From assembly GCF_024979315.1 (NCBI RefSeq), contig NZ_JANLCK010000002.1, positions 372,001 through 436,000 of the forward strand: a stretch of 64,000 nt of DNA, written 5' to 3'. Positions 1 through 64,000 of this stretch are shown here, in pieces (position 1 is the stretch's first letter; each line of letters begins with the position of its first letter). Origin of the DNA: Herbiconiux oxytropis (GTDB lineage: Bacteria; Actinomycetota; Actinomycetes; Actinomycetales; Microbacteriaceae). A program made the position numbers and the translations under genes. Under the pieces are notes generated by a model. It saw only the letters and a list, made by a program, of their open reading frames with translations. It did no database searches and was not told the DNA's origin.

Positions 1-1454
1 CCCAGAAGCTGGGGCGCCTCACGGAGTCGACGGGGGCGATCGAGGAGTTCGCGATCGCCGGTGCCGTGAAGCCCTGGGCCATCGACGGCCTGGACGACCA
101 GGTCTGGGTGACCGACGAGCAGGCCCATAGGACATTCATCCTCGGCCGCGACGGATCCCGCGTGGAGTACACGACTTTCCTGACCTCGCCCACTGGCGTC
201 GAACTGCAGTCCTCGACGGCCGGAGTGGTCACGGGGGTGCTGACGGAGAAAGACGAGGCGTTCACCTTCGTCAGCGAAGGTGCAGGCAAGAGCATGAAGT
301 ACTACCCCCGCGCCGAGAGCCGCATGGACCTCAGCGGATTCGCCCTGCAGAGCGAACGGCTGTGGTACGTCGATCGCGGCACCAATACGATCGGCGTGGA
401 CGGACCAGGCAGTGCTCCTGTCGATTTCACCGTGGCCACGGCCGACAGCGGGTTGACAGGAGTCGCGCTCACGGAGAACCGGTACGTCTGGAGCGTCGCG
501 GCGCGGACCGGTCGGGTGATCCGGCTCGACATGCGCGTCGTACCCGGTGCCGATCGAGTGGGTGGCGTTGATCGTTTCGAGATGGCCGTCAACATGTCGC
601 GTCGGGGAGACCGGTACGGGGGCCAGACGGTCTTCGTGGCGAGCGGCAGCTCCTTCGCCGACGCACTGAGCGCCGGCCCCCTCGCCGCGCATCAGAATGC
701 ACCGATCCTCCTCACCGCGCAGGGGACGTTGCCTGACGTCACTCGCCGGGAGCTCACGCGGCTCGACCCCACGAGGGTCGTGGTCGTCGGCGGCCCGGCA
801 TCCGTCTCCGACGCGGTACTGGGGGCGATCCGGCGCGAGACGCGCGCGAAGGTGGAGCGTATAGGCGGCAGTGACCGCTATGCCGTGTCGCGCGCGCTGC
901 TCGCGAGTGACCTCGCTCCCGCACCGGGCAAGACGCTCTATGTGGCCAGCGGCAAGAGTTCTGCCGACGCTCTCTCGGCCACCCCCGCAGCGGCACATTT
1001 CGACGCGGGCATCCTGCTGGTCAGCGGCGGCGCAGCCGCTCTCTCAGGCGACGACCTAGCGGTCATCGAGGAGTATGCAGCCGCCGGTGCAACAGTCAAG
1101 ATCGCCGGTGGGGCGGCATCCGTCAGTGCCGGCATCGAAGCGCAGCTGGCGTCGCTCGGGCCGGTCAAGCGATTCGGCGGCGCCGACCGCTACGAAGTAT
1201 CGCAAGCGATCAACGAAGACGCCTTCCCCCGGGCCAACCGCGCCTATTTCGCGAGCGGGACGAGCTTCCCCGACGCGCTCGCAGGAGGGGCAGTGGCCGG
1301 CTCTGAGGACTATCCCGTCTACCTGACCAAGCCGAACTGCGTGCCGGAACGAGTGCTCGACCTTCTGACCGCGTCTGAGGTCGACCACGTGACGCTTCTC
1401 GGCGGTGAACGGACACTCACGAACGCCGTGCTCGAGTTCACCACCTGCGGCTGA
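1..1454 (+). CDS. CWB2-repeat cell-surface protein with Vgb-like beta-propeller (5' partial)
   Basis: The open frame runs in from the left edge (codons in phase with base 3), so the N-terminus and signal peptide are outside the window. The first ~175 visible residues match the end of a virginiamycin B lyase-like beta-propeller, with recurring V-W-V-x-D and V-x-R-x-D blade motifs. Three CWB2 (cell wall binding repeat 2) units follow. Each opens with R-[VIF]-G-G-x-D-R-[YF] and contains an A-S-G-x-S-F-x-D-A-L-S motif and a V-V-V-G-G motif. CWB2 modules are known to tether secreted proteins non-covalently to wall polymers. The next gene has the same architecture and starts one base after this stop, so the two look like a tandem duplication. 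The substrate of the propeller cannot be read from sequence. Confidence 0.88.
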   Translation, partial: QKLGRLTESTGAIEEFAIAGAVKPWAIDGLDDQVWVTDEQAHRTFILGRDGSRVEYTTFLTSPTGVELQSSTAGVVTGVLTEKDEAFTFVSEGAGKSMKYYPRAESRMDLSGFALQSERLWYVDRGTNTIGVDGPGSAPVDFTVATADSGLTGVALTENRYVWSVAARTGRVIRLDMRVVPGADRVGGVDRFEMAVNMSRRGDRYGGQTVFVASGSSFADALSAGPLAAHQNAPILLTAQGTLPDVTRRELTRLDPTRVVVVGGPASVSDAVLGAIRRETRAKVERIGGSDRYAVSRALLASDLAPAPGKTLYVASGKSSADALSATPAAAHFDAGILLVSGGAAALSGDDLAVIEEYAAAGATVKIAGGAASVSAGIEAQLASLGPVKRFGGADRYEVSQAINEDAFPRANRAYFASGTSFPDALAGGAVAGSEDYPVYLTKPNCVPERVLDLLTASEVDHVTLLGGERTLTNAVLEFTTCG

Positions 1455-1455
1455 C

Positions 1456-3366
1456 GTGGGGACGGAAACCCGGGCGCGCCGAACGCTGACTACGCGCGTG
1501 CTGATAGGCATCCTCGGCATCGTGGCCGCTGCGGGCGTCGCCGTCCCGTCGAGTGCCTCCGAATCGACTCGGGAGGAGGCGCCGACCGACCCTGGGCGGT
1601 GGCTCACGGAGGTCGATCTGGGCAACCCGAACGGGCTTCCGAGCGACATCGTCGCGACGCGGGACGGCACGGTCTGGGTGTCTGTCTTCGGTGACCGCTC
1701 CGTGGAGAGACTCGACCGCACAGGAGCGGTGATCGCCACCTACGCGCTCTCCGGTGCGCCGTCGAGCGTGGCGGTCGACGACGAGGGCGGTGTGTGGGCG
1801 GCGGTGATCGCCTCCAACATGATCGCTCACATCAGCGCCGCGGGTGTCGTGCGTGAGTACCCGTTGCCCACGGCGAACTCGTTGCCTGCTCACGTCTGGG
1901 ATGCCGGCGGACAGGCGTACTTCACGGCCTCCGGCACGGGGAAGCTCGGCCGCCTCTCGGAATCCACCGGCGCCGTCGAGGAGTGGGTGATCCCGGGCGC
2001 CGTGCAGCTGGGGGAGCTCGACGGCCTTGGGGAGCAGGTGTGGGTGGTCGACGAGGGAGCCGGGGCGGTGTGGATGATCGATCGGGCGGGCGCCGTGCCG
2101 AGCAGATGGGACATCAAGGACATTCGGAAGATCGACCTCGAATCGATGGAGGGTGGTCGTGCTCACGGAACGGTGCAGACGACGACAGGGGTGGTGCGCT
2201 TTGATTACCCGACGTTCACCCATTTCGACGCCGGGGGTGAAGACCTCCGGGGTTTCGCGAGGATCGGGGATCGAACCTGGGCGGTGAGTGGGTCGACGAC
2301 GACGCTCTACGGTACGAGTCCGGGCTCGCGACTGACTTACTCTCTTCCGCCCTCAGCGCAGGTGTCAGCACTCGCGTTCAGCGAGTCGAGAGTGCTGTGG
2401 ATGGCCGATAGGAAGCGCGGGAAGGTGATCCGCTTCGACACGCTCGCAGCGGTCCAGACCTCCCGAGTCGGAGGTGCCGACCGCTACGAGGTCTCCGCGA
2501 ACGTCGCCAGGCGGTTCGACGATCCGAACGCCGACACCGTCTTCCTGGCGAGCGGTGAGAAGTTCGCCGATGCGCTGAGCGTGGGGCCGATGGCGAGCAG
2601 ACTGCGAGCCCCTGTGCTGTTGTCGACGAAATCGAGTCTGAGCGACAGCGTTCTCCGCGAGCTCATCCGCGCCGATCCCAAGAGGGTCGTGATCGTGGGT
2701 GGCCGCGCATCGATCTCCGACGAGGTGGTCGCCGTCATCCGCCGGGAGCTGCCGTCATCGACCTTCATCGATCGGATCGAGGGCGCGGACCGCTATGAGG
2801 TCTCGCGAGCTCTGCTCACCGGCGTGGACGCGCCGACCGATCCCGCGGCTCTCTACATCGCGAACGGCAGCACGTTTCCCGACGCCCTCTCGAGTACTCC
2901 GGCCGCGGCCGGAGCCAAGACCGGGGTCCTCCTGGTGAAAGGGAGCTCGGCAAAGCTCTCCCAGGCCGAGATGACACTCGTCTGGAGGTTCGCGACGGCC
3001 GGCGCCACGATCAAGATCGCCGGCGGGCCCGCCTCGGTGAGCACGGGTATCGAGGCCCAGATCGCCGAATTCGCGAAGGTGGTGCGATTCGACGGGCCCG
3101 ATCGGTACGCGGTGTCGCTAGCTCTCAACAGAGAGGCCTTCCCATCATCCAACCAGGCCTTCATCGCCAGCGGCACGACCTTCGCTGATGCCCTCAGCGG
3201 TGGTGCGATCGCCGGCCGGTTGAACGCGCCTCTTTATCTCTCGCGCCGGGAGTGCATGCCTCCCGAGGTGCTCGAACGACTCGCGACCGGCGTCCGGGAG
3301 ACGTTTCTCCTCGGTGGGGAGAACACGCTCACGCCCGCCGTACTCGATCTGACTGCATGCGGATAG
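1456..3366 (+). CDS. Secreted CWB2-repeat protein with Vgb-like beta-propeller
   Basis: This protein of about 636 residues starts at GTG 1456, one base after the preceding stop. From there an R-A-R-R n-region, a hydrophobic stretch (I-L-G-I-V-A-A-A-G-V-A) and a probable cleavage site near S-S-A-S form a signal peptide. An upstream in-frame GTG at 1405 would only add residues overlapping the previous gene. Residues ~50-330 form a beta-propeller of the virginiamycin B lyase/streptogramin lyase type. Residues ~340-636 hold three CWB2 units, each with the G-G-A/P-D-R-Y signature, and the protein ends in a cysteine-containing T-A-C-G as its neighbour does in T-T-C-G. A surface location, non-covalently bound to wall polymer, is expected from the family. 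No ribosome site is obvious, so translation may be coupled to the upstream gene. Confidence 0.9.
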   Translation: MGTETRARRTLTTRVLIGILGIVAAAGVAVPSSASESTREEAPTDPGRWLTEVDLGNPNGLPSDIVATRDGTVWVSVFGDRSVERLDRTGAVIATYALSGAPSSVAVDDEGGVWAAVIASNMIAHISAAGVVREYPLPTANSLPAHVWDAGGQAYFTASGTGKLGRLSESTGAVEEWVIPGAVQLGELDGLGEQVWVVDEGAGAVWMIDRAGAVPSRWDIKDIRKIDLESMEGGRAHGTVQTTTGVVRFDYPTFTHFDAGGEDLRGFARIGDRTWAVSGSTTTLYGTSPGSRLTYSLPPSAQVSALAFSESRVLWMADRKRGKVIRFDTLAAVQTSRVGGADRYEVSANVARRFDDPNADTVFLASGEKFADALSVGPMASRLRAPVLLSTKSSLSDSVLRELIRADPKRVVIVGGRASISDEVVAVIRRELPSSTFIDRIEGADRYEVSRALLTGVDAPTDPAALYIANGSTFPDALSSTPAAAGAKTGVLLVKGSSAKLSQAEMTLVWRFATAGATIKIAGGPASVSTGIEAQIAEFAKVVRFDGPDRYAVSLALNREAFPSSNQAFIASGTTFADALSGGAIAGRLNAPLYLSRRECMPPEVLERLATGVRETFLLGGENTLTPAVLDLTACG

Positions 3367-3396
3367 TGCCCCGCCCACGAAGGGTCTCAGGCGAGG

Positions 3397-3990
3397 TCAG
3401 GGGGTGGGGAGGAGCAGGGTGTCGAGGGGGAGACGGGTGCGGGGTGCGGACTCGCGGGCGCGGAGGGTGTCGTCGGGGAGGGCGTCCGGGGAGGCGAGGG
3501 TGCCGACCGCCGCCACCGTGACGGGGACCAGGTGGGCGGGGAGGCCGAAGGCCGAGGCCAGGCCGGCGGGGTCGATGCCGCCCATCTGATGCACGTGCAG
3601 GCCGTCGTGGTGGGCCTGGACGGTGAAGTAGGCCATCGCCTGTCCGAGGTCGTACTCGGCCCAGCGACGGGGCGCGCCGTGGTCGCCCACGGTCTCGGCG
3701 ACCGCCACCACGAGCGCACCGGCGCGATCCGCCCACGCCTGGTTGAAGCTCATCAGGTTCTCCACCACGGTCGTGAACTCCGGCGTGCCGCGGCGCGCCA
3801 CGATGAAGCGGGCCGGCTGCGAGTTGTTCGCCGACGGTGCCCACCGTGCCGCCTCGAGCGCCGCCGTGAGGCGCTGCTCATCGAGGGTCTCGGCGGCCTC
3901 GAAGGAGCGCGGGCTCCAGCGCTCGGCGAGGGTGGAGTGGATGGGGGTGCTGGTCTCGGCGGTGCGGGACGGGATGTCGACGATGCTCAT
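3397..3990 (-). CDS. Nitroreductase family FMN oxidoreductase
   Basis: A 197-residue protein of the FMN-dependent nitroreductase superfamily, which uses NAD(P)H to reduce nitro compounds, quinones or flavins in the cytoplasm. Family marks are S-P-R-S-F (residues ~29-33), the A-P-S-A-N-N-S-Q-P segment that contacts FMN, and the central D-L-G-Q-A-M-A-Y block. ATG 3990 is chosen because a GGAGG lies six bases upstream; a longer frame reaching 4167 overlaps the neighbouring gene and has no family similarity. A 14-bp perfect palindrome at 4045-4058 lies about 55 bases upstream and matches 13 of 14 bases of the core of the TetR-type operator at 23711-23738. Induction by the same repressor is therefore likely. 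Substrate unknown. Confidence 0.88.
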   Translation of the reverse strand: MSIVDIPSRTAETSTPIHSTLAERWSPRSFEAAETLDEQRLTAALEAARWAPSANNSQPARFIVARRGTPEFTTVVENLMSFNQAWADRAGALVVAVAETVGDHGAPRRWAEYDLGQAMAYFTVQAHHDGLHVHQMGGIDPAGLASAFGLPAHLVPVTVAAVGTLASPDALPDDTLRARESAPRTRLPLDTLLLPTP

Positions 3991-4039
3991 GATGGCCTCC
4001 AGAAGACGGGTGATGTCCTGCACGCCGTCGGGCAGAGTG

Positions 4040-4063
4040 GAAATCGGACCGCGGTCCGGATTC
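4040..4063. promoter_or_regulatory. Candidate TetR-type operator upstream of the nitroreductase
   Basis: The core CGGACCGCGGTCCG (4045-4058) is a perfect 14-bp palindrome, and the dyad extends imperfectly to 24 bp (4040-4063). It differs by one base from the core of the operator between the TetR gene and the FMN reductase gene (CGGACCGCAGTCCG). It sits 50 bases before the nitroreductase ATG, where a repressor would cover a promoter. The sharing of the site is seen; the regulator assignment is inferred. Confidence 0.65.
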
Positions 4064-4085
4064 ATCCAACGCAGAGGGGGATCGT

Positions 4086-5414
4086 TTATTCCGAGAGCGC
4101 GGCCGAGCCCCGCGCATCCGCTCGTGCAGGCCGGTGCGCGAGTCGGGCGGCGAGGCGGCCAGCCCACGTGACGAGGGTCTCGAGCGGCCCGCGCCGGCCG
4201 AGGAAGGTCAGGAACGAACCGATCAGCAGCGCCATCAGGATGTTCGCGAGCCAGAAGCCCCAGCTCGAGAGGAACCAGGGGGTGTCGAGCACCACGTACT
4301 CCTGCCAGGTGAGCTCACCGTAGGGCTTGCCGAGCATCACGAGCGTGACCGTGCCGACGAGCAGCACGTGCGCCGAGTAGACGGTGAGGGGGGCGGCCCC
4401 CGCGCCGAGCACGGGCGAGAGGATGCGCCGCGCAAGTGGGCCGAGCACCGTGCCGAGGAGCACGAGGAGGCCGATGACGGTGGTGGAGGATCCGATGGTG
4501 AGGATGAGATCGAAAGTCGTTCCGGTGTGGGCGGCGGAGGCCGCGAGCATCCAGGGCGATCCGAGCACGGGCCGGCCCGCGCCCGGATCGGTGAGGAGGC
4601 CGAGCGCCTCCTTCTCCGAGACGCCGAGCTCGGTGGCGAGCCCGCGCACGGCGCCCAGCGGCCCGTGTGCGAGCGCGGCGAGGGCGATCCCGCCCAGCCA
4701 GACCACAGCACCCACCGCCGCGAGCTTCGCCGCGACCACACGCAGAGCGGTGGCCCCGCCGGTCGAGGCGGCGGATGCGGTGGAACCACGTGCCGCGAGC
4801 AGGGTGCGGCCGATGGCCATGCCGACGAGCCCGTACGCGATCCAGATCAGCACCGGATACGTGCCCGTGACCAGCAGCCCCCTGAGCACCAGGAGCGGAT
4901 CGGCGAGCGAGAGCCAGTTGGGGTTCGAGGCCTCGCGCTCGGTGAGCTGGAACGCCTCGCCGAGGAGGTAGACGGCCACCGGAGCCGCCACGGCCACCAC
5001 GGCGCCGACGGACACGAGCACCCAGCGGGGCCACGTCACCGCGAGCGCGAGGAACCAGAACAGCACGCCGTAATAGGCGAGGATGACGAAGATCGGGATG
5101 TCGAGCAGTGTGAGCGTGAGCCCGATCGCCACGAGCGCGACACCGCGGCCCACGAGCATCAGGCGTGCGGCACCGGGACGCCGCTCGCGGATCGGGGCAC
5201 GCGTGGCGAGCACCGCACCCACCCCCGCGAGCACCGCGAACAGGGCCGACGCCCGCCCCTGGAACTGCTCCGACGACGCGACGTGCACCCCCGCGACCGA
5301 ATCGGCCCACAGCCAGGTGTGCGTGGCCATCATCCCGGCGATCGCCACGAACCGCGCCAGGTCGAGGCCCAGGATCCGTTCACGACCGGGGATGCCCGCG
5401 TGACCGCTCGTCAT
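4086..5414 (-). CDS. Multipass membrane protein, HGSNAT/DUF418-like
   Basis: A 442-residue integral membrane protein with about ten hydrophobic helices. The N-terminal R-I-L-G-L-D-L-A-R-F-V-A-I-A-G-M-M-A-T-H segment is the hallmark of the heparan-alpha-glucosaminide N-acetyltransferase-like (DUF1624) and DUF418 families: an Arg, an Asp and a His at the membrane face. The C-terminal part (A-P-L-T-V-Y-S-A-H-V-L-L) fits the DUF418 end. Members are presumed to move acyl groups across the membrane, but the acceptor here is unknown. The ATG at 5414 has a GGGGGG tract just upstream. The stop lies 95 bases before the nitroreductase ATG, with a candidate operator between them, so the nitroreductase probably has its own promoter. 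Confidence 0.8.
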   Translation of the reverse strand: MTSGHAGIPGRERILGLDLARFVAIAGMMATHTWLWADSVAGVHVASSEQFQGRASALFAVLAGVGAVLATRAPIRERRPGAARLMLVGRGVALVAIGLTLTLLDIPIFVILAYYGVLFWFLALAVTWPRWVLVSVGAVVAVAAPVAVYLLGEAFQLTEREASNPNWLSLADPLLVLRGLLVTGTYPVLIWIAYGLVGMAIGRTLLAARGSTASAASTGGATALRVVAAKLAAVGAVVWLGGIALAALAHGPLGAVRGLATELGVSEKEALGLLTDPGAGRPVLGSPWMLAASAAHTGTTFDLILTIGSSTTVIGLLVLLGTVLGPLARRILSPVLGAGAAPLTVYSAHVLLVGTVTLVMLGKPYGELTWQEYVVLDTPWFLSSWGFWLANILMALLIGSFLTFLGRRGPLETLVTWAGRLAARLAHRPARADARGSAALSE

Positions 5415-5436
5415 GCATCCCCCCGATCGTCGTCGA

Positions 5437-6162
5437 TCAGACGATACCGTCCGTCTGGCCCGAGCGGTGCTTGCGCACCCGGCTGATCACGAACCAGCCG
5501 ACCGCTGCCACCACGGCCGCGATCACGACGTACTTCAGGATGTCGGCGTACTGCTCGACGATGTGCCACTGCTCACCGAGCCAGAAGCCCGCGAGGATGA
5601 AGAGGGTGTTCCAGATCAGGCTGCCGGCCGTGGTGAGCAGCGCGAACTTCCACACCGGCATCCGTTCGATGCCCGCCGGGATCGAGATCAGGCTGCGGAA
5701 GATCGGCAGCATGCGGCCGAAGAACACCGCCTTCGAACCGTGCTTCCTGAACCACTCCTCGGTCTTGTCGACGTCGGACACATCGACGAGGGGGAGCTTC
5801 TTCGCGATCCGCTTGATGCGGTCGATGCCGAGCCATGCGCCGATGCCGTAGAGCGCGAGGGCTCCGACGAGGGAGCCGAGTGTGGTGAAGACGATCGCCG
5901 CCACGAGGTTCAGGTCGCCGCGGCTGGCCGCGAAGCCCGCGAGCGGCAGGATGACCTCGCTCGGGATGGGAGGGAAGAGGTTCTCGACCGCCACCGCGAT
6001 GCCGGCACCGGGAGCACCGAGGGTCTCCATGAGTCCGACGACCCAGTCGCCGACGGCGCCGAGGCTCGAGTCGCCGGATCCGCTCCCGCCGCCCTCCCCA
6101 CCGGGGGAGTCGGGAGCTGTGCTGAGGAGGAGAACGGATGGGTCGGCATGGGCCAGGCTCAT
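5437..6162 (-). CDS. DedA family (VTT domain) membrane protein
   Basis: A protein of about 241 residues. A short Gly/Ser-rich extracytoplasmic N-terminal stretch precedes the DedA/SNARE-associated (VTT) domain. Typical features are E-N-L-F-P-P-I-P-S-E (residues ~58-67), the G-[AS]-x-x-G-[AT]-x-x-x-Y-x-I-G helix, and F-x-G-R-M-L-P-I-F-R-[ST] in the second half, where the Arg and Pro residues are conserved. DedA proteins are membrane transporters/scramblases linked to lipid-carrier recycling and envelope stress. The ATG at 6162 is preferred over an upstream TTG at 6171. The gene sits 22 bases upstream of the acyltransferase-like gene on the same strand and may be co-transcribed with it. Confidence 0.9.
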   Translation of the reverse strand: MSLAHADPSVLLLSTAPDSPGGEGGGSGSGDSSLGAVGDWVVGLMETLGAPGAGIAVAVENLFPPIPSEVILPLAGFAASRGDLNLVAAIVFTTLGSLVGALALYGIGAWLGIDRIKRIAKKLPLVDVSDVDKTEEWFRKHGSKAVFFGRMLPIFRSLISIPAGIERMPVWKFALLTTAGSLIWNTLFILAGFWLGEQWHIVEQYADILKYVVIAAVVAAVGWFVISRVRKHRSGQTDGIV

Positions 6163-6215
6163 GGCACCCAACCTACTGGGGCAGAACTGAAGCGGCGCTG
6201 AAAGGGGGCTCCCGC

Positions 6216-6554
6216 TCAGGAGCGCACGAGCCGGGCGATGGCGGCAGAGGCCTCCTTGAGCTTCGCGTCGGCGACGTCGCCGCCCTCGGCAACGGCCTCC
6301 ACCACGCAGTGCGCGAGGTGCTCCTCGAGGAGGCCGAGCGCGACCGACTCCAGCGCGCTCGTGACCGCTGAGATCTGGGTGAGGATGTCGATGCAGTACT
6401 TCTCCTCGTCGACCATGTTCTGCAACCCCCGCGCCTGACCCTCGATGCGCTTGAGCCGCTTGAGATAGGCATCCTTGTTGGAGATGTAGCCGTGGTGGGC
6501 ATGGCCCCCGTCGGCGTGGTCCGCGTGGGCTGCGGTCTCATCGTGGTCGCTCAT
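6216..6554 (-). CDS. csoR: CsoR/FrmR-type metal-sensing repressor
   Basis: A 112-residue DUF156 protein. The four-helix CsoR fold carries the Cu(I) ligand triad Cys54, His79 and Cys83 (Y-C-I-D-I-L and E-E-H-L-A-H-C), and the R-L-K-R-I-E-G-Q-x-R-G motif of the first helix is intact. An unusual His-rich N-terminal extension (about six His in residues 4-21) may add metal affinity. CsoR proteins release DNA when they bind Cu(I), derepressing copper efflux genes. No copper ATPase or chaperone lies nearby, so the target is either elsewhere or the divergent small gene at 6569. Only 14 bases separate the two starts, and GAGAAT lies six bases before the ATG, a possible leaderless promoter. Confidence 0.9.
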   Translation of the reverse strand: MSDHDETAAHADHADGGHAHHGYISNKDAYLKRLKRIEGQARGLQNMVDEEKYCIDILTQISAVTSALESVALGLLEEHLAHCVVEAVAEGGDVADAKLKEASAAIARLVRS

Positions 6555-6568
6555 GCTTCGATTCTCTC

Positions 6569-6832
6569 GTGTCCGACACCGAGCCCCTGCAGGAACCGGC
6601 CGATGCGCAGTCGGCAGACAGGCATCCGGCCGCCGTCCGGCACCGCATCACGGGAGAGTGCTGCTCATCGGCGTGTGGGCGGCGGGAGCGGCTCGTCGTG
6701 CTCGGCGCGGTGGGCTTCATCGCCGTGGCGTCGTTCCTGCTCGGCGCGAACCACTCGAGGTTCCTCACCTGCGAGGACTTCACCCTCAGCGGTAACTCCG
6801 AGCCGCCCGGGTGCACGCCAGGTGACGTGTAA
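6569..6832 (+). CDS. Small single-pass membrane protein with Cys motifs, unknown function
   Basis: An 87-residue protein from GTG 6569. A polar N-terminus contains a Cys pair plus a third Cys (E-C-C-S-S-A-C-G, residues ~30-37). One membrane helix follows (V-V-L-G-A-V-G-F-I-A-V-A-S-F-L-L-G), and a short outside tail carries two more Cys (L-T-C-E-D and P-G-C-T-P). I do not recognise a family. It is divergent from the CsoR gene with a 14-bp gap, which makes metal regulation or metal handling worth considering; that is inference. The stop codon lies inside a long inverted repeat shared with the convergent aldolase gene. Confidence 0.6.
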   Translation: MSDTEPLQEPADAQSADRHPAAVRHRITGECCSSACGRRERLVVLGAVGFIAVASFLLGANHSRFLTCEDFTLSGNSEPPGCTPGDV

Positions 6833-6896
6833 CTGCAGATCTGCGGAGGACCGACCCCCTATACGGCGTCGGTCCTGCAGATTCCCGTAGTTACGC
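6827..6896. terminator. Long imperfect inverted repeat joining two convergent stop codons
   Basis: The perfect 9-bp stem AGGACCGAC (6847-6855) / GTCGGTCCT (6868-6876) is extended outward through ATCTGC/GCAGAT and GTAACT/AGTTAC segments. The whole imperfect dyad spans about 28 bp per arm. Both converging stop codons (TAA at 6830-6832, and TAA read on the minus strand at 6893-6891) lie inside it. A bidirectional intrinsic terminator is the simplest reading. Confidence 0.7.
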
Positions 6897-7958
6897 GGGA
6901 GCGACGGCCTCGAGCTCGCGGCGGAGGGCCGCCGCGAAGGCGTCGATGTCGTCGGGGGTGGTGTCGAAGGCGCACATCCAGCGCACCTCGCCGGTGGCGG
7001 GGTTCCAGTCGTAGAACCGGAACGACTCGCGGAGCCGGTCGGCGACTCCGGCGGGGACGATCGCGAAGACCGCGTTCGACTGGGTCGCCTGCGTGAGCGT
7101 GACCCCCGGCAGCCCCTCGACCGCGCTCCGCAGCCGGGCCGCCATCGCGTTCGCGTGCGACGCGGATTCCAGCCACAGGTCGCCCTCGTAGAGCGCGATC
7201 AGCTGCGCCGAGACGAACCGCATCTTCGAGGCCAGCTGCATGTCGAGCTTGCGCAGGAACGGGATGCCGGCGACGGTCTCGGGGTTCAGCACCACCACGG
7301 CCTCGCCGTAGAGCAGACCGTTCTTGGTGCCGCCGAGCGAGACCACGTCGACCCCGGCATCCGTGGTGAAGGCCCGGAGGGGTGCGCCGAGCGAGGCGGC
7401 GGCGTTGGAGATGCGCGATCCGTCGAGGTGGAGCTTCATGCCGAGCGAGTGCGCGTGCTCCGCGATGGCTGTGATCTCGTCGACCGAGTAGGCGGTGCCG
7501 AGCTCGGTGGTCTGGGTGATCGAGACGGCGAGCGGCTGGGCGCGGTGCTCGTCGCCCCAGCCCCACGCCTCCACGTCGATGAGGTCGGGCGTGAGCTTGC
7601 CGTCGGGCGTGGGCACGGTGAGGAGCTTGAGGCCGGCCACCCGCTCGGGCGCCGCGTTCTCATCGGTGTGGATGTGAGCGGTGCTCGCACAGACGACGGC
7701 ACCCCAGCGCGGCAGCATCGACTGCAGGCCCACCACGTTCGCTCCCGTGCCGTTGAACACCGGGAACGCCTCGGCCTGCGCGCCGAAGTGGTCGCGCAGC
7801 ACCTCCTGCAGGCGCGCCGTGTAGACGTCCTCGCCGTAGGCGATCTGGTGGCCGCCGTTGGCCCGGGCGAGGGCCTCGAGCACCTCGGGGTGCACGCCGG
7901 CGTAGTTGTCCGAGGCGAAGCCGCGGGAGGTGGGGTCGTGAAGGGGTGTCGTGGTCAC
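6891..7958 (-). CDS. ltaE: Threonine aldolase / beta-eliminating lyase family PLP enzyme
   Basis: A 355-residue fold-type I PLP enzyme of the low-specificity threonine aldolase group, which cleaves L-threonine or allo-threonine to glycine and acetaldehyde in the cytoplasm. Visible marks are S-D-N-Y-A-G-V-H-P near the N-terminus, Y-G-x-D-x-x-T (residues ~41-47), the L-H-L-D-G-S-R segment with the PLP-binding Asp and Arg, and the lysine of S-L-G-G-T-K-N-G (Lys202), which forms the Schiff base. Length is normal for the family. The start is GTG 7958; GGAGGG directly abuts it and GAGACT lies just upstream, so a leaderless start is possible. The gene symbol is by family similarity; exact substrate stereochemistry is not visible. 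Confidence 0.85.
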   Translation of the reverse strand: MTTTPLHDPTSRGFASDNYAGVHPEVLEALARANGGHQIAYGEDVYTARLQEVLRDHFGAQAEAFPVFNGTGANVVGLQSMLPRWGAVVCASTAHIHTDENAAPERVAGLKLLTVPTPDGKLTPDLIDVEAWGWGDEHRAQPLAVSITQTTELGTAYSVDEITAIAEHAHSLGMKLHLDGSRISNAAASLGAPLRAFTTDAGVDVVSLGGTKNGLLYGEAVVVLNPETVAGIPFLRKLDMQLASKMRFVSAQLIALYEGDLWLESASHANAMAARLRSAVEGLPGVTLTQATQSNAVFAIVPAGVADRLRESFRFYDWNPATGEVRWMCAFDTTPDDIDAFAAALRRELEAVAPA

Positions 7959-7987
7959 CCCTCCAGTCTCTCAGCCTCTCGGCGACC

Positions 7988-9121
7988 TCAGCCCTTCAGG
8001 GCGTCGCGCAGCTTGACCCTGGCGCCCGTGCGCAGCAGGGAGTTGGAGTAGATGCGCGATCCGATGCCGATGATCAGGAGGGTCGTGGCCACGAGAACCG
8101 CGAGGGAGACCAGCGGCTCCCACCAGGCGGCGTCGCCGAGGAAGAGCCGGAGCGGCATGCCGATGGGCGCCGAGAACGGCACGTACGACATGATCGCCAT
8201 GATCGTCTCGTTGGAGTTGAAGAAGATCACGAGGAAGTACGGGATCATCACGAGCGTCGTGACGGGCGAGGTGACCGAGGCCACCTCCTCCTGCCGCGAG
8301 ACGAGGGCCGCGGTGGCCGCGTAGAGCGCGGCGATGAGCACGAAGCCGAAGACGAAGAACACGATGAACCAGGCGATGGCCGGACCCAGGAGGCCGAGCA
8401 GCGCCGACTGGCCGGTGATCGAGAGGCCCAGCACGCTCATCGCCGCGATCAGGGCGATCTGCCCGAAGGCCAGGATGCTGTTGCCCACCACCTTGCCCGC
8501 CATGAGCTCGCGCGCCGAGATGGTGGAGAGGAGGATCTCGACCACCCGGGTCTGCTTCTCCTCCACGACGCTCTGCGCGATGGTGGAGCCGAAGGTCACG
8601 GCCGACATGAAGAACACGACGCCGAAGGCGATGCCGATGATGTAGCTGAGGAAGCCGTCGTCGCTGTCGCCCGGCTCGAGCAGCTGCACCGGCGGGGCCA
8701 CGCTGAGCAGCGAGACGATGGTGCCGGGGGCCTCGTCGAGGGCGACGAGCTCGTAGCCCAGCTCGGTCTCGGCGGGGAGCACCGCGGCGTCGACGGTGCC
8801 GTCTCGCACGAGCGCCTCCGCCTCGTCGGTGGAGGCCGCCTCGGTGACCTCGAGACCCTGCACGCCGTCGACGACCGATGCCGTGCCGGCCACCGCGGCG
8901 ACCTTCGGGGCCGAGCTGGTGGAGCTGAGGATGCCGCCGACGATGATCGAGGCGAGGATCGCGAGCAGCAGGATGGCGGTCGAGATGAGGAACGACTTGC
9001 TGCGGAGCCGCATCGCGAGCTCGCGCTCGGCGACGAGCCAGGTGCCCTTCACCAGGCCCGGCAGGGCGGGGCGGGGCGGGCGGGCCGGTCGACCGAGGCG
9101 GGGCGGGGTGGTGGCGCTCAT
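7988..9121 (-). CDS. ABC-2 type transporter permease (NatB/YhaP-like)
   Basis: A 377-residue ABC-2 permease. One N-terminal helix (residues ~45-65) is followed by a large extracytoplasmic domain (about residues 66-175), then five or six helices. The motif V-V-E-E-K-Q-T-R-V-V-E-I-L-L-S-T-I-S near residue 210 is typical of the NatB/YhaP exporter group. The product is expected to pair with the ATPase encoded immediately upstream; the ATGA overlap (9118-9121) indicates translational coupling. Such exporters move sodium, drugs or peptides, and the cargo here is not evident. A two-component system lies a few hundred bases further along on the same strand and may control the pair. Confidence 0.9.
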   Translation of the reverse strand: MSATTPPRLGRPARPPRPALPGLVKGTWLVAERELAMRLRSKSFLISTAILLLAILASIIVGGILSSTSSAPKVAAVAGTASVVDGVQGLEVTEAASTDEAEALVRDGTVDAAVLPAETELGYELVALDEAPGTIVSLLSVAPPVQLLEPGDSDDGFLSYIIGIAFGVVFFMSAVTFGSTIAQSVVEEKQTRVVEILLSTISARELMAGKVVGNSILAFGQIALIAAMSVLGLSITGQSALLGLLGPAIAWFIVFFVFGFVLIAALYAATAALVSRQEEVASVTSPVTTLVMIPYFLVIFFNSNETIMAIMSYVPFSAPIGMPLRLFLGDAAWWEPLVSLAVLVATTLLIIGIGSRIYSNSLLRTGARVKLRDALKG

Positions 9122-10014
9122 TTCACGACCTCCTTGAAGATCTGGGCGAGGGTGGGATGGAGGGGGGTGAAGCGGGCCACGGGGCCGGCCGCGAGAGCGC
9201 GGCTGAGCACGGCCTGCGCCGCGGCGAGGCCCTCGTCACCGCGGTCGACCTCGAACTGGGCGTAGTTGCCGTCGAGCTCGACGACCCGCACGCCCGAGAG
9301 CTCACGCACCCAGCCGGCGTCGCTCGCGAGCTCGATCTCGTAGCGGGGCTCGGAGTGCTCGGCCCGGAGGCTCTCCCGGGAGCCGGAGGCGCGGATGGTG
9401 CCGCCGGCGATCACGACCAGGTCGTCGCAGAGGCGCTCGACGATGTCGAGCTGATGCGAGGAGAACAGCACGGGGGCGCCCCCGGCGGCGTGCTCGGTGA
9501 GCACGGCCTGCACGGTCTCGACCGCCATCGGGTCGAGGCCCGAGAAGGGCTCGTCGAGCACGAGCACTTCGGGATCGTGCACGAGCGCGGCGGCGATCTG
9601 GGCGCGCTGCTGATTGCCGAGCGAGAGACTCTCGACGGTCTCGTTGGCGCGCTCGCCGAGACCGAGGCGCTCGAGCAGGTCGTCGGTGCTGCGTTTCGCG
9701 GCCTGCGGCGTCATGCCGTGCAGGCGGCCGAGGTAGACGATCTGCTCGGCGATCTTCATCTTGGGGTAGAGGCCGCGCTCCTCCGGCATGTAGCCGAAGA
9801 GGGCGCGGTCGGCGGGGGTGAGGCGCGTGCCGTCGAGGGTGACGGTGCCGGAATCGCTCGAGAGCACGCCGAGGATGATGCGCATCGTCGTGGTCTTTCC
9901 GGCACCGTTGCCGCCGACGAAACCCGTCATGCGGCCGGCGCCGACGGTGAAGCTCACCCCGTCGAGCACCCGGCGCGAGCCGAAGCTGCGGGAGATGTCG
10001 TCTATTTCGAGCAT
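9118..10014 (-). CDS. ABC transporter ATP-binding protein
   Basis: A 298-residue ABC ATPase. Walker A is G-G-N-G-A-G-K-T-T (residues ~34-42), the signature is L-S-L-G-N-Q-Q (~130-136) with Asn in place of the usual Gly/Gln, and Walker B is V-L-V-L-D-E-P (~150-156). An H-loop follows in S-S-H-Q. A C-terminal domain of about 80 residues after the ATPase is typical of exporters paired with NatB-like permeases. The start ATG 10014 has GAAAGG about seven bases upstream, and a TAGCGT -10-like hexamer at 10041-10046 (minus strand) would give a leader of roughly 25 bases. Confidence 0.92.
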   Translation of the reverse strand: MLEIDDISRSFGSRRVLDGVSFTVGAGRMTGFVGGNGAGKTTTMRIILGVLSSDSGTVTLDGTRLTPADRALFGYMPEERGLYPKMKIAEQIVYLGRLHGMTPQAAKRSTDDLLERLGLGERANETVESLSLGNQQRAQIAAALVHDPEVLVLDEPFSGLDPMAVETVQAVLTEHAAGGAPVLFSSHQLDIVERLCDDLVVIAGGTIRASGSRESLRAEHSEPRYEIELASDAGWVRELSGVRVVELDGNYAQFEVDRGDEGLAAAQAVLSRALAAGPVARFTPLHPTLAQIFKEVVK

Positions 10015-10040
10015 GGTCGACCTTTCGTTGCGATGCCTTC

Positions 10041-10046
10041 ACGCTA
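10041..10046 (-). promoter_or_regulatory. Candidate -10 hexamer (TAGCGT) for the ABC exporter operon
   Basis: Read on the minus strand the hexamer is TAGCGT. The same hexamer lies 6-7 bases before the starts of the sensor kinase, exonuclease III, DUF4190 and 39430 genes. Here it is 26 bases before the ATG, leaving room for the visible GAAAGG ribosome site. No convincing -35 element is visible. Confidence 0.4.
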
Positions 10047-10216
10047 GGGCGGGCGCGAGAGGAGGGCATCAGCCGCGAGGAGGGGGAGGCTCCGCCGTGC
10101 GGTGGAGCGTGGGGCGGGTGCGCTCGCTGACAATGTGCCCAGGTGGTCGTGGAGCGAGGGCGCAGGGCATACCCTTCGGATACCGAGCCATCGTGGCTTG
10201 CGATGGAGGAAGAACC

Positions 10217-10354
10217 ATGGCTGAGAAATCCGCACGCAAGGCAGTTGCGAAGCCCGCGGCCCGCTCTCTCAAGGAGAAGCGCGCCGACAAGAAGGCGAAG
10301 TCGGATGTGAAGGACCACTCGGCCGACGCGGTCTCGGGCGTCAAGAAGAAGTAG
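10217..10354 (+). CDS. Small basic Lys/Ala-rich protein, unknown function
   Basis: A 45-residue protein, about a third Lys/Arg, with no hydrophobic segment. The ATG at 10217 is backed by a strong GGAGGAAG six or so bases upstream. The sequence alternates K-A-V-A-K-P-A-A-R-like blocks with acidic-basic K-S-D-V-K-D-H and ends in K-K-K. This composition suggests nucleic-acid or ribosome association, as with histone-like tails, but no domain is recognised. It stands alone between the divergent ABC operon and the convergent response regulator, so it has its own promoter somewhere in 10047-10205. Longer frames beginning upstream of 10217 are unlikely. Confidence 0.7.
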   Translation: MAEKSARKAVAKPAARSLKEKRADKKAKSDVKDHSADAVSGVKKK

Positions 10355-10366
10355 CGGCTCCGGCGG

Positions 10367-11101
10367 TCAGCTGCGGCCGGGCACGGCGATGCCGTTCTCG
10401 TAGGCGAAGACGACCGCCTGGATGCGATCGCGGAGGCCGAGCTTCTGCAGGATCTTGGAGACGTGCGTCTTGACCGTCGCCTCGCCCAGGTAGAGCTCGC
10501 CCGCGATCTCGCTGTTGGAGCGCCCGGCGGCGAGCAGTTCGAGCACCTCGCGCTCCCGCTCGGTGAGGTCGGCGAGCGCCGCCGCCGCAGGGGGAGCCGC
10601 AGCCGTGGCCGCCCCGGAAGCCGTGGCCGCCGGCGTCGCCTCGGTGAACTGGGCCGGCGGACGAGACGTGAAGCTCTCGATCACGCGACGGGTGACATCC
10701 GGGGACAGCAGCGCATCGCCCCGCGCGATCACCTGCACCGCGGCCACGAGGTCCTCCGGCGACGAGTTCTTCAGCACGAAGCCGCTCGCGCCGGCCTCGA
10801 GGGCTTCGAAGAGGTAGTCGTCGCGGTTGAAGGTCGTGAGGATGAGGATGCCGGCGCGGGTGCCGGCCGCGATCAGCTCGCGGGTGGCGGCGAGGCCGTC
10901 GAGGTCGGGCATCTGCACGTCCATGCACACGACGTCGGGCTGCAGCGCTCCCACGAGCTCGACGGCTTCGCGCCCCGTGCGGGCCTCGCCCACGACGTCG
11001 ATGCCGTCTTCCGACTCGAGGATGATGCGGAGCCCGACGCGCACGAGATCCTGATCGTCGGCCAGCACGACCCGGATGCGCCCCGGCGTCTCGTCGGTCA
11101 T
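10367..11101 (-). CDS. NarL/LuxR-family response regulator
   Basis: A 244-residue regulator. The receiver domain has the acidic pocket A-D-D-Q (residues ~14-17) and phospho-acceptor Asp61 (C-M-D-V-Q-M-P-D). An unusually long Ala/Pro/Thr linker (about residues 145-180) precedes a GerE-type helix-turn-helix starting at L-T-E-R-E-R-E-V-L. ATG 11101 overlaps the kinase stop by four bases (ATGA); a much longer open frame upstream is only the kinase gene read in another phase. It is expected to be phosphorylated by the adjacent DesK/NarX-like kinase. The neighbouring ABC exporter (9118-10014 and 7988-9121) is a plausible target, as this arrangement is common in actinobacteria. Confidence 0.93.
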   Translation of the reverse strand: MTDETPGRIRVVLADDQDLVRVGLRIILESEDGIDVVGEARTGREAVELVGALQPDVVCMDVQMPDLDGLAATRELIAAGTRAGILILTTFNRDDYLFEALEAGASGFVLKNSSPEDLVAAVQVIARGDALLSPDVTRRVIESFTSRPPAQFTEATPAATASGAATAAAPPAAAALADLTEREREVLELLAAGRSNSEIAGELYLGEATVKTHVSKILQKLGLRDRIQAVVFAYENGIAVPGRS

Positions 11102-12468
11102 CGGTGGGCCCCCTCGGTGGAGTCGGTCGGTGTGGGTGCACCGGATGCGACCGGGGCGGTGGGCGTGCCGGATGCGACCGAGGCGGTGGGCGTGCCGGCG
11201 GCGCGCTTCGGGGTGAGGGGCAGGGTGGCGCGCACGCGGTAGCCTCCGCGGGGCTTCGGACCGATGTCGATGGTGCCGCCGACGGCCACGACGCGCTCGC
11301 GCATGCCGATCTGACCGAGGCCCGAGCCGGATCCCGATCCGGCTCCTGCGCCCGTGTCGCTCACGTCGATCTCGATCCTGTCGTCGAGGTAGCGCAGCCG
11401 CACGTCGGCCTCGGCCCGGCTGCCACCGTGCTTGCGCACATTCGTGAGCGACTCCTGCGCGATCCGGTACACGCTGAGACCGATCACGGGCGGAACCGGC
11501 ACCACCTCGCCGACCGTGGAGAACGTGACGGGGAGTCCCGCAGCCCGCACCTCTTCCACGAGCTCGTCGAGCTGGGCGATGCCGCGGGTGGAGGCCGAGC
11601 GGCTCGCTTCCGGGTCTCCGGACTGGCGGAGCGCTCCGAGCATCCGGTGCAGCTCGTCGACGGCCTCGCGCGCGTTCGTCTCGATGACGGTGAGCGACTC
11701 GATCGCCCTGGGGTCGGCGTCGCTCTTGGCGAGCACCCGGCGAGCGGCCCCGGCCTGCAGCCCCATGACCGAGACGTGGTGTGCCACCACGTCGTGGAGC
11801 TCCCGCGCGATGCGCACCCGTTCGAGCTCGACGGCCTGGCGGCTGCTCACCTCCCGCTCCCGCTCGAGCTCCCGCGTGCGCTGCTCGAGCGCGTCGCGCT
11901 GTCGGGCCGAGGCGAAGGAGGCATTGCCGAACACGTAGGCCGCCCCGAAATAGAGCAGGTTCGTGACGAGCTGGATGGCGGCCACCGCGATGTACTGCGA
12001 CAACCAGCCCTCCCGATCCGAGCCCGGGATGGCCTCGGGGTTGCTCACCTGCATCACGACGAGGCCGACCAGCCAGAGCACCATGCCGATGGCGATGAGG
12101 ATGCGCACCACTCGAGCGAGCAGGCGGTTGGCGCTCCACGCGCCCACCGAGTAGAAGGCGATGAAAAGGCAGATGTTGGCGAACAGCTGCTCCCAGACGG
12201 CGAGGTTCTGGCCGATCACGAACGTGGCGGTCACGACGAGGGCGACGAGCACGGGGAAGCGACGCCGGAACGCGAGCGAGCCGGCGATCACCACCGCCCA
12301 GATGGCCGCGCCCCACCAGGGTGCGTGCGACTGCGGGATGGCGCCGACGTAGAGGAACCAGCTGAGCCACGCGGCCACCGCGAGCACGCCCGCGACGATG
12401 GCGTCCCGGCGGTAGCCGGCAGCACCGGGGCGCGGTCTCACCCAGTCATCGGTGGTGGCGGAGGTCAT
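11098..12468 (-). CDS. Sensor histidine kinase (HisKA_3, NarL-partner type)
   Basis: A 456-residue membrane kinase. Five or six helices occupy residues ~20-185, then a coiled-coil linker leads to a HisKA_3 dimerisation domain with phospho-acceptor His225 in R-I-A-R-E-L-H-D-V-V-A-H-H. The HATPase domain has its N-box in E-S-L-T-N-V-R-K-H and its G-box region in D-T-G-A-G-A-G-S-G-S-G-S-G-L-G, with a Gly-Ser expansion inside the lid. A Thr/Ala-rich C-terminal tail repeats A-S-G-T-P-T. The ATG at 12468 has no spaced ribosome site (GGAGGG abuts it), but TAGCGT lies exactly six bases before it, so transcription may begin at the ATG. Confidence 0.93.
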   Translation of the reverse strand: MTSATTDDWVRPRPGAAGYRRDAIVAGVLAVAAWLSWFLYVGAIPQSHAPWWGAAIWAVVIAGSLAFRRRFPVLVALVVTATFVIGQNLAVWEQLFANICLFIAFYSVGAWSANRLLARVVRILIAIGMVLWLVGLVVMQVSNPEAIPGSDREGWLSQYIAVAAIQLVTNLLYFGAAYVFGNASFASARQRDALEQRTRELEREREVSSRQAVELERVRIARELHDVVAHHVSVMGLQAGAARRVLAKSDADPRAIESLTVIETNAREAVDELHRMLGALRQSGDPEASRSASTRGIAQLDELVEEVRAAGLPVTFSTVGEVVPVPPVIGLSVYRIAQESLTNVRKHGGSRAEADVRLRYLDDRIEIDVSDTGAGAGSGSGSGLGQIGMRERVVAVGGTIDIGPKPRGGYRVRATLPLTPKRAAGTPTASVASGTPTAPVASGAPTPTDSTEGAHR

Positions 12469-12474
12469 CCCTCC

Positions 12475-12480
12475 ACGCTA
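12475..12480 (-). promoter_or_regulatory. -10-like TAGCGT giving a leaderless kinase mRNA
   Basis: On the minus strand TAGCGT is followed by six bases (GGAGGG) and then the kinase ATG. Sigma-A transcripts normally start 6-7 bases after the -10 box, so the ATG would sit at or next to +1. The 12-base block TAGCGTGGAGG[GC] is shared with the exonuclease III start. Confidence 0.5.
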
Positions 12481-12524
12481 GCGACGTTCTCCACCCCCGC
12501 CATCCGTCGCGCGGATGAGCGGGC

Positions 12525-13328
12525 TCAGGCGAGCGTGCGGCGGGTGCCGTTGAGGCCGGCGGCCGGGGAGTCCCAGAGGGCGACGACCGCGTCGGCCAGG
12601 GTGGCGACGTCGGTGAAGCCAGGGAAGCGGCGCTCCGGGTTCGCCGCGCGCATCCGCTCGTCGACGAGGGCCTTGACCGCGAAAACCACCGCGGCCGCCC
12701 GCAGGCCGGGGCGTTCGGGGTCGCGTTCGCGTTCGCGTTCGCGTTCGCCGGCACGGTCGGCTCCATCGGCGGCGCCGGCCTGGTCGGTGGTGAAGGCGTC
12801 GGCGAGGGAGCGCATCCACGACTCGGAGGCGGCCTTGGCCGCCGTGTAGTCGGCTCCGGATGCCGTGGGCGCGTCGACGGAGACCGACGAGACGAACACC
12901 ACTCGGCCGGACGCCGAGTCCGCGAGCGCCGGATAGAAGGCGCGCACGGTGTTGCGGAGCGTGCGGAACGAGCGCTCCACGGCCGTCCAGCCCTCATCGG
13001 TCTGCCCAGTGATGCCCGTGCCGCCGACCCAGCCGCCCACGAGGTGGACGAGCCCGTCGACCGCACCCGTCGCGCGCGCCAGGGCGGTGACGGCCTCCGG
13101 ATCGGCGAGGTCGCACACGGCGGTCGAGATGCCGGGCACGCGCTCGGCGAGGGCGGCGAGCCGCTCGTCGGACGAGCCCACCGCCAGCACGACGGCCCCG
13201 GCGGCGACGAGCGCGGCGCACGTGGCGACGCCCGACTCGCTCGTCGCACCGGCCACCACGACCACTCGGCCCCGCACGCTGCCACCCGAGCCGGCGGCGG
13301 GCTCGGAGACGACCCGATCCTCAGTCAT
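12525..13328 (-). CDS. Short-chain dehydrogenase/reductase with variable E-R repeat loop
   Basis: A 267-residue SDR with a Rossmann fold. The nucleotide-binding loop is A-G-A-T-S-E-S-G (the classical T-G-x-x-x-G-x-G in altered form). The catalytic Ser lies in V-V-F-V-S-S-V-S and the Y-T-A-A-K pair gives Tyr and Lys. A loop of about 25 residues contains an (Glu-Arg) repeat encoded by four 6-bp units, an unusual insertion for the family. ATG 13328 overlaps the stop of the DUF6421-like gene by eight bases, so the two are coupled. The pairing suggests both act on one small molecule, but the substrate is not visible. Confidence 0.85.
   Translation of the reverse strand: MTEDRVVSEPAAGSGGSVRGRVVVVAGATSESGVATCAALVAAGAVVLAVGSSDERLAALAERVPGISTAVCDLADPEAVTALARATGAVDGLVHLVGGWVGGTGITGQTDEGWTAVERSFRTLRNTVRAFYPALADSASGRVVFVSSVSVDAPTASGADYTAAKAASESWMRSLADAFTTDQAGAADGADRAGERERERERDPERPGLRAAAVVFAVKALVDERMRAANPERRFPGFTDVATLADAVVALWDSPAAGLNGTRRTLA
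12722..12748. repeat. Hexanucleotide tandem repeat (CGCGTT)4 inside the SDR gene
   Basis: Four perfect CGCGTT copies plus a partial fifth encode alternating Arg-Glu on the minus strand. A six-base unit changes length in frame, so strains could differ by Glu-Arg pairs without loss of function. Confidence 0.85.
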
Positions 13329-14715
13329 CGGCGCCCGTGATCCCCGCGGTCGAGTCGATGACGTCACGCATCTTCTTCTCGAGGGCCTCGTAGAACATCG
13401 AGAGGGGGAACTCGTCGTCGAGCACGGCGTCGGTGAGACCCCGCGGCGGCCCGTCGAGCGGGAGCGCTTCCCTGCCCTGCGCCCAGACCGATGCCGGATG
13501 CGGTGTGACGGTGGTGGTGATGAGCTCGTAGGCCGCGAGCCAGTGCGCGATCTTGGGGCGGTCGATCGAGCGCCAGTAGAGCTCGTCGATCGCGTCGCCG
13601 AGCGCCGTGACAGCGGGGGCGACCTCGGGCCAGTCGATCGTGAGTCGCGTGTCGGTCCAGTGCAGCACGCCGCGCTGGTGCAGCCAGGCGAAGAGCAGCT
13701 GGCCGCCGAGGCCGTCGTAGTTGCGCACGCGCGAGCCCGTGATGGCGAAGCGGAAGATGCGGTCGAACAGCACCGCGTACTGCACGAGCGCCGCGTGCTT
13801 ACGCAGCTCCGGCGAGCCCTCGTCGCCCTTCGCGGTCTCGGCGCGCTCGACCTTCACGGCCTCGCGGAACGCCGTGAGGTCGCAGCGCAGCTCCTCGAGC
13901 GAGTAGAGGAAGAACGGCATGCGCTGCTTGATCATGAACGGATCGAACGGCAGGTCGCCGCGCATGTGCGTGCGGTCGTGGATGAGATCCCACATCACGA
14001 ACGTGCGCTCGGCGAGCTCCTGGTCGGCGAGCAGCTCCTGGGCGTCGGCCGGCAGCTCGAGCCGCGTCACCTCGGCCGCGTGCCGCACCACCCGGCGGAA
14101 CCTGGCCGCCTCCCGGTCGGCGAAGATGCCGCCCCAGGTGAACGGGATGACCCGCGAGGTGGCCACCGACTCGGGGAAGAGCACGGCCGAGTTGGTGTCG
14201 TAGCCGGCCGTGAAGTCGAGGAACCGGATGGGCAGGAACAGCGCGTTCGAGTAGTCGCCGGCCTCGAGCTCTGCCACGAACGACGGCCAGACCACCTCGA
14301 ACAGCACCGCCTCGACGTGCCGGTCGGTGCTGCCGTTCTGCGTGTACATGGGGAACACCACGAGGTGCTGCACGCCGTCGACCCGGTCGGCCGCCGGTGC
14401 GAAGGCCTCGAGCGCGGCCACGAAGTCGGGGATGCCGAAGCCCCCGTCGGCCCAGGCCGCGAAGTCGCCGTCGAGCGCCTCGAGGTAGTCGGCATCGTGC
14501 GGGAAGCGGGGAGCCAGCGCCGCAACCGACGAGCGGATGCGCTGCACGAGCGTGCGGGCGAGCGGATGGTCGACGGGGTCGGGCACCGACCCGTCTTTCA
14601 CCTGAAGCACCTGGAGGGAGCCGACCGCGGACTTGAGCTCCAGCCAGGCGGCGTCTTCGACGACCTCGGGTTCTCCGATGATGGGCAGAGCGGTGCGCTC
14701 GGGGCGTGTGGACAT
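13321..14715 (-). CDS. DUF6421-like protein of unknown function
   Basis: A soluble protein of 464 residues without signal peptide or membrane helix. I believe it matches the actinobacterial DUF6421 family, recalled by overall length and by segments such as F-V-M-W-D-L-I-H-D-R-T-H-M-R-G-D-L and V-F-P-M-Y-T-Q-N-G-S; this could not be checked. The H-D-R-T-H block could form a metal or catalytic centre, which is speculation. The ATG at 14715 has GGAGG eight bases upstream, and a TAGGCT -10-like hexamer lies further out. It is the first gene of a two-gene operon with the SDR (8-base overlap). Members of this family occurring beside an SDR would support a joint metabolic step. Confidence 0.7.
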   Translation of the reverse strand: MSTRPERTALPIIGEPEVVEDAAWLELKSAVGSLQVLQVKDGSVPDPVDHPLARTLVQRIRSSVAALAPRFPHDADYLEALDGDFAAWADGGFGIPDFVAALEAFAPAADRVDGVQHLVVFPMYTQNGSTDRHVEAVLFEVVWPSFVAELEAGDYSNALFLPIRFLDFTAGYDTNSAVLFPESVATSRVIPFTWGGIFADREAARFRRVVRHAAEVTRLELPADAQELLADQELAERTFVMWDLIHDRTHMRGDLPFDPFMIKQRMPFFLYSLEELRCDLTAFREAVKVERAETAKGDEGSPELRKHAALVQYAVLFDRIFRFAITGSRVRNYDGLGGQLLFAWLHQRGVLHWTDTRLTIDWPEVAPAVTALGDAIDELYWRSIDRPKIAHWLAAYELITTTVTPHPASVWAQGREALPLDGPPRGLTDAVLDDEFPLSMFYEALEKKMRDVIDSTAGITGADD

Positions 14716-14877
14716 GGTGGAACCTCCGATCGATCGTCTCCTCGAGCCTAGGCGCAACGCATCCGCTCTTCTTTGACCTGGCCTCCATTTCTTTGCGTGA
14801 AACCCCCGGAACAGCGCGGATAATCGCCGGACGCCGCCTCTCAGGCTCGCGAGTGCGCCCCGGGTAGCATGGACGCG

Positions 14878-16998
14878 ATGAGAACGAAGACGGGCACGCC
14901 CGATGCCCCGACCGCCGCCTCAGGCCTCGCGGGCAAGCCCGACCACTTCCTTCCGCACATCCAGGGCCTCCGCGCCATCGCCGTGCTCCTCGTGGTGGTC
15001 TACCACTTCTGGCCCGGTCGCCTGAGCGGCGGCTACATCGGCGTGGACGTCTTCTTCGTGATCTCGGGCTTCCTCATCACCCAGCAGCTCGCGCGCCAGC
15101 TCGAGCGCACCGATCGCATCGCGCTGCCGAGCTTCTACGCCAAGCGCGCCCGTCGCCTCCTTCCCGCCGCGATCACCGTGCTCGTCTTCGCGAGCCTCGC
15201 GACCCTGTTCGTGATGCCGCTGTCGAGTCTGACCGAGAACGTGCGCGAGATCCTCGCCTCGACCTTTTATGTGGAGAACTGGATCCTCGCGGCCAACTCT
15301 GTGGACTACCTCGCCGCGGCCAACGAGGCGAGCCTCGTGCAGCACTACTGGTCGCTCTCGCTCGAGGAGCAGTTCTACCTCTTCTGGCCCGTGCTGCTGC
15401 TCGGCGCCTCGGTCTTCGCCGTGAAGGTCATGAAGAAGCGCACGTGGGTGGGCCTCATCGGCGTGCTCGCCGTCGTGGGCCTCGCGAGCTTCGCCCTCTC
15501 CGTGTTCGTGACCGCCACCGATCCGGCCGCCGCCTACTTCGTGACCTACACACGGGTGTGGGAGTTCGCCGTCGGCGGCGCACTCGCCCTGCTGCCGCGG
15601 CTCCGCCCCACGAGGGCGTGGCTGTCGAACGTGCTCGGCTACGGCGGCGTCGTGGTGATCCTCGCCTGCGGCTACCTCTTCGACAAGTCCACGCCGTTCC
15701 CGGGCTACATGGCCGCGATCCCGGTGCTCGCCACCGCCGCGGTGATCGTGAGCCACCACCGCGCGAAGCCGTGGGATGCGGGTCGCGTGCTGAGCATCCG
15801 CCCGGTGAGCTTCATCGGCGACATCTCCTATTCCCTCTACCTGTGGCATTGGCCGCTGATCGTGATCGCCCCCTACATCCCGGGGTGGGGTCTCACCACC
15901 GCGCACCGGCTCGCGCTGTTCGCCTTCTGCTTCGTCATCGCGTGGCTGACCAAGCGCTTCATCGAGGATCCGACCCGGCAGTGGCGGTTCTTCACCACCA
16001 GGAAGCCCCGCGCGACCCTCATCGGCGTGGTCGCCGCCATGGCCGTGTCGAGCCTCTTCGTGGGCGGCGCCTGGGCCGTGCAGCAGCCGAAGTACGACGC
16101 CGAGGCCACCCAGCTCGCCCAGACCCTGGAGAACCCCCCGGAGTGCTTCGGCGCCGCGAGCGGCCCCACCGACGGCCTCGAGCCGATCGTGCCGCTCTGC
16201 GAGAACCCGGAGCTCGCGGACGAGATCATTCCGAGCCCCGGTTTCGGCAATGCCGACCGGCCGCTGCACCCCGAGTGCCTCAGCACCCTCAACGACGCGA
16301 GCGTGCGCGACTGCACGTTCGGCAGCGACGATCCGGATGCCCCCCAGGTCGCCCTCGTCGGCGACAGCCATGCCTACGCGCTCATGGATCCCTTCGTGGA
16401 GATGGCCGAGCGCAACGGCTGGCACCTCACGACCTACCTCAAGGGCGGCTGCCCGTGGTCGACGGCGCCGCTCGCGGGCCGAGACGCCTTCGCGATCTCG
16501 TGCGACGACTGGCGCAGCGACCTCACCGCCCAGCTCGAGGCGCACGAGCCCTTCGACGCCGTCTTCACCGCCGCGCTGACCGACCGCAACGTGCCTGGCA
16601 CCGACGAGGACGAGCGGATGGCCGCGATCGGCTATGCCGAGGCCTGGACGCCGGTGTTCGAGGCGGGCACCCCGATCGTGACTCTCGTGGACAACCCCGC
16701 GTGGGAGGACGACCCCAACAAGTGCCTGCGCACCGAGGACGCCTCGGCGTGCACCATGCCGCGCGACGAGGGCCTCGCCGAGTTCGACCCCATCGCGATG
16801 GCCGCCGAGGGTGCCGCGACCGAGGGCCGGGACATCACGCTGCTCGACTTCAGCGACACCTATTGCACGGCCGAGGAGTGCCAGGCCGTCGTGGGCGGCG
16901 CCAACGTCTACCGCGACATCGACCACCTCACGCGCACCTTCGCGTTCACCCTGGGCCCGTTCCTGGAGCGCGCGATGAATGAGGCGCTGACGAGGTGA
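14878..16998 (+). CDS. Acyltransferase-3 membrane protein with SGNH-like C-terminal domain (OafA type)
   Basis: About 706 residues. The N-terminal ~400 residues are an acyltransferase-3 domain with ten or so helices; conserved points are H-I-Q-G-L-R-A-I-A-V, V-V-Y-H-F, F-F-V-I-S-G-F-L-I and R-R-L-L-P-A. The C-terminal ~300 residues form an extracytoplasmic SGNH-like domain with V-G-D-S-H and a late D-x-x-H (D-I-D-H-L). OafA-type enzymes O-acetylate surface polysaccharides or wall polymers. An ATG nine bases upstream (14869) is possible, but TAGCAT at 14865-14870 ends seven bases before ATG 14878, favouring the latter as a leaderless start. The AEC transporter gene overlaps its stop by four bases. 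Confidence 0.92.
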   Translation: MRTKTGTPDAPTAASGLAGKPDHFLPHIQGLRAIAVLLVVVYHFWPGRLSGGYIGVDVFFVISGFLITQQLARQLERTDRIALPSFYAKRARRLLPAAITVLVFASLATLFVMPLSSLTENVREILASTFYVENWILAANSVDYLAAANEASLVQHYWSLSLEEQFYLFWPVLLLGASVFAVKVMKKRTWVGLIGVLAVVGLASFALSVFVTATDPAAAYFVTYTRVWEFAVGGALALLPRLRPTRAWLSNVLGYGGVVVILACGYLFDKSTPFPGYMAAIPVLATAAVIVSHHRAKPWDAGRVLSIRPVSFIGDISYSLYLWHWPLIVIAPYIPGWGLTTAHRLALFAFCFVIAWLTKRFIEDPTRQWRFFTTRKPRATLIGVVAAMAVSSLFVGGAWAVQQPKYDAEATQLAQTLENPPECFGAASGPTDGLEPIVPLCENPELADEIIPSPGFGNADRPLHPECLSTLNDASVRDCTFGSDDPDAPQVALVGDSHAYALMDPFVEMAERNGWHLTTYLKGGCPWSTAPLAGRDAFAISCDDWRSDLTAQLEAHEPFDAVFTAALTDRNVPGTDEDERMAAIGYAEAWTPVFEAGTPIVTLVDNPAWEDDPNKCLRTEDASACTMPRDEGLAEFDPIAMAAEGAATEGRDITLLDFSDTYCTAEECQAVVGGANVYRDIDHLTRTFAFTLGPFLERAMNEALTR

Positions 16999-17921
16999 GC
17001 GTGCTCGGAGTGCTGACCGGCTTCGCCATCATCGGCTTCGTCATCCTGGTGGGCTACGTCGTGCAGCGGATCGGCATCCTGCCACCGGATGCGCGCCTCG
17101 TGCTCAACCGCGTCGCCTTCTTCGTGGCGACCCCCGCGCTTCTGTTCACCGTGCTCGCGCGCTCGCACCCCGCCGCGATCTTCTCGGGGCCCATCCTCGT
17201 GACGCTCATCTCGGTGGTCATCAGCGCGGGCCTCTACCTGCTGGCGTCGCGACTGTGGTTCCGCCGGCCCGTCGCCGAGACCACCGTGGGCACGGCGGCC
17301 TCCGCCTACGTGAACGCCAACAACATCGGTCTTCCCGTGGCGACCTACGTGCTCGGCAACCCCGGCCTCGTCGCGCCCGTGCTCCTCCTGCAGCTCATCG
17401 TGCTCGCGCCGATCACCCTCACGGTGCTCGACATCGCCACCCGCGGATCCGCCTCGGCCCGCTCCATCCTCACCCAGCCGCTCCGCAACCCGATGATCAT
17501 CGCCTCGCTCGCCGGCCTCGTCTGCGCCCTGTTCGAGTACCTGCCGCCGGAGCCCGTGCTCGCGCCTCTCGAGCTCATCGGCGGGGCCGCGATCCCGCTC
17601 GTGCTGCTCGCGTTCGGCATGTCGCTCGTGGGGCAGAAGCCGCTGCAGCCGGGGCAGGGGCGCACCGAGATCATCGTCTCCTCCGCCATCAAGCTCGTGG
17701 TGATGCCGGTCGTCGCGTTCCTGTTCGGGCGCTTCGTGTTCGGGCTCTCGGGTGTGGAGCTGTTCGGGGTCGTGGCGCTCGCCGCGCTCCCGACGGCGCA
17801 GAACATCTACAACTTCGCGGCGCGCTACCAGCGCGGCGTCATCCTGGCGCGCGACACCGTGCTCGTGACGACGATCGGGTCGGTTCCGGTGCTCGTGCTC
17901 GTCGCGGCGCTGCTGGCGTAG
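16995..17921 (+). CDS. AEC (auxin efflux carrier-like) family transporter
   Basis: A 308-residue permease with ten predicted helices arranged as two five-helix halves, typical of the AEC family. The S-A-Y-V-N-A-N-N-I-G-L-P-V segment around residues 100-112 and the A-L-P-T-A-Q-N-I-Y-N-F segment near 275-285 are the two conserved helix-break motifs. Family members move organic acids such as malate or other anions. The GTG start is inside the stop of the acyltransferase gene (GTGA, 16995-16998), so translation is coupled, although a functional link is not obvious. Confidence 0.9.
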   Translation: MSVLGVLTGFAIIGFVILVGYVVQRIGILPPDARLVLNRVAFFVATPALLFTVLARSHPAAIFSGPILVTLISVVISAGLYLLASRLWFRRPVAETTVGTAASAYVNANNIGLPVATYVLGNPGLVAPVLLLQLIVLAPITLTVLDIATRGSASARSILTQPLRNPMIIASLAGLVCALFEYLPPEPVLAPLELIGGAAIPLVLLAFGMSLVGQKPLQPGQGRTEIIVSSAIKLVVMPVVAFLFGRFVFGLSGVELFGVVALAALPTAQNIYNFAARYQRGVILARDTVLVTTIGSVPVLVLVAALLA

Positions 17922-18005
17922 GGCGCTGGAGACGACGGAGTTCAGCGCCAGACTGAGCGGTGCGTCCGTCGATTCCCACCGAGCACCCTGATCTCCGTCG
18001 TCTCC
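17922..18005. terminator. Overlapping alternative hairpins after the AEC transporter gene
   Basis: A 13-bp perfect stem, GGAGACGACGGAG (17928-17940) with CTCCGTCGTCTCC (17993-18005), extends to 17 of 18 pairs around a 42-base loop. A second, mutually exclusive 7-bp stem pairs GGCGCTG (17922-17928) with CAGCGCC (17943-17949). The convergent gene downstream makes a terminator likely; the two competing folds could also act as a switch. Confidence 0.55.
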
Positions 18006-18071
18006 CCCAGGGGCCAGCAGAGGAGTGCCCGACCGCTCGTGCGTGGCCTCGTTCCCGTTCTGGCCGTGCGT

Positions 18072-19121
18072 TCAGCTGAGGCGCTGCAGGGCCTGGGCGG
18101 CGCGGGTGGCGGCGCGGGCCGCGGCGTCGGCGGTGCGCTGGGCGGCGGGGCGCTGCTTGCGCAGGGCTGCGGCCTCGCCGGCGGCCTCGTCGAGCTCCTC
18201 CTGCAGCTGCTCGATGCGTGCGCGGAGCTCGCGCTGCTCGAACGACAGCCGGTCGCGTCGGTCGCGGATCTCCTGGATGCGCAGCTCGAGGCCCGCGAGC
18301 TCGGCCGCCGCGTCCTCCGTATCCTGCCTGGCCTCCTCGGCCTCGCGCTTCGCCGCGGCACGCTTCTCGGCGCGCAGGGTGGCGCGGGAGGGGGTGACGG
18401 TCTCCATGACGGGCGGGGCGGATCGGCGTGCATCGTCGGTGGCGGGCTCGCCGGAGCCGGAGCCGGGGCCGGAGCCGGAGCCGGAACGAGAGCCGGAACC
18501 GGGGCCGGAACGAGAGCCGGAACCGGGGCCGGAACGAGAGCCGGAGCCGGGCACCGCCGCGGCAGGGGCCGCCGCCTCGAGACCGGCCGGCAGCGCACCG
18601 GCGAGGTCGACGGGGTCGAAGCCCGCCGTCGCGAGTGTGCGCACGAGGAGTCCGGTGCAGAGCGCCGCCTCGGCCCCCGGATCGGTGAGCGCGGCCTGCA
18701 GGGTGGCCTGCACCTCGAGGGCGGCCGACTCCGAGACGGGGGTGCCGAGCTCCTCGCCGAGGTCGCGCGCCGAGCGGGCGAGCGCCGCGAGCATCCGCTG
18801 CCGTTCCTTGCCGAGGTCGCGCACGGCCTCGCGGTCGAGCGAGGAGGAGTCGCGCAGGCGCGCGCCGAGGGCGAGCAGATCGTCGAGCTCGTCGGAGCGG
18901 TGCCGCACGAGCTGGTCGACGGCCCAGGCCGCCACGGAGGGCTTCGCGAGCTTGCGCACCCGGGCGGCGAGCTCGCGGTCGCCCTCGTCGGAGGCCGTCG
19001 TGGCGTGCCGCTTCCGTTCGGCCACGAACTCGGCGGGCCGCACGGCGTAGAGCTCCTGGGCGATGCGCTCGAGCGACTGGGCGGCATCGCGCAACTGGGC
19101 CGTGGTCGGCTCCTCCGCCAT
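18072..19121 (-). CDS. Coiled-coil protein with Gly-Ser-Arg linker, unknown function
   Basis: A 349-residue soluble protein with no recognised domain. An alpha-helical N-terminal domain (residues ~1-170) is joined by a low-complexity P-G-S-G-S-R-S-G repeat linker (~185-225) to a C-terminal coiled coil of about 100 residues rich in Glu, Arg and Ala (~245-345). ATG 19121 is favoured over an upstream start at 19166 because GGGAGA lies five bases upstream. The linker is encoded by 24-bp tandem units. The composition suggests a scaffold or structural role, but the neighbours give no hint. Confidence 0.7.
   Translation of the reverse strand: MAEEPTTAQLRDAAQSLERIAQELYAVRPAEFVAERKRHATTASDEGDRELAARVRKLAKPSVAAWAVDQLVRHRSDELDDLLALGARLRDSSSLDREAVRDLGKERQRMLAALARSARDLGEELGTPVSESAALEVQATLQAALTDPGAEAALCTGLLVRTLATAGFDPVDLAGALPAGLEAAAPAAAVPGSGSRSGPGSGSRSGPGSGSRSGSGSGPGSGSGEPATDDARRSAPPVMETVTPSRATLRAEKRAAAKREAEEARQDTEDAAAELAGLELRIQEIRDRRDRLSFEQRELRARIEQLQEELDEAAGEAAALRKQRPAAQRTADAAARAATRAAQALQRLS
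18451..18552. repeat. 24-bp tandem repeat encoding a Gly-Ser-Arg linker
   Basis: Units of 24 bp, built from CCGGAACGAGAG and CCGGAACCGGGG halves, occur about two and a half times and are flanked by degenerate CCGGAG copies. On the minus strand each unit encodes P-G-S-G-S-R-S-G. Changes in copy number keep the frame. Confidence 0.8.
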
Positions 19122-19170
19122 CCGCTCTCCCTTCGCATCCGTCGTGGATCCCGCGTCCGTCGCCACCTGG

Positions 19171-19217
19171 CATCCGTCGCGACTCTCGTATCCGTCGCGA
19201 CTCTCGCATCCGTCGCC
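19171..19217. repeat. 18-bp direct repeats between divergent genes
   Basis: Two copies of an 18-bp unit ([CT]ATCCGTCGCGACTCTCG at 19171-19188 and 19189-19206) and a partial third copy (19207-19217) lie between the coiled-coil protein gene and the phosphoesterase gene. They would fall in the 5' leader of the minus-strand gene if it is transcribed from the TAGGCT-like hexamer near 19223. Regulatory role unknown. Confidence 0.75.
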
Positions 19218-19258
19218 ACCGAGCCTAGGCCGAGCGACCCCGTGCCACGATGGTGGGC

Positions 19259-19801
19259 ATGCCCACCCGACTGCTGCTGCTCGCCGACACGCACGTGCCC
19301 AAGCGCGCCCGCCGGCTGCCGGATGCGGTGTGGCGGCAGGTGGACCGCGCCGACGTCGTGCTGCACGCCGGCGACTGGGTCGATGTCGGCACCCTCGACC
19401 TGCTCGAGGACCGCGCCGCCCGGCTCGTCGGTGTGCACGGCAACAACGACGGTGCCGAGCTGAGGGCCCGCCTGCCCGAGGTGGCGCGGGTCGAGCTCGA
19501 GGGCGTGCGGATCGCGACGGTGCACGAGACGGGGTCGGCCGCCGGCCGCGAGACGCGGATGGACGCCGCGTTCCCTCGCAGTGGAAGCGGAAGTGGCAGT
19601 GGAAGCGGCGGCGGCGCCGACGTGCTCGTGTTCGGGCACAGTCACATCCCGTGGGACACGACGTCGCCGGCGGGGCTGCGGCTGCTCAACCCCGGGTCGC
19701 CGACGGATCGCCGCCGGCAGCCGGTCTGCACGCTCATGACCGCGGTCGCCGACGACGGAGTGCTCACCGAGGTGGAGCTGCTGCCCGTCGCGCGCGACTG
19801 A
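19259..19801 (+). CDS. Small metallophosphoesterase (YfcE/MJ0936-like)
   Basis: A protein of about 180 residues with the calcineurin-like fold. The five metal-binding motifs are visible in order: A-D-T-H (residues ~9-12), H-A-G-D-W, G-N-N-D, a late H-E-T and G-H-S-H. Members cleave phosphodiesters or phosphomonoesters with two metal ions in the cytoplasm. An (S-G)n-G-G loop of about 13 residues interrupts the fold before the last motif, which is unusual. ATG 19259 is preferred over ATG 19250 because CACGAT lies seven bases upstream of it as a possible -10 element of a leaderless transcript. Physiological substrate unknown. Confidence 0.88.
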   Translation: MPTRLLLLADTHVPKRARRLPDAVWRQVDRADVVLHAGDWVDVGTLDLLEDRAARLVGVHGNNDGAELRARLPEVARVELEGVRIATVHETGSAAGRETRMDAAFPRSGSGSGSGSGGGADVLVFGHSHIPWDTTSPAGLRLLNPGSPTDRRRQPVCTLMTAVADDGVLTEVELLPVARD

Positions 19802-19921
19802 GCCGGGCTTCATCCGGACTTCACCGGCAGGCCACTCTCCCTCTGCGTGTCGCCCACGGCGGGCGGCGAGGGTGGATGGGCGCAGTCGCGCTCACCACGC
19901 CGTCCGACACGAAAGTCAGCG

Positions 19922-22414
19922 ATGCCACGACGCACCGATTCCTCCCGCCGCAGAACCGCCGCGGTCGCCTCCACCCTCACCGCGGGCGCCCTGCTGGTCA
20001 CCGCCGCGCTCGTCGACCCCACCCAGGCGCTCGCCGCGGGCGACGAGACCGGTGGCTCCCCCTCCGCCGCCAGCACCGACCCGATCGGCACACTCGAGCT
20101 GCTGAGCGACCCGTTCCTCCAGGCCCCCGGTGAGTCGAGCGTGAACGTGGTGTGGGCCACCGAGTTCGCCGGCGCCTCGAGCGTCGTGCTCGTGGGCGAG
20201 ACCGTGGGAGCGCTGGCCGAGGAGCAACTCGACGAGGCCGCCGCGGGCGAGCTCGCCGGCATCGCGGTGTTCGAGGCGGGCAGCGAGCGGTTCTCGCGCC
20301 TCGTGGAGGACACGGCGTCGAACATCCCCGCCGACGAGAAGCCGGCCGCCGGCGTGGCCGAGCGCGAGGTGTGGCGGCACGAGGCCGTCGTCTCGGGCCT
20401 CACCCACGGCGAGCGGGTCCCCTACCGCGTGGTCTCGTTCGACGGAGCACCCGGCACGGATGCGACGGAGCTCGCCGCATCCGGGACCTTCTCGCTCTCA
20501 CCCGCGCCGAAGGCCGGCGACGACCAGCGGATCCTCATCACGAGCGACCACCAGGCCATGAGCAACACCGCCGCGAACCTCGAGATGGCTTCGGAGACGT
20601 TCGGCGACATCGACGCCGTGTTCCTCGCCGGCGACCTCGTGAACCAGCCCGACCGGGCCTCGGAGTGGTTCGACGACTCCCGCGGCGGCGCCTTCTTCCC
20701 GGTGCTGCAGGGCAACGCCTCGCGGGCCTCCACACACGGCGAGGCCTACCGCGGTGCCGAGATCCTGCAGAATGCCCCGATCTACCCGGCGATCGGCAAC
20801 CACGAGGTGCAGGGCCGCGTCGCCGGAGCCACGAGCATCTCGGGCTCGTTCAACGCACCCGTGCCCACCGCGGTGGCCGAGGCCGAATACGAGAAGGTGG
20901 CCGCCACGGTCAACCCCTCGGGCGACCCCGCGGTGAAGGCGGCCTGGATCGAGGACAACTCGTTCAGCTCCACCACCTACGAGGAGATGTTCACGCTCCC
21001 CGAGTCGGCCTCCGGCGGTGAGCGCTACTACGCCGTGACCGTCGGCGACGTGCGCCTCATCTCGCTCTACTCCACCCGCATCTGGCGCGGCGAGACCGCC
21101 CAGGCCGACCCCGCGGCGCGCACCGGCATCTCGCGCTACCAGGAGACGCCCGCCGTGCTCGGCACGCCGCTCTCGCAGGGTCACGGCGAGTTCATCTTCG
21201 AGCCCATCGACGACGGCAGCGCCCAGCTCGAGTGGCTCGAGGGCGAGCTCGCGAGCGACGAGTTCCAGGATGCGCGGTTCCGCGTGGTGATGATGCACGA
21301 GGGCGCGCAGACGATGGGCGGCAACGTGATGCCGCACTTCACCGACCCGGTGCGCACCGAGGAGACGAACGCCGACGGATCGCTCGCCGGCATCCGCTAC
21401 GACTACCCCGCCGCGGAGAACCACCTGCTGAACGACCTCGGGCCGATGCTCGAGGAGGCCGGTGTCGACCTCGTGCAGCAGGCGCACAACCACATCTGGA
21501 ACCGCTTCCAGTCGGAGAACGGCGTCAACTACCTCGAGACCTCGAACACGGGCAACACCTACCGGGTGTTCCACGAGCTCAGCGGCAACTCGCGCGGGGT
21601 GCCGCCCCTGCCGTGGGACGCCTCGAACTACCTCGCGCAGGGGAACCCCGGCGGGCTCGAGCCGATCATGCCCACGGGGGCCGCGCCGGTGAACGCAGAG
21701 GGCGTGAAGACGCCGTTCGTGCAGAGCAACGACCACGCCGTGTTCACCCTGCTCGACACGGGATCGAACGAGGTCATCAGCTACATCTACGACGTGCGGA
21801 CGCCGGACCTGCCGCCCGTGGAACTCGACCGCTTCTCGCTCGGCCGAGAGGCCGTAGAGCCGACGCCTACGCCGACCCCCACGCCGACCCCCACCGCCAC
21901 GCCGACGCCTGAGCCGACCGCGACCCCCACCGCGACTCCGACGGCGTCGCCTGAGCCGACTCCGACCCCGACCCCGACCGCGTCGCCGGCACCCTCCCCG
22001 GGCGCGGCGGCCGTGACCCTCTCGGCCTCGTCCGTGGTCGCGGGCGGCAGCGTCTCGATCACCGGCACCGGGTTCGGCGCCACCGAGGAGGTGTCGGCGG
22101 TGCTGCACAGCACGCCGCAGCGGCTCGGCACGAAGACGGCCATCAACGGCACCGTGCGCATGACCGTCACGATCCCGGCCGGCACCCCGGTCGGCACGCA
22201 CCGGATCGAGCTGCGCGGCGCCACAACCGGCAGCACCGCCTCGGCAGAGCTCACGGTCACCTCGGCCGCGGTGCCGGGTGCGCCGGGCGGATCGCTGGCC
22301 AGCACGGGCGTCGACGCCGCAGCCGCGGCCCCGGCCCTCGCAGGAGTGCTCGGCGCGCTGCTGCTCGGAGCGGGCGCGCTGATCTGGCGCTCCGGCCGCC
22401 GCTCGCGCGCCTGA
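19922..22414 (+). CDS. Wall-anchored purple acid phosphatase-like metallophosphoesterase (LAxTG)
   Basis: An 830-residue surface protein. A signal peptide (R-R-R n-region, cleavage near A-L-A-A-G) is followed by a fibronectin-III-like N-terminal domain of the purple acid phosphatase type (~35-200) and a metallophosphoesterase domain (~200-560) with S-D-H-Q, A-G-D-L-V-N, G-N-H-E and A-H-N-H. A Thr-Pro repeat linker (~640-690) leads to an IPT/TIG-like beta domain. The C-terminus has a sorting signal: L-A-S-T-G, a hydrophobic helix and a basic tail. LAxTG is the class E sortase motif in high-GC actinobacteria, so covalent wall attachment is expected. The likely role is phosphate release from extracellular esters. 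ATG 19922 is chosen because the signal peptide begins there. Confidence 0.9.
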   Translation: MPRRTDSSRRRTAAVASTLTAGALLVTAALVDPTQALAAGDETGGSPSAASTDPIGTLELLSDPFLQAPGESSVNVVWATEFAGASSVVLVGETVGALAEEQLDEAAAGELAGIAVFEAGSERFSRLVEDTASNIPADEKPAAGVAEREVWRHEAVVSGLTHGERVPYRVVSFDGAPGTDATELAASGTFSLSPAPKAGDDQRILITSDHQAMSNTAANLEMASETFGDIDAVFLAGDLVNQPDRASEWFDDSRGGAFFPVLQGNASRASTHGEAYRGAEILQNAPIYPAIGNHEVQGRVAGATSISGSFNAPVPTAVAEAEYEKVAATVNPSGDPAVKAAWIEDNSFSSTTYEEMFTLPESASGGERYYAVTVGDVRLISLYSTRIWRGETAQADPAARTGISRYQETPAVLGTPLSQGHGEFIFEPIDDGSAQLEWLEGELASDEFQDARFRVVMMHEGAQTMGGNVMPHFTDPVRTEETNADGSLAGIRYDYPAAENHLLNDLGPMLEEAGVDLVQQAHNHIWNRFQSENGVNYLETSNTGNTYRVFHELSGNSRGVPPLPWDASNYLAQGNPGGLEPIMPTGAAPVNAEGVKTPFVQSNDHAVFTLLDTGSNEVISYIYDVRTPDLPPVELDRFSLGREAVEPTPTPTPTPTPTATPTPEPTATPTATPTASPEPTPTPTPTASPAPSPGAAAVTLSASSVVAGGSVSITGTGFGATEEVSAVLHSTPQRLGTKTAINGTVRMTVTIPAGTPVGTHRIELRGATTGSTASAELTVTSAAVPGAPGGSLASTGVDAAAAAPALAGVLGALLLGAGALIWRSGRRSRA

Positions 22415-22429
22415 CCTCGCTCACCTGAC

Positions 22430-22457
22430 GGGCCGGGGATCCTCTTCCCCGGCCCTT
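22430..22457 (+). terminator. Intrinsic terminator after the wall-anchored phosphatase
   Basis: A perfect 9-bp stem, GGGCCGGGG (22430-22438) with CCCCGGCCC (22447-22455), surrounds an 8-base loop and is followed by TT. It lies 16 bases after the stop codon. Confidence 0.8.
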
Positions 22458-22474
22458 CGTGGTACCCATGGAAC

Positions 22475-23092
22475 ATGAATCAGTCCAGGCTTCCGCACGA
22501 TGCCGACGTCGCTCCAGGTGACGGTCGCGACGAGACCCGCAACGAGCGGCTCGACCGCAACTGGAACGAGATGCTGCAGGAGCTGCGCGTCATCCAGACC
22601 GGAACCCAGATCCTCACGGGCTTCCTGCTGGCCGCGGCCTTCCAGTCGCGGTTCGAGGATCTCGACGACTACCAGCGCACCGTGTACCTGTGCCTCGTGG
22701 TGGCGTCGATCCTCACCACGGTGTTCGGCCTCGCGCCGGTGAGCCTGCACCGCACCCTCTTCCGGCAGCAGGCCAAGGAGCGCGTAGTGCTCGTGACCGA
22801 CCGCATCCTGAGGCTCACCATGATCGGGGTCGCGCTCACCCTCGCCGGCACCGCGATGCTGATCTTCGACTTCGTGCTGGGGCGCGCGGGCGGGATCGTG
22901 GCGGGGGCGGCGCTGCTCGTGGTGATCGTGGTGCTCTGGGTCGTGGTTCCCGGGGCGGTTCGGCGGTCGCACCACGAGGCGAGGGCGGGTGCACCGGATG
23001 AGCCGGATGCTCCGGGTACGCCAGATGCGGCGAGTGCACCGGATGCGCCGGATACGTCGGGTGGGCCTGCCCGCTCAGACGGGTCGGTCTAG
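22475..23092 (+). CDS. DUF6328-like four-helix membrane protein
   Basis: A 205-residue protein. After a polar N-terminus, the segment R-N-W-N-E-M-L-Q-E-L-R-V-I-Q-T-G-T-Q-I-L-T-G-F-L (residues ~28-51) is the conserved core of what I recall as DUF6328. Four helices cover residues ~45-155. A hydrophilic tail follows, rich in Asp, Ala, Pro and Gly. The tail codons overlap the last 18 bases of the convergent TetR gene. Function unknown. Confidence 0.8.
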   Translation: MNQSRLPHDADVAPGDGRDETRNERLDRNWNEMLQELRVIQTGTQILTGFLLAAAFQSRFEDLDDYQRTVYLCLVVASILTTVFGLAPVSLHRTLFRQQAKERVVLVTDRILRLTMIGVALTLAGTAMLIFDFVLGRAGGIVAGAALLVVIVVLWVVVPGAVRRSHHEARAGAPDEPDAPGTPDAASAPDAPDTSGGPARSDGSV

Positions 23093-23689
23093 CGAGCGCA
23101 CGAGCTGCTCCCAGCCGTCGGCGAGCCGGTCGATCGGGGGTCTCGCGCCCGGAGGGGCCGTGAGGATCGCCTCGAGCACGGCGAGCAGCTCGAACGCGAG
23201 CACCGGCACGTCGCCGGGCACCTCGGCCTGGCGGAGCAGCGTCGCCACGTGCAGGGCGGCCACGCGGCGGGCAGGCACGGCGTAGTGGTTCTCGTCCGGG
23301 ACCGCCGAGGCGCGCAGGAGCTCGCTCTGGGTGGAGAGCACGGCGATGCGCTCGCGGCCGAAGGCCACGAGCCGCTCGAGCGGCGGCGCGCCCGGCCCGA
23401 GCGGAGGGGGACCGGAGAGGAAGCGGCCCTGGAACTCGCGCTCCGTGTCGTCGAGAAGCGCCCGCAGGAGGCCGGCTCGCGAGCCGAAGCGGCGGAAGAC
23501 CGTGCCCTTGCCGACCCCGCTCTCGGTGGCCACGCGATCCATCGTGATGCCCGCCACGCCCTCGGCGGCCACGAGGCCACGGGCGACCTCGAGCACGCGG
23601 GCGCGGTTGCGGGCGGCATCCGATCGCTCGGTGGGCGGGGGACCCACGGCGGGGAGGAGCGGTTCCGACGACGCGCCCACCCAGGTCAT
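23075..23689 (-). CDS. TetR family repressor, divergent from an FMN reductase
   Basis: A 204-residue regulator. The N-terminal helix-turn-helix includes I-T-M-D-R-V-A-T-E-S-G-V-G-K-G-T-V-F-R-R-F, the canonical TetR recognition region (residues ~48-68). The C-terminal ligand-binding domain is of the SbtR/TetR_C type and shows no clear ligand. ATG 23689 is the last Met before the helix-turn-helix; longer upstream frames cross the operator. It is expected to bind the 28-bp palindrome at 23711-23738 and repress both itself and the divergent reductase. The similar palindrome at 4040-4063 suggests the nitroreductase is a second target. The ligand may be a quinone, nitro compound or other electrophile, by analogy with such regulator/reductase pairs. 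Confidence 0.9.
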   Translation of the reverse strand: MTWVGASSEPLLPAVGPPPTERSDAARNRARVLEVARGLVAAEGVAGITMDRVATESGVGKGTVFRRFGSRAGLLRALLDDTEREFQGRFLSGPPPLGPGAPPLERLVAFGRERIAVLSTQSELLRASAVPDENHYAVPARRVAALHVATLLRQAEVPGDVPVLAFELLAVLEAILTAPPGARPPIDRLADGWEQLVRSLDRPV

Positions 23690-23710
23690 GCGTGAAATGT
23701 AGCACGGTGG

Positions 23711-23738
23711 GAATAAGCGGACCGCAGTCCGGTTATTC
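23711..23738. promoter_or_regulatory. 28-bp TetR operator in the divergent promoter region
   Basis: Half-sites GAATAAGCGGAC (23711-23722) and GTCCGGTTATTC (23727-23738) are inverted with one mismatch in twelve and a 4-base centre. The site lies between the TetR ATG (23689, minus) and the FMN reductase ATG (23790, plus), ideal for joint repression. Its core is nearly identical to the palindrome upstream of the nitroreductase. Confidence 0.85.
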
Positions 23739-23789
23739 TGTGGTGACCATCTCGCCGATCCTCGGATCGGCCCGATCCCTTGGAGAACG

Positions 23790-24368
23790 ATGACCGACAA
23801 GAACGTGCTCGTGCTCGTGGGCAGCCTTCGTGCCGCCTCGATCAACCGCCAGCTCGCCGAGACCGCCCTCGCCCACGCGCCGGAGGGCTTGACGCTCTCG
23901 CTCTACGAGGGCCACGGAGCGCTCCCGCTCTACAACGAGGACCTCGACGTGGAGGGCCGGCTGCCGGCCTCCGTGGTGGAGTTCCGCGAAGCGCTCGGTG
24001 CAGCGGATGCTCTGCTCGTGGTCACGCCGGAGCACAACGGCACCGTTCCTGCCAACCTCAAGAACGCGATCGACTGGTCGTCGCGCCCCTTCGGCGAAGC
24101 GGCCATCGTGGCCAAGCCCGTCGCTGTGATCGGCACCGCGTTCGGCCAGTACGGCGGCATCTGGGCCCAGGACGAGACGCGCAAGGCGTTCGGCATCGCC
24201 GGCGCCAACGTCCTCGAGCAGCGCACGCTCTCCATCCCTCACTCGCTCGTGCGCTTCGCCGAGACGCACCCGAACGACGACGCGGAGATCGTGACCCAGC
24301 TCACCGCGTTCCTCGACGAGTTCGCCGCTGAGCTGGCGAAGCTCGACGAGGACGCGGCCGCGGCCTGA
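23790..24368 (+). CDS. NAD(P)H-dependent FMN reductase
   Basis: A 192-residue flavodoxin-like protein of the NADPH-dependent FMN reductase family. The phosphate-binding loop is G-S-L-R-A-A-S-I-N-R (residues ~11-20), the family motif V-T-P-E-H-N-G-T-V-P-A-N-L-K-N-A-I-D-W is complete (~78-96), and F-G-x-Y-G-G-I follows. Such enzymes reduce flavins, quinones, azo compounds or chromate. The ATG has GGAGA four bases upstream. Its position opposite a TetR gene across a palindrome indicates inducible expression. Confidence 0.92.
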   Translation: MTDKNVLVLVGSLRAASINRQLAETALAHAPEGLTLSLYEGHGALPLYNEDLDVEGRLPASVVEFREALGAADALLVVTPEHNGTVPANLKNAIDWSSRPFGEAAIVAKPVAVIGTAFGQYGGIWAQDETRKAFGIAGANVLEQRTLSIPHSLVRFAETHPNDDAEIVTQLTAFLDEFAAELAKLDEDAAAA

Positions 24369-24390
24369 TCCGATCGGCTAGACCGCGTCC
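24350..24390. terminator. Bidirectional hairpin spanning two convergent stops
   Basis: GGACGCGG (24350-24357) pairs with CCGCGTCC (24383-24390). Both stop codons, TGA at 24366-24368 and TAG on the minus strand at 24380-24378, are in the loop. The arrangement resembles that at 6827-6896 and 32435-32459. Confidence 0.5.
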
Positions 24391-24779
24391 GGCGACGGGG
24401 TGGTGGCCTGCTGCTGCTGAGCGGCCACCGCCTCGGCGTACTCCTTCTTCACGGTCTCCATGTCGAGCGAGCGCACCTGCTTGATCACGTCTTCGAGCAC
24501 CTGGCCGGGCAGTGCACCCGGCTGGGAGAAGATCGGGATGCCGTCGCGGTAGCCGACGAGCGTGGGGATCGACGTGATGCCGTAGGAGGCGGCGAGCTGG
24601 CGCTGGTCTTCGGTGTCGACCTTCGCGAACACGATGTCGCCGTGCTCGTCGGAGGCCTTCTCGAACACGGGGGCGAACTGCTTGCAGGGGCCGCACCAGT
24701 CGGCCCAGAAGTCGATCAGGACGATGCCGTCAGCGACGGTGTCGTCGTGGTTCTCGATGGTCAGAGTCTTCGTGGACAT
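24378..24779 (-). CDS. trxA: Thioredoxin
   Basis: A 133-residue thioredoxin with the W-C-G-P-C active site at residues 28-32 and the cis-proline loop S-I-P-T-L. The core fold ends near residue 105 and a polar tail of about 25 residues, rich in Gln and Ala, follows; this tail is longer than in typical thioredoxin. It acts as a cytoplasmic dithiol reductant. The ATG is 24779. Neighbours are a flavin reductase and an amino-acid permease, with no evident operon partner. Confidence 0.94.
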   Translation of the reverse strand: MSTKTLTIENHDDTVADGIVLIDFWADWCGPCKQFAPVFEKASDEHGDIVFAKVDTEDQRQLAASYGITSIPTLVGYRDGIPIFSQPGALPGQVLEDVIKQVRSLDMETVKKEYAEAVAAQQQQATTPSPDAV

Positions 24780-24819
24780 GCATCCAACAACACCACGATC
24801 GCCCGGGAATTCCCACCAC

Positions 24820-26811
24820 TCAGCTGACGTGCACCTCGGGGCGGTGCCTCCGGTCGCGCTCGGCACGGCGCAGCACCTCGCGCGTGACGGGGGCCACCTC
24901 GCCCGCGCCCGTGATGAGGTAGCGGAACATGTTCGAGATGGGGCTGCCCTCTGTCCACTCGAAGTAGACATCCGGAACCACGCCCGTGAGGTCGCGGATC
25001 TCCAGCAGCACTGTGGCGATGGTGTTCGGCACGTTCGCACTCGAGACCTTGAGCACGCGGAAGCCGTCGATCGCCTCGCCCGTGACGAGCAGGTCCTCCT
25101 CGAAGTTCGACGAGTCGGCCAGGTGCACCTCGAGGAAGATGACGGGGGAGCGCTGCGGGATGCCGCTGTCGCGCCGCTCCTCCTTGATCTTCTGGCGGTA
25201 CTCGTCGGGCGAGTCCGTGGCATCCGGCTCGTGCGCGATGATGCGGATCGTGTCGTACTCGTCGGCGTCGGTGAGCACCCAGTCGAGGGCCGCCGCATCG
25301 AGGGTGATCGAGGTCGCCCGCAGCTGGAAGGAGCGCTGCACGCGCGAGATGATCGAGACGGCGATGATGCCGATGATGAACAGAGCCGCGATCCGCACAC
25401 CGTCCGGCCGCTCGATGATGTTCGCGACGGTCGTGTAGAGGAACACCACGGTGACGATCGTGAAGCCGATCGTGGCCGCCCGCTGCTTCTTGCGCCGCGC
25501 CGAGAGGGTGACCGCCACGGAGGCGGAGGTGATGAGCACGAGCACGCCCGTGGCGTAGGCGCCGGCCTGCGCGTCGACGTTCGCGTCGAAGACGAGCGTG
25601 ATGATGATGGCGATCACGAGGAACACGATCACGAGCGGTCGCACGAGCCCGGCCCAGTGCGGTGCCATGCCGTAGCGCGGGAGGTAGCGCGGCACGAGGT
25701 TGAGGAGGCCGGCGAGGGCGCTCGCGCCGGCGAACCAGAGGATGGCGATGGTCGAGATGTCGTAGACCGTGCCGAAGCCCTCGCCGAGGTACTCGTGGGC
25801 GAGGTAGGCGAGCGCGCGGCCGTTCGCGGGGCCGCCCGCCTCGAACGCCTCCTGCGGGATGAGCAGCGTGGTGGTGAGGCTCGAGGTGATGAGGAAGGTC
25901 GACATGATCACGGCCGCCGTGGTCAGCAGTCGCTTGGCGCCCCGGATGCGTGCGACCGGGTTGGCCGGCGTGTCGCCGGGAGCCCCTTTGATCTGCGGCA
26001 TCACGGCCACGCCGGTCTCGAAGCCCGAGAGGCCGAGCGCGAGCTTGGGGAAGGCGATGAGTGCGATGCCGACCATGACGAGCGGATTGCCGTGCTGCGT
26101 CGTGAGCGCGCCCCACCAGTCGTCGATCACGTGCGTGTTCTCGAAGACGTGGCCGATGGCCACGGCGACCACGACCGCGTTGAGCACGAGGAAGACCGCG
26201 ACCACCACGACCGCCACGTTGATCGCCTCTTTGAAGCCGCGGAGGAACACGACGGCGAGGCCCACGATGAGGATGAGCGTGATCGGCACCTGCTGGCCCT
26301 CGAACCACTGCGGTGCGAACGGGTTCTCGATGGCGTGCGCACTCGCATCCGCCGCGCTCAGAGTGATGGTGATCATGAAGTCGGTGGCCGCGAAGCCCAG
26401 CAGCACGAGCACCACGAGCTTGCCGCCCCACCAGGGCAGCAGCTTCTCGAGCATGGCGATCGAGCCCTCGCCGCGGTGGCTCTCGCGGGCCACGCGGCGG
26501 TAGACCGGGAGGGCGCCGCAGAGGGTCACGAGCACGAGCACGATCGTGGCGATCGGGCTCAGGAGGCCCGCGGCGAGGGCCGCGATGGCGGGCTGGTACC
26601 CGAGGGTCGAGAAGTAGTCGACGCCCGTGAGGCACATGACCCGCCACCAGGAGTGGGTCTTCTCGGGCTTCGTGGCTCCCGGCCCCGGATGCTTGCCTGC
26701 CTGCTCGGCGCCGTCGGTGAGCCAGTGCGCGAGGCGGCCCTGGACCTTGCCCGCGGGAGGCGGATCACCCGGCGTGAGGTTGGCGGCGGCGCCGGTGCTC
26801 GAGGTCGACAT
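24820..26811 (-). CDS. APC superfamily amino acid permease with C-terminal soluble domain
   Basis: A 663-residue transporter. About 12 helices span residues ~55-480, with the conserved first-helix motif [16 protein letters not shown] (residues ~59-74) and the E-T-G-V-A-V-M-P segment later. A cytoplasmic domain of about 180 residues contains a D-P/E-P-D-A-T-D universal-stress-like region. The family transports amino acids with protons or sodium; the long C-terminal domain may be regulatory. The start at 26811 has TATAGA close upstream, which would give a very short leader. Confidence 0.87.
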
Positions 26812-26858
26812 GGTTCATCTATACACGCATCCTTCGGGCTCCGACGACGCGGTGGGCC

Positions 26859-26885
26859 TTGACTTAATCTCACGTTCAGTATTCA
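26859..26885 (+). promoter_or_regulatory. Candidate promoter for the CWB2/TolB-like surface protein
   Basis: TTGACT (26859-26864) and TATTCA (26880-26885) are separated by 15 bases in a stretch much richer in A and T than the surrounding DNA. A short dyad TGAGA-CAT-TCTCA (26887-26899) lies just downstream. Spacing is shorter than ideal, so confidence is moderate. Confidence 0.4.
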
Positions 26886-26926
26886 CTGAGACATTCTCAT
26901 CACTGGTTATCCGAGAGGCAGATGAC

Positions 26927-29272
26927 ATGACGATCCAGGACAGGGCCGCACTGCGGTCGCGGGCGAACCGGAGGACGGTTCTGGGGGCTTCCGCAGCCGT
27001 CGTGGCCATGCTGGCCGGGGCGCTGCTCGGGGCCGGGAGCGCGTCGGCCGCGGTGCCGGGAGTCGGTGTGACGGCGATCGTGAGCTCGGATGCAGCGGGG
27101 ATCCCGGGGGCGGGCGCCGCCAACGGGGCCGCGGTGTCGGCTGATGGGCGCTACGTGGCGTTCACGTCGGAATCGGCGTTCGCGGGTGCGCCGGGAGGGA
27201 CCGCTCAGGTCTTCCGCAAGGACATGAGCACGGGTGCCATCGTGCTCGTGAGTGCCGGGCGGGACGGCTCGGTGGCCACCGGCGCGGCGACGCAGCCCTC
27301 GATCTCAGCCGATGGCCGGTTCGTCGCCTTCGTCTCCAATGCCACGAACCTCGACCCCGCGCATTCTTCTAGCATCCTGCAGGTCTTCGTGCGCGACCTG
27401 GCGCCCGGCGGGGTCGCTCGCCTCGTGACCGTGAACACCACCAGGACTGCGGGAGGGGACGCGCTGTCGTTGCTGCCGAGCATGGCAGGTGACGGTCGAT
27501 CCGTGGCGTTCCAGTCCGCGGCCTCCGATCTCGTGCCCTCGGCGGTCTCGGGAAACCAGGTGTACCGGGCAGACATCTCAGCGGCAGGAACCCCCGCCAT
27601 CGAACTGGTGAGTGTGCAGGACCCCTCGGTCTCGCCTGCTTCTGCTGCGGCCGATGTCGATGCCACCACCCCTGCGAGCTCCTACGACGGCTCCGTCGTG
27701 GCCTTCGCGTCGGCGGCACAGAATCTCACCACCGACACACCAGCCGCCGGCGTGACCCAGGTCTTCACGAGAGACCGTCGGACGGGGACCACGACCTTGG
27801 TGAGTGCGGCCGCGGGGGCCGGGATCGCAGGCGACCGCGACTCGGTGGATCCCTCCCTCTCGGCCGACGGCCGCACGGTCGCCTTCGCCTCGAAGGCCAC
27901 GAACATCGCTGTCGGTCCCGCGGGGACGACCACGACGACCGCGCAGATCTTCGTGCGCGAGCCGGAGAAGGGACGCGCGAGCCGCGTGGTGAGCATGACG
28001 TTCGCCGGGACGGGCCCCGCCAACAGCAACAGCAGTTCGCCGAAGCTCTCGGCAGACGCGCGACGGATCGTCTTCGCCTCCGTGGCGACCGACCTCTCCG
28101 ACGTCGCGAATCCGAACGGCGTGAGCCAGGTGTTCGTGCGCGACCTCGTGCGCGGCGTGAACTCCGTTGTGAGCGTCGAGGCCGGCACCACTCCCGTCGT
28201 GGGGAGCGACTTCTCCGGAGGGCCCAGCATGTCGGCTGACGGCCGGTTCGTCGGGTTCACGAGCCTCGCTCCGCGCATCACGCCTGCCGATCCGCTCGGC
28301 CGGACGCTCGTGTACCTCCGCGGGATCGCCGCCGACGGAGGTCCCGTCGGCGGATCCGCGATCGAACGGGTCGGGGGTGCCGACCGCTACGAGGTCTCGG
28401 CAACGGTCTCCGCCGGACGATTCGCGCCCGGGGTCCCCGTGGCCTACGTGGCCTCCGGCGCGGTGTTCGCCGATGCCCTCTCCGGATCGGCCGCGGCCGG
28501 GGCCGACCGAGGGCCCGTGCTCCTCACGCGGAAGGACGCCATCCCGCCGCTGGTCGCGGCCGAACTGGATCGTCTCGATCCGGCCAGGATCGTGCTGCTG
28601 GGCGGCACCGCCACGGTGGCCCCCGCCGTGCAGAAGGCGCTCGAGTCCTTCGTCGGTGCCGACCCCTCCCGCGTGACGCGGATCGACGGCGCCGATCGGT
28701 ACGAGGTGTCGGCCAGGGTCTCAGGGACCGTGTTCACCAAGGGGGCCCAGGTGGCGTACATCGCATCAGGTGCTGTCTTCCCCGACGCGCTCTCGGGCTC
28801 CGCCGCCGCCGGGCTCGCCAAGGGGCCGGTGCTGCTCGTCACGCGGGACACCATCCCCGGTGCCGTCTCCGCCGAGCTGGCGAGGCTGAAGCCGAAGTCG
28901 GTCGTGGTCCTCGGAGGAACCTCGACGGTGTCCGAAGCCGTGCTGAAGCAGATCCCGCCCTCCATGCCGGCCACTCGACTGGCCGGTGCCGACCGCTACG
29001 AGCAGTCGGCGGCGGTGGCCGGAGCGTCGTTCCCCGTCGCCGGAGGCACGGTGTTCGTGGCATCGGGTCAGGTCTTCCCCGACGCGCTGTCCGGATCGGC
29101 CGCAGCCATCCGCGCAAAGGCCCCCGTGCTGCTGGTGGCCGCCGATCGCATCCCGCCGGCGGTGCAGACTCAGCTCAGCCGGCTCAAGCCGACGCGGATC
29201 GTCGTGCTCGGCGGGGAGGCGACGGTGTCGGCCGCCGTGTACGAGTCGTTGCGCGGGTACCTCGCGCCGTAG
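26927..29272 (+). CDS. Secreted TolB-like propeller protein with three CWB2 repeats
   Basis: A 781-residue surface protein. A signal peptide (R-S-R-A-N-R-R-T-V-L-G, hydrophobic core, cleavage near A-S-A-A) is followed by about 430 residues of beta-propeller built from WD40/TolB-like blades, each with S-x-D-G-R-x-V-A-F and V-F-V-R-D. The C-terminal ~300 residues carry three CWB2 units with the E/R-V-G-G-A-D-R-Y start. ATG 26927 has GAGAGG eight bases upstream. The architecture parallels the two proteins at 1-3366, although the propeller type differs. Non-covalent attachment to wall polymer is expected; the substrate is unknown. Confidence 0.92.
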   Translation: MTIQDRAALRSRANRRTVLGASAAVVAMLAGALLGAGSASAAVPGVGVTAIVSSDAAGIPGAGAANGAAVSADGRYVAFTSESAFAGAPGGTAQVFRKDMSTGAIVLVSAGRDGSVATGAATQPSISADGRFVAFVSNATNLDPAHSSSILQVFVRDLAPGGVARLVTVNTTRTAGGDALSLLPSMAGDGRSVAFQSAASDLVPSAVSGNQVYRADISAAGTPAIELVSVQDPSVSPASAAADVDATTPASSYDGSVVAFASAAQNLTTDTPAAGVTQVFTRDRRTGTTTLVSAAAGAGIAGDRDSVDPSLSADGRTVAFASKATNIAVGPAGTTTTTAQIFVREPEKGRASRVVSMTFAGTGPANSNSSSPKLSADARRIVFASVATDLSDVANPNGVSQVFVRDLVRGVNSVVSVEAGTTPVVGSDFSGGPSMSADGRFVGFTSLAPRITPADPLGRTLVYLRGIAADGGPVGGSAIERVGGADRYEVSATVSAGRFAPGVPVAYVASGAVFADALSGSAAAGADRGPVLLTRKDAIPPLVAAELDRLDPARIVLLGGTATVAPAVQKALESFVGADPSRVTRIDGADRYEVSARVSGTVFTKGAQVAYIASGAVFPDALSGSAAAGLAKGPVLLVTRDTIPGAVSAELARLKPKSVVVLGGTSTVSEAVLKQIPPSMPATRLAGADRYEQSAAVAGASFPVAGGTVFVASGQVFPDALSGSAAAIRAKAPVLLVAADRIPPAVQTQLSRLKPTRIVVLGGEATVSAAVYESLRGYLAP

Positions 29273-29285
29273 CGCAGGGGCCGTG

Positions 29286-29306
29286 CTCAGCCGACGAGCG
29301 GCTCAG
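29286..29306. terminator. Weak hairpin between convergent genes
   Basis: An 8-bp stem with one mismatch, CTCAGCCG (29286-29293) with CGGCTCAG (29299-29306), has a 5-base loop. It overlaps the exonuclease III stop. The assignment as terminator is by position only. Confidence 0.35.
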
Positions 29307-30145
29307 CCGAAGATCATCGGGCGGTCGTCGTCGTCCTCCTCCGTCGAGAGGTCGAGGTCGACGACGACGGGTACGTGGTCGGAGGGGGCGTCGCCCTTCC
29401 GCTCGTCGCGGTCGATGCGGGCGGCCGTGACGAGCTCCTGGAAAGCGGGCGAGCCCATGATGAAGTCGATGCGCATTCCCTCGTTCCGCGGGAAGCGGAG
29501 CTGCTTGTAGTCCCAGTAGGTGTAGCCGGTGGGCACGAGGGGGCGCACGACATCCGCGAGCCCCAGCTCCTCGAAGGCACGGAAGGCGGCCCGCTCGGGC
29601 TCGGAGACGTGGGTCGAGCCCTCGAAGACCGAGCGGTCCCAGACATCCGTGTCGAAGGGGGCGATGTTCCAGTCGCCCATCAGCGCGAGCGGCTGCGACG
29701 GATGCGCGGCGAGCCAGGTGCGCGTCTCGGCCGCGAGCTCCTTCAGCCAGGCGAGCTTGTAGAGGTAGTGCGGGTTGTCGAGGTCGCGGCCGTTCGGCAC
29801 GTAGAGGCTCCACAGGCGCACGTCGTCGACGGTGACGCCGAGGGCGCGCGCCTCGAGCGGGAGGGAGCCGTCGTCCTGCGCCTTGCCGAAGCCGGGCATG
29901 CCCGAGAAGGTGTTCGACACGTCGTGCATCGGGAGCCGGCTCGCGAACGCGACCCCGTTCCACTGGTTCAGCCCGTGCAGCACCACCTCGTAGCCGGCCT
30001 CGTGGAAGGCCTCGAAGGGGAACTGCGACTCCTTGCACTTGATCTCCTGCATGCCGAGCACGTCGATGTCCGACCGCACCAGCCAGTCGACGACGCGGCC
30101 GACTCGGGCGCGGATGGAGTTCACATTCCAGGTGGCAACACGCAT
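29303..30145 (-). CDS. xthA: Exodeoxyribonuclease III
   Basis: A 280-residue member of the exonuclease III/AP endonuclease fold, which removes abasic sites and 3' blocks in base excision repair. The catalytic and metal residues are in place: N-V-N-S-I-R (residues ~7-12), Q-E-I-K (Glu34), G-D-W-N-I-A-P, and the terminal S-D-H-x-P-V. The C-terminal tail is acidic (E-E-D-D-D-D). TAGCGT lies six bases before the ATG with GGAGGC between them, the same 11-base context as the kinase gene at 12468, so the message may be leaderless. Confidence 0.95.
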   Translation of the reverse strand: MRVATWNVNSIRARVGRVVDWLVRSDIDVLGMQEIKCKESQFPFEAFHEAGYEVVLHGLNQWNGVAFASRLPMHDVSNTFSGMPGFGKAQDDGSLPLEARALGVTVDDVRLWSLYVPNGRDLDNPHYLYKLAWLKELAAETRTWLAAHPSQPLALMGDWNIAPFDTDVWDRSVFEGSTHVSEPERAAFRAFEELGLADVVRPLVPTGYTYWDYKQLRFPRNEGMRIDFIMGSPAFQELVTAARIDRDERKGDAPSDHVPVVVDLDLSTEEDDDDRPMIFG

Positions 30146-30151
30146 GCCTCC

Positions 30152-30157
30152 ACGCTA
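30152..30157 (-). promoter_or_regulatory. -10-like TAGCGT upstream of xthA
   Basis: On the minus strand TAGCGT-GGAGGC-ATG places the start codon seven bases after the hexamer. This spacing fits transcription beginning at the A of the ATG. Confidence 0.5.
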
Positions 30158-30265
30158 CCGGCCGCGGCAGACACGGCGGACATCGCCAAGGCTCCGGCCC
30201 ACCGAGAGCCCTGGCGGCCCGGTGTCCGCGAGGGGTGGCGTTGTCCGCCTGACTACGCTGGTGGC

Positions 30266-31537
30266 ATGGGGCGTGCGGACGACGAGGAGCTGCGCCGAGC
30301 CGTCGAAGAAGGTGCGACGGCCGACGCCACCGGGGGCGCTGACGCCGCCCCCGACGGCTCGCCCGCCCCCGACGGCACCCTTCGCACCCGCCTCGAACAG
30401 CGCTTGGGGGAGCGCTTCGAGCTGCTCGAGCAGCCGATCGCGCGGGTCACCGACGTCACGAACAAGACGCTCGCCCTCTTCCCCGCCCGGGTCTGGCGCC
30501 GCTTCCTCTCGGCCAACGGCTTCCTGCTCTCGGCCGGCATGAGCTATCAGGCGCTGTTCGCGGTCTTCGCGGCCGTCTACATCGTCTTCGCGGTCGCCGG
30601 GATCTGGCTGATCGGCTCCCCGGAGACCCTCGACGCCCTGATCGCCCTCATCAACACCTACGTGCCGGGCCTGATCGGTGACGACAAGATCATCCGCGAG
30701 GCCGACCTCCGGCAGATCGCCCGCTCGAGCGCCTCCGTGCTCACCATCACGGGCGTGGCCGCGATCGCCGTGCTCGTCTGGACCGCCATCGGCTGGATCA
30801 CCTACTCCCGCATCGCCGTGCGCGCCATCTTCGGCATGCCCCGCGATCGCCGCGCCTACCTGCTCCTGAAGGCCCGCGACCTGCTCGTCTCCCTCGCCCT
30901 CGGCCTCACGCTGTTCGCGGCCGCCGTGCTGAGCGTGGCGAGCACGGCCGCGCTCGACTGGATCCTCTCCCTCTTCCCCGACGAGTTCCGCGACTGGTCG
31001 ACGACCTTCGTGCGGGTGGCGGGCCTCGCGCTCGTCTACGCCATCGACACCGCCGCCCTCATGGTGCTGTTCCGTTTCGTGGCGGGGGCGCGCCTCACCC
31101 TCACGCGCATGGCCCTCGGCGCCGGCCTCGGCGGCGCAGCCCTCCTCGTGCTCCAGGTGCTCGGCTCGCAGCTGCTCGGCGGCGCCACCCGTAATCCGCT
31201 GCTGTCGACCTTCGTGGTCTTCATCGCCCTGCTGCTCTGGTTCCGGTTGACGAGCGTCGTGACCCTGGTGGCGGCATCCTGGATCTCGATCGCCGCCGAG
31301 GACAGGGGCGAGGCGCTCTACGAGCCCACCGCCGAGGAGCGCGCGGCCCGCGAGCACGACGCCCTGGTGATCGCCGCCGAGGTGCGCCTGCGCGAGGCCC
31401 GCACCGAGCTCGAGGCGGCCCCGTGGTGGCGCCGCCCGGGAGCGCGCTGGCGGCTGGACGCCGCGGAGGAGGAGCTGCAGTCGCTCCTCGACGCCCGCCG
31501 CCCCGACCCCCGGCGAGAGAGCATGATGGGGGAATGA
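30266..31537 (+). CDS. YihY/BrkB-family membrane protein
   Basis: A 423-residue membrane protein. An Ala/Asp-rich N-terminus precedes the YihY (formerly ribonuclease BN) domain with six helices at residues ~85-355. Conserved points are F-L-L-S-A-G-M-S-Y-Q-A-L-F-A near residue 90 and L-L-W-F-R-L-T-S near residue 330. A charged helical tail follows. YihY proteins are membrane proteins of uncertain function. ATG 30266 follows TACGCT by six bases, consistent with a leaderless start. The next gene begins inside its stop codon (ATGA). Confidence 0.9.
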   Translation: MGRADDEELRRAVEEGATADATGGADAAPDGSPAPDGTLRTRLEQRLGERFELLEQPIARVTDVTNKTLALFPARVWRRFLSANGFLLSAGMSYQALFAVFAAVYIVFAVAGIWLIGSPETLDALIALINTYVPGLIGDDKIIREADLRQIARSSASVLTITGVAAIAVLVWTAIGWITYSRIAVRAIFGMPRDRRAYLLLKARDLLVSLALGLTLFAAAVLSVASTAALDWILSLFPDEFRDWSTTFVRVAGLALVYAIDTAALMVLFRFVAGARLTLTRMALGAGLGGAALLVLQVLGSQLLGGATRNPLLSTFVVFIALLLWFRLTSVVTLVAASWISIAAEDRGEALYEPTAEERAAREHDALVIAAEVRLREARTELEAAPWWRRPGARWRLDAAEEELQSLLDARRPDPRRESMMGE

Positions 31538-32436
31538 GCATCCCGCCCGCCGGCATCCCGGCCACGTCTCCCATCGTCGTCACCGGTTCCACCGGCGGTC
31601 TCGGCGGCCGCGTCGCCCGGCTGCTGCAGGATGCGGGCGTGCCCCAGCGACTCCTCGTGCGCGACCCGGCGCGAGCGCCCGAGATCGCGGGTGCCGAGGT
31701 CGCCGTCGCAGAATACTCCGACGGTGCCGCCCTCGAGCGCGCTCTCGCCGGCACCCGCATCGTCTTCATGGTCTCGGCGGCGGAGAACGCCGATCGGCTC
31801 GCCGAGCACCGTTCCTTCATTGACGCGGCCCGAGCCGCGGGAGTCGAGCACGTCGTCTACACCTCGTTCTTCGGGGCGGCCCCGGATGCGACGTTCACGC
31901 TCGCGCGCGACCACGTCGTCACCGAGAACCTCATCCGTGAGGCGGGCCTCGGCCACACCTTTCTGCGCGACAACCTCTACACCGACTTCCTGCCGATGCT
32001 CGCGGGCTCCGACGGCGTCATCCGCGGACCGGCGGGAACGGGCCGAGTGGCCTCCGTCACGCGCGACGACGTGGCCGAGAGCGCGGTGCGCGTGCTGCTC
32101 GACAGGATGAGGTCGGCGGATGCGCACGCGGACGCCACCTACGAGCTGACGGGCCCCGAGGCGCTCGGCCTCGACGAGGTCGCGGCGATCGTGACGGAGG
32201 CGCGGAAGCGCGCGGGCCAGGGTGAAGCCCCTGTCACCTACCTCGACGAGACGCTGGCGGAGGCCTACGCCTCCCGCGCCGGCTACGACGCCCCGCCGTG
32301 GCAGCTCGATGCCTGGGTGAGCACCTACACGGCCATCGCCGCGGGCGAGCTCTCGCGCATCACCGCCGACGTCGAGCACCTCACGGGCCACCCGCCCCGC
32401 TCCCTGCGCGACTTCCTGGGCCTCACCGGCGGCTGA
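31534..32436 (+). CDS. NmrA-like NAD(P)-binding protein
   Basis: A 300-residue atypical SDR of the NmrA/QOR2 group. The nucleotide loop is T-G-S-T-G-G-L-G-G (residues ~18-26), and the canonical Tyr/Lys pair is replaced by the family pattern V-V-Y-T-S-F-F-G-A. Such proteins either reduce quinones with NADPH or sense the dinucleotide. It overlaps the YihY gene by four bases, so translation is probably coupled. Confidence 0.88.
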   Translation: MSIPPAGIPATSPIVVTGSTGGLGGRVARLLQDAGVPQRLLVRDPARAPEIAGAEVAVAEYSDGAALERALAGTRIVFMVSAAENADRLAEHRSFIDAARAAGVEHVVYTSFFGAAPDATFTLARDHVVTENLIREAGLGHTFLRDNLYTDFLPMLAGSDGVIRGPAGTGRVASVTRDDVAESAVRVLLDRMRSADAHADATYELTGPEALGLDEVAAIVTEARKRAGQGEAPVTYLDETLAEAYASRAGYDAPPWQLDAWVSTYTAIAAGELSRITADVEHLTGHPPRSLRDFLGLTGG

Positions 32437-32459
32437 ACGGGCGCCTAGCCCACCCGTTC
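32435..32459. terminator. Bidirectional hairpin spanning two convergent stops
   Basis: A perfect 7-bp stem, GAACGGG (32435-32441) with CCCGTTC (32453-32459), surrounds an 11-base loop. It overlaps the TGA of the NmrA-like gene and the stop of the convergent lipoprotein gene. Confidence 0.55.
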
Positions 32460-33524
32460 GAGGCGTCCTAGCTCGTCACCCGACACATCGAAGAGACGCA
32501 GGTAGCCGTTGTCGAGGGCGATGGTGCGGGTGCGGATCTCGGTGAGCGGCCAGCTGGGCCAGCAGAGCAGGAGGTTGATGGCGTAGCCGGGCGCGAGGAA
32601 GTCGCTGCCGTCGCCCGCGAAGGCGAGACCATCGCCTTCGGGCATCGTCCCGTCGTCGAGGGGCTGGTGGCGGCAGTCGTCGACCGTGTAGCTGCCGTCG
32701 TCGCGGAAGGTGATCGCCGACCTCAGGGGCGAGCCCTCCGGCAGGTCCTCGACCATCGGCGGGGTCTCGTCGATCGTCGTCGGCGGAACGTCCGGGAGGC
32801 CGCTCGGGGCGAGACCCACCGGCGACCAGGTGCCCACGAGTTCGTCGAGCGAGGCGGCCGTCAGGCCCTCCGCCAGCGGGGCCCGGCGTGCGAGCGCGGC
32901 CCTGGCCTCGTCGCCCGCGACGGGTGCTCCGCCTCCGACCTGCTGCAGGATCTCCGCCGGCGGAGCGCCGTCGGCGGGGTCGAGCCGGGCGACGGGTGCG
33001 CCGGTGCTGTCGAGCAGCTCCCAGCCGTCGCCGACGACCCGGAACCCGCGAGCCTCGGTGAGCCACGGCACGTCGGGCGCGCGGAACGACCCGTCGGGCT
33101 GCGAGAAGCAGTCCTGAGACCCGCCGATCGACCCCGTGACGAGGAGGTCGTCCGAGCCGGCCCACGACGCCTGGAGCACGCCGCAGTCGCGGAACACGGT
33201 GATGCTCTGGCCGTGCATGTCGGCGGAGGTCCAGACGAACGTTCCCGCTGCGTCGCCTTCGGCGTCGGCCAGCTGCCACTCGCCCACGAGGCCGAGCGCG
33301 TTCGAGGCCTCGCCCGTGGGGGCGCCGGTGAGCAGGGGGTCGTCCGGCTGGAAGGTCGAGATCGGTGCGATGTCGATTCCGGCTCCACCGCTGTCGCCGC
33401 TTCCCGCAGCGCTCGGGGCTCCGGCGCCCTGGCCTGCGCAGCCGGCCAGCAGGAGTGCTGCGGCTCCGGCTGCGAGCACGGCCAGGCGCATCCGTGCTCT
33501 TCTCGTCCCCCGTACCCTCGTCAT
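32445..33524 (-). CDS. Secreted lipoprotein with two META/HslJ-like halves
   Basis: A 359-residue protein with a lipoprotein signal peptide: basic n-region, hydrophobic core and lipobox L-L-A-G-C with Cys29 as the lipidated residue. The mature protein has two halves beginning L-V-G-E-W (about residue 77) and L-V-G-T-W (about residue 218). This opening and the paired beta strands recall META/HslJ domains, although similarity is faint. Four or five Cys could form disulfides. TAGTGT lies seven bases before the ATG, which suggests a leaderless message. Role unknown. Confidence 0.75.
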   Translation of the reverse strand: MTRVRGTRRARMRLAVLAAGAAALLLAGCAGQGAGAPSAAGSGDSGGAGIDIAPISTFQPDDPLLTGAPTGEASNALGLVGEWQLADAEGDAAGTFVWTSADMHGQSITVFRDCGVLQASWAGSDDLLVTGSIGGSQDCFSQPDGSFRAPDVPWLTEARGFRVVGDGWELLDSTGAPVARLDPADGAPPAEILQQVGGGAPVAGDEARAALARRAPLAEGLTAASLDELVGTWSPVGLAPSGLPDVPPTTIDETPPMVEDLPEGSPLRSAITFRDDGSYTVDDCRHQPLDDGTMPEGDGLAFAGDGSDFLAPGYAINLLLCWPSWPLTEIRTRTIALDNGYLRLFDVSGDELGRLERVG

Positions 33525-33531
33525 GGCCCGA

Positions 33532-33537
33532 ACACTA
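33532..33537 (-). promoter_or_regulatory. -10-like TAGTGT upstream of the lipoprotein gene
   Basis: Read on the minus strand, TAGTGT is followed by seven bases and then the ATG at 33524. The divergent pyrE -10-like hexamer is about 60 bases away, so this is a compact divergent promoter region. Confidence 0.45.
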
Positions 33538-33597
33538 TTCGACGGGCGTGGCGCGAGCCTGCGAATCCGCCGCCGAAGTGGCGCCGGGGGCCCCGGC

Positions 33598-33603
33598 TAA
33601 ACT
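33598..33603 (+). promoter_or_regulatory. -10-like TAAACT upstream of pyrE
   Basis: TAAACT ends six bases before the GTG start of pyrE, which places +1 at or next to the start codon. There is no Shine-Dalgarno sequence in the six bases between. Confidence 0.5.
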
Positions 33604-33609
33604 GGGTCC

Positions 33610-34158
33610 GTGACCGACGCGCGCAGCCAACTCATCGAGTACATCAAGACGGATGCCGTGTTCCACGGCGACTTCACGCTCACGAGCGGCAAGAAGGCGA
33701 GCTACTACGTCGACCTGCGGAAGGTCTCGCTCGACCACCGCGTGGCCCCGCTGATCGGGCAGGTCATGCTCGACCTCATCGAGGGCATCCGGGACGTCGA
33801 CGCGGTCGGCGGGCTCACCATGGGCGCCGACCCGATCGCCTCCGCCGTGCTGCACCAGGGCGCCGCGCGCGGGCTCTCCTACGACGCCTTCGTGGTGCGC
33901 AAGGAGCCGAAGGACCACGGTCGTGGCCGCCAGGTCGAGGGCCCCGACGTGGCCGGCAAGCGCGTGATCGTGCTCGAGGACACCTCCACCACGGGCGGTT
34001 CACCGCTCGCCGCCATCGCTGCGCTCGAGAAGGCCGGGGCGATCATCGCGGGGGTCGCCGTGGTCGTCGACCGTGCCACGGGCGCCGGGGAGCGCATCGA
34101 GGAGGCCGGCTACCCCTACCACTACGCGATCGGGCTGGCAGACCTGGGGCTGGAGTAG
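33610..34158 (+). CDS. pyrE: Orotate phosphoribosyltransferase
   Basis: A 182-residue type I phosphoribosyltransferase that joins orotate to PRPP in UMP synthesis. The PRPP-binding motif V-I-V-L-E-D-T-S-T-T-G-G-S (residues ~119-131) is complete, and the F-T-L-T-S-G-K-K-A-S-Y-Y-V-D orotate/loop region is present. Length is standard. The GTG at 33610 is supported by a -10-like box 6 bases upstream and by the normal N-terminus. Other pyr genes are not adjacent. The next gene follows after two bases, so they probably form an operon. Confidence 0.95.
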   Translation: MTDARSQLIEYIKTDAVFHGDFTLTSGKKASYYVDLRKVSLDHRVAPLIGQVMLDLIEGIRDVDAVGGLTMGADPIASAVLHQGAARGLSYDAFVVRKEPKDHGRGRQVEGPDVAGKRVIVLEDTSTTGGSPLAAIAALEKAGAIIAGVAVVVDRATGAGERIEEAGYPYHYAIGLADLGLE

Positions 34159-34160
34159 GC

Positions 34161-34889
34161 ATGACCGGCACGAGCGGTGGCGAGCCCGTTCCAGGTGAAG
34201 CCGGGGCACCCGCCGCCGCACCCGCCGGCGGGCGGGACAGGGCACGGGACGCCGTGTTCCTGCGGGTCGTGCTCGTGGGCGGCGCGCTGCTCGCGGTGGG
34301 CCTCGCCGTGGTGCTCTTCTTCGTGGGGACCGCCGTCGGCGGCGCTGCGGATGCGCGCGGGTCGGACCCCGGCCCGGCCGGCGTCGGCGCGCCGAGCTCC
34401 GCGACCGCCACCCCTGCGCCCACTCCCTCGCCCACCCCTGCGCCCACGCCGTCCCCCGACCCCGCCGCCGCTGCCCTCCCGACCGGGCCCGCAGCTCCCG
34501 GTGTGCAGGACTGGGACGCCTTGGCCGGCGGGGAGTGCATCTCCGGCTTCACCTCGCCCTGGAGCGAGCAGTTCACGGTGGTCGACTGCGCGGGCGAGCA
34601 CACCGCCCAGCTCGTGACCCGTGGCCTGTTCACCGACCCCGCCGATCCGGCCTCGGCCACGGCGCTGTTCCCGGGCGAGGCGGAGCTCACAGGCCGGCTC
34701 AACCTGCTCTGCACCGCGCCGGCCGTGCTCGACTACGCGGCTGCAGAAGCGCTCCCGGACGTGCAGTGGCAGGCCGCCTACCCGGTGACCGAGGCGGAGT
34801 GGACCGCGGGCGACCGCTCCTACTACTGCTTCTTCAGCCGCGCCTCGGGGGAACCGCTCGGGGCATCCCTGGTCGCGCCACCCGCGTGA
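34161..34889 (+). CDS. Septum-formation-domain-like membrane protein
   Basis: A 242-residue single-pass protein. A short cytoplasmic N-terminus is followed by a membrane helix (residues ~33-58), a Pro/Thr-rich linker and an extracytoplasmic domain starting at W-D-A-L-A-G-G-E-C-I. The pattern L-x-x-G-x-C-I and V-V-D-C-A-x-x-H-x-A-Q-[LV] followed by two more Cys resembles the Septum_form domain (PF13845 as recalled). It starts two bases after pyrE. A role at the envelope or septum is inferred only from the domain name. Confidence 0.7.
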   Translation: MTGTSGGEPVPGEAGAPAAAPAGGRDRARDAVFLRVVLVGGALLAVGLAVVLFFVGTAVGGAADARGSDPGPAGVGAPSSATATPAPTPSPTPAPTPSPDPAAAALPTGPAAPGVQDWDALAGGECISGFTSPWSEQFTVVDCAGEHTAQLVTRGLFTDPADPASATALFPGEAELTGRLNLLCTAPAVLDYAAAEALPDVQWQAAYPVTEAEWTAGDRSYYCFFSRASGEPLGASLVAPPA

Positions 34890-34934
34890 GCGATCCTCAG
34901 CGATGTCAGACGCCCGCGCTAGAGTGAAACGACC

Positions 34935-36872
34935 ATGCCGAACGCACTCGTCCCCGCCCGCCCCGCCCGATCCGGCCGATCCGGTGCCGCATCCGCCTGC
35001 GCGCTCGTCGCCGCGTTCGTGGTGGCGCTGCTGGCCCTCGTGCTGCTCGGCGGCACGCCGGCCGCCCGGGCCGATGTCGACGACTTCACGTTCGCCTCGT
35101 TCGACGGGCGCTACGAGCTCGGCATCGACGAGGAGGGGCACTCCACGCTCACCACGGTCGAGGAGTACGTGGCGGTGTTCCCCGAGATCGATCAGAACAA
35201 GGGCATCCGGCGAGCCCTGCCGCTGCGCTACCAGGGGCACCCGACCGACTTGGAGCTCGTGAGCGTCACCGACGAGAACGGCGCGCCGCGCCCGTTCGAG
35301 ACGGAGACGGACGACGAGAACCTCATCGTCACGATCGCCGCCGCCGACTACGTGCACGGCGAGCAGAGCTACGTGCTCACGTACACCCAGCGGGATGTCA
35401 CGGGCTACTTCGCCGACACCGACGACGACGAGTTCTATCGAGACACGAACGGCACGATCTCGGCACAGCCGATCGCGGTGCACACCACCACCACGATCGT
35501 CGCACCCGAGCTGGTCTCGGCGCTCACGGGCGAGACGGGCTGCTTCGTGGGCCCGGAGGGTTCGACCGAGACGTGCGAGATCCTGCGGGCCGGGGTGGGC
35601 ACGAGCGACGACGCGGAGCCCGACACGACGAGCGGCGGTGAGCCGACGGATCCGACGGAGACCGCCGTCTTCACCACCCGAAACGAAGACCTGGGGCCGG
35701 GCGAGAACGTCACGATCGGCATCGCTTTCCAGCCGCACACCTTCACCCTGCGCGACACGGCCTACCTCTCGGCGGCGTCGAGCTGGGTGCAGCTGATCGC
35801 GACGCTGCTCGCGCTGCTCGTGGCGGCGCTCTCGATCGTCTACCGGGTCACGGTGCTGCGGGATGCGAGGGGCCGACCGGTCGTCGTGCCCGAGTTCACC
35901 ACACCGCCGGGTGTCGACTTGATGCTGGCGTCGGCGGTCATGAAGCGCCCCACGCGGGCGGCTGCCGCGTCGTTCGTCGACTTCGCGGTGCGGCGGAACA
36001 TCCAGATCCTGGAACAGGACGACGCGCTGGCTCCGGGCGCCGAGAGTGCTCCGGGCTCCAAGGCCGTCTACTGGCTGCGACTCCTGACAGCGGAGGGGCT
36101 GAACGCGGCCGAGCTCGAGCTCGCCCGCGGCCTGTTCGGCCCGGAGCTCGCATCCGGAGCGTGGCGGGAACTCAAGGCGAAGGATACGGAGCTCGCCAAG
36201 CAGATCCAGGCGCTCCGGGCGTCCACCCGCAAGCGTGTGCTGAGCGAGGGGTACTTCCGGTCCGGGACGGCCTGGCGCGGGTCGCTGCTGCTGATCGCCG
36301 CCTTCGTGCTGGCGATCGTGAGCTTCATCACCGGAGCGATGTCACTGGAGGCGGCCCTCGGCGGGCCGCTGCCCGTCGTCGCCATGGTGGTGGCGATCGC
36401 GGTGATCGTGGTCGTGCTCGCGACCGCGTTCCGCTCGCCGCTCACGGCGAAGGGTGCAGAGCTCCGCGACTACGTCGAGGGCATCAAGATGTACATCGAG
36501 TGGGCGGAGGAGGAGCGCTTCCGGGTGCTGCAGAGCCCCGAGGGCGCCCTGCGCACCGGCATCGACGCTCCGGACCGGGGGCAGGTGGTGAGGCTCTACG
36601 AGAAACTCCTGCCCTACGCGGTGCTGCTGGGGCTCGAGACGGAGTGGGCGAAGGTGCTCGGCACCTACTACGAGAACCTCGGCACCGAGCCCGACTGGTA
36701 CGGCGGCAGCACGGGCTTCAACAGCTACCTCTTCGCCTCGAGCATCAGCGCCCTGAGCTCGAGCACGGTGTCGGCCTTCTCGGGCACCTCCTCCTCGAGC
36801 TCGAGCGGTTTCTCGGGCGGAGGCGGTTCGTCGGGCGGCGGCGGCGGCGGCGGGGGCGTCGGGGGAGTCTGA
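34935..36872 (+). CDS. DUF2207 membrane protein
   Basis: A 645-residue protein typical of DUF2207. A signal peptide (residues ~1-45) is followed by an extracytoplasmic beta-rich domain (~45-290, with V-E-E-Y-V-A-V-F-P and G-I-R-R-A-L-P), a membrane helix, a cytoplasmic domain, and paired helices near residues 445-500. The C-terminus is a Ser then Gly-rich tail (S-S-S-S-G-F-S-G-G-G-G), common in this family. TAGAGT nine bases before the ATG suggests a very short leader. Function of the family is unknown. Confidence 0.9.
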   Translation: MPNALVPARPARSGRSGAASACALVAAFVVALLALVLLGGTPAARADVDDFTFASFDGRYELGIDEEGHSTLTTVEEYVAVFPEIDQNKGIRRALPLRYQGHPTDLELVSVTDENGAPRPFETETDDENLIVTIAAADYVHGEQSYVLTYTQRDVTGYFADTDDDEFYRDTNGTISAQPIAVHTTTTIVAPELVSALTGETGCFVGPEGSTETCEILRAGVGTSDDAEPDTTSGGEPTDPTETAVFTTRNEDLGPGENVTIGIAFQPHTFTLRDTAYLSAASSWVQLIATLLALLVAALSIVYRVTVLRDARGRPVVVPEFTTPPGVDLMLASAVMKRPTRAAAASFVDFAVRRNIQILEQDDALAPGAESAPGSKAVYWLRLLTAEGLNAAELELARGLFGPELASGAWRELKAKDTELAKQIQALRASTRKRVLSEGYFRSGTAWRGSLLLIAAFVLAIVSFITGAMSLEAALGGPLPVVAMVVAIAVIVVVLATAFRSPLTAKGAELRDYVEGIKMYIEWAEEERFRVLQSPEGALRTGIDAPDRGQVVRLYEKLLPYAVLLGLETEWAKVLGTYYENLGTEPDWYGGSTGFNSYLFASSISALSSSTVSAFSGTSSSSSSGFSGGGGSSGGGGGGGGVGGV

Positions 36873-36979
36873 CCCCGCCTCCTGTCCGCAGCGCCTGACC
36901 CCGACACACCTCAGCTGCTCGCCCGCCGGACTCCGGCGCTGCCTGCCCGCAGACACCACCGTCAGGGCGCGGACTGTCG

Positions 36980-37006
36980 GCCGGGGGGTCGGGTGGTGGC
37001 CCCGGC
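36980..37006. terminator. Hairpin between convergent DUF2207 and DUF4190 genes
   Basis: GCCGGGG (36980-36986) pairs with CCCCGGC (37000-37006) around a 13-base loop. It lies in the 148-base gap between two convergent genes, and nothing else is evident in that gap. Confidence 0.5.
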
Positions 37007-37020
37007 TGGCGCCGGTGGGG

Positions 37021-37692
37021 TCACGCGGCGGAGGCCGCGAAGGCGCCGAAGAGGGCGATGCCTGCGGCTGCGATCCAGAACGCGGCCACCAGGATCCAGC
37101 CGGCCAGGGTGACGTAGCCGAGGATGAGGCCCGCGAGGGTGATGCCGTAGCCGTCCTCGCGGTTCTTCCTGATCTGGCCGAGGGCGATGTGGCCCGTGAT
37201 GACCGGCACGAGGCCGAAGCCCAGGATGCCGAGCACGAGGGTGACGATGCCGAGGGTGTTCGTGCGCGGTGCCTCCGGGTAATACTGCGGGAGCGTGGCG
37301 CTCGTCCCCGCGCCCGCGCCGGCACCGGGTCCACCTGCTACGACGCCACCGCTCGACGCGGCAGGCGCGGAGGAGTAGCCGCCGACCGGGGTCGGGGTGG
37401 AGGCGTACGCCGGGGTGGAGGCGTACGCCGGGGTGGGGGCGTAAGCCGGAGTAGGAGCCGCGGCCGGCGTCGAGTACGAGGGGGCCGGGGCCGAGGCCGT
37501 TACGAAGGCCGCCTTGTCGCCGAGCGGCAGGGTCGGCTGGGCCGCCGTGGCAACGAACGGGGCGGCCGCGTCTGCGGAGTCTGCGGTGGGGGCATCCGCG
37601 TCGGTGTCTGCGGTGTCGACAGGGGTCGCGAGGGTGTCAACGGTGTCGGCGGGGGTGGTGGTGGCGTCGGGGGTGATGGTCTGGTTCGTCAT
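37021..37692 (-). CDS. DUF4190 membrane protein with Ala/Pro/Tyr-rich N-terminus
   Basis: A 223-residue protein. The first ~140 residues are low-complexity and disordered, rich in Thr, Ala, Asp, then P-A-Y-A-P-T repeats. The C-terminus holds the two-helix DUF4190 domain (I-V-T-L-V-L-G-I-L-G-F-G and G-H-I-A-L-G-Q-I-R-K). TAGCGT lies six bases before the ATG (37699-37704 on the minus strand), another leaderless candidate. Function unknown. Confidence 0.87.
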   Translation of the reverse strand: MTNQTITPDATTTPADTVDTLATPVDTADTDADAPTADSADAAAPFVATAAQPTLPLGDKAAFVTASAPAPSYSTPAAAPTPAYAPTPAYASTPAYASTPTPVGGYSSAPAASSGGVVAGGPGAGAGAGTSATLPQYYPEAPRTNTLGIVTLVLGILGFGLVPVITGHIALGQIRKNREDGYGITLAGLILGYVTLAGWILVAAFWIAAAGIALFGAFAASAA

Positions 37693-37851
37693 GCTTCGAC
37701 GCTACGGAACGCATCCGTCGGGGGGATCGGACCGGCGGCTGATCTCTGCGGCGTGCCCGTGGTACCCGGGGACGACGGCGGCGCACGCACGACGGCCGCC
37801 CGTGAGACCAGGGTCTCAGGAGCGGCCGTGAGCGAGGCAGCGCGAGCTGCG

Positions 37852-39186
37852 TCAGCCCGAGAAGGGATTGGCGCAGGTCTGCTGGTCGGCGGTCTGGCCC
37901 TTGACGCCCTCGATGACCTCGGGCGCCGTAGGCACCTCGGTGGTCGGAACCTCGGTCGACGGGTCGACGGGAGCCTCGGGGTCGACGGGAGCCTCGGCGC
38001 CGGGATCGGCGGGCTCGACCGGGGCCTCCTCGACAGGGGCCTCCTCGACGGGCGCCTCCGCGGTGGGGTTCGCCGGATCCTCCACGATGGTCGACCCCGT
38101 GCCGGTGGAGTCGGCGCCGAGGGTGAAGGGCTCGTCGTTCAGGACCTTGGCGAAGAGCTCGTCGGCCGTCGACTGCAGCGGCACGACCTTGCCCGGGTAG
38201 TCGGAGGAGGAGCCGACCGGGTACTGCGCGAACACGATCTTCGAGAGGTCGATGTCCTTCAGCGTGAGGGCGAGCGACACCATGGCGTCGACGCTCGCGA
38301 GCGACTGCGAGGGCAGGATGTTCTGCGACGCGGCCTGGGCGAGGCCGTACAGCTTCGTGACATCCGTGAGCGTGTTCGAGCTCTTCATGGTGCGGATGAG
38401 CGACGCGAGGTACTGCTGCTGCGAGGCGATGCGCGCGAGGTCGCTTCCGTCGCCGACGCCGTGGCGGTTGCGCAGGAACGACAGGGCCATCTGGCCCTCG
38501 ATGGTCGAGGTGCCCGCGGGCAGGTCGAGGCCCGAATCCGTGTCGACGATGGGCTCGACGAGGCAGACGGGCACGCCGCCCACGGCGTTGGTCATCTCGA
38601 TGACGCCGTTGAACGAGGTCGCCGCGGCGTACTGGATGGGCACGCCCGTGAGGTCGGTGATGGTCGTGGCCACGCACGCGAGCCCGCCACGGGCGAACGC
38701 GTCGTTGAGGGGCTGGGCGCTCATGGCGTCGAAGACCTCGCCCGTCGCGGGGTCGGTGCACTCGGGGTGCGCCATCACGAGGTCGCGCGGGAAGCTCACG
38801 ACCACGGCGTTGGAGTGGTCGGCCGAGACGTGCAGGAGGATGTTGACGTCGTTGAGGGTCGCATCGCGCTCGCCGAAGTCCTCACCCTGGTTGGGGTCGT
38901 TGTCGGTGCCGATGATGAGCATGTTGAAGCCGCCCTCGAAGGCCCCGAGCAGGGGCGGCGGGGCGGGCGCATCTTCGCCGTTGGAGATGTCGACGGCATT
39001 CGCGCTGAACTGCTGCGCCACACTCGTGACCGCGTAGGCCGTGACCGCGCCCACGCTCACGAGCGCCACCGCCGCTGCGACGGCGAGCCACTTCACCACG
39101 GCGGCGACCGGCGACGACGTGTGCTGCCGACCGTGCCGGATGGGGCCGGACGGGCGCGGTCGTGGGCGTCGCTCGGTGTCGTTCAA
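37852..39186 (-). CDS. LytR-CpsA-Psr (LCP) family wall-polymer ligase
   Basis: A protein of about 444 residues. A basic cytoplasmic N-terminus is followed by one membrane helix, then an extracytoplasmic LCP domain (~85-330) with D-A-T-L-N-D-V-N-I-L, S-F-P-R-D and the Arg-rich L-R-N-R-H-G motif. A tail rich in Pro, Glu, Val and Ala follows, and the end is N-P-F-S-G. LCP enzymes transfer lipid-linked wall polymers to peptidoglycan. I choose TTG 39186 because AGAAGGA sits 6-7 bases upstream of it; GTG 39216 has no ribosome site. A polyprenyl-linked glycan is the expected donor. Confidence 0.9.
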   Translation of the reverse strand: MNDTERRPRPRPSGPIRHGRQHTSSPVAAVVKWLAVAAAVALVSVGAVTAYAVTSVAQQFSANAVDISNGEDAPAPPPLLGAFEGGFNMLIIGTDNDPNQGEDFGERDATLNDVNILLHVSADHSNAVVVSFPRDLVMAHPECTDPATGEVFDAMSAQPLNDAFARGGLACVATTITDLTGVPIQYAAATSFNGVIEMTNAVGGVPVCLVEPIVDTDSGLDLPAGTSTIEGQMALSFLRNRHGVGDGSDLARIASQQQYLASLIRTMKSSNTLTDVTKLYGLAQAASQNILPSQSLASVDAMVSLALTLKDIDLSKIVFAQYPVGSSSDYPGKVVPLQSTADELFAKVLNDEPFTLGADSTGTGSTIVEDPANPTAEAPVEEAPVEEAPVEPADPGAEAPVDPEAPVDPSTEVPTTEVPTAPEVIEGVKGQTADQQTCANPFSG

Positions 39187-39369
39187 GTCGTGTCCTTCTG
39201 GCGTCTGAGGCGTCACGGGGGTGAGTGGGTGAGGGTCGGGGGCCGCTACGCCGGTCGATACTAGCCGACGCTTTCTCGGGAACGCCGGGGATCGAGGGGC
39301 GATACTCGCCGGATTCGGAGCAAGATGCCCCCCTTGCGGGGGTCACTGAATCGGTCATGGCAGGAAATG

Positions 39370-39422
39370 TGCGAAGTGCGGCACTCCTGCCACTCGTGGC
39401 AGTTCGCATGGATGCGTAGCGT
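39370..39422 (+). promoter_or_regulatory. Leaderless promoter with nested palindromes
   Basis: The -10-like box TAGCGT (39417-39422) ends seven bases before the ATG at 39430. At the -35 position lies a perfect 16-bp palindrome, CTGCCACTCGTGGCAG (39387-39402). An outer inverted pair, TGCGAA (39370-39375) and TTCGCA (39403-39408), encloses it, and AGTGC-G-GCACT (39375-39385) is nested within. Such density at a -35 box indicates operator function. Confidence 0.5.
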
Positions 39423-39429
39423 TACTGCC

Positions 39430-39654
39430 ATGACAACCGCACTCGTGATCCTCGCCTTTCTCGCCGTCGCGGCCGTGGTCGCGACCATCGTGCAGATGGC
39501 CCGCGACGGCTACGGCCGCGTGCCCACCCGCGCCGACGCACCCCGCGCCCCGCGTGCCTCCATCCCGCGCGCATCCACTGTCACCCCCACGCGCGCCGCC
39601 ACCCGCACCCGTTCCGTCACGCCCGCCGCCTGCCCCGCGGCCCGGGTGCTCTGA
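39430..39654 (+). CDS. Small single-pass membrane protein, unknown function
   Basis: A 74-residue protein. One N-terminal helix (A-L-V-I-L-A-F-L-A-V-A-A-V-V) leads into a basic, Arg/Thr/Pro-rich tail without hydrophobic segments. No family is recognised. The start is supported by the TAGCGT box seven bases upstream; there is no ribosome site. It lies just upstream of an Lrp/AsnC gene that has its own -10-like box. Confidence 0.6.
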   Translation: MTTALVILAFLAVAAVVATIVQMARDGYGRVPTRADAPRAPRASIPRASTVTPTRAATRTRSVTPAACPAARVL

Positions 39655-39677
39655 GGGCCGCGTGCTCTAATAGGGGA

Positions 39678-40190
39678 GTGGAGCTCGAGGCCGTCGACGT
39701 GATCGATCGCAAGATCATCGATCAGCTGCGCATCGACGGCCGGCGCTCCTTCGGCCAGATCGCCCGTTACGTGGGGCTCTCCGAGGGCAGCGTGCGCCAG
39801 CGCTACAACCGCTTGCTCGCCCTCGGCGTGGTGCAGGTGGTCGGCATGCCGAACACGCCCAAGCTCGGCTACACCGGCGTGCACCTCTCCATCCGCGTGC
39901 GCGGGGCCACCGTGGAGTCGGTCGCGCGGGCGCTCGCCGCCATGCCCGAGGTGCAGTACGTGGGGGCGTGCATCGGCTCGTTCGACCTCACCGTCGACGT
40001 GCGCTGCGACGGCCCCGACGAGCTCACCGCGTTCCTCGGCGACCGCGTGCGCTCGATCACGGGCATCGACGCGCTCGAGACGGCGACCGTGCTCGAGATC
40101 ATCAAGGACGAGTACGTGTGGTCGGGCTTCCGCGAGCCCACCGGGCGCCCCACCCGCCCGCACCCCTCGGCCGGCATCACCCGCCCCTGA
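39678..40190 (+). CDS. Lrp/AsnC family regulator (first of a convergent pair)
   Basis: A 170-residue regulator with an N-terminal winged helix-turn-helix (D-R-K-I-I-D-Q-L-R-I-D-G-R-R-S-F) and a C-terminal AsnC/RAM ligand domain (G-x-x-D-L-T-V-D-V-R). These proteins sense amino acids or their catabolites and form octamers on DNA. TCTAAT ends six bases before GTG 39678, so the start is probably leaderless. It converges on a second Lrp gene 17 bases away. Confidence 0.92.
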   Translation: MELEAVDVIDRKIIDQLRIDGRRSFGQIARYVGLSEGSVRQRYNRLLALGVVQVVGMPNTPKLGYTGVHLSIRVRGATVESVARALAAMPEVQYVGACIGSFDLTVDVRCDGPDELTAFLGDRVRSITGIDALETATVLEIIKDEYVWSGFREPTGRPTRPHPSAGITRP

Positions 40191-40207
40191 GCCGCTCAGA
40201 TCTCCGT

Positions 40208-40702
40208 CTACTCGATCGAACCAGACCCCGACCCTCCCATCGCGCGCTGCCCCGACTGATCTCGCAGCCCGTTCCACGAGTAGTCCTTGTAGAGCCGCGT
40301 GAGCACGAACTGGTCGATCGTGACGACGCCGGGGGTGCGCCGGATGTCGTCGAGCAGGTCGGCGAGCTGCCCCAGATCGCGCGGCGTCGCCTCGAGGTAG
40401 ATGTCGTGGGCGCCGGCGGTGAGCGCCACGTGCCCGATCATCGGGATCGACGTGAGCGACTTCGCAACGTTCCGCGGGCTGAGCCCCCGCACGGTCAGCA
40501 GCAGCCGCACCGACTGGTGGCCGAGCGTGAGCGGGTTGCAGAGCGCCACGATCCGGAGCGTGCCGTTGACGGTGAGCCTCTGGATGCGCGCCCGCACGGT
40601 GGCCTCTGAGACCCCCACCACGGCGGCGATGTCGGTGTAGGCGCGCCGGCCGTCCTCACCGAGCAGCTCGACGAGGCGACGATCGAGGTCGTCTGCAGCC
40701 AT
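40208..40702 (-). CDS. Lrp/AsnC family regulator (second of a convergent pair)
   Basis: A 164-residue paralogue of the same architecture: N-terminal helix-turn-helix (D-L-D-R-R-L-V-E-L-L-G-E-D-G-R-R-A-Y) and RAM domain (G-A-H-D-I-Y-L-E-A). Sequence identity with the neighbour appears modest, and a Gly-Ser tail follows. The ATG 40702 is preferred over an upstream frame start at 40744. CACAAT lies six bases before the ATG. Adjacent, convergently oriented Lrp pairs suggest cross-talk, which is inference. Confidence 0.92.
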   Translation of the reverse strand: MAADDLDRRLVELLGEDGRRAYTDIAAVVGVSEATVRARIQRLTVNGTLRIVALCNPLTLGHQSVRLLLTVRGLSPRNVAKSLTSIPMIGHVALTAGAHDIYLEATPRDLGQLADLLDDIRRTPGVVTIDQFVLTRLYKDYSWNGLRDQSGQRAMGGSGSGSIE

Positions 40703-40830
40703 GCCCCCATTGTGCCAGTCACCACGACGGGCCCGGCTTGCCAAGGGGGGCGCGGGCGGGAGGGCGGCGGCGTACGGTGGCGAGGGCGTCGGGACCGACC
40801 GGATCCGGCGCGTGAGAAGAGGAGTGCGGC

Positions 40831-41835
40831 ATGAGCCGAGGCGTAGCGGTGGTCACCGGAGGGACGGCGGGGCTCGGCCGAGCGATCGTGCGCGCGCTCG
40901 CCGGGCGGGGCTGGGACGTGGCCGTGCTCGCGCGCGGCGAGGACGGACTCGACGGCGCTGTGGGCGAGGTGGAGGCCTACCGGCAGCGCGGCCTCGCGAT
41001 CTCGGTCGACGTGGCCGACCGCGAGGCCGTGGAGCACGCGGCCACGCGCATCGAGACCGAGCTCGGGCCCATCGACCTGTGGGTCAACGACGCGATGGCC
41101 GGTTCGTTCGCGGAGTTCCTCGACACCGACCCGGCCGACTTCGAGCGCGCCACGATGGTCGACTACTTCGGCTTCGTCAACGGCACCCGGGCCGCCCTCA
41201 GCCGCATGGTGCCGCGCGGCCGCGGCCACGTCATCCAGATCGGGTCGGCCCTCGCGCACCGCGGCATCCCGCTGCAGGCCGCCTACTGCGGGTCGAAGCA
41301 CGCCGTGCAGGGCTTCACCGAGTCGGTGACCACCGAGCTGATCCACGCCAAGAGCCCCGTGCGCATCTCGACCGTCGACATGCCCGCCATGAACACGGTG
41401 CAGTTCAACTGGGTGAAGTCGGCGCTGCCGGACCACCCCCGCCCGATGTCGACGATCTTCGAGCCCGAGGTGGCCGCCCGCGTGGTCGCGCACGTCGCCG
41501 AGCACCCCCGCCGCCGCACCTGGGTGGGCTTCCCCACCGCGCAGACCGTGCTCGGCAACCGCTTCGTGGCGGGTTTCCTCGACTGGTACCTCGCCCGCAC
41601 GGGCTACGACGGGCAGCAGGCCCCCGACAAGGACGAGCCGATGCTGCCCACCAACCTCTACGAGCCCGTTCCGGGCGACCAGGGTGCGCGCGGCATCTTC
41701 AGCGACCAGTCCAAGAGCTCGTCGATCGCGGTCTGGTACGTGCTCAACCGTAAGTTCGCACTCGCCCTGGGAGGTGCCGCCGCCACGGTGGCGGCCGGGG
41801 CTGCGACCCTCGCCGTGCGCAAGCGGATGGGCTGA
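40831..41835 (+). CDS. SDR oxidoreductase with C-terminal membrane anchor
   Basis: A 334-residue classical SDR. The cofactor loop is T-G-G-T-A-G-L-G (residues ~9-16), catalytic residues are in I-G-S-A-L and Y-C-G-S-K, and A-R-G near the loop suggests NADP preference. After the ~270-residue catalytic domain, the C-terminus has one hydrophobic helix ([10 protein letters not shown]) and a basic end, giving probable membrane association. A GAGGAG lies seven bases before the ATG. It heads an operon with the flavoprotein (2-base gap) and the SRPBCC gene. Related triplets may act on isoprenoid or fatty substrates; the substrate is not visible. Confidence 0.88.
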
Positions 41836-41837
41836 CC

Positions 41838-43283
41838 GTGGAGCGAGCAGACGTGCACGTCGTCGGCGCAGGCCCCAACGGGCTCGCCGCCGCGGTGACG
41901 ATGGCGCGCGCCGGCCTCGCCGTGCGCGTCTTCGAGCGCGAGACGACGATCGGCGGAGGGGCGCGCACCGCCGAGCTCACGCTTCCCGGCTTCCACCACG
42001 ACGTCTGCTCGGCGGTGCATCCGATGGCCCTCGCCTCCGGCTTCTTCCGCCGGTTCGGTCTCGATCGCCGCATCGACCTGGTGGTGCCTGAGATCTCCTA
42101 CGCGCATCCGCTCGACGGCGGCCGTGCAGGCATCGCCTATCGCGACCTCGAGCGCACCGCGGCCGGGCTCGGCCCGGACGGTCCCGCCTGGAACCGCCTC
42201 ATGCGGCCGCTCGCCGAGCACGCCGACCAGGTGGCGCAGTTCGCCGGGTCGTCGCTCCTGCGCATCCCGGCGCATCCGCTCACGACCGCCCGCTTCGGGC
42301 TGCGGAGCCTCGAGCAGGGCTCGCCGCTCTGGAACGCGCGCTTCCGGGAGCAGACGGCCCCCGCCATGCTCACCGGCGTGGCGGCGCACTCCATCCGCCC
42401 CATGCCGAGCCCCTCCACGGCCGGAGCCGCGCTCTCGCTCGGCGCCTACGCGCACGGCCGCGGCTGGCCGATCCCGATCGGAGGCAGTCAGGCCATCGTC
42501 GACGCGCTCGCCGACGACCTGCGCGCCCACGGCGGCGAGATCGTGACGGATGCGCCGGTGCGGCGACTCGCCGACCTCCCTCCGGCGAAGGCCACACTGC
42601 TCGACGTGAGCCCCAAGGCGCTCATCGAGCTGGCCGGCGACCGGCTGCCCGCTCGCTACCTCGCGGCGCTCCGCCGCTACCGCTACGGCAACGCCGTGGC
42701 GAAGGTCGACTTCGCGCTGAGCGGGCCGGTGCCCTGGACGAACCCGGAGCTCGCCCGCGCCGGGACCCTGCACGTGGGCGGCACCCGCGCCGCCATCGCG
42801 GCGGCCGAGGCCGACGTGGCGGCGGGCCGGCACTCCGCCGACCCGTACGTGCTCGTCGCGCAGCCGACCCCGTTCGATCCGGGACGCGCACCGGAGGGTC
42901 GACACGTGCTCTGGGCCTACACGCACGTGCCCCACGACTCCACCCTCGATCAGACCGAGGCCATCACGCGGCAGCTCGAGCGGTTCGCGCCGGGATTCCG
43001 CGACCTCGTCCTCGCCTCGAGCAGCCGCACGGCGGCCGACATGGAGAACCACAACCCCAACTACGTCGGCGGCGACATCGCCTCCGGCACGGCGAGCCTC
43101 CTGCAGCTCGCCCGCCGGCCGACGCTCTCGCTCAACCCCTGGACCACACCCGCCCGCGGGGTCTACCTGTGCTCGTCGGCCACCCCGCCGGGGCCGGGTG
43201 TGCACGGACTCGCCGGCTGGTACGCCGCCCGCCGCGCCCTCGCGAACGAGTTCGGCCTCGAGCCGCCCTCGCTCACACCCTGA
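41838..43283 (+). CDS. Phytoene desaturase-like FAD oxidoreductase
   Basis: A 481-residue FAD-dependent oxidoreductase. The dinucleotide-binding motif is [10 protein letters not shown] (residues ~9-18) followed by the terminal E of the beta-alpha-beta unit (V-F-E-R-E). The C-terminal G-D-I-x-x-G and [11 protein letters not shown] region is typical of the CrtI/NAD(P)-FAD group. GTG 41838 begins two bases after the SDR stop. The specific reaction (desaturation, isomerisation or oxidation of a lipid or isoprenoid) cannot be read from sequence. Confidence 0.88.
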
Positions 43284-43314
43284 TCCCCTTTCCCCGAGCC
43301 CTGATCGGAGCCTC

Positions 43315-43782
43315 ATGTCCCAGAACGTCCGCCGCATGGCCTGCACCCCCGAGCAGCTCTTCGAGGTGCTCGCCGACGGGTGGCTCTTCCCCGTCTGGGT
43401 GGTCGGCGCCTCCCGCATGCGCGATGTCGACGAGGAGTGGCCGCGCGAGGGCAGCAAGCTGCACCACTCCTTCGGTGTCTGGCCGATGCTCATCGACGAC
43501 GAGACGACCGTGCTCGAGTGGGATCCGCCCCGGCGGATGGTGATCCAGCCCGCCGGCTGGCCCATCGGCGAGGCCAGGGTCACGGTGGAGGCGAAGCCGT
43601 CGGGCGAGGGTTGCCTCGTGCGCATCCTCGAAGAGGCCGTCAAGGGGCCGGGTTCCCTGATCCCCGAGCCGGTGCTCGATCTGCCCCTGCACATCCGCAA
43701 CATCGAGACCCTGCGCAGACTCGCGTTCGTGGCCGAGGGACGTGCCGCCCACCATGCTCAGGACGGCGCGGACGCCCGCTGA
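43315..43782 (+). CDS. SRPBCC (START-like) family protein
   Basis: A 155-residue SRPBCC protein with the hydrophobic ligand-binding fold: P-E-Q-L-F-E-V-L-A-D-G-W near residue 12 and the long C-terminal helix. Members bind or process hydrophobic small molecules such as polyketides or lipids. GGAG lies five bases before the ATG. It is the third gene of the operon that starts at 40831 (31-base gap). Together the SDR, flavoprotein and SRPBCC protein suggest a small hydrophobic-metabolite pathway. Confidence 0.87.
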   Translation: MSQNVRRMACTPEQLFEVLADGWLFPVWVVGASRMRDVDEEWPREGSKLHHSFGVWPMLIDDETTVLEWDPPRRMVIQPAGWPIGEARVTVEAKPSGEGCLVRILEEAVKGPGSLIPEPVLDLPLHIRNIETLRRLAFVAEGRAAHHAQDGADAR

Positions 43783-43878
43783 GCGCGACCCGGACACAGG
43801 CGAGCGCGAGGCACGCGAGCAGCAAGCGCAGGCCGACTCGAGGCCGAGGGCTACCGCGTGCTCTCGCTCGAGGCCATG

Positions 43879-43907
43879 TTGACATCCTGGACGATCGGGT
43901 GTGTGAT
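43879..43907 (+). promoter_or_regulatory. Near-consensus sigma-A promoter of the 15-aa peptide unit
   Basis: A perfect -35 hexamer TTGACA (43879-43884) is followed after 17 bases by TGTGAT (43902-43907). This is the best -35 match noticed in the window. It fires towards the 15-residue ORF, whose ATG is 27 bases downstream. Confidence 0.75.
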
Positions 43908-43934
43908 GGTGGCTCAACGTCGGAAGGAGTCGAT

Positions 43935-43982
43935 ATGACCGTGCAGATCTCATCGGGTTCGATGAAGAAGGTGCGCCACTAA
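43935..43982 (+). CDS. 15-residue peptide ORF in its own transcription unit
   Basis: The ATG has AAGGAG five bases upstream and the frame is M-T-V-Q-I-S-S-G-S-M-K-K-V-R-H then TAA. A near-consensus promoter lies before it and a strong hairpin 24 bases after the stop, so the whole unit is about 130 bases. The peptide is short, with a hydroxyl-rich middle and a basic end. No signal peptide, Cys or membrane helix is present. It could be a leader peptide for attenuation, a coding small RNA, or a regulatory peptide. I recognise no family. Confidence 0.55.
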   Translation: MTVQISSGSMKKVRH

Positions 43983-44006
43983 GTCGCGCATTTCCAGCTC
44001 GATTCC

Positions 44007-44038
44007 GAACGGCCCCCGCCACCAGGTGGGGGCCGTTC
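44007..44038 (+). terminator. Strong intrinsic terminator after the 15-aa ORF
   Basis: A perfect 11-bp GC-rich stem, GAACGGCCCCC (44007-44017) with GGGGGCCGTTC (44028-44038), has a 10-base loop. It is the strongest simple hairpin noted in the window. There is no long U tract, which is common in high-GC actinobacteria. Confidence 0.85.
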
Positions 44039-44330
44039 CGCGTTCCGCCCTCGAGCGAGGCCTCGGCTTACGTCTGGCCTGAGGGGGGATCCCGGCCTGC
44101 AAGGGTTTGCTCAAGATTGGCGCAGGAAAGCCCATCTCCAGCCGTGTTCCCGGGTGCGGTTGCTACCGTGCAGGACGTCGAGCCCGTGCGACCCCACCCA
44201 CCCCGTACGGGCTCGATGACCCGACCCGCACCATCCGAACCGCCCCCATCCGGCCGCACCCGCGACCGATCCCGAACCGCACCCACGGTTCGACAGGGGG
44301 CCCTTCGGCGTGCTCAGAACCCGAGGAACC
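44039..44330 (+). other. Noncoding leader of the polysaccharide synthase gene
   Basis: These 292 bases lie between the terminator and the synthase ATG and hold no convincing ORF. A 10-bp perfect stem, TCGAGCCCGT (44178-44187) with ACGGGCTCGA (44207-44216), surrounds a 19-base CA-rich loop. The remainder is rich in CCG/CAC triplets. A promoter for the synthase must lie here or the terminator must be read through. No riboswitch class was matched by eye. Confidence 0.45.
44178..44216 (+). promoter_or_regulatory. Stem-loop in the leader of the glycosyltransferase mRNA
   Basis: A 10-bp perfect stem extends to 12 of 13 pairs around a C/A-rich loop. It is 115 bases before the ATG, too far to be a ribosome block, but it could pause or terminate transcription. 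Confidence 0.45.
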
Positions 44331-46709
44331 ATGTCGAAGTCGACCCACGCCCCGAGCGCGCGCCCGCGCCAGTGGGGATCCGAACGCAATCGAACACCCC
44401 TGCCCACCGTGCACACCCGCCCCTCCGACGCGAAGATCCTCTGGGGCCGCATCGCGATCGTCGTGACCATCAGCGCCTGGCTGGTCTACCTCGTCACCAC
44501 GATCCTCCGCCAGTTCCTGGAATACGGGACCGACAACTTCCGGCTCTCCCTCGAGGCCATCTCGTACCTCGTCGTGGTGACCTTCCTCACCTTCTCGGCG
44601 CTGATGTACCTCGTGGCGCGCCAGGGAGCGCTCCGCCGCTTCCGCGACCACGTGCGGGTGCCCCGCGCCGAGCTCGACCGCCACTTCGGCGACCACGCGC
44701 ACGGCGGCATGACCGTGCTCGTGCCCTCCTACGCCGAGGAGCCCGCGGTGGTGCGGAAGACCCTGTGGTCGGCCGCGCTGCAGGAGTACCCCGCCCTCCG
44801 GGTGGTGCTGCTGCTCGACGACCCGCCTCAGCCGAAGGACCCGGCGACCGCCGCCCGACTCGAGGCCACCCGCGCCATCGCCCCGGGCATCGCCGAGGCG
44901 CTCAGCGTGCCGGCCGCGCGGTTCTCGGATGCGCTGCTGAGCTTCGAGCACGAGCTGCTGGCGAGCGGCGTCCCGAGCGCGGATGCGGTGCAACGACTCG
45001 CTCGCGAGTACCGGCACGCGGTGGGCTGGCTGCGCGGCATGGCCGAGGCGGAGGACCACGAGGACCACGTCGACACGTTCTTCATCGAGCAGGTGCTCGG
45101 CGGTCTCGCCGACGACCTCGCGCTCACCGCCGCCGCGCTCGACGCGGCTCTGGACGGCGCCGAGCCCGATTCCCGTTCCGTGATCGCGGCGGAGCGCATG
45201 CTCGAACTGCACCGCCGCCTCGTCTGGATCTTCACGGCCGACACGGCGACCTTCGAGCGCAAGCAGTACGCCTCGCTCTCGCACGAGGCCAACAAGGCCA
45301 TGAACCTCAACTCCTACATCGGCCTGATGGGCGGCCGCTACCGCGAGGAGCACACGCCCGCGGGCGTCATCCTCCGCCCGGTCTCGGGCACGCAGCGCAC
45401 CGACCTCGTGGTGCCGAACGCCGAGTACCTGCTCACGCTCGACGCCGACTCGCTCCTCCTGCGCGACTACTGCCTGCGGCTCGTGCACTTCCTCGAGCAG
45501 CCCGACAACGCGCGCGTGGCCGTCACGCAGACGCCGTACTCGTCGTTCCGCGGTTCGCCGACCCGCATCGAGCGGCTCGCGGGCGCGACCACCGACATCC
45601 AGCACATCCTGCACCAGGGGCTCAGCGAGTACGACGCGACCTTCTGGGTGGGGGCGAACGCCGTCATCCGCATGGAGGCGCTCGACGACATCCTCGAGAT
45701 CGAGACGGTGGGCGGATTCGAGATCCGGCGCTACGTGCAGGACCGCACGGTGATCGAGGACACCGAGTCGAGCGTCGACCTCGGCCAGCACGGCTGGACC
45801 CTCGTGAACTACCCCGAGCGGCTGAGCTACAGCGCCACGCCGCCTGACTTCGGCTCACTCATCGTGCAGCGGCGACGCTGGGCGAACGGCGGCCTGCTCA
45901 TCCTGCCGAAGCTCTTCACGCAGATGCGTGCCCGCAAGCGCGCCGGGCGGCCCGTGCGGCTCACCGAGGCGATGCTGCGCATCAACTACATGGCCTCGAT
46001 CGCGTGGGCGAGCTTCGGACTCGTGTTCCTGCTGGCCTACCCCTACGACAGCAAGCTCCTCAGCCCGCTCGTGCTCGTGGCGGCGCTGCCGTACTTCCTC
46101 GCCCAGGCGAGCGACCTGCGGGCCTGCGGCTACAAGGGGCTCGACATCCTGCGCATCTACGGCTTCAACCTCATCCTGCTCCCCGTCAACCTCGCGGGCG
46201 TGCTCAAGTCGATCGAGCAGTCGCTCACGGGCAAGAAGATCCCGTTCGCCCGCACCCCCAAGGTGCGCGACCGCACCGCAGCGCAGCTGCTCTACGTGGT
46301 GGCGCCCTTCGGCATCGTCGCCTTCTCCGTGCTCACGGTGTGGCGGAACGTCGTCGACCAGAACTGGGGCAACGCGGCCTTCGCGGGCTTCAACGCGATC
46401 ACGGCGATGTGGGCGATCGTCGGCAACATCGGCATCCGCGCGTCGCTCGCCGACACCTGGCTCGGCCTCACCGACTGGATGTGGGTCGACCGCCGCACCC
46501 CGGCCGAGCGTGCCGACGAGCGGGTCGCGGCCACCGGTGCCGGAACCGCCGTCGACGACTTCGACTGGCAGGAGGCGCTCTACAACGGGCACGCCGCCGC
46601 CGGTGAGGAGCTGCACCGTCGGAGCGCCCGGCGCTCACGCGGTGGCCGCCCCGCCACCCGGCGCGCACCGTCGCGGGAGACGGCCTCGAACGGACGGCGA
46701 GCAGCATGA
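44331..46709 (+). CDS. Membrane glycosyltransferase family 2 (cellulose-synthase-like)
   Basis: A 792-residue processive GT2 enzyme. Two N-terminal helices (residues ~40-95) precede the catalytic domain. Conserved points are P-S-Y-A-E-E (~132), L-L-L-D-D, the metal-binding T-L-D-A-D (~380), the acceptor E-D-T (~480) and the Q-R-R-R-W motif (~520) that grips the growing chain. Four or more helices follow, then a basic tail. The enzyme is expected to make and extrude a beta-linked glycan from a UDP-sugar. GAGGAACC precedes the ATG. The next gene overlaps its stop. The sugar is not determined: GH18 and CBM5/12 in the partner hint at GlcNAc-containing glycan. Confidence 0.9.
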   Translation: MSKSTHAPSARPRQWGSERNRTPLPTVHTRPSDAKILWGRIAIVVTISAWLVYLVTTILRQFLEYGTDNFRLSLEAISYLVVVTFLTFSALMYLVARQGALRRFRDHVRVPRAELDRHFGDHAHGGMTVLVPSYAEEPAVVRKTLWSAALQEYPALRVVLLLDDPPQPKDPATAARLEATRAIAPGIAEALSVPAARFSDALLSFEHELLASGVPSADAVQRLAREYRHAVGWLRGMAEAEDHEDHVDTFFIEQVLGGLADDLALTAAALDAALDGAEPDSRSVIAAERMLELHRRLVWIFTADTATFERKQYASLSHEANKAMNLNSYIGLMGGRYREEHTPAGVILRPVSGTQRTDLVVPNAEYLLTLDADSLLLRDYCLRLVHFLEQPDNARVAVTQTPYSSFRGSPTRIERLAGATTDIQHILHQGLSEYDATFWVGANAVIRMEALDDILEIETVGGFEIRRYVQDRTVIEDTESSVDLGQHGWTLVNYPERLSYSATPPDFGSLIVQRRRWANGGLLILPKLFTQMRARKRAGRPVRLTEAMLRINYMASIAWASFGLVFLLAYPYDSKLLSPLVLVAALPYFLAQASDLRACGYKGLDILRIYGFNLILLPVNLAGVLKSIEQSLTGKKIPFARTPKVRDRTAAQLLYVVAPFGIVAFSVLTVWRNVVDQNWGNAAFAGFNAITAMWAIVGNIGIRASLADTWLGLTDWMWVDRRTPAERADERVAATGAGTAVDDFDWQEALYNGHAAAGEELHRRSARRSRGGRPATRRAPSRETASNGRRAA

Positions 46710-48394
46710 GCACCCTGAACCCGTCCTCGTCCCCCGCCCCGGTGCCGGCCGGTCCGCACGCGGGCAAGCGGCTCTCGCCGCTGCGCGTGGCCCTCGGAGT
46801 CGTCGTGGTGCTCGGCGTGGTCGCCGCGGGACTGTTCGGTTTCCGCGTCTTCGTGGTCGATCAGGCCCGGGCCGACGGCCTCGCGCCGTGGTTCGCCTCC
46901 TACGTCGATGCGACCGTCACACCGTCGTTCCCGTTCGAGACGCCGCCGACGGATGCGCAGCGCGACGTCGTGCTGTCGTTCGTCGTGGCGGCATCCGGCC
47001 CCCTGAGCGGGAGCCCGGGCGAGCAGGACGGATCGAGCAGCGCCGACGCTCCCACCGGGGCCGCCGCGGATCCGGCGAGCGGTTCGTGCACGCCCAGCTG
47101 GGGCACGGCCTACTCCCTCGACGGAGCCGCGCAGTCGCTCGACCTCGATCGCCGGATCGCGCGCCTTCGCCAGCAGGGCGGAGACGTCATGGTGTCGTTC
47201 GGCGGGGCGAACAACTCCGAACTCGCCACGGCGTGCACGGATCCCGAGGCGCTGAAGGACGCCTACGAGGCCGTCGTCGACCGCTACGACCTCTCGACGA
47301 TCGACCTCGACATCGAGGGCGGCAACCTCACCGACGCCGCCGCCGGCCAGCGGCGCGCCGAGGCGGTGGCCGCCCTGCAGACCGAGCGGCGCGCGGCCGG
47401 CCATGACCTCGCCGTGTGGCTGACCCTCCCGATCGGCCCGAGCGGCCTGCTCGAGGACGGCACCGATGCGGTGGCGCAGATGCTCGACGCGGGGGTGGAC
47501 CTCGCGGGCGTGAACGCCATGACGATGGACTACGGCGTGGACCTCGACGGAGCCTCTCTCGGCCGCAGCTCGATCGACTCCCTCAACGGGCTGCACCGCC
47601 AGCTCGGCGCCCTCTACTCCGCGGCGGGCATCGAGCTGACGGATGCGACGCTGTGGTCGAAGATCGGGGCGACCCCCATGATCGGCCAGAACGACGTGCC
47701 CGCCGAGGTGTTCTCGCTCGCCGATGCGCAGACCCTCAGCACCTTCGCCCAGGACAAGCAGCTCGGCCGGCTGTCGATGTGGTCGCTCAACCGCGACGCG
47801 ACGTGCGGCCCGAACTACGTGGACACGCGTGTGGTGTCGAACGCGTGCAGCGGTGTCGATCAGGGCGACGCGAGCTTCGCCGGGGTGCTCGCACAGGGCT
47901 TCGGCGGCAGCCCGGATGCGGCGGCCGACACGGTCACCACCCCCGAGCCCACGACGCCCGTCGTGGACGACCCCGCCACGAGCCCGTACCCGATCTGGTC
48001 CGAGTCGACCTCGTACCTCGCGGGTGCCAAGGTGGTGCTGCACGGCAACGTCTACGCGGCCAAGTGGTGGACCCGCGGCGACACCCCCGACGACCCGGTG
48101 CTCAACGACTTCGAGACGCCGTGGACGCTCGTGGGCCCCGTGCTCCCGGGGGAGAAGCCGTTCGCGCTGCCGTCGCTCCCCGAGGGCACGTTCCCGACCT
48201 GGACGGGCGCCGCCATCTACGAGAAGGGCGACCGCGTGCTCTTCGAGGGCACGCCGTACGAGGCCAAGTGGTGGACGCAGGGCGACAGCCCCGCGGCCTC
48301 CTCGGCCGACACCGACGGCTCGCCCTGGGTGCCGCTCACCGAGTCGGAGATGGCGGAGCTCACCGCTCCGCAGCAGTCGCGACCGGGAGGGTGA
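46706..48394 (+). CDS. Membrane-anchored GH18 glycosidase with two CBM5/12 modules
   Basis: A 562-residue protein. An uncleaved or signal helix (residues ~28-50) is followed by a GH18 domain (~55-410) with the catalytic motif D-L-D-I-E (Asp190, Asp192, Glu194). The linker is rich in Thr, Pro and Asp. Two chitin-binding CBM5/12 modules follow, each with the aromatic Y-P-I-W/F-P-T-W start and the A-K-W-W-T-x-G-D motif. GH18 enzymes cleave GlcNAc-beta-1,4 bonds by substrate-assisted catalysis. The ATG overlaps the synthase stop (ATGA), so the enzyme is made with the synthase and may trim or release its product. The distal end overlaps the broken kinase gene by 35 bases. Confidence 0.9.
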   Translation: MSTLNPSSSPAPVPAGPHAGKRLSPLRVALGVVVVLGVVAAGLFGFRVFVVDQARADGLAPWFASYVDATVTPSFPFETPPTDAQRDVVLSFVVAASGPLSGSPGEQDGSSSADAPTGAAADPASGSCTPSWGTAYSLDGAAQSLDLDRRIARLRQQGGDVMVSFGGANNSELATACTDPEALKDAYEAVVDRYDLSTIDLDIEGGNLTDAAAGQRRAEAVAALQTERRAAGHDLAVWLTLPIGPSGLLEDGTDAVAQMLDAGVDLAGVNAMTMDYGVDLDGASLGRSSIDSLNGLHRQLGALYSAAGIELTDATLWSKIGATPMIGQNDVPAEVFSLADAQTLSTFAQDKQLGRLSMWSLNRDATCGPNYVDTRVVSNACSGVDQGDASFAGVLAQGFGGSPDAAADTVTTPEPTTPVVDDPATSPYPIWSESTSYLAGAKVVLHGNVYAAKWWTRGDTPDDPVLNDFETPWTLVGPVLPGEKPFALPSLPEGTFPTWTGAAIYEKGDRVLFEGTPYEAKWWTQGDSPAASSADTDGSPWVPLTESEMAELTAPQQSRPGG

Positions 48395-49302
48395 CGGTGG
48401 CGCGGAGGCCGCCGCCCTCCCGCGCCGCGAGCTCGAGCGTGCCGCCGTGCGCGTCGGCGATGCGCTGCACGAGCGCGAGACCGAGGCCCACCCCCGCGCC
48501 GTGGGGCGAACGGATGCGCGCGGTGCCGCGCTGGAACGGCTCGGTGAGCGTGGCGATCAGCGAGGGCGCGAGCTCCTCGCCCGTGTTCTCCACCGACAGC
48601 ACGGCGGCGCCGGGCAGGCCGGCGCTGCCGGGCGTCGCGCTGGTGACCACGCGCACCCAGCCGCCTGGCCCGGAGTTGTGCAGCACGGCGTTCTGCACGA
48701 GATTGGTCGCGAGCTGCTGCAGCAGCGTGGGCGAGCCGAGAGCCACGGCCGCGTCCCCCCGCACCGACACCGCCACCGACTGCACCGCGGCGACCGGATG
48801 CAGGGTCTCGGCGGCCTCCTCCGCGATGAGCGACAGGTCGACGGCCTCCCGGGTGAACGCGCGCTGATCGGCGCGACTGAGCGCGAGCAGCGCCTCGGTG
48901 AGGTCGATGGCCCGCGCGTTGACCACCTGAAGCCGGTCGAGCAGCTCGTCCGGCTCGCGGCCGGGATCGGCGCGCGCGACCTCCAGCAGGGTCTGCGTGA
49001 TGGCGAGGGGGGTGCGCAGCTCGTGCGAGCGGGGCGAGCATGCGACCGGCGAGGAGCCACCCGCCGAGGAGCCCGAGCGCCAGCAGCGCGACGAGCACCA
49101 CCAGGGCCGCGGGTGCGAAGGCTCTGAGGAGGTCGCTGCGGTTGGGCACGAAGGGACCGAACGTCGTGATGGGGCCGTCGGGCACGTAGCGCAGCAGGAA
49201 CAGCCACACGGCGCCGAGCAGCAGCACCCCGGCCGCGAGCAGGAAACCGGCATAGCTCAGGGTGAGCTGCCACCGGGCGCTCAGCCCGCGCGACCTAGCC
49301 AT
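48360..49302 (-). pseudogene. Sensor histidine kinase broken by an internal deletion and frameshift
   Basis: The frame from ATG 49302 gives a sound N-terminus: M-A-R-S-R-G-L-S-A-R-W start, two helices and G-R-M-L-A-P-L-A-R, the entry to a HAMP domain. It then runs out of phase near 49030. The rest of a normal kinase continues in another frame with S-H-E-L-R-T-P-L-A (H-box), N-L-V-Q-N-A-V (N-box) and G-A-G-V-G-L-G-L (G-box) to the stop at 48360. The HAMP region of roughly 50 codons is missing between them. CTCGC occurs at the join, compatible with deletion between short repeats. The gene overlaps the intact regulator by eight bases. An assembly error is the alternative. Confidence 0.75.
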
Positions 49303-49981
49303 CGAGGGCCGCCGGGCCCGCGTCGATCCGGTAGCCCACCCCGGCCACCGTCGCGATCAGCCACGGCTCGCCCAGCCGTTTGCGCAGGGCCGACACGGTG
49401 ATGCGCACGGCGTTGGTGAACGGATCCGCGTTCTCGTCCCAGGCGCGCTCGAGCAGCTCCTCGGCGCTGATCACCCCACCCTCGGCCTCCACGAGCACCT
49501 CGAGCACCGCGAACTGCTTGCGCGTGAGCGCCACGTAGCGGCCGTCGCGGTACACCTCGCGGCGGAACGGGTCCACACGGAGCCCCGCGAGCTCGCGCAC
49601 CGGTGGGCGGCTGCGGCCGCGCTCCCGGCGCCGGTCGAGCGCACGCAGCCTCAGCACGAGCTCGCGCAGCTCGAACGGCTTCGTGAGGTAGTCGTCGGCA
49701 CCGGCCTCGAAGCCCGACGCCTTGTCGTCGAGCCGGTCGGCGGCGGTGAGCATGAGGATCGGCAGGCCGCTCCCCGAGGCGACGATGCGGGCCGCGACCT
49801 CGTCTCCCGAGGCCCCCGGCACGTCGCGATCGAGCACCGCGACGTCGTAGGCGGTGTGTGCGAGCAGCTCGAGCGCCGTGTCGCCGTCGCCCGCGATGTC
49901 GGCGGCGATCGCCTCGAGCCGGAGCCCGTCGCGCACGGCCTCGGCCAGGAACAGCTCGTCCTCCAGGATCAGCACTCGCAT
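49295..49981 (-). CDS. OmpR/PhoB-family response regulator
   Basis: A 228-residue regulator. The receiver has the acidic pair L-E-D-E, phospho-acceptor Asp51 (V-L-D-R-D-V-P-G) and conserved Lys in Y-L-T-K-P-F. The Trans_reg_C winged helix (residues ~130-220) is complete, with L-T-R-K-Q-F-A-V-L-E and V-R-I-T-V-S-A-L-R-K-R-L. TAGCAT lies six bases before the ATG, so a leaderless start is likely. The partner kinase gene is disrupted, so this regulator may work without its kinase or be driven by another. VanY lies divergently just upstream. Confidence 0.93.
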   Translation of the reverse strand: MRVLILEDELFLAEAVRDGLRLEAIAADIAGDGDTALELLAHTAYDVAVLDRDVPGASGDEVAARIVASGSGLPILMLTAADRLDDKASGFEAGADDYLTKPFELRELVLRLRALDRRRERGRSRPPVRELAGLRVDPFRREVYRDGRYVALTRKQFAVLEVLVEAEGGVISAEELLERAWDENADPFTNAVRITVSALRKRLGEPWLIATVAGVGYRIDAGPAALDG

Positions 49982-50067
49982 GCTCCGATGCTACGAGCCG
50001 GCGCCTATCGCGGGCGTATCGGAAAGCGCGAACGCTCCCGCAACGCCCGGTCGCGTGGGGTGGAGGC

Positions 50068-50718
50068 ATGAACCGAGAACCGCTCCGCTCCGCCCCCGCC
50101 CCCGTCCCAGCCCCTGTCCCTGCTCCCGTCCGGCTCCGTGGGGTGCTCGTTGTCGCCGCTGCCGTCGTGGCTGCGGCGGCGCTCGCCGTCGTGGGCTTCA
50201 CCTCGGTGGCCACGTCGTTCGCCGGGATGCCTCTGCAGTCGGCGCCGGCTGCGGGCGGCGATCCCGCGCTCGAGGGCTACGGCGAGCTGCCGGACGGCAT
50301 CACCCTCCACGACGACGTGCCCGCGGTCACCCGCCTCGACGGCGGCCTGCTCACGGCGCTGCGCCGGGCGGCGGACGACTCCGCGGGCGCGGGCATCGCG
50401 TTCCAGGTCACGAGCGGCTGGCGGACCCCGGAGTACCAGGAGCACCTGCTCGCCGAGGCGGTGGAGCTCTACGGCTCGGCCGAGGAGGCGGCCCGCTGGG
50501 TGGCCACGGCCGAGACCTCGGCACACGTCTCGGGCGAAGCCGTCGACATCGGCGGCTACGACGCCGCCGCCTGGCTCGACGAGCACGGCGCCGCCTACGG
50601 CCTCTGCCGCATCTACGACAACGAGCCCTGGCACTTCGAGCTCAGGCCGGAGGCCGTCGACGACGGCTGCCCCGCGATGTACTTCGACCCCACGGAGGAT
50701 CCGCGCATGCAGCCGTGA
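50068..50718 (+). CDS. VanY-type D-alanyl-D-alanine carboxypeptidase
   Basis: A 216-residue protein with a membrane anchor (residues ~22-50) and an extracytoplasmic peptidase M15B domain. Zinc ligands are in S-A-H-V-S-G-E-A-V-D (His153, Asp160) and E-P-W-H-F-E (His189). Such enzymes trim the terminal D-Ala of peptidoglycan stems. It is divergent from the OmpR-type regulator, similar to van-type arrangements. GGAGGC precedes the ATG. Resistance cannot be inferred from this alone. Confidence 0.88.
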   Translation: MNREPLRSAPAPVPAPVPAPVRLRGVLVVAAAVVAAAALAVVGFTSVATSFAGMPLQSAPAAGGDPALEGYGELPDGITLHDDVPAVTRLDGGLLTALRRAADDSAGAGIAFQVTSGWRTPEYQEHLLAEAVELYGSAEEAARWVATAETSAHVSGEAVDIGGYDAAAWLDEHGAAYGLCRIYDNEPWHFELRPEAVDDGCPAMYFDPTEDPRMQP

Positions 50719-50724
50719 ACCGGG

Positions 50725-51447
50725 CTACGCCCCGAGCTCGCGGGCGAGCCGCACCATCGCCCCGTTGTCCGGGGCCACGGATCCGTCGTCGAGCGCGAGC
50801 ATGTCCTCGAAGCCCACGCGCACCTCGGCGCCGTCGGCGATCGCGGCGCGCACCACCGGCCAGGCCGTCTGGTCGTAGCCGTGATAGAGCAGCGGGGCCG
50901 TGACGCCCGCTTCGCGGAGGGCCGCGGCGATCGTGCGGCAGTGCGCCACGGCCTCCTCGGCCGACTCGTCCTCGGGCTCGATCAGGATGCGCACGTTCTG
51001 GTGCAGGGTGGGGGAGGCCAGCAGGGCCGGCACCTCACGCAGGTGCCAGACGGCGCTCTCGAGCACCATGCCCCTGGCCACCACGAGCGAGGCGGCCTCG
51101 GCGGCCCCCTCCTCGGAGAAGGCGACCGACGCGAAGTCGGGAAGCGCGTCAGCCGGCCAGGCCGCGAGGTGCGCCATCCGCTCCTCGTGGCCTGAGCAGG
51201 TCCAGAGGCCGGTGGTGGTGCCCACCACGATCGACGGATCGGCCGCCTTGACCGCGCGCACCATGGCGGCCACGGCCTCGGGCGCGATGCTCTGGCCGCC
51301 GTCGGCCGTGCGCACGTGGGCGTGCACCACGGTGGCGCCCGCCTCCACCGCGGCCACGGCCGCGGCTGCGATCTCGGCATCGGTGAAAGGGATGGCGGGG
51401 TGCTCGTCGCGCCCCCGGCCTCCGTTGACGGCGGCTTTGATCAGCAT
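50725..51447 (-). CDS. BKACE family beta-keto acid cleavage enzyme
   Basis: A 240-residue protein of the 3-keto-5-aminohexanoate cleavage (BKACE, DUF849) family, which condenses a beta-keto acid with acetyl-CoA to give acetoacetate plus a new CoA ester. The zinc ligands H-A-H (His42, His44) and a C-terminal Glu (V-G-F-E-D, Glu214) are visible. The protein is shorter than typical 270-300-residue members. ATG 51447 overlaps the RraA gene stop by seven bases. Located at the end of an amine-uptake operon, it would act late in catabolism. The exact keto acid is unknown. Confidence 0.85.
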   Translation of the reverse strand: MLIKAAVNGGRGRDEHPAIPFTDAEIAAAAVAAVEAGATVVHAHVRTADGGQSIAPEAVAAMVRAVKAADPSIVVGTTTGLWTCSGHEERMAHLAAWPADALPDFASVAFSEEGAAEAASLVVARGMVLESAVWHLREVPALLASPTLHQNVRILIEPEDESAEEAVAHCRTIAAALREAGVTAPLLYHGYDQTAWPVVRAAIADGAEVRVGFEDMLALDDGSVAPDNGAMVRLARELGA

Positions 51448-52118
51448 GCGGCACCGCCGAACCCGGCCACGGCCGCGCTCGCACCGGTGAGATCGCCGAG
51501 CCGCGCGCCGCGGCGCAGTTCCTCCACGAGCTCGGGCTCCTCGGCGTCGTCGGCGAGCGCGGTGTCGATGATGCCCTGCACCACGGAGACCGGCGCGAAG
51601 AACACGCCGTTGCGATCGGCCAGCACGACGTCGCCCGGGTTCACGGCGACCCCGCCGCAGCTCACGGGCACGTTGACGCCCCCGGCATCCAGCGACAGCA
51701 GCTTGGTGGTGAGCACGCTCGAGCCGCGCGCGTAGACGGGGAGGCCGAAGTGCTCGACCTCGTCGAGATCGGTCACCACCCCGTCGACGATCACGCCCGC
51801 CGCACCCCGGAACGACAGGGTCGCCGCGAGCACCTCGCCCACGGGGGCGTGCCGGGTGTCCCCTCCCGTGTCGATCACGAACACGTCGCCGGGCGCGCAG
51901 TGGCCGGCCGCGTGGTGCAGCACGGTCGAGTCCTGGCCCGTGATGCGCACGGTGATGGCGCGGCCCACCACGCGGGTGGTGCCCACGAGCCGGCGGATGC
52001 CGAAGTCGGCGAAACCCTCCTCGAGGTAGTGGCCGAGGGTGGGGAACGAGACGCGGCCGAGCTTCTCGGCGAGGGAGGGGTCGAGGGGCGCGGGCGCGGG
52101 GCCGGTGGTGAAGGGCAT
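51441..52118 (-). CDS. RraA family protein (aldolase/decarboxylase-like)
   Basis: A 225-residue RraA-like protein. The characteristic core is G-D-V-F-V-I-D-T-G-G-D, A-x-x-G-E-V-L-A, G-V-I-V-D-G-V-V-T-D and the D-R-N-G-V motif. In this superfamily the same fold gives HMG/CHA aldolases and oxaloacetate decarboxylases. With the BKACE next door, a role in cleaving a 4-hydroxy-4-methyl-2-oxoglutarate-like or oxaloacetate intermediate is possible, but not established. Confidence 0.85.
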   Translation of the reverse strand: MPFTTGPAPAPLDPSLAEKLGRVSFPTLGHYLEEGFADFGIRRLVGTTRVVGRAITVRITGQDSTVLHHAAGHCAPGDVFVIDTGGDTRHAPVGEVLAATLSFRGAAGVIVDGVVTDLDEVEHFGLPVYARGSSVLTTKLLSLDAGGVNVPVSCGGVAVNPGDVVLADRNGVFFAPVSVVQGIIDTALADDAEEPELVEELRRGARLGDLTGASAAVAGFGGAAC

Positions 52119-52151
52119 GGAGCTGCTCCTGGTGCTGCGGATGAGTGGGGG

Positions 52152-52988
52152 CTAGAGGGCGGGCACGGCCGCGGTGGGCGTGCTGACGGCCACGGAGGTG
52201 GTGAGCCGGCGGTTGGCGAGGGCGGGCAGGGTCTCACGCACCTCCGCTGTGCGGTCGAGCGAGATCTCGACGAGCGCGACACCCGAGGCGACGGGTCCGA
52301 GCCCGGCGCGCTCGACGCCGAGCGGATCGATCACGAGGCTGTTGCCGATGCACTCGGGCGAGGTCGACGACGACGCGAGAACCCAGCAGGTGTTCTCGAT
52401 GGCGCGGGCCTTCACCAGGGTCTCCCAGTGGGCCTCCTTGCGCGCGCCGGCCACCCACGCGGCCGACACCGACAGCACGTCGGCGCCGCGCGCCACGAGG
52501 TCGCGGCTGAGCTCGGGGAAGCGGATGTCGTAGCAGTTGACGAGTCCCACGGCCACGCCCTCGATGAGCACCACCGGGGGCAGCTCGGTGCCTCCCGTGA
52601 CGTAGTCGGACTCGCGGTAGGCGAAGGCGTCGTAGAGGTGCAGCTTGCGGTACGACTCGACGACCTCGCCGCGCGAGTTCACCACCACGAGCGTGTTGTA
52701 CGGGCGGTCGGAGCCGGAGGGCTCGTAACCGCCGGCGATGATCCAGAGCTCGTGCTCCACGGCCAGCAGCGAGAGCTGCGCCAGGAAGAGCGGCCACTCG
52801 GCGTCGACGACCTCGCCGAGACGGCCCTCGACCTCGCCGGCGAGGAGCATCGACTCCTCCGGGAACACCACGAGTCGCGCGCCCGAGCGGGCGGCGTCGG
52901 CGGTGAGGGCGGCGATCTGCTCGCGGTTGCGGGCGCCGTCGACGGTGGGCGCGAGCTGCGCCACGGCGGCCAGGAGGGAGGGGTTCAC
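52152..52988 (-). CDS. Nitrilase superfamily amidohydrolase
   Basis: A 278-residue carbon-nitrogen hydrolase. The triad is Glu44 (V-V-F-P-E-E), Lys115 (Y-R-K-L-H-L-Y) and Cys152 (V-N-C-Y-D-I-R-F-P-E). Such enzymes hydrolyse amides, e.g. omega-amidases or N-carbamoyl-putrescine amidase. The start GTG 52988 lies inside the stop of the ABC ATPase gene (GTGA). In this setting, an N-carbamoyl or amide polyamine intermediate is a reasonable substrate, but this is inferred from context. Confidence 0.88.
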   Translation of the reverse strand: MNPSLLAAVAQLAPTVDGARNREQIAALTADAARSGARLVVFPEESMLLAGEVEGRLGEVVDAEWPLFLAQLSLLAVEHELWIIAGGYEPSGSDRPYNTLVVVNSRGEVVESYRKLHLYDAFAYRESDYVTGGTELPPVVLIEGVAVGLVNCYDIRFPELSRDLVARGADVLSVSAAWVAGARKEAHWETLVKARAIENTCWVLASSSTSPECIGNSLVIDPLGVERAGLGPVASGVALVEISLDRTAEVRETLPALANRRLTTSVAVSTPTAAVPAL

Positions 52989-54142
52989 GCGGCGGCTCCC
53001 TTCAGAGCGGAGGTGGCGGGTGCGGATGCGGGTGCGGTGGCGGATGCCTCGGCGGGCAGCACGCGGGCGGCGGCGGCGCTCCAGGAGAGCACCACGGCGG
53101 CGCCGTCGGCGATGCTGCCGAGCTCGGCGGCGGTCTCGCCGCTCGGCACGCTCACGGTCATCACGGCTCCGGTCTCGAGCCGCACATGGAAGGTCCACTC
53201 GTCGCCGAGGAAGGCGCGCTCGACGAGCGTGGCCCGCACGCCGTCGACGGTCGCGGAGGCTCCCACGGCGCGCATGCTCATTCGCTCGGGCCGGATGGCC
53301 AAGGCCACCCCGCTGCCGGGCACTGCACCGGCCGGCACGAGAGCCGGCACCGCGCCGACGCCCGGCACCACGACGCCCGTGCCCTGCGCATCCACGACCC
53401 CGTCGAGGATGTTGCAGCTGCCGATGAAGGTCGCCACGAACCGCGAGGCGGGCTCGTCGTAGATCTCGGTGGGGCTCGCCACCTGCAGCACGCGCCCCTC
53501 GCTCATCACGGCGATCCGGTCGCTCATGGTGAGCGCCTCCTCCTGGTCGTGGGTCACGTAGATGAAGGTGATGCCCACCTCGCGCTGCATGCGCTTGAGC
53601 TCGAACTGCATCTCCTTGCGGAGCTTCTGGTCGAGCGCGCCGAGCGGCTCGTCGAGCAGCACCACGGCGGGGCGGCCCACCACGGCGCGGGCGAGCGCCA
53701 CGCGCTGGCGCTGGCCGCCCGAGAGCTCGGCGGGCTTGCGCTCGGCGAAGGCGCCGAGCCGCACGAGCTCGAGGGCCTCCCGCACCCGGGTGTCGATCTC
53801 GCGCTTGGCGGTGCGGCGCACCCGCAGCTCGAACGCCACGTTCTCGTAGACCGAGAGATGCGGGAAGAGGGCATAGCTCTGGAACAGCATGTTGAGGTCG
53901 CGCGACTTGGTGGAGACGGCGTCGACGTTCTTGCCGTCGAGCTCCACCGAACCGCCGGTCGGCGTCTCGAAGCCGGTGATCATGCGCATCAGCGTGGTCT
54001 TGCCGCAGCCTGAGGGGCCCAGGATGCTGAAGAACTCGCCCTGGCGGATCTCGAGGTCCAGGGGCTGGACGACCCGGTTGGCGCCGAACGACTTCGTGAG
54101 CCCGGTGAGCTTCACGGCCGGCGGTTCGGTGGTCTCGTTCAT
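52985..54142 (-). CDS. PotA-type polyamine ABC transporter ATPase
   Basis: A 385-residue ABC ATPase of the spermidine/putrescine class. Walker A is G-P-S-G-C-G-K-T-T (residues ~42-50), signature L-S-G-G-Q-R-Q-R, Walker B V-V-L-L-D-E-P. A TOBE-type domain occupies the C-terminal ~120 residues. Its position between the nitrilase and the binding protein indicates an ABC importer. The ATG is 54142. Confidence 0.93.
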   Translation of the reverse strand: MNETTEPPAVKLTGLTKSFGANRVVQPLDLEIRQGEFFSILGPSGCGKTTLMRMITGFETPTGGSVELDGKNVDAVSTKSRDLNMLFQSYALFPHLSVYENVAFELRVRRTAKREIDTRVREALELVRLGAFAERKPAELSGGQRQRVALARAVVGRPAVVLLDEPLGALDQKLRKEMQFELKRMQREVGITFIYVTHDQEEALTMSDRIAVMSEGRVLQVASPTEIYDEPASRFVATFIGSCNILDGVVDAQGTGVVVPGVGAVPALVPAGAVPGSGVALAIRPERMSMRAVGASATVDGVRATLVERAFLGDEWTFHVRLETGAVMTVSVPSGETAAELGSIADGAAVVLSWSAAAARVLPAEASATAPASAPATSALKGAAA

Positions 54143-54196
54143 GGTTCTCGTTCCAGAGGTAGGGGAGTTCGTGTCTGACTGCTCGTCGTCGGCCCG

Positions 54197-55270
54197 CTAG
54201 GAGGCGCGCACGCGGGTCCAGCCGTCCTGGAAGTACGCCAGGGCGTCTCCCGGATCGACGATGAACTCCGAGTTCGTGAGGGAGTCGGCCGGGGCGTAGA
54301 TGGCGGGGTTCTCCACCTGCGACTGGTCGGCGACGAGCTCGAGGGCTGCGGCGTTCGTGGAGGCGAGCGAGGCGTCGTCGGTCACGAGCGCGGCCACCTC
54401 GGGGCGGAGGGTGTAGTTCAGCCACTGGTACGCCGCATCCTCGTTGGCCGTGCCCTCGACGATCGAGAAGCTGTCGGTCCAGAGCGTGCCGCCCTCCTCG
54501 GGGATGATGTAGTGCACGTCGGGGTTGGCCTCGACGGCCTTCGCCGACGTGGTGCCCGAGTAGGCCTCCGCGATGCAGGCGTCGCCCGTGCCCACGAGGT
54601 CGGCGTAGTTGGTGCTGTTGTAGCCGCCGAGCAGGGGCTTCTGCTCGAGCAGGGAGTCGGTCGCCGTGGCGATCTCGGCCTCGTCGGTGCTGGTGGCGCT
54701 GAGGCCGTTCACCTGGAGGCCGGCGATGTAGGCCGAGAGCATGTTGTCGAGCATGTAGACCTTGCCCGCGTAGTCCGGGTTCCACATGTCGCTCCAGCCC
54801 GTGACCTCGGCGCCCGTGCAGGCCTCGTTGTAGAGGATGCCGGTGGTGCCCCAGGCCCACGGGATGCTGTGGGTGTTGCCCGGGTCGAACGACGGGTCGA
54901 CGAACTTCTCGGCGAGGTTGTCGAAGCCCTCGAGCTTCGACTTGTCGATCTCGGCGATCAGATCGCGCTCCACCATGAGCTGCACGGCGTACTGGCTGGG
55001 CTCGACCACGTCGTAGCCCGAGTTGCCGGCGGCGAGCTTGGAGATCATCGTCTCGTTGCTGTCGAAGGTGTCGACCGTCACGTCGATGCCGGTCTCGGCC
55101 TCGAAGCCCTCGATCACCGAGTCGGGGATCTCGCCGGCCCAGGCGTAGATGCTGAGGCTGCCGCTTCCGGCGCCCCCCGTGGAGGAGGCGTCGCCGCCGG
55201 CGGAGCAGGCGGAGAGCACGGTGGCCGAGGCGAGCGCGACGGCTCCGAAGGCCAGGAACTTCTTGTTCAT
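54197..55270 (-). CDS. PotD-type substrate-binding lipoprotein
   Basis: A 357-residue extracellular solute-binding protein. A lipoprotein signal peptide (lipobox L-S-A-C, Cys22) is followed by a PotD-like domain starting with L-S-I-Y-A-W-A-G-E-I-P and S-V-I-E-G-F-E. W-A-W-G-T-T-G-I-L-Y-N is the polyamine-pocket motif, with a Trp and an acidic residue typical of polyamine binders. The ATG has AAAGAG upstream. Confidence 0.92.
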   Translation of the reverse strand: MNKKFLAFGAVALASATVLSACSAGGDASSTGGAGSGSLSIYAWAGEIPDSVIEGFEAETGIDVTVDTFDSNETMISKLAAGNSGYDVVEPSQYAVQLMVERDLIAEIDKSKLEGFDNLAEKFVDPSFDPGNTHSIPWAWGTTGILYNEACTGAEVTGWSDMWNPDYAGKVYMLDNMLSAYIAGLQVNGLSATSTDEAEIATATDSLLEQKPLLGGYNSTNYADLVGTGDACIAEAYSGTTSAKAVEANPDVHYIIPEEGGTLWTDSFSIVEGTANEDAAYQWLNYTLRPEVAALVTDDASLASTNAAALELVADQSQVENPAIYAPADSLTNSEFIVDPGDALAYFQDGWTRVRAS

Positions 55271-55327
55271 GAGGACTCTTTCGTTCGGGAGGAGGGTGCG
55301 GGTCGGGTGGAGCGGGGTGTGGGGATG

Positions 55328-56110
55328 TTACGGACGGGGGCCGGCGAGGATGCGCCGCATCTGGGCGACTCCGACCAGCAGGATGACGCCGAGGGTGGCG
55401 ACCACGAGCAGGGTGCCGAGCGCGTTGAGCTCGGGGGTGAGCCCGGTGCGCAGCGTGGAGTAGATCCGGAGCGGCAGCGTGGTGGTGCCGACGCCTGCGG
55501 TGAAGGTGGAGATGACGATGTTGGAGAACGAGGTCGTGAAGCTCAGGAGGAAGGCGGCGAGGATGCTCGGGCGCAGCAGCGGGAACAGCACGCGCCGGAA
55601 GGTCACCCACGGCGAGGCGCCGAGGTCGGTGGCGGCCTCGGAGAGGCTCGGGTCGAGCGAGGACATCGCCCCCATCAGCACGAGCGTGGCCAGCGGCAGC
55701 GTGATCACCACGTGACCGAGCACGAGCGTCACGATCCCCGTGGGGAGCCCGGCGCTCGAGAAGACGGTGAGCAGCGACACGCCCAGCACGATCTCGGGCA
55801 CGATCAGCGGGATCAGGATGGCGCCCACGAAGAACGCCCGCCCCTTCACCCGGAACCGCACGAGGGCGAAGGCGCTGAGGAAGCCGATCACGGTGGCCAG
55901 CACCGCGGCGATCACCCCGACGAGAGCGCTCGTGCGGAGCGACTCGAGCAGCATCTGGTCGCGGAACAGCTCCGCGTACCAGCGGAAGGTGAAGCCGTCG
56001 AAGCGGTAGCTCACCTCGGAGCTGTTGAAGGAGTAGACGATGAGGGCTGCGATCGGCAGGTAGAGGAAGACGAAGACGAGGCGGGCGATCCAGGAGTTGA
56101 GGCGTTCCAT
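55328..56110 (-). CDS. PotC-type ABC permease
   Basis: A 260-residue permease with six helices and the EAA loop (D-L-G-A-S-P-W-x-T-F) near residue 170. It resembles PotC. ATG 56110 shares one base with the stop of the PotB-type gene (TGATG). The much longer open frame reaching beyond 57000 is not coding. Confidence 0.92.
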   Translation of the reverse strand: MERLNSWIARLVFVFLYLPIAALIVYSFNSSEVSYRFDGFTFRWYAELFRDQMLLESLRTSALVGVIAAVLATVIGFLSAFALVRFRVKGRAFFVGAILIPLIVPEIVLGVSLLTVFSSAGLPTGIVTLVLGHVVITLPLATLVLMGAMSSLDPSLSEAATDLGASPWVTFRRVLFPLLRPSILAAFLLSFTTSFSNIVISTFTAGVGTTTLPLRIYSTLRTGLTPELNALGTLLVVATLGVILLVGVAQMRRILAGPRP

Positions 56111-56982
56111 CAGACGGCACCGGCCTTCCTGTTCGAGCGGGCTCTCAGGATGAGGCCGGCCGCCGCCACCGAGAGCAGCATGAGCACGAGCACGACCATC
56201 GAGAGCGCGGCTCCGAGCGGCTCGTTGCGGAACTCGGTGAAGAGCGTGACGATCAGGTTGCCGACGAGCGGATCCTTGCCGCCGCCGAGCAGCACCGGGA
56301 TGACGAACACGCCGAGCGTGGGCACGAAGGTGAGCATGACCGACGAGGCGAGGCCCGAGGCAGAGAGCGGCACGAAGATGCGCGCGTGGGTCTGCCACCA
56401 GCCGGCGCCGAGGTCGGCCGCGGCCTCCTTGAGCGAGGGATCGATCGAGCGCATCGAGGCGTAGATGGGGAAGACGGCCACGGGCAGGAAGGCGTAGAGG
56501 AGCGAGAGCGTGACCGCGAGCTGCGACGGCACGAGCGACGGGGCGTCGACGCCCACGAGGCGCAGCAGCGAGATGAACGGGCCGCCGGAGCCGAGGAGCG
56601 TGATCCAGGCGAAGGTGCGCACGAGGAAGTCGGTGAGGAACGGGATGATCACGAGCACGAGGAGCACCGGCTGCGTCTTCGCCGGCCGGGTGGCGATGTA
56701 GTGGGCCACGATGTAGCCCACCACGGTGCAGACCACGGCGTTGAGGGCGGCCATGCCGAGGCTGTAGCCGAGGGTCTTGGCGTAGACGGGGTCGAGGAGC
56801 TTCGCGTAGTTGTCGAGGGTGAAGCCGCCGAGGTTGCCGCCGAGCGGGTCGCTCACGGCGAAGCTGTCGCGCGCGATCACGACCATCGGCACGATCACGA
56901 GCAGCGCGATCACCGCCACGGCCGGCAGCAGCATGAGGTAGCCGGCGGCCCTCGACGTTCTCGGTGTGTTCACGTCGACCAT
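56110..56982 (-). CDS. PotB-type ABC permease
   Basis: A 290-residue permease with six helices and an EAA loop (D-L-G-A-G-W-W-Q-T-H). It resembles PotB. I choose ATG 56982, where the hydrophilic N-terminus starts M-V-D-V-N-T-P; the frame continues to 57057 but those residues are Arg/Cys-rich and unlike the family. This is the first gene of the minus-strand transporter operon. Confidence 0.9.
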   Translation of the reverse strand: MVDVNTPRTSRAAGYLMLLPAVAVIALLVIVPMVVIARDSFAVSDPLGGNLGGFTLDNYAKLLDPVYAKTLGYSLGMAALNAVVCTVVGYIVAHYIATRPAKTQPVLLVLVIIPFLTDFLVRTFAWITLLGSGGPFISLLRLVGVDAPSLVPSQLAVTLSLLYAFLPVAVFPIYASMRSIDPSLKEAAADLGAGWWQTHARIFVPLSASGLASSVMLTFVPTLGVFVIPVLLGGGKDPLVGNLIVTLFTEFRNEPLGAALSMVVLVLMLLSVAAAGLILRARSNRKAGAV

Positions 56983-57386
56983 CCTGCGGCACCGCCTGCG
57001 CCCGCAGCGGACGAGGTGCCTCGAATCCCGTCGCCGCCGTGTTTCGTGCTTGCGCATTTCGCAGGCGCGCCGAGCACGCGGGTGCTGCGATCCGCGCGAT
57101 CACGCGCATCCGGGCGCCCCGGATCTCGCACCAGGTGCGTCGGAGCGCTCGTCGAGCGCGCCGGCCGCCGCCGCAGCCGTTGCCAGGGCGCCGAGGGCGA
57201 GCAGCACGAGGGCCCACGGAGCAGCGGCGGGCGTCGCGCCGGTGGCCGCGAGCTCCCCGGCCGGCGCGGCCGCGGAGGTGGGCGCGGGGGAGGGCGCCGG
57301 TGTGGGCGCGGGCAGGGCGCGCGCGGCCTCGATGAACGCGGTGCGGGCACGGGTTTCTCTGTGGAGCCCCTCTGCTCGGCGCCGAC
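56983..57386. other. Noncoding region with possible LAxTG-protein remnant
   Basis: This stretch between the divergent transporter and amine oxidase genes is 404 bases (513 including the operator and GTG side). It contains the minus-strand fragment described next, a 17-bp dyad ATCCGG-GCGCC-CCGGAT near 57111-57127, and no other convincing gene. The promoters of both operons must lie here or in the palindrome. Confidence 0.5.
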
Positions 57387-57393
57387 TGAGCAT
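57100..57393 (-). pseudogene. Possible remnant of an LAxTG wall-anchored protein
   Basis: The minus-strand frame encodes a Pro-Ala-Thr linker, then L-A-A-T-G, a hydrophobic helix of about 22 residues and a tail that lacks the usual Arg pair but is otherwise of sorting-signal length. No N-terminal domain or signal peptide precedes it within the frame, and its ATG lies inside a palindrome. It therefore looks like the C-terminal scar of a deleted surface protein. A chance frame cannot be excluded. Confidence 0.35.
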
Positions 57394-57408
57394 CCGCCCG
57401 GATGCTCA
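57387..57408. promoter_or_regulatory. Perfect 10-bp inverted repeat before the amine oxidase operon
   Basis: TGAGCATCCG (57387-57396) and CGGATGCTCA (57399-57408) form a perfect palindrome with a 2-base centre. TTGTCT (57411-57416) lies next to it as a possible -35. It is between the divergent transporter and oxidase operons, where a shared regulator would act. Confidence 0.65.
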
Positions 57409-57495
57409 ACTTGTCTATCGAAATCAGCAGTGTTCGTGGCACTATGGAACCGTATCCATCGTCAGATGGGTCGTTTTGCCACGAAAAGAGCCGCA

Positions 57496-58902
57496 GTGAA
57501 CCACATCGAAAGAGACGTCGTCGTCATCGGAGCCGGGGCCGCCGGCCTCACCGCCGCCACCCGCCTGAAGGCCGCCGGCCGTTCGGTCGTCGTGCTCGAG
57601 GCCCGCGACCGCATCGGCGGCCGCCTCTGGACCGACCACATCGAGGGCCAGCTGTTCGAGATCGGCGGACAGTGGGTCTCGCCCGACCAGACCGCGCTCA
57701 TCCAGACCCTCGACGAGCTCGGGCTCGAGACCTACTCGCGCTTCCGCGAGGGCGAGAGCGTCTACATCGGCACCGACGGCGAGGCCAAGCGCTTCACGGG
57801 TGACATCTTCCCCGCCTCGCCCGAGACCGAGGCCGAGATCGAGCGGCTCATCGCCGTGCTCGACGAGCTCGTCGAGCAGACCGATCCCGCAGCTCCCTGG
57901 GAGCATCCGCGTGCCACGGAGTTCGACCACGTGTCGTTCCGAGCCTGGCTCGAGCAGCAGAGCGACGACACCGAGGCCGTCGACAACATCGCGCTGTTCA
58001 TCGCCGACGCCATGATCACGAAGCCCGCCCACTCCTTCTCCCTGCTCCAGGCGCTGCTCATGGCCGCGAGCGCCGGCAGCTTCAGCCACCTCGTCGACGC
58101 CGACTTCATCCTCGACAAGCGCGTCGTGGGCGGGCTGCAGCAGGTGCCGCTGCGCCTCGCCGAGGGCCTCGGCGACGACGTCATCCTGAGCCACCCCGTC
58201 ACCTCGCTGGCCTGGGGTGCTGACGGCGTCACGGCCGTCGCCGGCGACGTCTCGGTCTCGGCGCGGCACGCGGTCGTGGCCGTGCCGCCCAACCTCTACA
58301 ACCGCATCGACTACGTGCCGGCTCTCCCGCGGCTCCGGCAGCAGATGGCGCAGCACCAGTCGCTCGGCCTCGTGATCAAGGTGCACGCCACCTACGAGAC
58401 CCCGTTCTGGCGCGCCGCCGGCCTCTCCGGCACGGCCTTCAGCCCCTACCAGATCGTGCACGAGGCCTATGACAACTCCAACCACGGTGAGACCCGCGGC
58501 ACGCTCGTCGGCTTCGTCTCCGACGAGAAGGCGGATGCGCTGTTCCGGCTGACGGCCGACGAGCGCAAGGCGCGCATCTTGGAGTCGCTCGCCGCGTACT
58601 ACGGGCCGGAGGCGCTGAACCCTTCGGTGTACTACGAGAGCGACTGGGCCGCCGAGGAGTGGACCCAGGGCGCCTACGCCGCGAGCTTCGACCTCGGCGG
58701 GCTCACCCGCTACGGAGCCCTGCAGCTCGAGCCGGTCGGCCCTGTGCGCTTCGGCACGAGCGACCTCGCCGCCGAGGGCTACCAGCACGTCGACGGGGCC
58801 ATCAGGGTGGGCTGGAGGCTCGCAGATGAGATCCTGGAAGAGGCAGGCGTGAACCAGACCGCCACGACCGCCACCGCCACCACCGAAGGAGATGCAGCAT
58901 GA
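57496..58902 (+). CDS. Flavin monoamine oxidase (putrescine oxidase-like)
   Basis: A 468-residue FAD amine oxidase. The nucleotide motif is V-V-V-I-G-A-G-A-A-G-L-T-A-A (residues ~8-21), the second glycine motif G-G-R-L-W follows, and the C-terminal G-Y-x-x-V-D-G-A motif is complete. Actinobacterial members oxidise putrescine or related amines to aminoaldehydes with H2O2. GTG 57496 has GAAAAGAG about seven bases upstream; ATG 57466 in frame has none. It is followed by an overlapping aldehyde dehydrogenase. Confidence 0.9.
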   Translation: MNHIERDVVVIGAGAAGLTAATRLKAAGRSVVVLEARDRIGGRLWTDHIEGQLFEIGGQWVSPDQTALIQTLDELGLETYSRFREGESVYIGTDGEAKRFTGDIFPASPETEAEIERLIAVLDELVEQTDPAAPWEHPRATEFDHVSFRAWLEQQSDDTEAVDNIALFIADAMITKPAHSFSLLQALLMAASAGSFSHLVDADFILDKRVVGGLQQVPLRLAEGLGDDVILSHPVTSLAWGADGVTAVAGDVSVSARHAVVAVPPNLYNRIDYVPALPRLRQQMAQHQSLGLVIKVHATYETPFWRAAGLSGTAFSPYQIVHEAYDNSNHGETRGTLVGFVSDEKADALFRLTADERKARILESLAAYYGPEALNPSVYYESDWAAEEWTQGAYAASFDLGGLTRYGALQLEPVGPVRFGTSDLAAEGYQHVDGAIRVGWRLADEILEEAGVNQTATTATATTEGDAA

Positions 58903-60278
58903 GCCAGTACGCCGTCGTCAATCCCGCCACGGGCGAGACTGTCCGCGAGTACCCGACCCTCTCCGACGAGGGGGTGCAGGAGGCCATCACCGCCGCGCAC
59001 GAGGCGCACGAGACCTGGTCGCGCAAGGCCGGCGTCGCCGCCCGCACCGCCCTCATCGCCAAGGTCGCCGAGCTGCACGCCGCGAAGCGCGACGAGCTCG
59101 CCGAGATCATCGTGCGCGAGATGGGCAAGCCGCTCGACCAGGCGCAGGGCGAGGTCGACTTCGCCGTGGCCATCTACGAGTACTACGCGACCAACGGCGA
59201 GGCCTTCCTCGCCGACGAGCCGATCGAGCTCTCCGACGGCACCGGATCGGCGTTCATCCGCCGGGCCTCCATCGGCGTGCTGCTCGGCATCATGCCGTGG
59301 AACTTCCCCTACTACCAGGTGGCGCGGTTCGCCGGCCCCAACATCGTGGTGGGCAACACCATCATCCTGAAGCACGCCCCGCAGTGCCCCGAGTCGTCGG
59401 CCGCCATCGAGGCCATCTTCGCCGAGGCCGCCGCCTCGGTCGGCGCTCCCGCCGGCGTCTACGTCAACGTCTACGCCACCAACGAGCAGTCGGCCGACAT
59501 CATCGCCGACCCGCGCGTGCAGGGCGTCTCGGTCACCGGCTCCGAGCGGGCCGGCGCCGCCGTCGCCGAGCTCGCGGGCAAGCACCTCAAGAAGGTCGTG
59601 CTCGAGCTCGGCGGATCCGACCCGTTCATCCTGCTCTCGAGCGACGACGTGGCCGCAGCCGCCCAGGACGCGGTCAACGCCCGCCTCGACAACAACGGCC
59701 AGTCGTGCAACGCGGCCAAGCGCTTCATCGTGATCGACGGGCTGTTCGACGAGTTCGCCGAGGCCTTCACCGCGGCGTTCACGGCGGCCGAGCCCGCCGA
59801 CCCCATGGCCGAGGGCACCGTGCTCGGACCGCTCTCGTCCGAGGCCGCCGCCTCGCGGCTCGGCGAGCAGGTCGACCGCGCCGTGGAGCAGGGTGCGACC
59901 GTGCTCGCGCAGGGCTCGCGCTCGGGCAACTTCTTCGGGGCCACCGTGCTCACGGATGTCACGCCCGCCATGGACGCGTACCACGAGGAGTTCTTCGGCC
60001 CCGTCGCCGCGCTCTACCGCGTCTCCTCCGAGGAGGAGGCCGTGAAGCTCGCCAACGACACCCCGTTCGGGCTCGGCTCCTACGTCTACACGACCGACCA
60101 GGAGCAGGCCCTGCGGGTCGCGGATGCGATCGACGCAGGGATGGTGTGGATCAACCTCGTGCTGGGCGATGCCGCGGAGCTGCCCTTCGGCGGCGTGAAG
60201 CGCTCCGGCACCGGCCGCGAGATGGGCCGGCCCGCCATGGAGGAGTTCGTCAACAAGAAGCTCGTGCGCATCGCCTGA
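58899..60278 (+). CDS. NAD(P)-dependent aldehyde dehydrogenase (SSADH-like)
   Basis: A 459-residue aldehyde dehydrogenase. Catalytic residues are Glu226 (V-L-E-L-G-G-S-D-P-F) and Cys260 (N-N-G-Q-S-C-N). P-W-N-F-P is the cofactor/loop segment. It resembles succinate-semialdehyde or gamma-aminobutyraldehyde dehydrogenase. ATGA overlap with the oxidase gene makes it the natural next step, converting the aminoaldehyde to the acid. Confidence 0.92.
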   Translation: MSQYAVVNPATGETVREYPTLSDEGVQEAITAAHEAHETWSRKAGVAARTALIAKVAELHAAKRDELAEIIVREMGKPLDQAQGEVDFAVAIYEYYATNGEAFLADEPIELSDGTGSAFIRRASIGVLLGIMPWNFPYYQVARFAGPNIVVGNTIILKHAPQCPESSAAIEAIFAEAAASVGAPAGVYVNVYATNEQSADIIADPRVQGVSVTGSERAGAAVAELAGKHLKKVVLELGGSDPFILLSSDDVAAAAQDAVNARLDNNGQSCNAAKRFIVIDGLFDEFAEAFTAAFTAAEPADPMAEGTVLGPLSSEAAASRLGEQVDRAVEQGATVLAQGSRSGNFFGATVLTDVTPAMDAYHEEFFGPVAALYRVSSEEEAVKLANDTPFGLGSYVYTTDQEQALRVADAIDAGMVWINLVLGDAAELPFGGVKRSGTGREMGRPAMEEFVNKKLVRIA

Positions 60279-60574
60279 TGGCCATCGTCGACTGGGCCTT
60301 CATCGCACTCGGCAACGGGCGCGAAGCGGCCGACGGTGAGCGGGCCGTCGTGGAGTTCGACGGGCTGACGTCGCGGTTCGTCGTGGTCCCGGATGCCGCG
60401 GCGGCCGTCGACGTGGCGGCGTCGCTCGTGGCGTCCGGGGTGCAGACCGTGGAGCTCTGCGGGGCCTTCTCGCCGGCAGAGGTCGCGGCTGTTCGGGCTG
60501 TGACGGGGTCGGTTCCGGTGGGGGCTGTGCAGTACGGGGTCGATTCTGTGCAGGGGTTCGCTGCGCTGCTGTGA
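60278..60574 (+). CDS. DUF6506-like protein
   Basis: A 98-residue protein. The pattern V-E-L-C-G-A-F-[SG], a following helix, and S-V-P-V-G-A-V-x-[YF] is what I recall for DUF6506. One strand/helix repeat is visible. It starts one base inside the dehydrogenase stop (TGATG). Its place in an amine-degradation operon suggests a small enzyme or binding protein. Function unknown. Confidence 0.75.
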   Translation: MAIVDWAFIALGNGREAADGERAVVEFDGLTSRFVVVPDAAAAVDVAASLVASGVQTVELCGAFSPAEVAAVRAVTGSVPVGAVQYGVDSVQGFAALL

Positions 60575-60579
60575 GCTGC

Positions 60580-60603
60580 GGGTTCGGGTTCGGGTTCGGG
60601 TTC
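60580..60603. repeat. Hexanucleotide repeat (GGGTTC)4
   Basis: Four perfect GGGTTC units begin six bases after the DUF6506 stop and run into a GGTTCC variant. They lie immediately upstream of the large inverted repeat. Confidence 0.85.
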
Positions 60604-60622
60604 GGTTCCGGTTGCTCGGGGT

Positions 60623-60736
60623 GCGGGTGGTGCGGGTCGGGCATTCCGGTCGAGGCGCGATCCCGCATCCGCTTCGCGGACGCCCGCCAGACCCGAGCCA
60701 GCGCCTCGACCGGAATACCCGACCCGCACCACCCGC
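60623..60736. repeat. Large inverted repeat with 36-bp arms
   Basis: Arms at 60623-60658 and 60701-60736 match in 35 of 36 positions when one is reverse-complemented; the single difference is near 60642. The loop (42 bases) contains a smaller TCCGC-TTC-GCGGA hairpin. No coding frame is convincing, and this is in the 319-base gap after the DUF6506-like gene. It could be a transcription terminator for the operon, a small RNA, or a MITE/REP-like mobile element. Confidence 0.8.
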
Positions 60737-60893
60737 GGTTCTTCGGGGGCGGGTCGACGGAGATTTCGGGGGGTGGCGGGAGACTACGGATGTCGGCGGG
60801 GTGTGGGGGCGGTGATCCGTCGGTTCTGCCTGTGGGGGTAGGGTTCAGCACGGCGGCATCGGTGAAGCTGGTGCGTGATCGGGGGAGTGCGGG

Positions 60894-62081
60894 ATGACGG
60901 AGAATTCGGGAGACGGTACGAGGGCGCGGGGGCGGCGGCGGGTCGTTGTCGTCGTGGTGGGGATCGTGGTCGTGGGGCTCGTGGTGGCCGGGGTCGCGTT
61001 CGTGGCGCTGTCGGGAGGGGCGCTGTTCGGGGGTGGAGCGGTGGCGGCGTCGCCCAGCGCATCCGCTTCACCGGACGCTTCGGAGCCCGTGGCCACGCCC
61101 TCGCCCTCGCCTTCGGCGACCGAGCCGGCCGTGCCCGACGCTCCCGTGTCGCGGGTGCCGGCCTCGTGCGACGAGCTGCTGCCGCAGGAGACCGCCGAGG
61201 CCCTCGCCGGAGCCGCGCTGCCGGTGCAGCCCGTGCGGCAGTCAGCCAGTCCGGTGTTCTACACCGACCTCCGCGTCGGCATGCTCGAGTGCGCGTGGGC
61301 CGACTCGGAGCAGTCGGGCGACGCGGTCGCCGCCGCCCAGGCCACGCTGCAGATCCTGCCCGGAATCACCGCAGAGGGCTTCGAGCAGGAGGCACAGCGC
61401 GAGGGCGTCTACATCGCCACGCCGGAGCCGTCGATCGGGCCCGATGTCTACTCGGCCTGTGCGGAATCGGGCCTCCAGCCCACGCGCTGCGGGTACATCG
61501 CCCTCGTCGGGGGCTACGCCGTGGCGCTCAGCGCCGTCGGTCCGCAGCTGGATCGCGACGCCGTGCGCGAGCAGTTCATCACCGTGCGCGACGCCGTCGC
61601 GGGGTTCGGTGAACCCGGTCCGCTGTGGCAGCCGGCCGAGGGTGCCCTCGCCGGGGCCACGAGCTGCGACACCCTCATCGACCCGGCCACGCTCGCGGTC
61701 GCCCTCGGCGTCGAGGGGGTGCGCCCGTTCAAAAGCGACGAGGGCGAGTACGCGAGCTCCCGCTTCGGCAGTCGCGCGCAGGTGAACTCGTACTACTGCA
61801 GCTGGTCTCCCGATCCGCCCACCGGCGGCACCGACGTCACCGCTTCGGTGGCGGTGCTCCCCGGCGGTGCCGGGTACTTCGAGGGCTGGGCGGATGTCGC
61901 GGAGCAGGTCTACGAACCGGCCCCCGACTACCCCGGCGAGGCCTATCTGGCCGCCACCGAGACGCCGGGCATCACGGAGCTCGTGGTGCTCATCGACGGC
62001 GCGTGGGTGCGCGTGGTGGCTCCGGATGCCGCGCTGCTGCCCGTCGTGGAGACCGTGCTGGCGAATATCGGGGCCGGCTAG
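60894..62081 (+). CDS. Membrane-anchored protein with two Cys-containing repeats, unknown function
   Basis: A 395-residue protein. After a basic start, one membrane helix (residues ~16-40) is followed by a Ser/Pro/Ala linker and two similar extracytoplasmic halves, each with S-C-D-[ET]-L and a C-[AS]-W pattern (about residues 95-230 and 255-390). The repeats suggest DUF3558-like or related folds, uncertain. GGGAG lies five bases before the ATG. Role unknown. Confidence 0.72.
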   Translation: MTENSGDGTRARGRRRVVVVVVGIVVVGLVVAGVAFVALSGGALFGGGAVAASPSASASPDASEPVATPSPSPSATEPAVPDAPVSRVPASCDELLPQETAEALAGAALPVQPVRQSASPVFYTDLRVGMLECAWADSEQSGDAVAAAQATLQILPGITAEGFEQEAQREGVYIATPEPSIGPDVYSACAESGLQPTRCGYIALVGGYAVALSAVGPQLDRDAVREQFITVRDAVAGFGEPGPLWQPAEGALAGATSCDTLIDPATLAVALGVEGVRPFKSDEGEYASSRFGSRAQVNSYYCSWSPDPPTGGTDVTASVAVLPGGAGYFEGWADVAEQVYEPAPDYPGEAYLAATETPGITELVVLIDGAWVRVVAPDAALLPVVETVLANIGAG

Positions 62082-62091
62082 CGCGAGCCGG
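62074..62091. terminator. Short hairpin after the repeat-containing protein gene
   Basis: CCGGCT (62074-62079) pairs with AGCCGG (62086-62091) around a 6-base loop; the TAG stop is within. It lies between convergent genes. Confidence 0.4.
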
Positions 62092-62097
62092 GGATGG

Positions 62098-62895
62098 CTA
62101 CAGCTCGGACTCGATCGGGGCCGACGAGAGGAGGTCGGCGACCGAGTCGATGATCTCGTCGGGGCGGAACGGGTACTTCGCGATCTCGGCCTCGTCGCTG
62201 ATCCCCGTCATCACGAGGATCGTGTGGAGACCCGCCTCGATGCCCGCCACGACATCCGTGTCCATCCGGTCTCCGATCATGCCCGTGTTCTCGGAGTGGG
62301 CGCCGATCCGGTTCATGGCCGAGCGGAACATCATGGGGTTCGGCTTGCCGACCACGTAGGGCTCCTTGCCCGTGGCCTTCGTGATCATGGCGGCGATGGC
62401 GCCCGTGGCCGGGAGTGGACCCTCGGCGCTCGGCCCCGTGGCATCCGGATTCGTGACGATGAAGCGGGAGCCCGCGCCGATGAGCCGCACGGCCTTCGTG
62501 ATGGCCTCGAAGGAGTAGTTGCGGGTCTCGCCGATGACCACGTAGTCAGGGGCCGTCTCGGTCATGATGAAGCCGGCCTCGTGGAGCGCCGTCGTGATGC
62601 CGGCCTCACCGATCACGAAGGCGCTGCCGCCGGGCATCTGATCTTTGAGGAACGCGGCAGTGGCGAGCGCACTGGTCCAGATGAACTCCTCGGGCACCTC
62701 GAGGCCGCTTGCGCGGAGGCGCGCGCTGAGGTCGCGCGGCGTGAAGATCGAGTTGTTCGTGAGCACCAGGTAGGGCTTGCCCTCGTCGCGCCACTGCTGC
62801 AGCAGTTCGGCGGCGCCCTCGATGGGATGGTTCTCGTGCACGAGCACGCCGTCCATGTCGGTCAGCCAGCATTCGATCTCGTCGCGGCGGGTCAT
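62098..62895 (-). CDS. HAD-IIA phosphatase (NagD-like)
   Basis: A 265-residue HAD superfamily phosphatase of subfamily IIA. Motif I is D-M-D-G-V (Asp14 region), motif II L-T-N-N-S, motif III K-P-N-P with Lys, and motif IV G-D-R-M-D-T-D. NagD-like enzymes dephosphorylate nucleotides or sugar phosphates. A TACGCT -10-like box and AAGGAG precede the ATG. It is convergent with the gene ending at 62081. Confidence 0.92.
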   Translation of the reverse strand: MTRRDEIECWLTDMDGVLVHENHPIEGAAELLQQWRDEGKPYLVLTNNSIFTPRDLSARLRASGLEVPEEFIWTSALATAAFLKDQMPGGSAFVIGEAGITTALHEAGFIMTETAPDYVVIGETRNYSFEAITKAVRLIGAGSRFIVTNPDATGPSAEGPLPATGAIAAMITKATGKEPYVVGKPNPMMFRSAMNRIGAHSENTGMIGDRMDTDVVAGIEAGLHTILVMTGISDEAEIAKYPFRPDEIIDSVADLLSSAPIESEL

Positions 62896-62957
62896 GTCGA
62901 GCTCCTTCCCCTGCTGCGTCCAGCGTACAGGCGCGGCCGCGACGAGAGCCGGGAGGG

Positions 62958-63218
62958 TCAGCTGTAGCTGATCGCCACCACCGCCGTGCCCACGTAGACG
63001 AGCACCCAGAGCACTGTCAGGACGATCCCGACGATGACACCGATCTTCGCGGGCGTGTTGCGGTAGCCGGCCTTCTTGGACTGGTTGAGCGCCACGAGGC
63101 TGATGACGAGGCCGACGAACATGAAGAGGATCGAGGCGACGAGGCCGATCACGCCCAGGGTCTTGCCGGGGTAGTCGACGCCGGGGGCGGGTGTCGTGAG
63201 GGTGGGGGAGGTGGTCAT
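62958..63218 (-). CDS. Small DUF4190-like two-helix membrane protein
   Basis: An 86-residue protein with a short Thr/Pro-rich start and two hydrophobic helices separated by a basic loop (L-N-Q-S-K-K-A-G-Y). The pattern resembles DUF4190 or similar small membrane proteins. ATG 63218 has AAAGGAC upstream. Its longer frame reaching 63911 overlaps the Nudix gene and is rejected. Confidence 0.8.
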   Translation of the reverse strand: MTTSPTLTTPAPGVDYPGKTLGVIGLVASILFMFVGLVISLVALNQSKKAGYRNTPAKIGVIVGIVLTVLWVLVYVGTAVVAISYS

Positions 63219-63320
63219 GGGTCTGTCCTTTCGAAGGGTGGGTGATCGTGTTCCGCGAGAATCTATCAACTCCTGGTCGATTAAGCGAAGAATACTCAGA
63301 TCGAACAAGGGCGAGCCGGT

Positions 63321-63350
63321 TTGTGTCTTCGAGACTCTAAGGGTTATAGT
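63321..63350 (+). promoter_or_regulatory. Promoter of the NrtR-type gene
   Basis: TTGTGT (63321-63326) and TATAGT (63345-63350) are 18 bases apart in an AT-rich stretch. An imperfect dyad GACT-C-TA-AGGGT-TA-T-AGTC (63333-63351) overlaps the -10 and could be an autoregulatory operator. Confidence 0.6.
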
Positions 63351-63374
63351 CGGTTTCACCTTTAGGGGGTTTCC

Positions 63375-64000
63375 ATGCAGATCACACTGGCCGTGTCGAC
63401 GGTGATCTTCGCTCTGCGGCCCACGAGCGCCGGAGCCGATCCGGAATCGGGCGCGCCGCTTCCCGCTCTGTGGCTGCCCCTCGTGCGTCGCATCCGCCCG
63501 CCCTACGAGGGCCAGTGGGCGCTGCCGGGAGGCCCCCTCGGCATCGACGAGGATCTCGAGGCCGCGGCGGCGCGCACCCTCGGCGCCACCACCGCCCTCG
63601 CCCCCAACTACCTCGAGCAGCTCTACGCCTTCGGCACCCTCGACCGCTCGCCGGACGGCGCGAACGACCGCGTGGTGTCGGTGGTCTACTGGGCGCTCGT
63701 GAACTCCGACGAGGTCGTGCACTCCGACCGCAACACGAGCACGGAGAACGTGCGCTGGTTCTCGGTCGACGACCTGCCCGACCTCGCGTTCGACCACGAC
63801 GTCATCATCGAGTACGCGCTCTGGCGGCTCCGCAACAAGGTGGAGTACAGCCGCATCGCGCACGCCTTCCTCGGCGACACCTTCACGCTCGCCGAGTTGC
63901 GCGAGGTGCACGAATCGGTGCTGGGGCGCACGCTCGACCCGGCCAACTTCCGCCGCCAGATCGAGTCGACGAACGCCATCGTGCCCACCGGCAAGCGCGT
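63375..64000 (+). CDS. Nudix-winged-helix regulator (NrtR-type), 3' partial
   Basis: The first 208 residues are visible; the end is beyond the window. Residues ~1-140 form a Nudix fold (R-R-I-R-P-P-Y-E-G-Q-W-A-L-P-G-G), but the Nudix box lacks the R-E-x-x-E-E catalytic residues (the stretch reads A-A-A-A-R-T-L-G-A). The C-terminal winged helix (F-T-L-A-E-L-R-E-V-H-E) has the NrtR pattern. Such proteins sense ADP-ribose or related NAD metabolites and repress NAD synthesis or salvage genes. AGGGGG lies five bases before the ATG. Confidence 0.87.
   Translation, partial: MQITLAVSTVIFALRPTSAGADPESGAPLPALWLPLVRRIRPPYEGQWALPGGPLGIDEDLEAAAARTLGATTALAPNYLEQLYAFGTLDRSPDGANDRVVSVVYWALVNSDEVVHSDRNTSTENVRWFSVDDLPDLAFDHDVIIEYALWRLRNKVEYSRIAHAFLGDTFTLAELREVHESVLGRTLDPANFRRQIESTNAIVPTGKR

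Follow-up and report, generated by a model that had tools for sequence, protein, structure and literature searches.

The window, a stretch of 64,000 nucleotides from Herbiconiux oxytropis, contains a compact unit in which a promoter-like site, a ribosome-binding site, a 15-codon reading frame and a hairpin follow one another on the forward strand (Table 1). A sequence-only reading had singled it out as an isolated transcription unit, and the promoter, Shine-Dalgarno (SD) sequence, 15-codon frame and hairpin that it named were all found in place. The hairpin is also, as that reading held, the strongest in the window, though narrowly: when 36-nt folds were computed over the whole window it reached -32.0 kcal/mol, and the runner-up, at position 48599, reached -31.9 kcal/mol. 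A scan for strict consensus elements reported neither the window promoter nor the window terminator, since the -10 element has no A at its second position and the terminator has a poor U-tract. Under a looser σ70 score the promoter obtained 10 of 12; a score of at least 10 was seen in 0.06% of shuffled upstream sequences and in 0.03% of random 90-mers taken from the loci. A 200-amino-acid open reading frame (43380-43982), which has the same 15 residues at its C-terminus, was regarded as a long frame that arose by chance in GC-rich DNA.

Table 1. Features of the unit, in window coordinates.
Feature	Position	Strand	Basis or details
σ70-like promoter TTGACA-N17-TGTGAT	43879..43907	+	position check, score 10/12; -35 TTGACA 43879-43884, spacer 17 bases, -10 TGTGAT 43902-43907
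Shine-Dalgarno AAGGAG (43924-43929), spacer and ATG (43935)	43924..43937	+	
15-codon frame, very probable remnant of type B bL36 (rpmJ), peptide MTVQISSGSMKKVRH	43935..43982	+	stop TAA 43980-43982
P1 5' arm (U CGGGUU, then GA), codons 7-10	43953..43962	+	RNAalifold, pair tables
P2 5' arm GGUGC, codons 12-14	43970..43974	+	RNAalifold, pair tables
Conserved 3' element GCAUUUCCAGCUCGA	43988..44002	+	P2 3' arm 43988-43992; P1 3' arm 43993-43994 and 43996-44002
Terminator-like hairpin, 13 pairs, loop ACCA	44008..44037	+	most stable 36-nt fold in window
Possible alternative helix P0, arm GGAGUCGA	43926..43933	+	pairs SD with UCGAUUCC at 43999-44006; hypothetical

Further downstream, positions 44331-48394 hold a group 2 glycosyltransferase gene whose end overlaps with the gene that comes next; the latter encodes a protein resembling glycoside hydrolase 18 and carrying two CBM5/12 modules. 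The two may form a synthase-hydrolase pair serving a surface polysaccharide. Upstream, at 39678-40744, a pair of Lrp/AsnC-type regulators, encoded on opposite strands and adjoining end to end, precedes an SDR and an FAD oxidoreductase gene.

To follow the unit in other genomes, patterns and a covariance model were used. A gapped pattern derived from the unit matched 11 contig records, 7 from Herbiconiux and 4 from unrelated genera; the latter were taken as chance. The 3' element alone, with at most one mismatch, matched 46 of 398 genomes; 7 belong to Herbiconiux, and the 39 matches outside the genus were also attributed to chance. The unit is present in 15 of 16 Herbiconiux genomes (the window genome, G000, and 15 congeners), far above chance. 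The covariance model found no unit in the remaining genome, G010, whose pattern match (L016) was regarded as chance and dropped from the alignment. Copies of at least 90 bits occurred in Herbiconiux and in three further genera of Microbacteriaceae, designated g77, g68 and g78: 5 of 8 g77 genomes, 5 of 9 g68 genomes, and 5 of 41 g78 genomes in one sample, plus G289 from another search. Among 396 genomes drawn from the order, G000 alone gave a match at E <= 1e-5. Matches of 50 bits or less were left out of the final set; those inspected, L192 and L193 among them, were other zinc-free bL36 genes. The resulting 31 strong copies comprise 18 complete bL36 frames (4 in Herbiconiux, 5 in g77, 3 in g68 and 6 in g78) and 13 short frames, the window's among them.

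The genes around the unit vary. In 9 of the 15 Herbiconiux copies it lies between a phosphoketolase gene and a DUF3151 gene, and in G003, G004 and G012 it is placed after DUF3151. In G000 and G014 the phosphoketolase gene directly abuts DUF3151 with no unit between them, the unit being on another contig, and in G013 the unit and DUF3151 are on different contigs. Conservation in 15 of 16 Herbiconiux genomes, though neighbours differ, supports the reading of the unit as a self-contained transcription unit. Its surroundings in g77 differ again from those in Herbiconiux; about 800 bases upstream of the g77 unit (L149-L153) are a tRNA gene and a gene for an ANTAR-domain response regulator, both read from L149 and not conserved in Herbiconiux.

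The origin of the reading frame, absent from the sequence-only reading, became apparent from the full-length copies. In four genomes (G001, G002, G005 and G008), the SD and start codon of the unit's locus lead into a full 40-codon gene for zinc-free bL36 (an rpmJ paralogue, PF00444), with the sequence MKVRNSLGSMKKMQGSQ in the first three and MKVRNSLSSMKKMQGSQ in G008; complete bL36 frames also stand at the unit's locus in g77, g68 and g78. Full-length copies match PF00444 and share the SD, start codon and codons with the unit, and the window peptide, MTVQISSGSMKKVRH, aligns with the start of the four Herbiconiux proteins. The window frame differs from them in having 15 codons and no PF00444 match, and thus lacks the complete Ribosomal_L36 domain of a type B bL36; in G000, PF00444 matches just one protein, a bL36 with cysteines that is encoded on a different contig (C1). 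Full and short copies can be treated as one locus because both sit between the phosphoketolase and DUF3151 genes. On this comparison, we conclude that the unit almost certainly descends from a bL36 gene.

The 13 short frames are not alike. Eleven are from Herbiconiux; the others are those of G346, which ends after 29 codons at a single-base stop that could be an assembly error, and of G394, which has 9 codons and comes from an assembly of 68% completeness, where it lies close to a contig end. In G003, G004 and G012 the frame stops as MKVQNS, ahead of the helix described below. In G394 it reads MKVEIHRVR, and a different frame runs over the helix. All four retain the pairing. The losses in g68 are independent of that in Herbiconiux, since g68 also has intact copies. 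A midpoint-rooted tree of a single gene, DUF3151, grouped the 11 short Herbiconiux copies with support of 86/96 when 16 rows were used, and separated full from short copies weakly (56/32) with 11 rows; the result is consistent with one loss event in Herbiconiux.

In all 31 copies, the SD and AUG are followed by a helix between bL36 codons 7-14 and an element in the 3' UTR (GCAUUUCCAG in most copies), and then by the terminator. The helix, consisting of stems P1 and P2, was proposed by RNAalifold from eight short sequences aligned without structure, and all 18 full-length copies can form the same pairing, with the rest of the frame closed into a loop. In a 20-sequence MAFFT alignment, 98.9% of P1/P2 cells were paired, compared to 29-48% when the arms were slid, and the covariation score was 0.286 versus 0.181 +/- 0.015 for shuffled alignments, none of 500 shuffles reaching the observed score. 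Pairs with double-sided changes were not in excess in this unfitted alignment (2 versus a shuffle mean of 1.4; 244/500). Among the 31 sequences, whose alignment was fitted to the covariance model, double-sided changes were found in 5 of 14 pairs, and the variable pairs included UA/CG/AU/UG, GC/GU/AU, CG/AU and UA/CG. The shuffle nulls ignore phylogeny, and kinship of sequences can push covariation above shuffles without structure. The terminator covaries strongly: over 20 sequences, pairing holds in 99.2% of its cells, and double-sided changes affect 7 of its 13 pairs. Without the terminator, the folds of 7 sequences were little or no more stable than those of shuffles (z from -0.05 to -2.14); only 5 of 20 sequences combined P1 with P2 in their minimum-energy fold, and mispairs occur in P1 of G013 and in P2 of G015 and G011. 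The minimum-energy fold of the window's copy contains P0 instead, which pairs the SD with UCGAUUCC and excludes P1. P0 is open to several Herbiconiux short forms and is treated as hypothetical because no covariation supports it. The case for a conserved helix rests on several lines of comparative evidence taken together.

Full and short copies differ in their promoters. A σH/R-like motif, GGAA[TG]-N17/18-GTT, which has a shuffle rate of 1.4%, was found 51-56 bases upstream of the start codon in 18 of 18 full copies (L143-L146, L149-L153, L178, L186, L187, L189, L190, L200-L203). It was also found in 3 of the 13 short copies (G003, G004 and G012) and is gone from the other 10; ahead of the window unit, the σH/R regulon motif GGAAT-N17-19-GTT was not found. 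G014, G013 and G009 share the promoter architecture of the window unit, with the -10 element TGTGAT, and G006, G015 and G011 have the same architecture in the form TTTACA-N17-TTGAAT. Seven of the 8 Herbiconiux short forms without the σH motif score 9-10 of 12 for σ70 (the shuffle rate for at least 9 is 0.8%), and full-length G002 also scores 9. G015 and G011 (L147, L148) carry additional sequence, which includes an inverted repeat (CCACCTCNTCGGTGG), after the promoter-like site and ahead of the SD.

To determine which parts of the unit are maintained, six short lineages of Herbiconiux were compared. From the SD to the AUG (ATGA) their sequences were 91% identical on average; the 5' arm of P1 reached 83%, that of P2 89% and the 3' element 91%, while the bulge (71%), codons 2-6 (53%) and the linker (37%) were more variable; these stretches are short. 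Fourfold-degenerate sites of DUF3151, used as a benchmark in the same comparison, were 64% identical. All 13 short forms keep P1 at a distance of 18-20 nt from the AUG. Synonymous fixation in the 18 full genes was 0.912 over codons 8-14, a value based on 5 countable codons only, versus 0.642 over codons 15-40; in 38 other zinc-free (type B) bL36 genes the corresponding values were 0.716 and 0.645. The 3' element lies downstream of 18 of 18 full genes of the unit's type and of 0 of the 38 others. It was proposed earlier to weigh conserved codons against conserved RNA pairs: the helix pairs are retained and the peptide frame is not. We consider it likely, on these comparisons, that selection acts on the RNA rather than on the peptide.

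The explanation that we favour, with modest confidence, is that the unit is a structured small RNA derived from the mRNA of zinc-free bL36, the coding part having been lost. Descent from bL36, conservation of the helix and loss of the peptide are what the comparison shows. The ancestral bL36 gene, intact in 18 of the 31 copies, would have had a σH-type stress promoter and an RNA-level helix in its mRNA that pairs codons 7-14 with a 3'-UTR element immediately before the terminator. In Herbiconiux and, independently, in g68, the coding part would have been discarded and the mRNA ends and helix retained; in the window's clade, the RNA would have come to lie in new surroundings behind a housekeeping-like promoter. 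If the unit is transcribed and a target exists, the RNA, with the P1/P2 stem beside the terminator as its core, would now act in trans without a peptide; it would be a short regulatory RNA, either non-coding or engaged by ribosomes. Such action in trans is suggested tentatively, as something that may well not be the case. The RNA probably still meets ribosomes, because the SD, the AUG and the AUG-to-P1 distance are retained. A dual-function small RNA was among the roles first proposed for the unit, and a small RNA, possibly once dual-function, is the one for which comparative evidence argues.

A fuller version of this explanation can be offered, though we would stop short of calling it probable. 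The ends of a ribosomal-protein mRNA would carry an RNA function of their own, and the coding middle would have been discarded independently in two genera. The stand-alone RNA gene would then have changed place and swapped a stress promoter for a constitutive one. Since the 3' element of the short forms can pair either with codons 7-10 or with the SD, the product may be a two-state RNA controlling its own ribosome binding.

It is unlikely that the unit is a decaying relic. On that reading bL36 is no longer needed, and the ends survive only for want of time to erode or because neighbouring genes profit from the terminator. Decay would fit a frame broken in 13 of 31 copies, a σH motif gone from 10 of 13 short copies, and a genome, G010, without any unit. 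However, the SD, the helix arms and the 3' element (83-91%) lie above the fourfold sites of DUF3151 (64%), pairing survives double-sided changes, and the unit was retained despite altered surroundings. Somewhat more doubtful still is the explanation that the helix is a cis-acting device of bL36 mRNA, serving stability, termination or translational control, possibly bL36 autoregulation, with the short copies as side products in which the helix is still a decoy, sensor or stabiliser. The closing of the whole frame by the helix in all 18 full copies, the restriction of the 3' element to the unit's type of bL36 and the synonymous constraint in codons 8-14 all agree with such a device, but alone it leaves 13 helix-bearing copies without a complete bL36 frame unexplained.

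A small regulatory peptide, another of the early proposals, is very improbable. While an SD and AUG are present in 31 of 31 copies and SGS[MI][KQ][KQ]V is common to 8 of the 11 Herbiconiux short forms, it is the helix arms and bulge that encode these common residues, the amino acids vary (codons 2-6 are the 53% stretch), and where relatives keep the nucleotides the frame is broken or shifted, leaving only MKVQNS or MKVEIHRVR. The last proposal, an attenuation leader for the polysaccharide synthase downstream, can be dismissed: the window glycosyltransferase frame does start about 375 bases past the unit's start codon, but the unit has its own terminator-like hairpin and no fixed position before a regulated gene, the downstream genes varying from DUF3151 in 9 of 15 Herbiconiux copies to another context in g77, and in G014 another gene separates it from the glycosyltransferase.

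The nearest precedent for the unit is SgrS without sgrT in Yersinia (PMC4021124). As in the SgrS/SgrT system outlined there, the frame lies near the 5' end of the RNA, a conserved RNA sequence precedes the terminator, and the frame is lost in some species; a conserved structured or pairing RNA beside the frame is likewise found here, with helix and terminator in 31 copies and a complete frame in 18. Unlike SgrT, the unit's frame is that of a ribosomal protein, and the conserved helix lies partly inside codons; no relation by descent is suggested. A relaxed-threshold Rfam scan of window positions 43700-44350 revealed no family at its gathering cut-off, the actinobacterial 6C RNA (RF01066; 24.2 bits versus a cut-off of 47) and Scr3920 (RF02828; 15.6 bits versus 88) overlapping weakly, and no family was found over the unit in 7 relatives scanned at gathering scores. 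Literature searches on small RNAs of Herbiconiux, on L36 with small RNAs or 3' UTRs, and on structured RNAs of Microbacteriaceae showed nothing on the unit among the matches listed. Small RNAs with or without a reading frame are known, and what would be unusual here is the origin from a ribosomal-protein mRNA. The birth of bacterial small RNAs is seldom seen directly. In this family, one and the same ribosomal-protein gene appears in intact, nonsense, frameshifted and deleted forms, with the RNA ends kept throughout, and the conversion of an mRNA to a non-coding RNA therefore becomes testable.

The promoters of the full copies point to a σH-type (thiol-stress) route for zinc-free bL36, alongside the Zur route. 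The GGAA-GTT motif agrees with the σH consensus given for Corynebacterium (PMC10012870). A rough pattern for Zur-like sites matched 0 of 31 copies, whereas the other type B bL36 genes of the family had mostly Zur-like sites (32 of 42 entries, versus 7 of 42 with a σH-like motif, some loci being counted twice). Zinc-bearing bL36 is reported to be oxidised under hypochlorite in Mycobacterium smegmatis (PMC5430705), and a cysteine-free bL36 spare induced by thiol stress is therefore plausible. One type B bL36 gene of g68 (L192, in G145) has the σH-like motif and lacks the 3' element; it may show what preceded the rise of the RNA element or what followed its loss.
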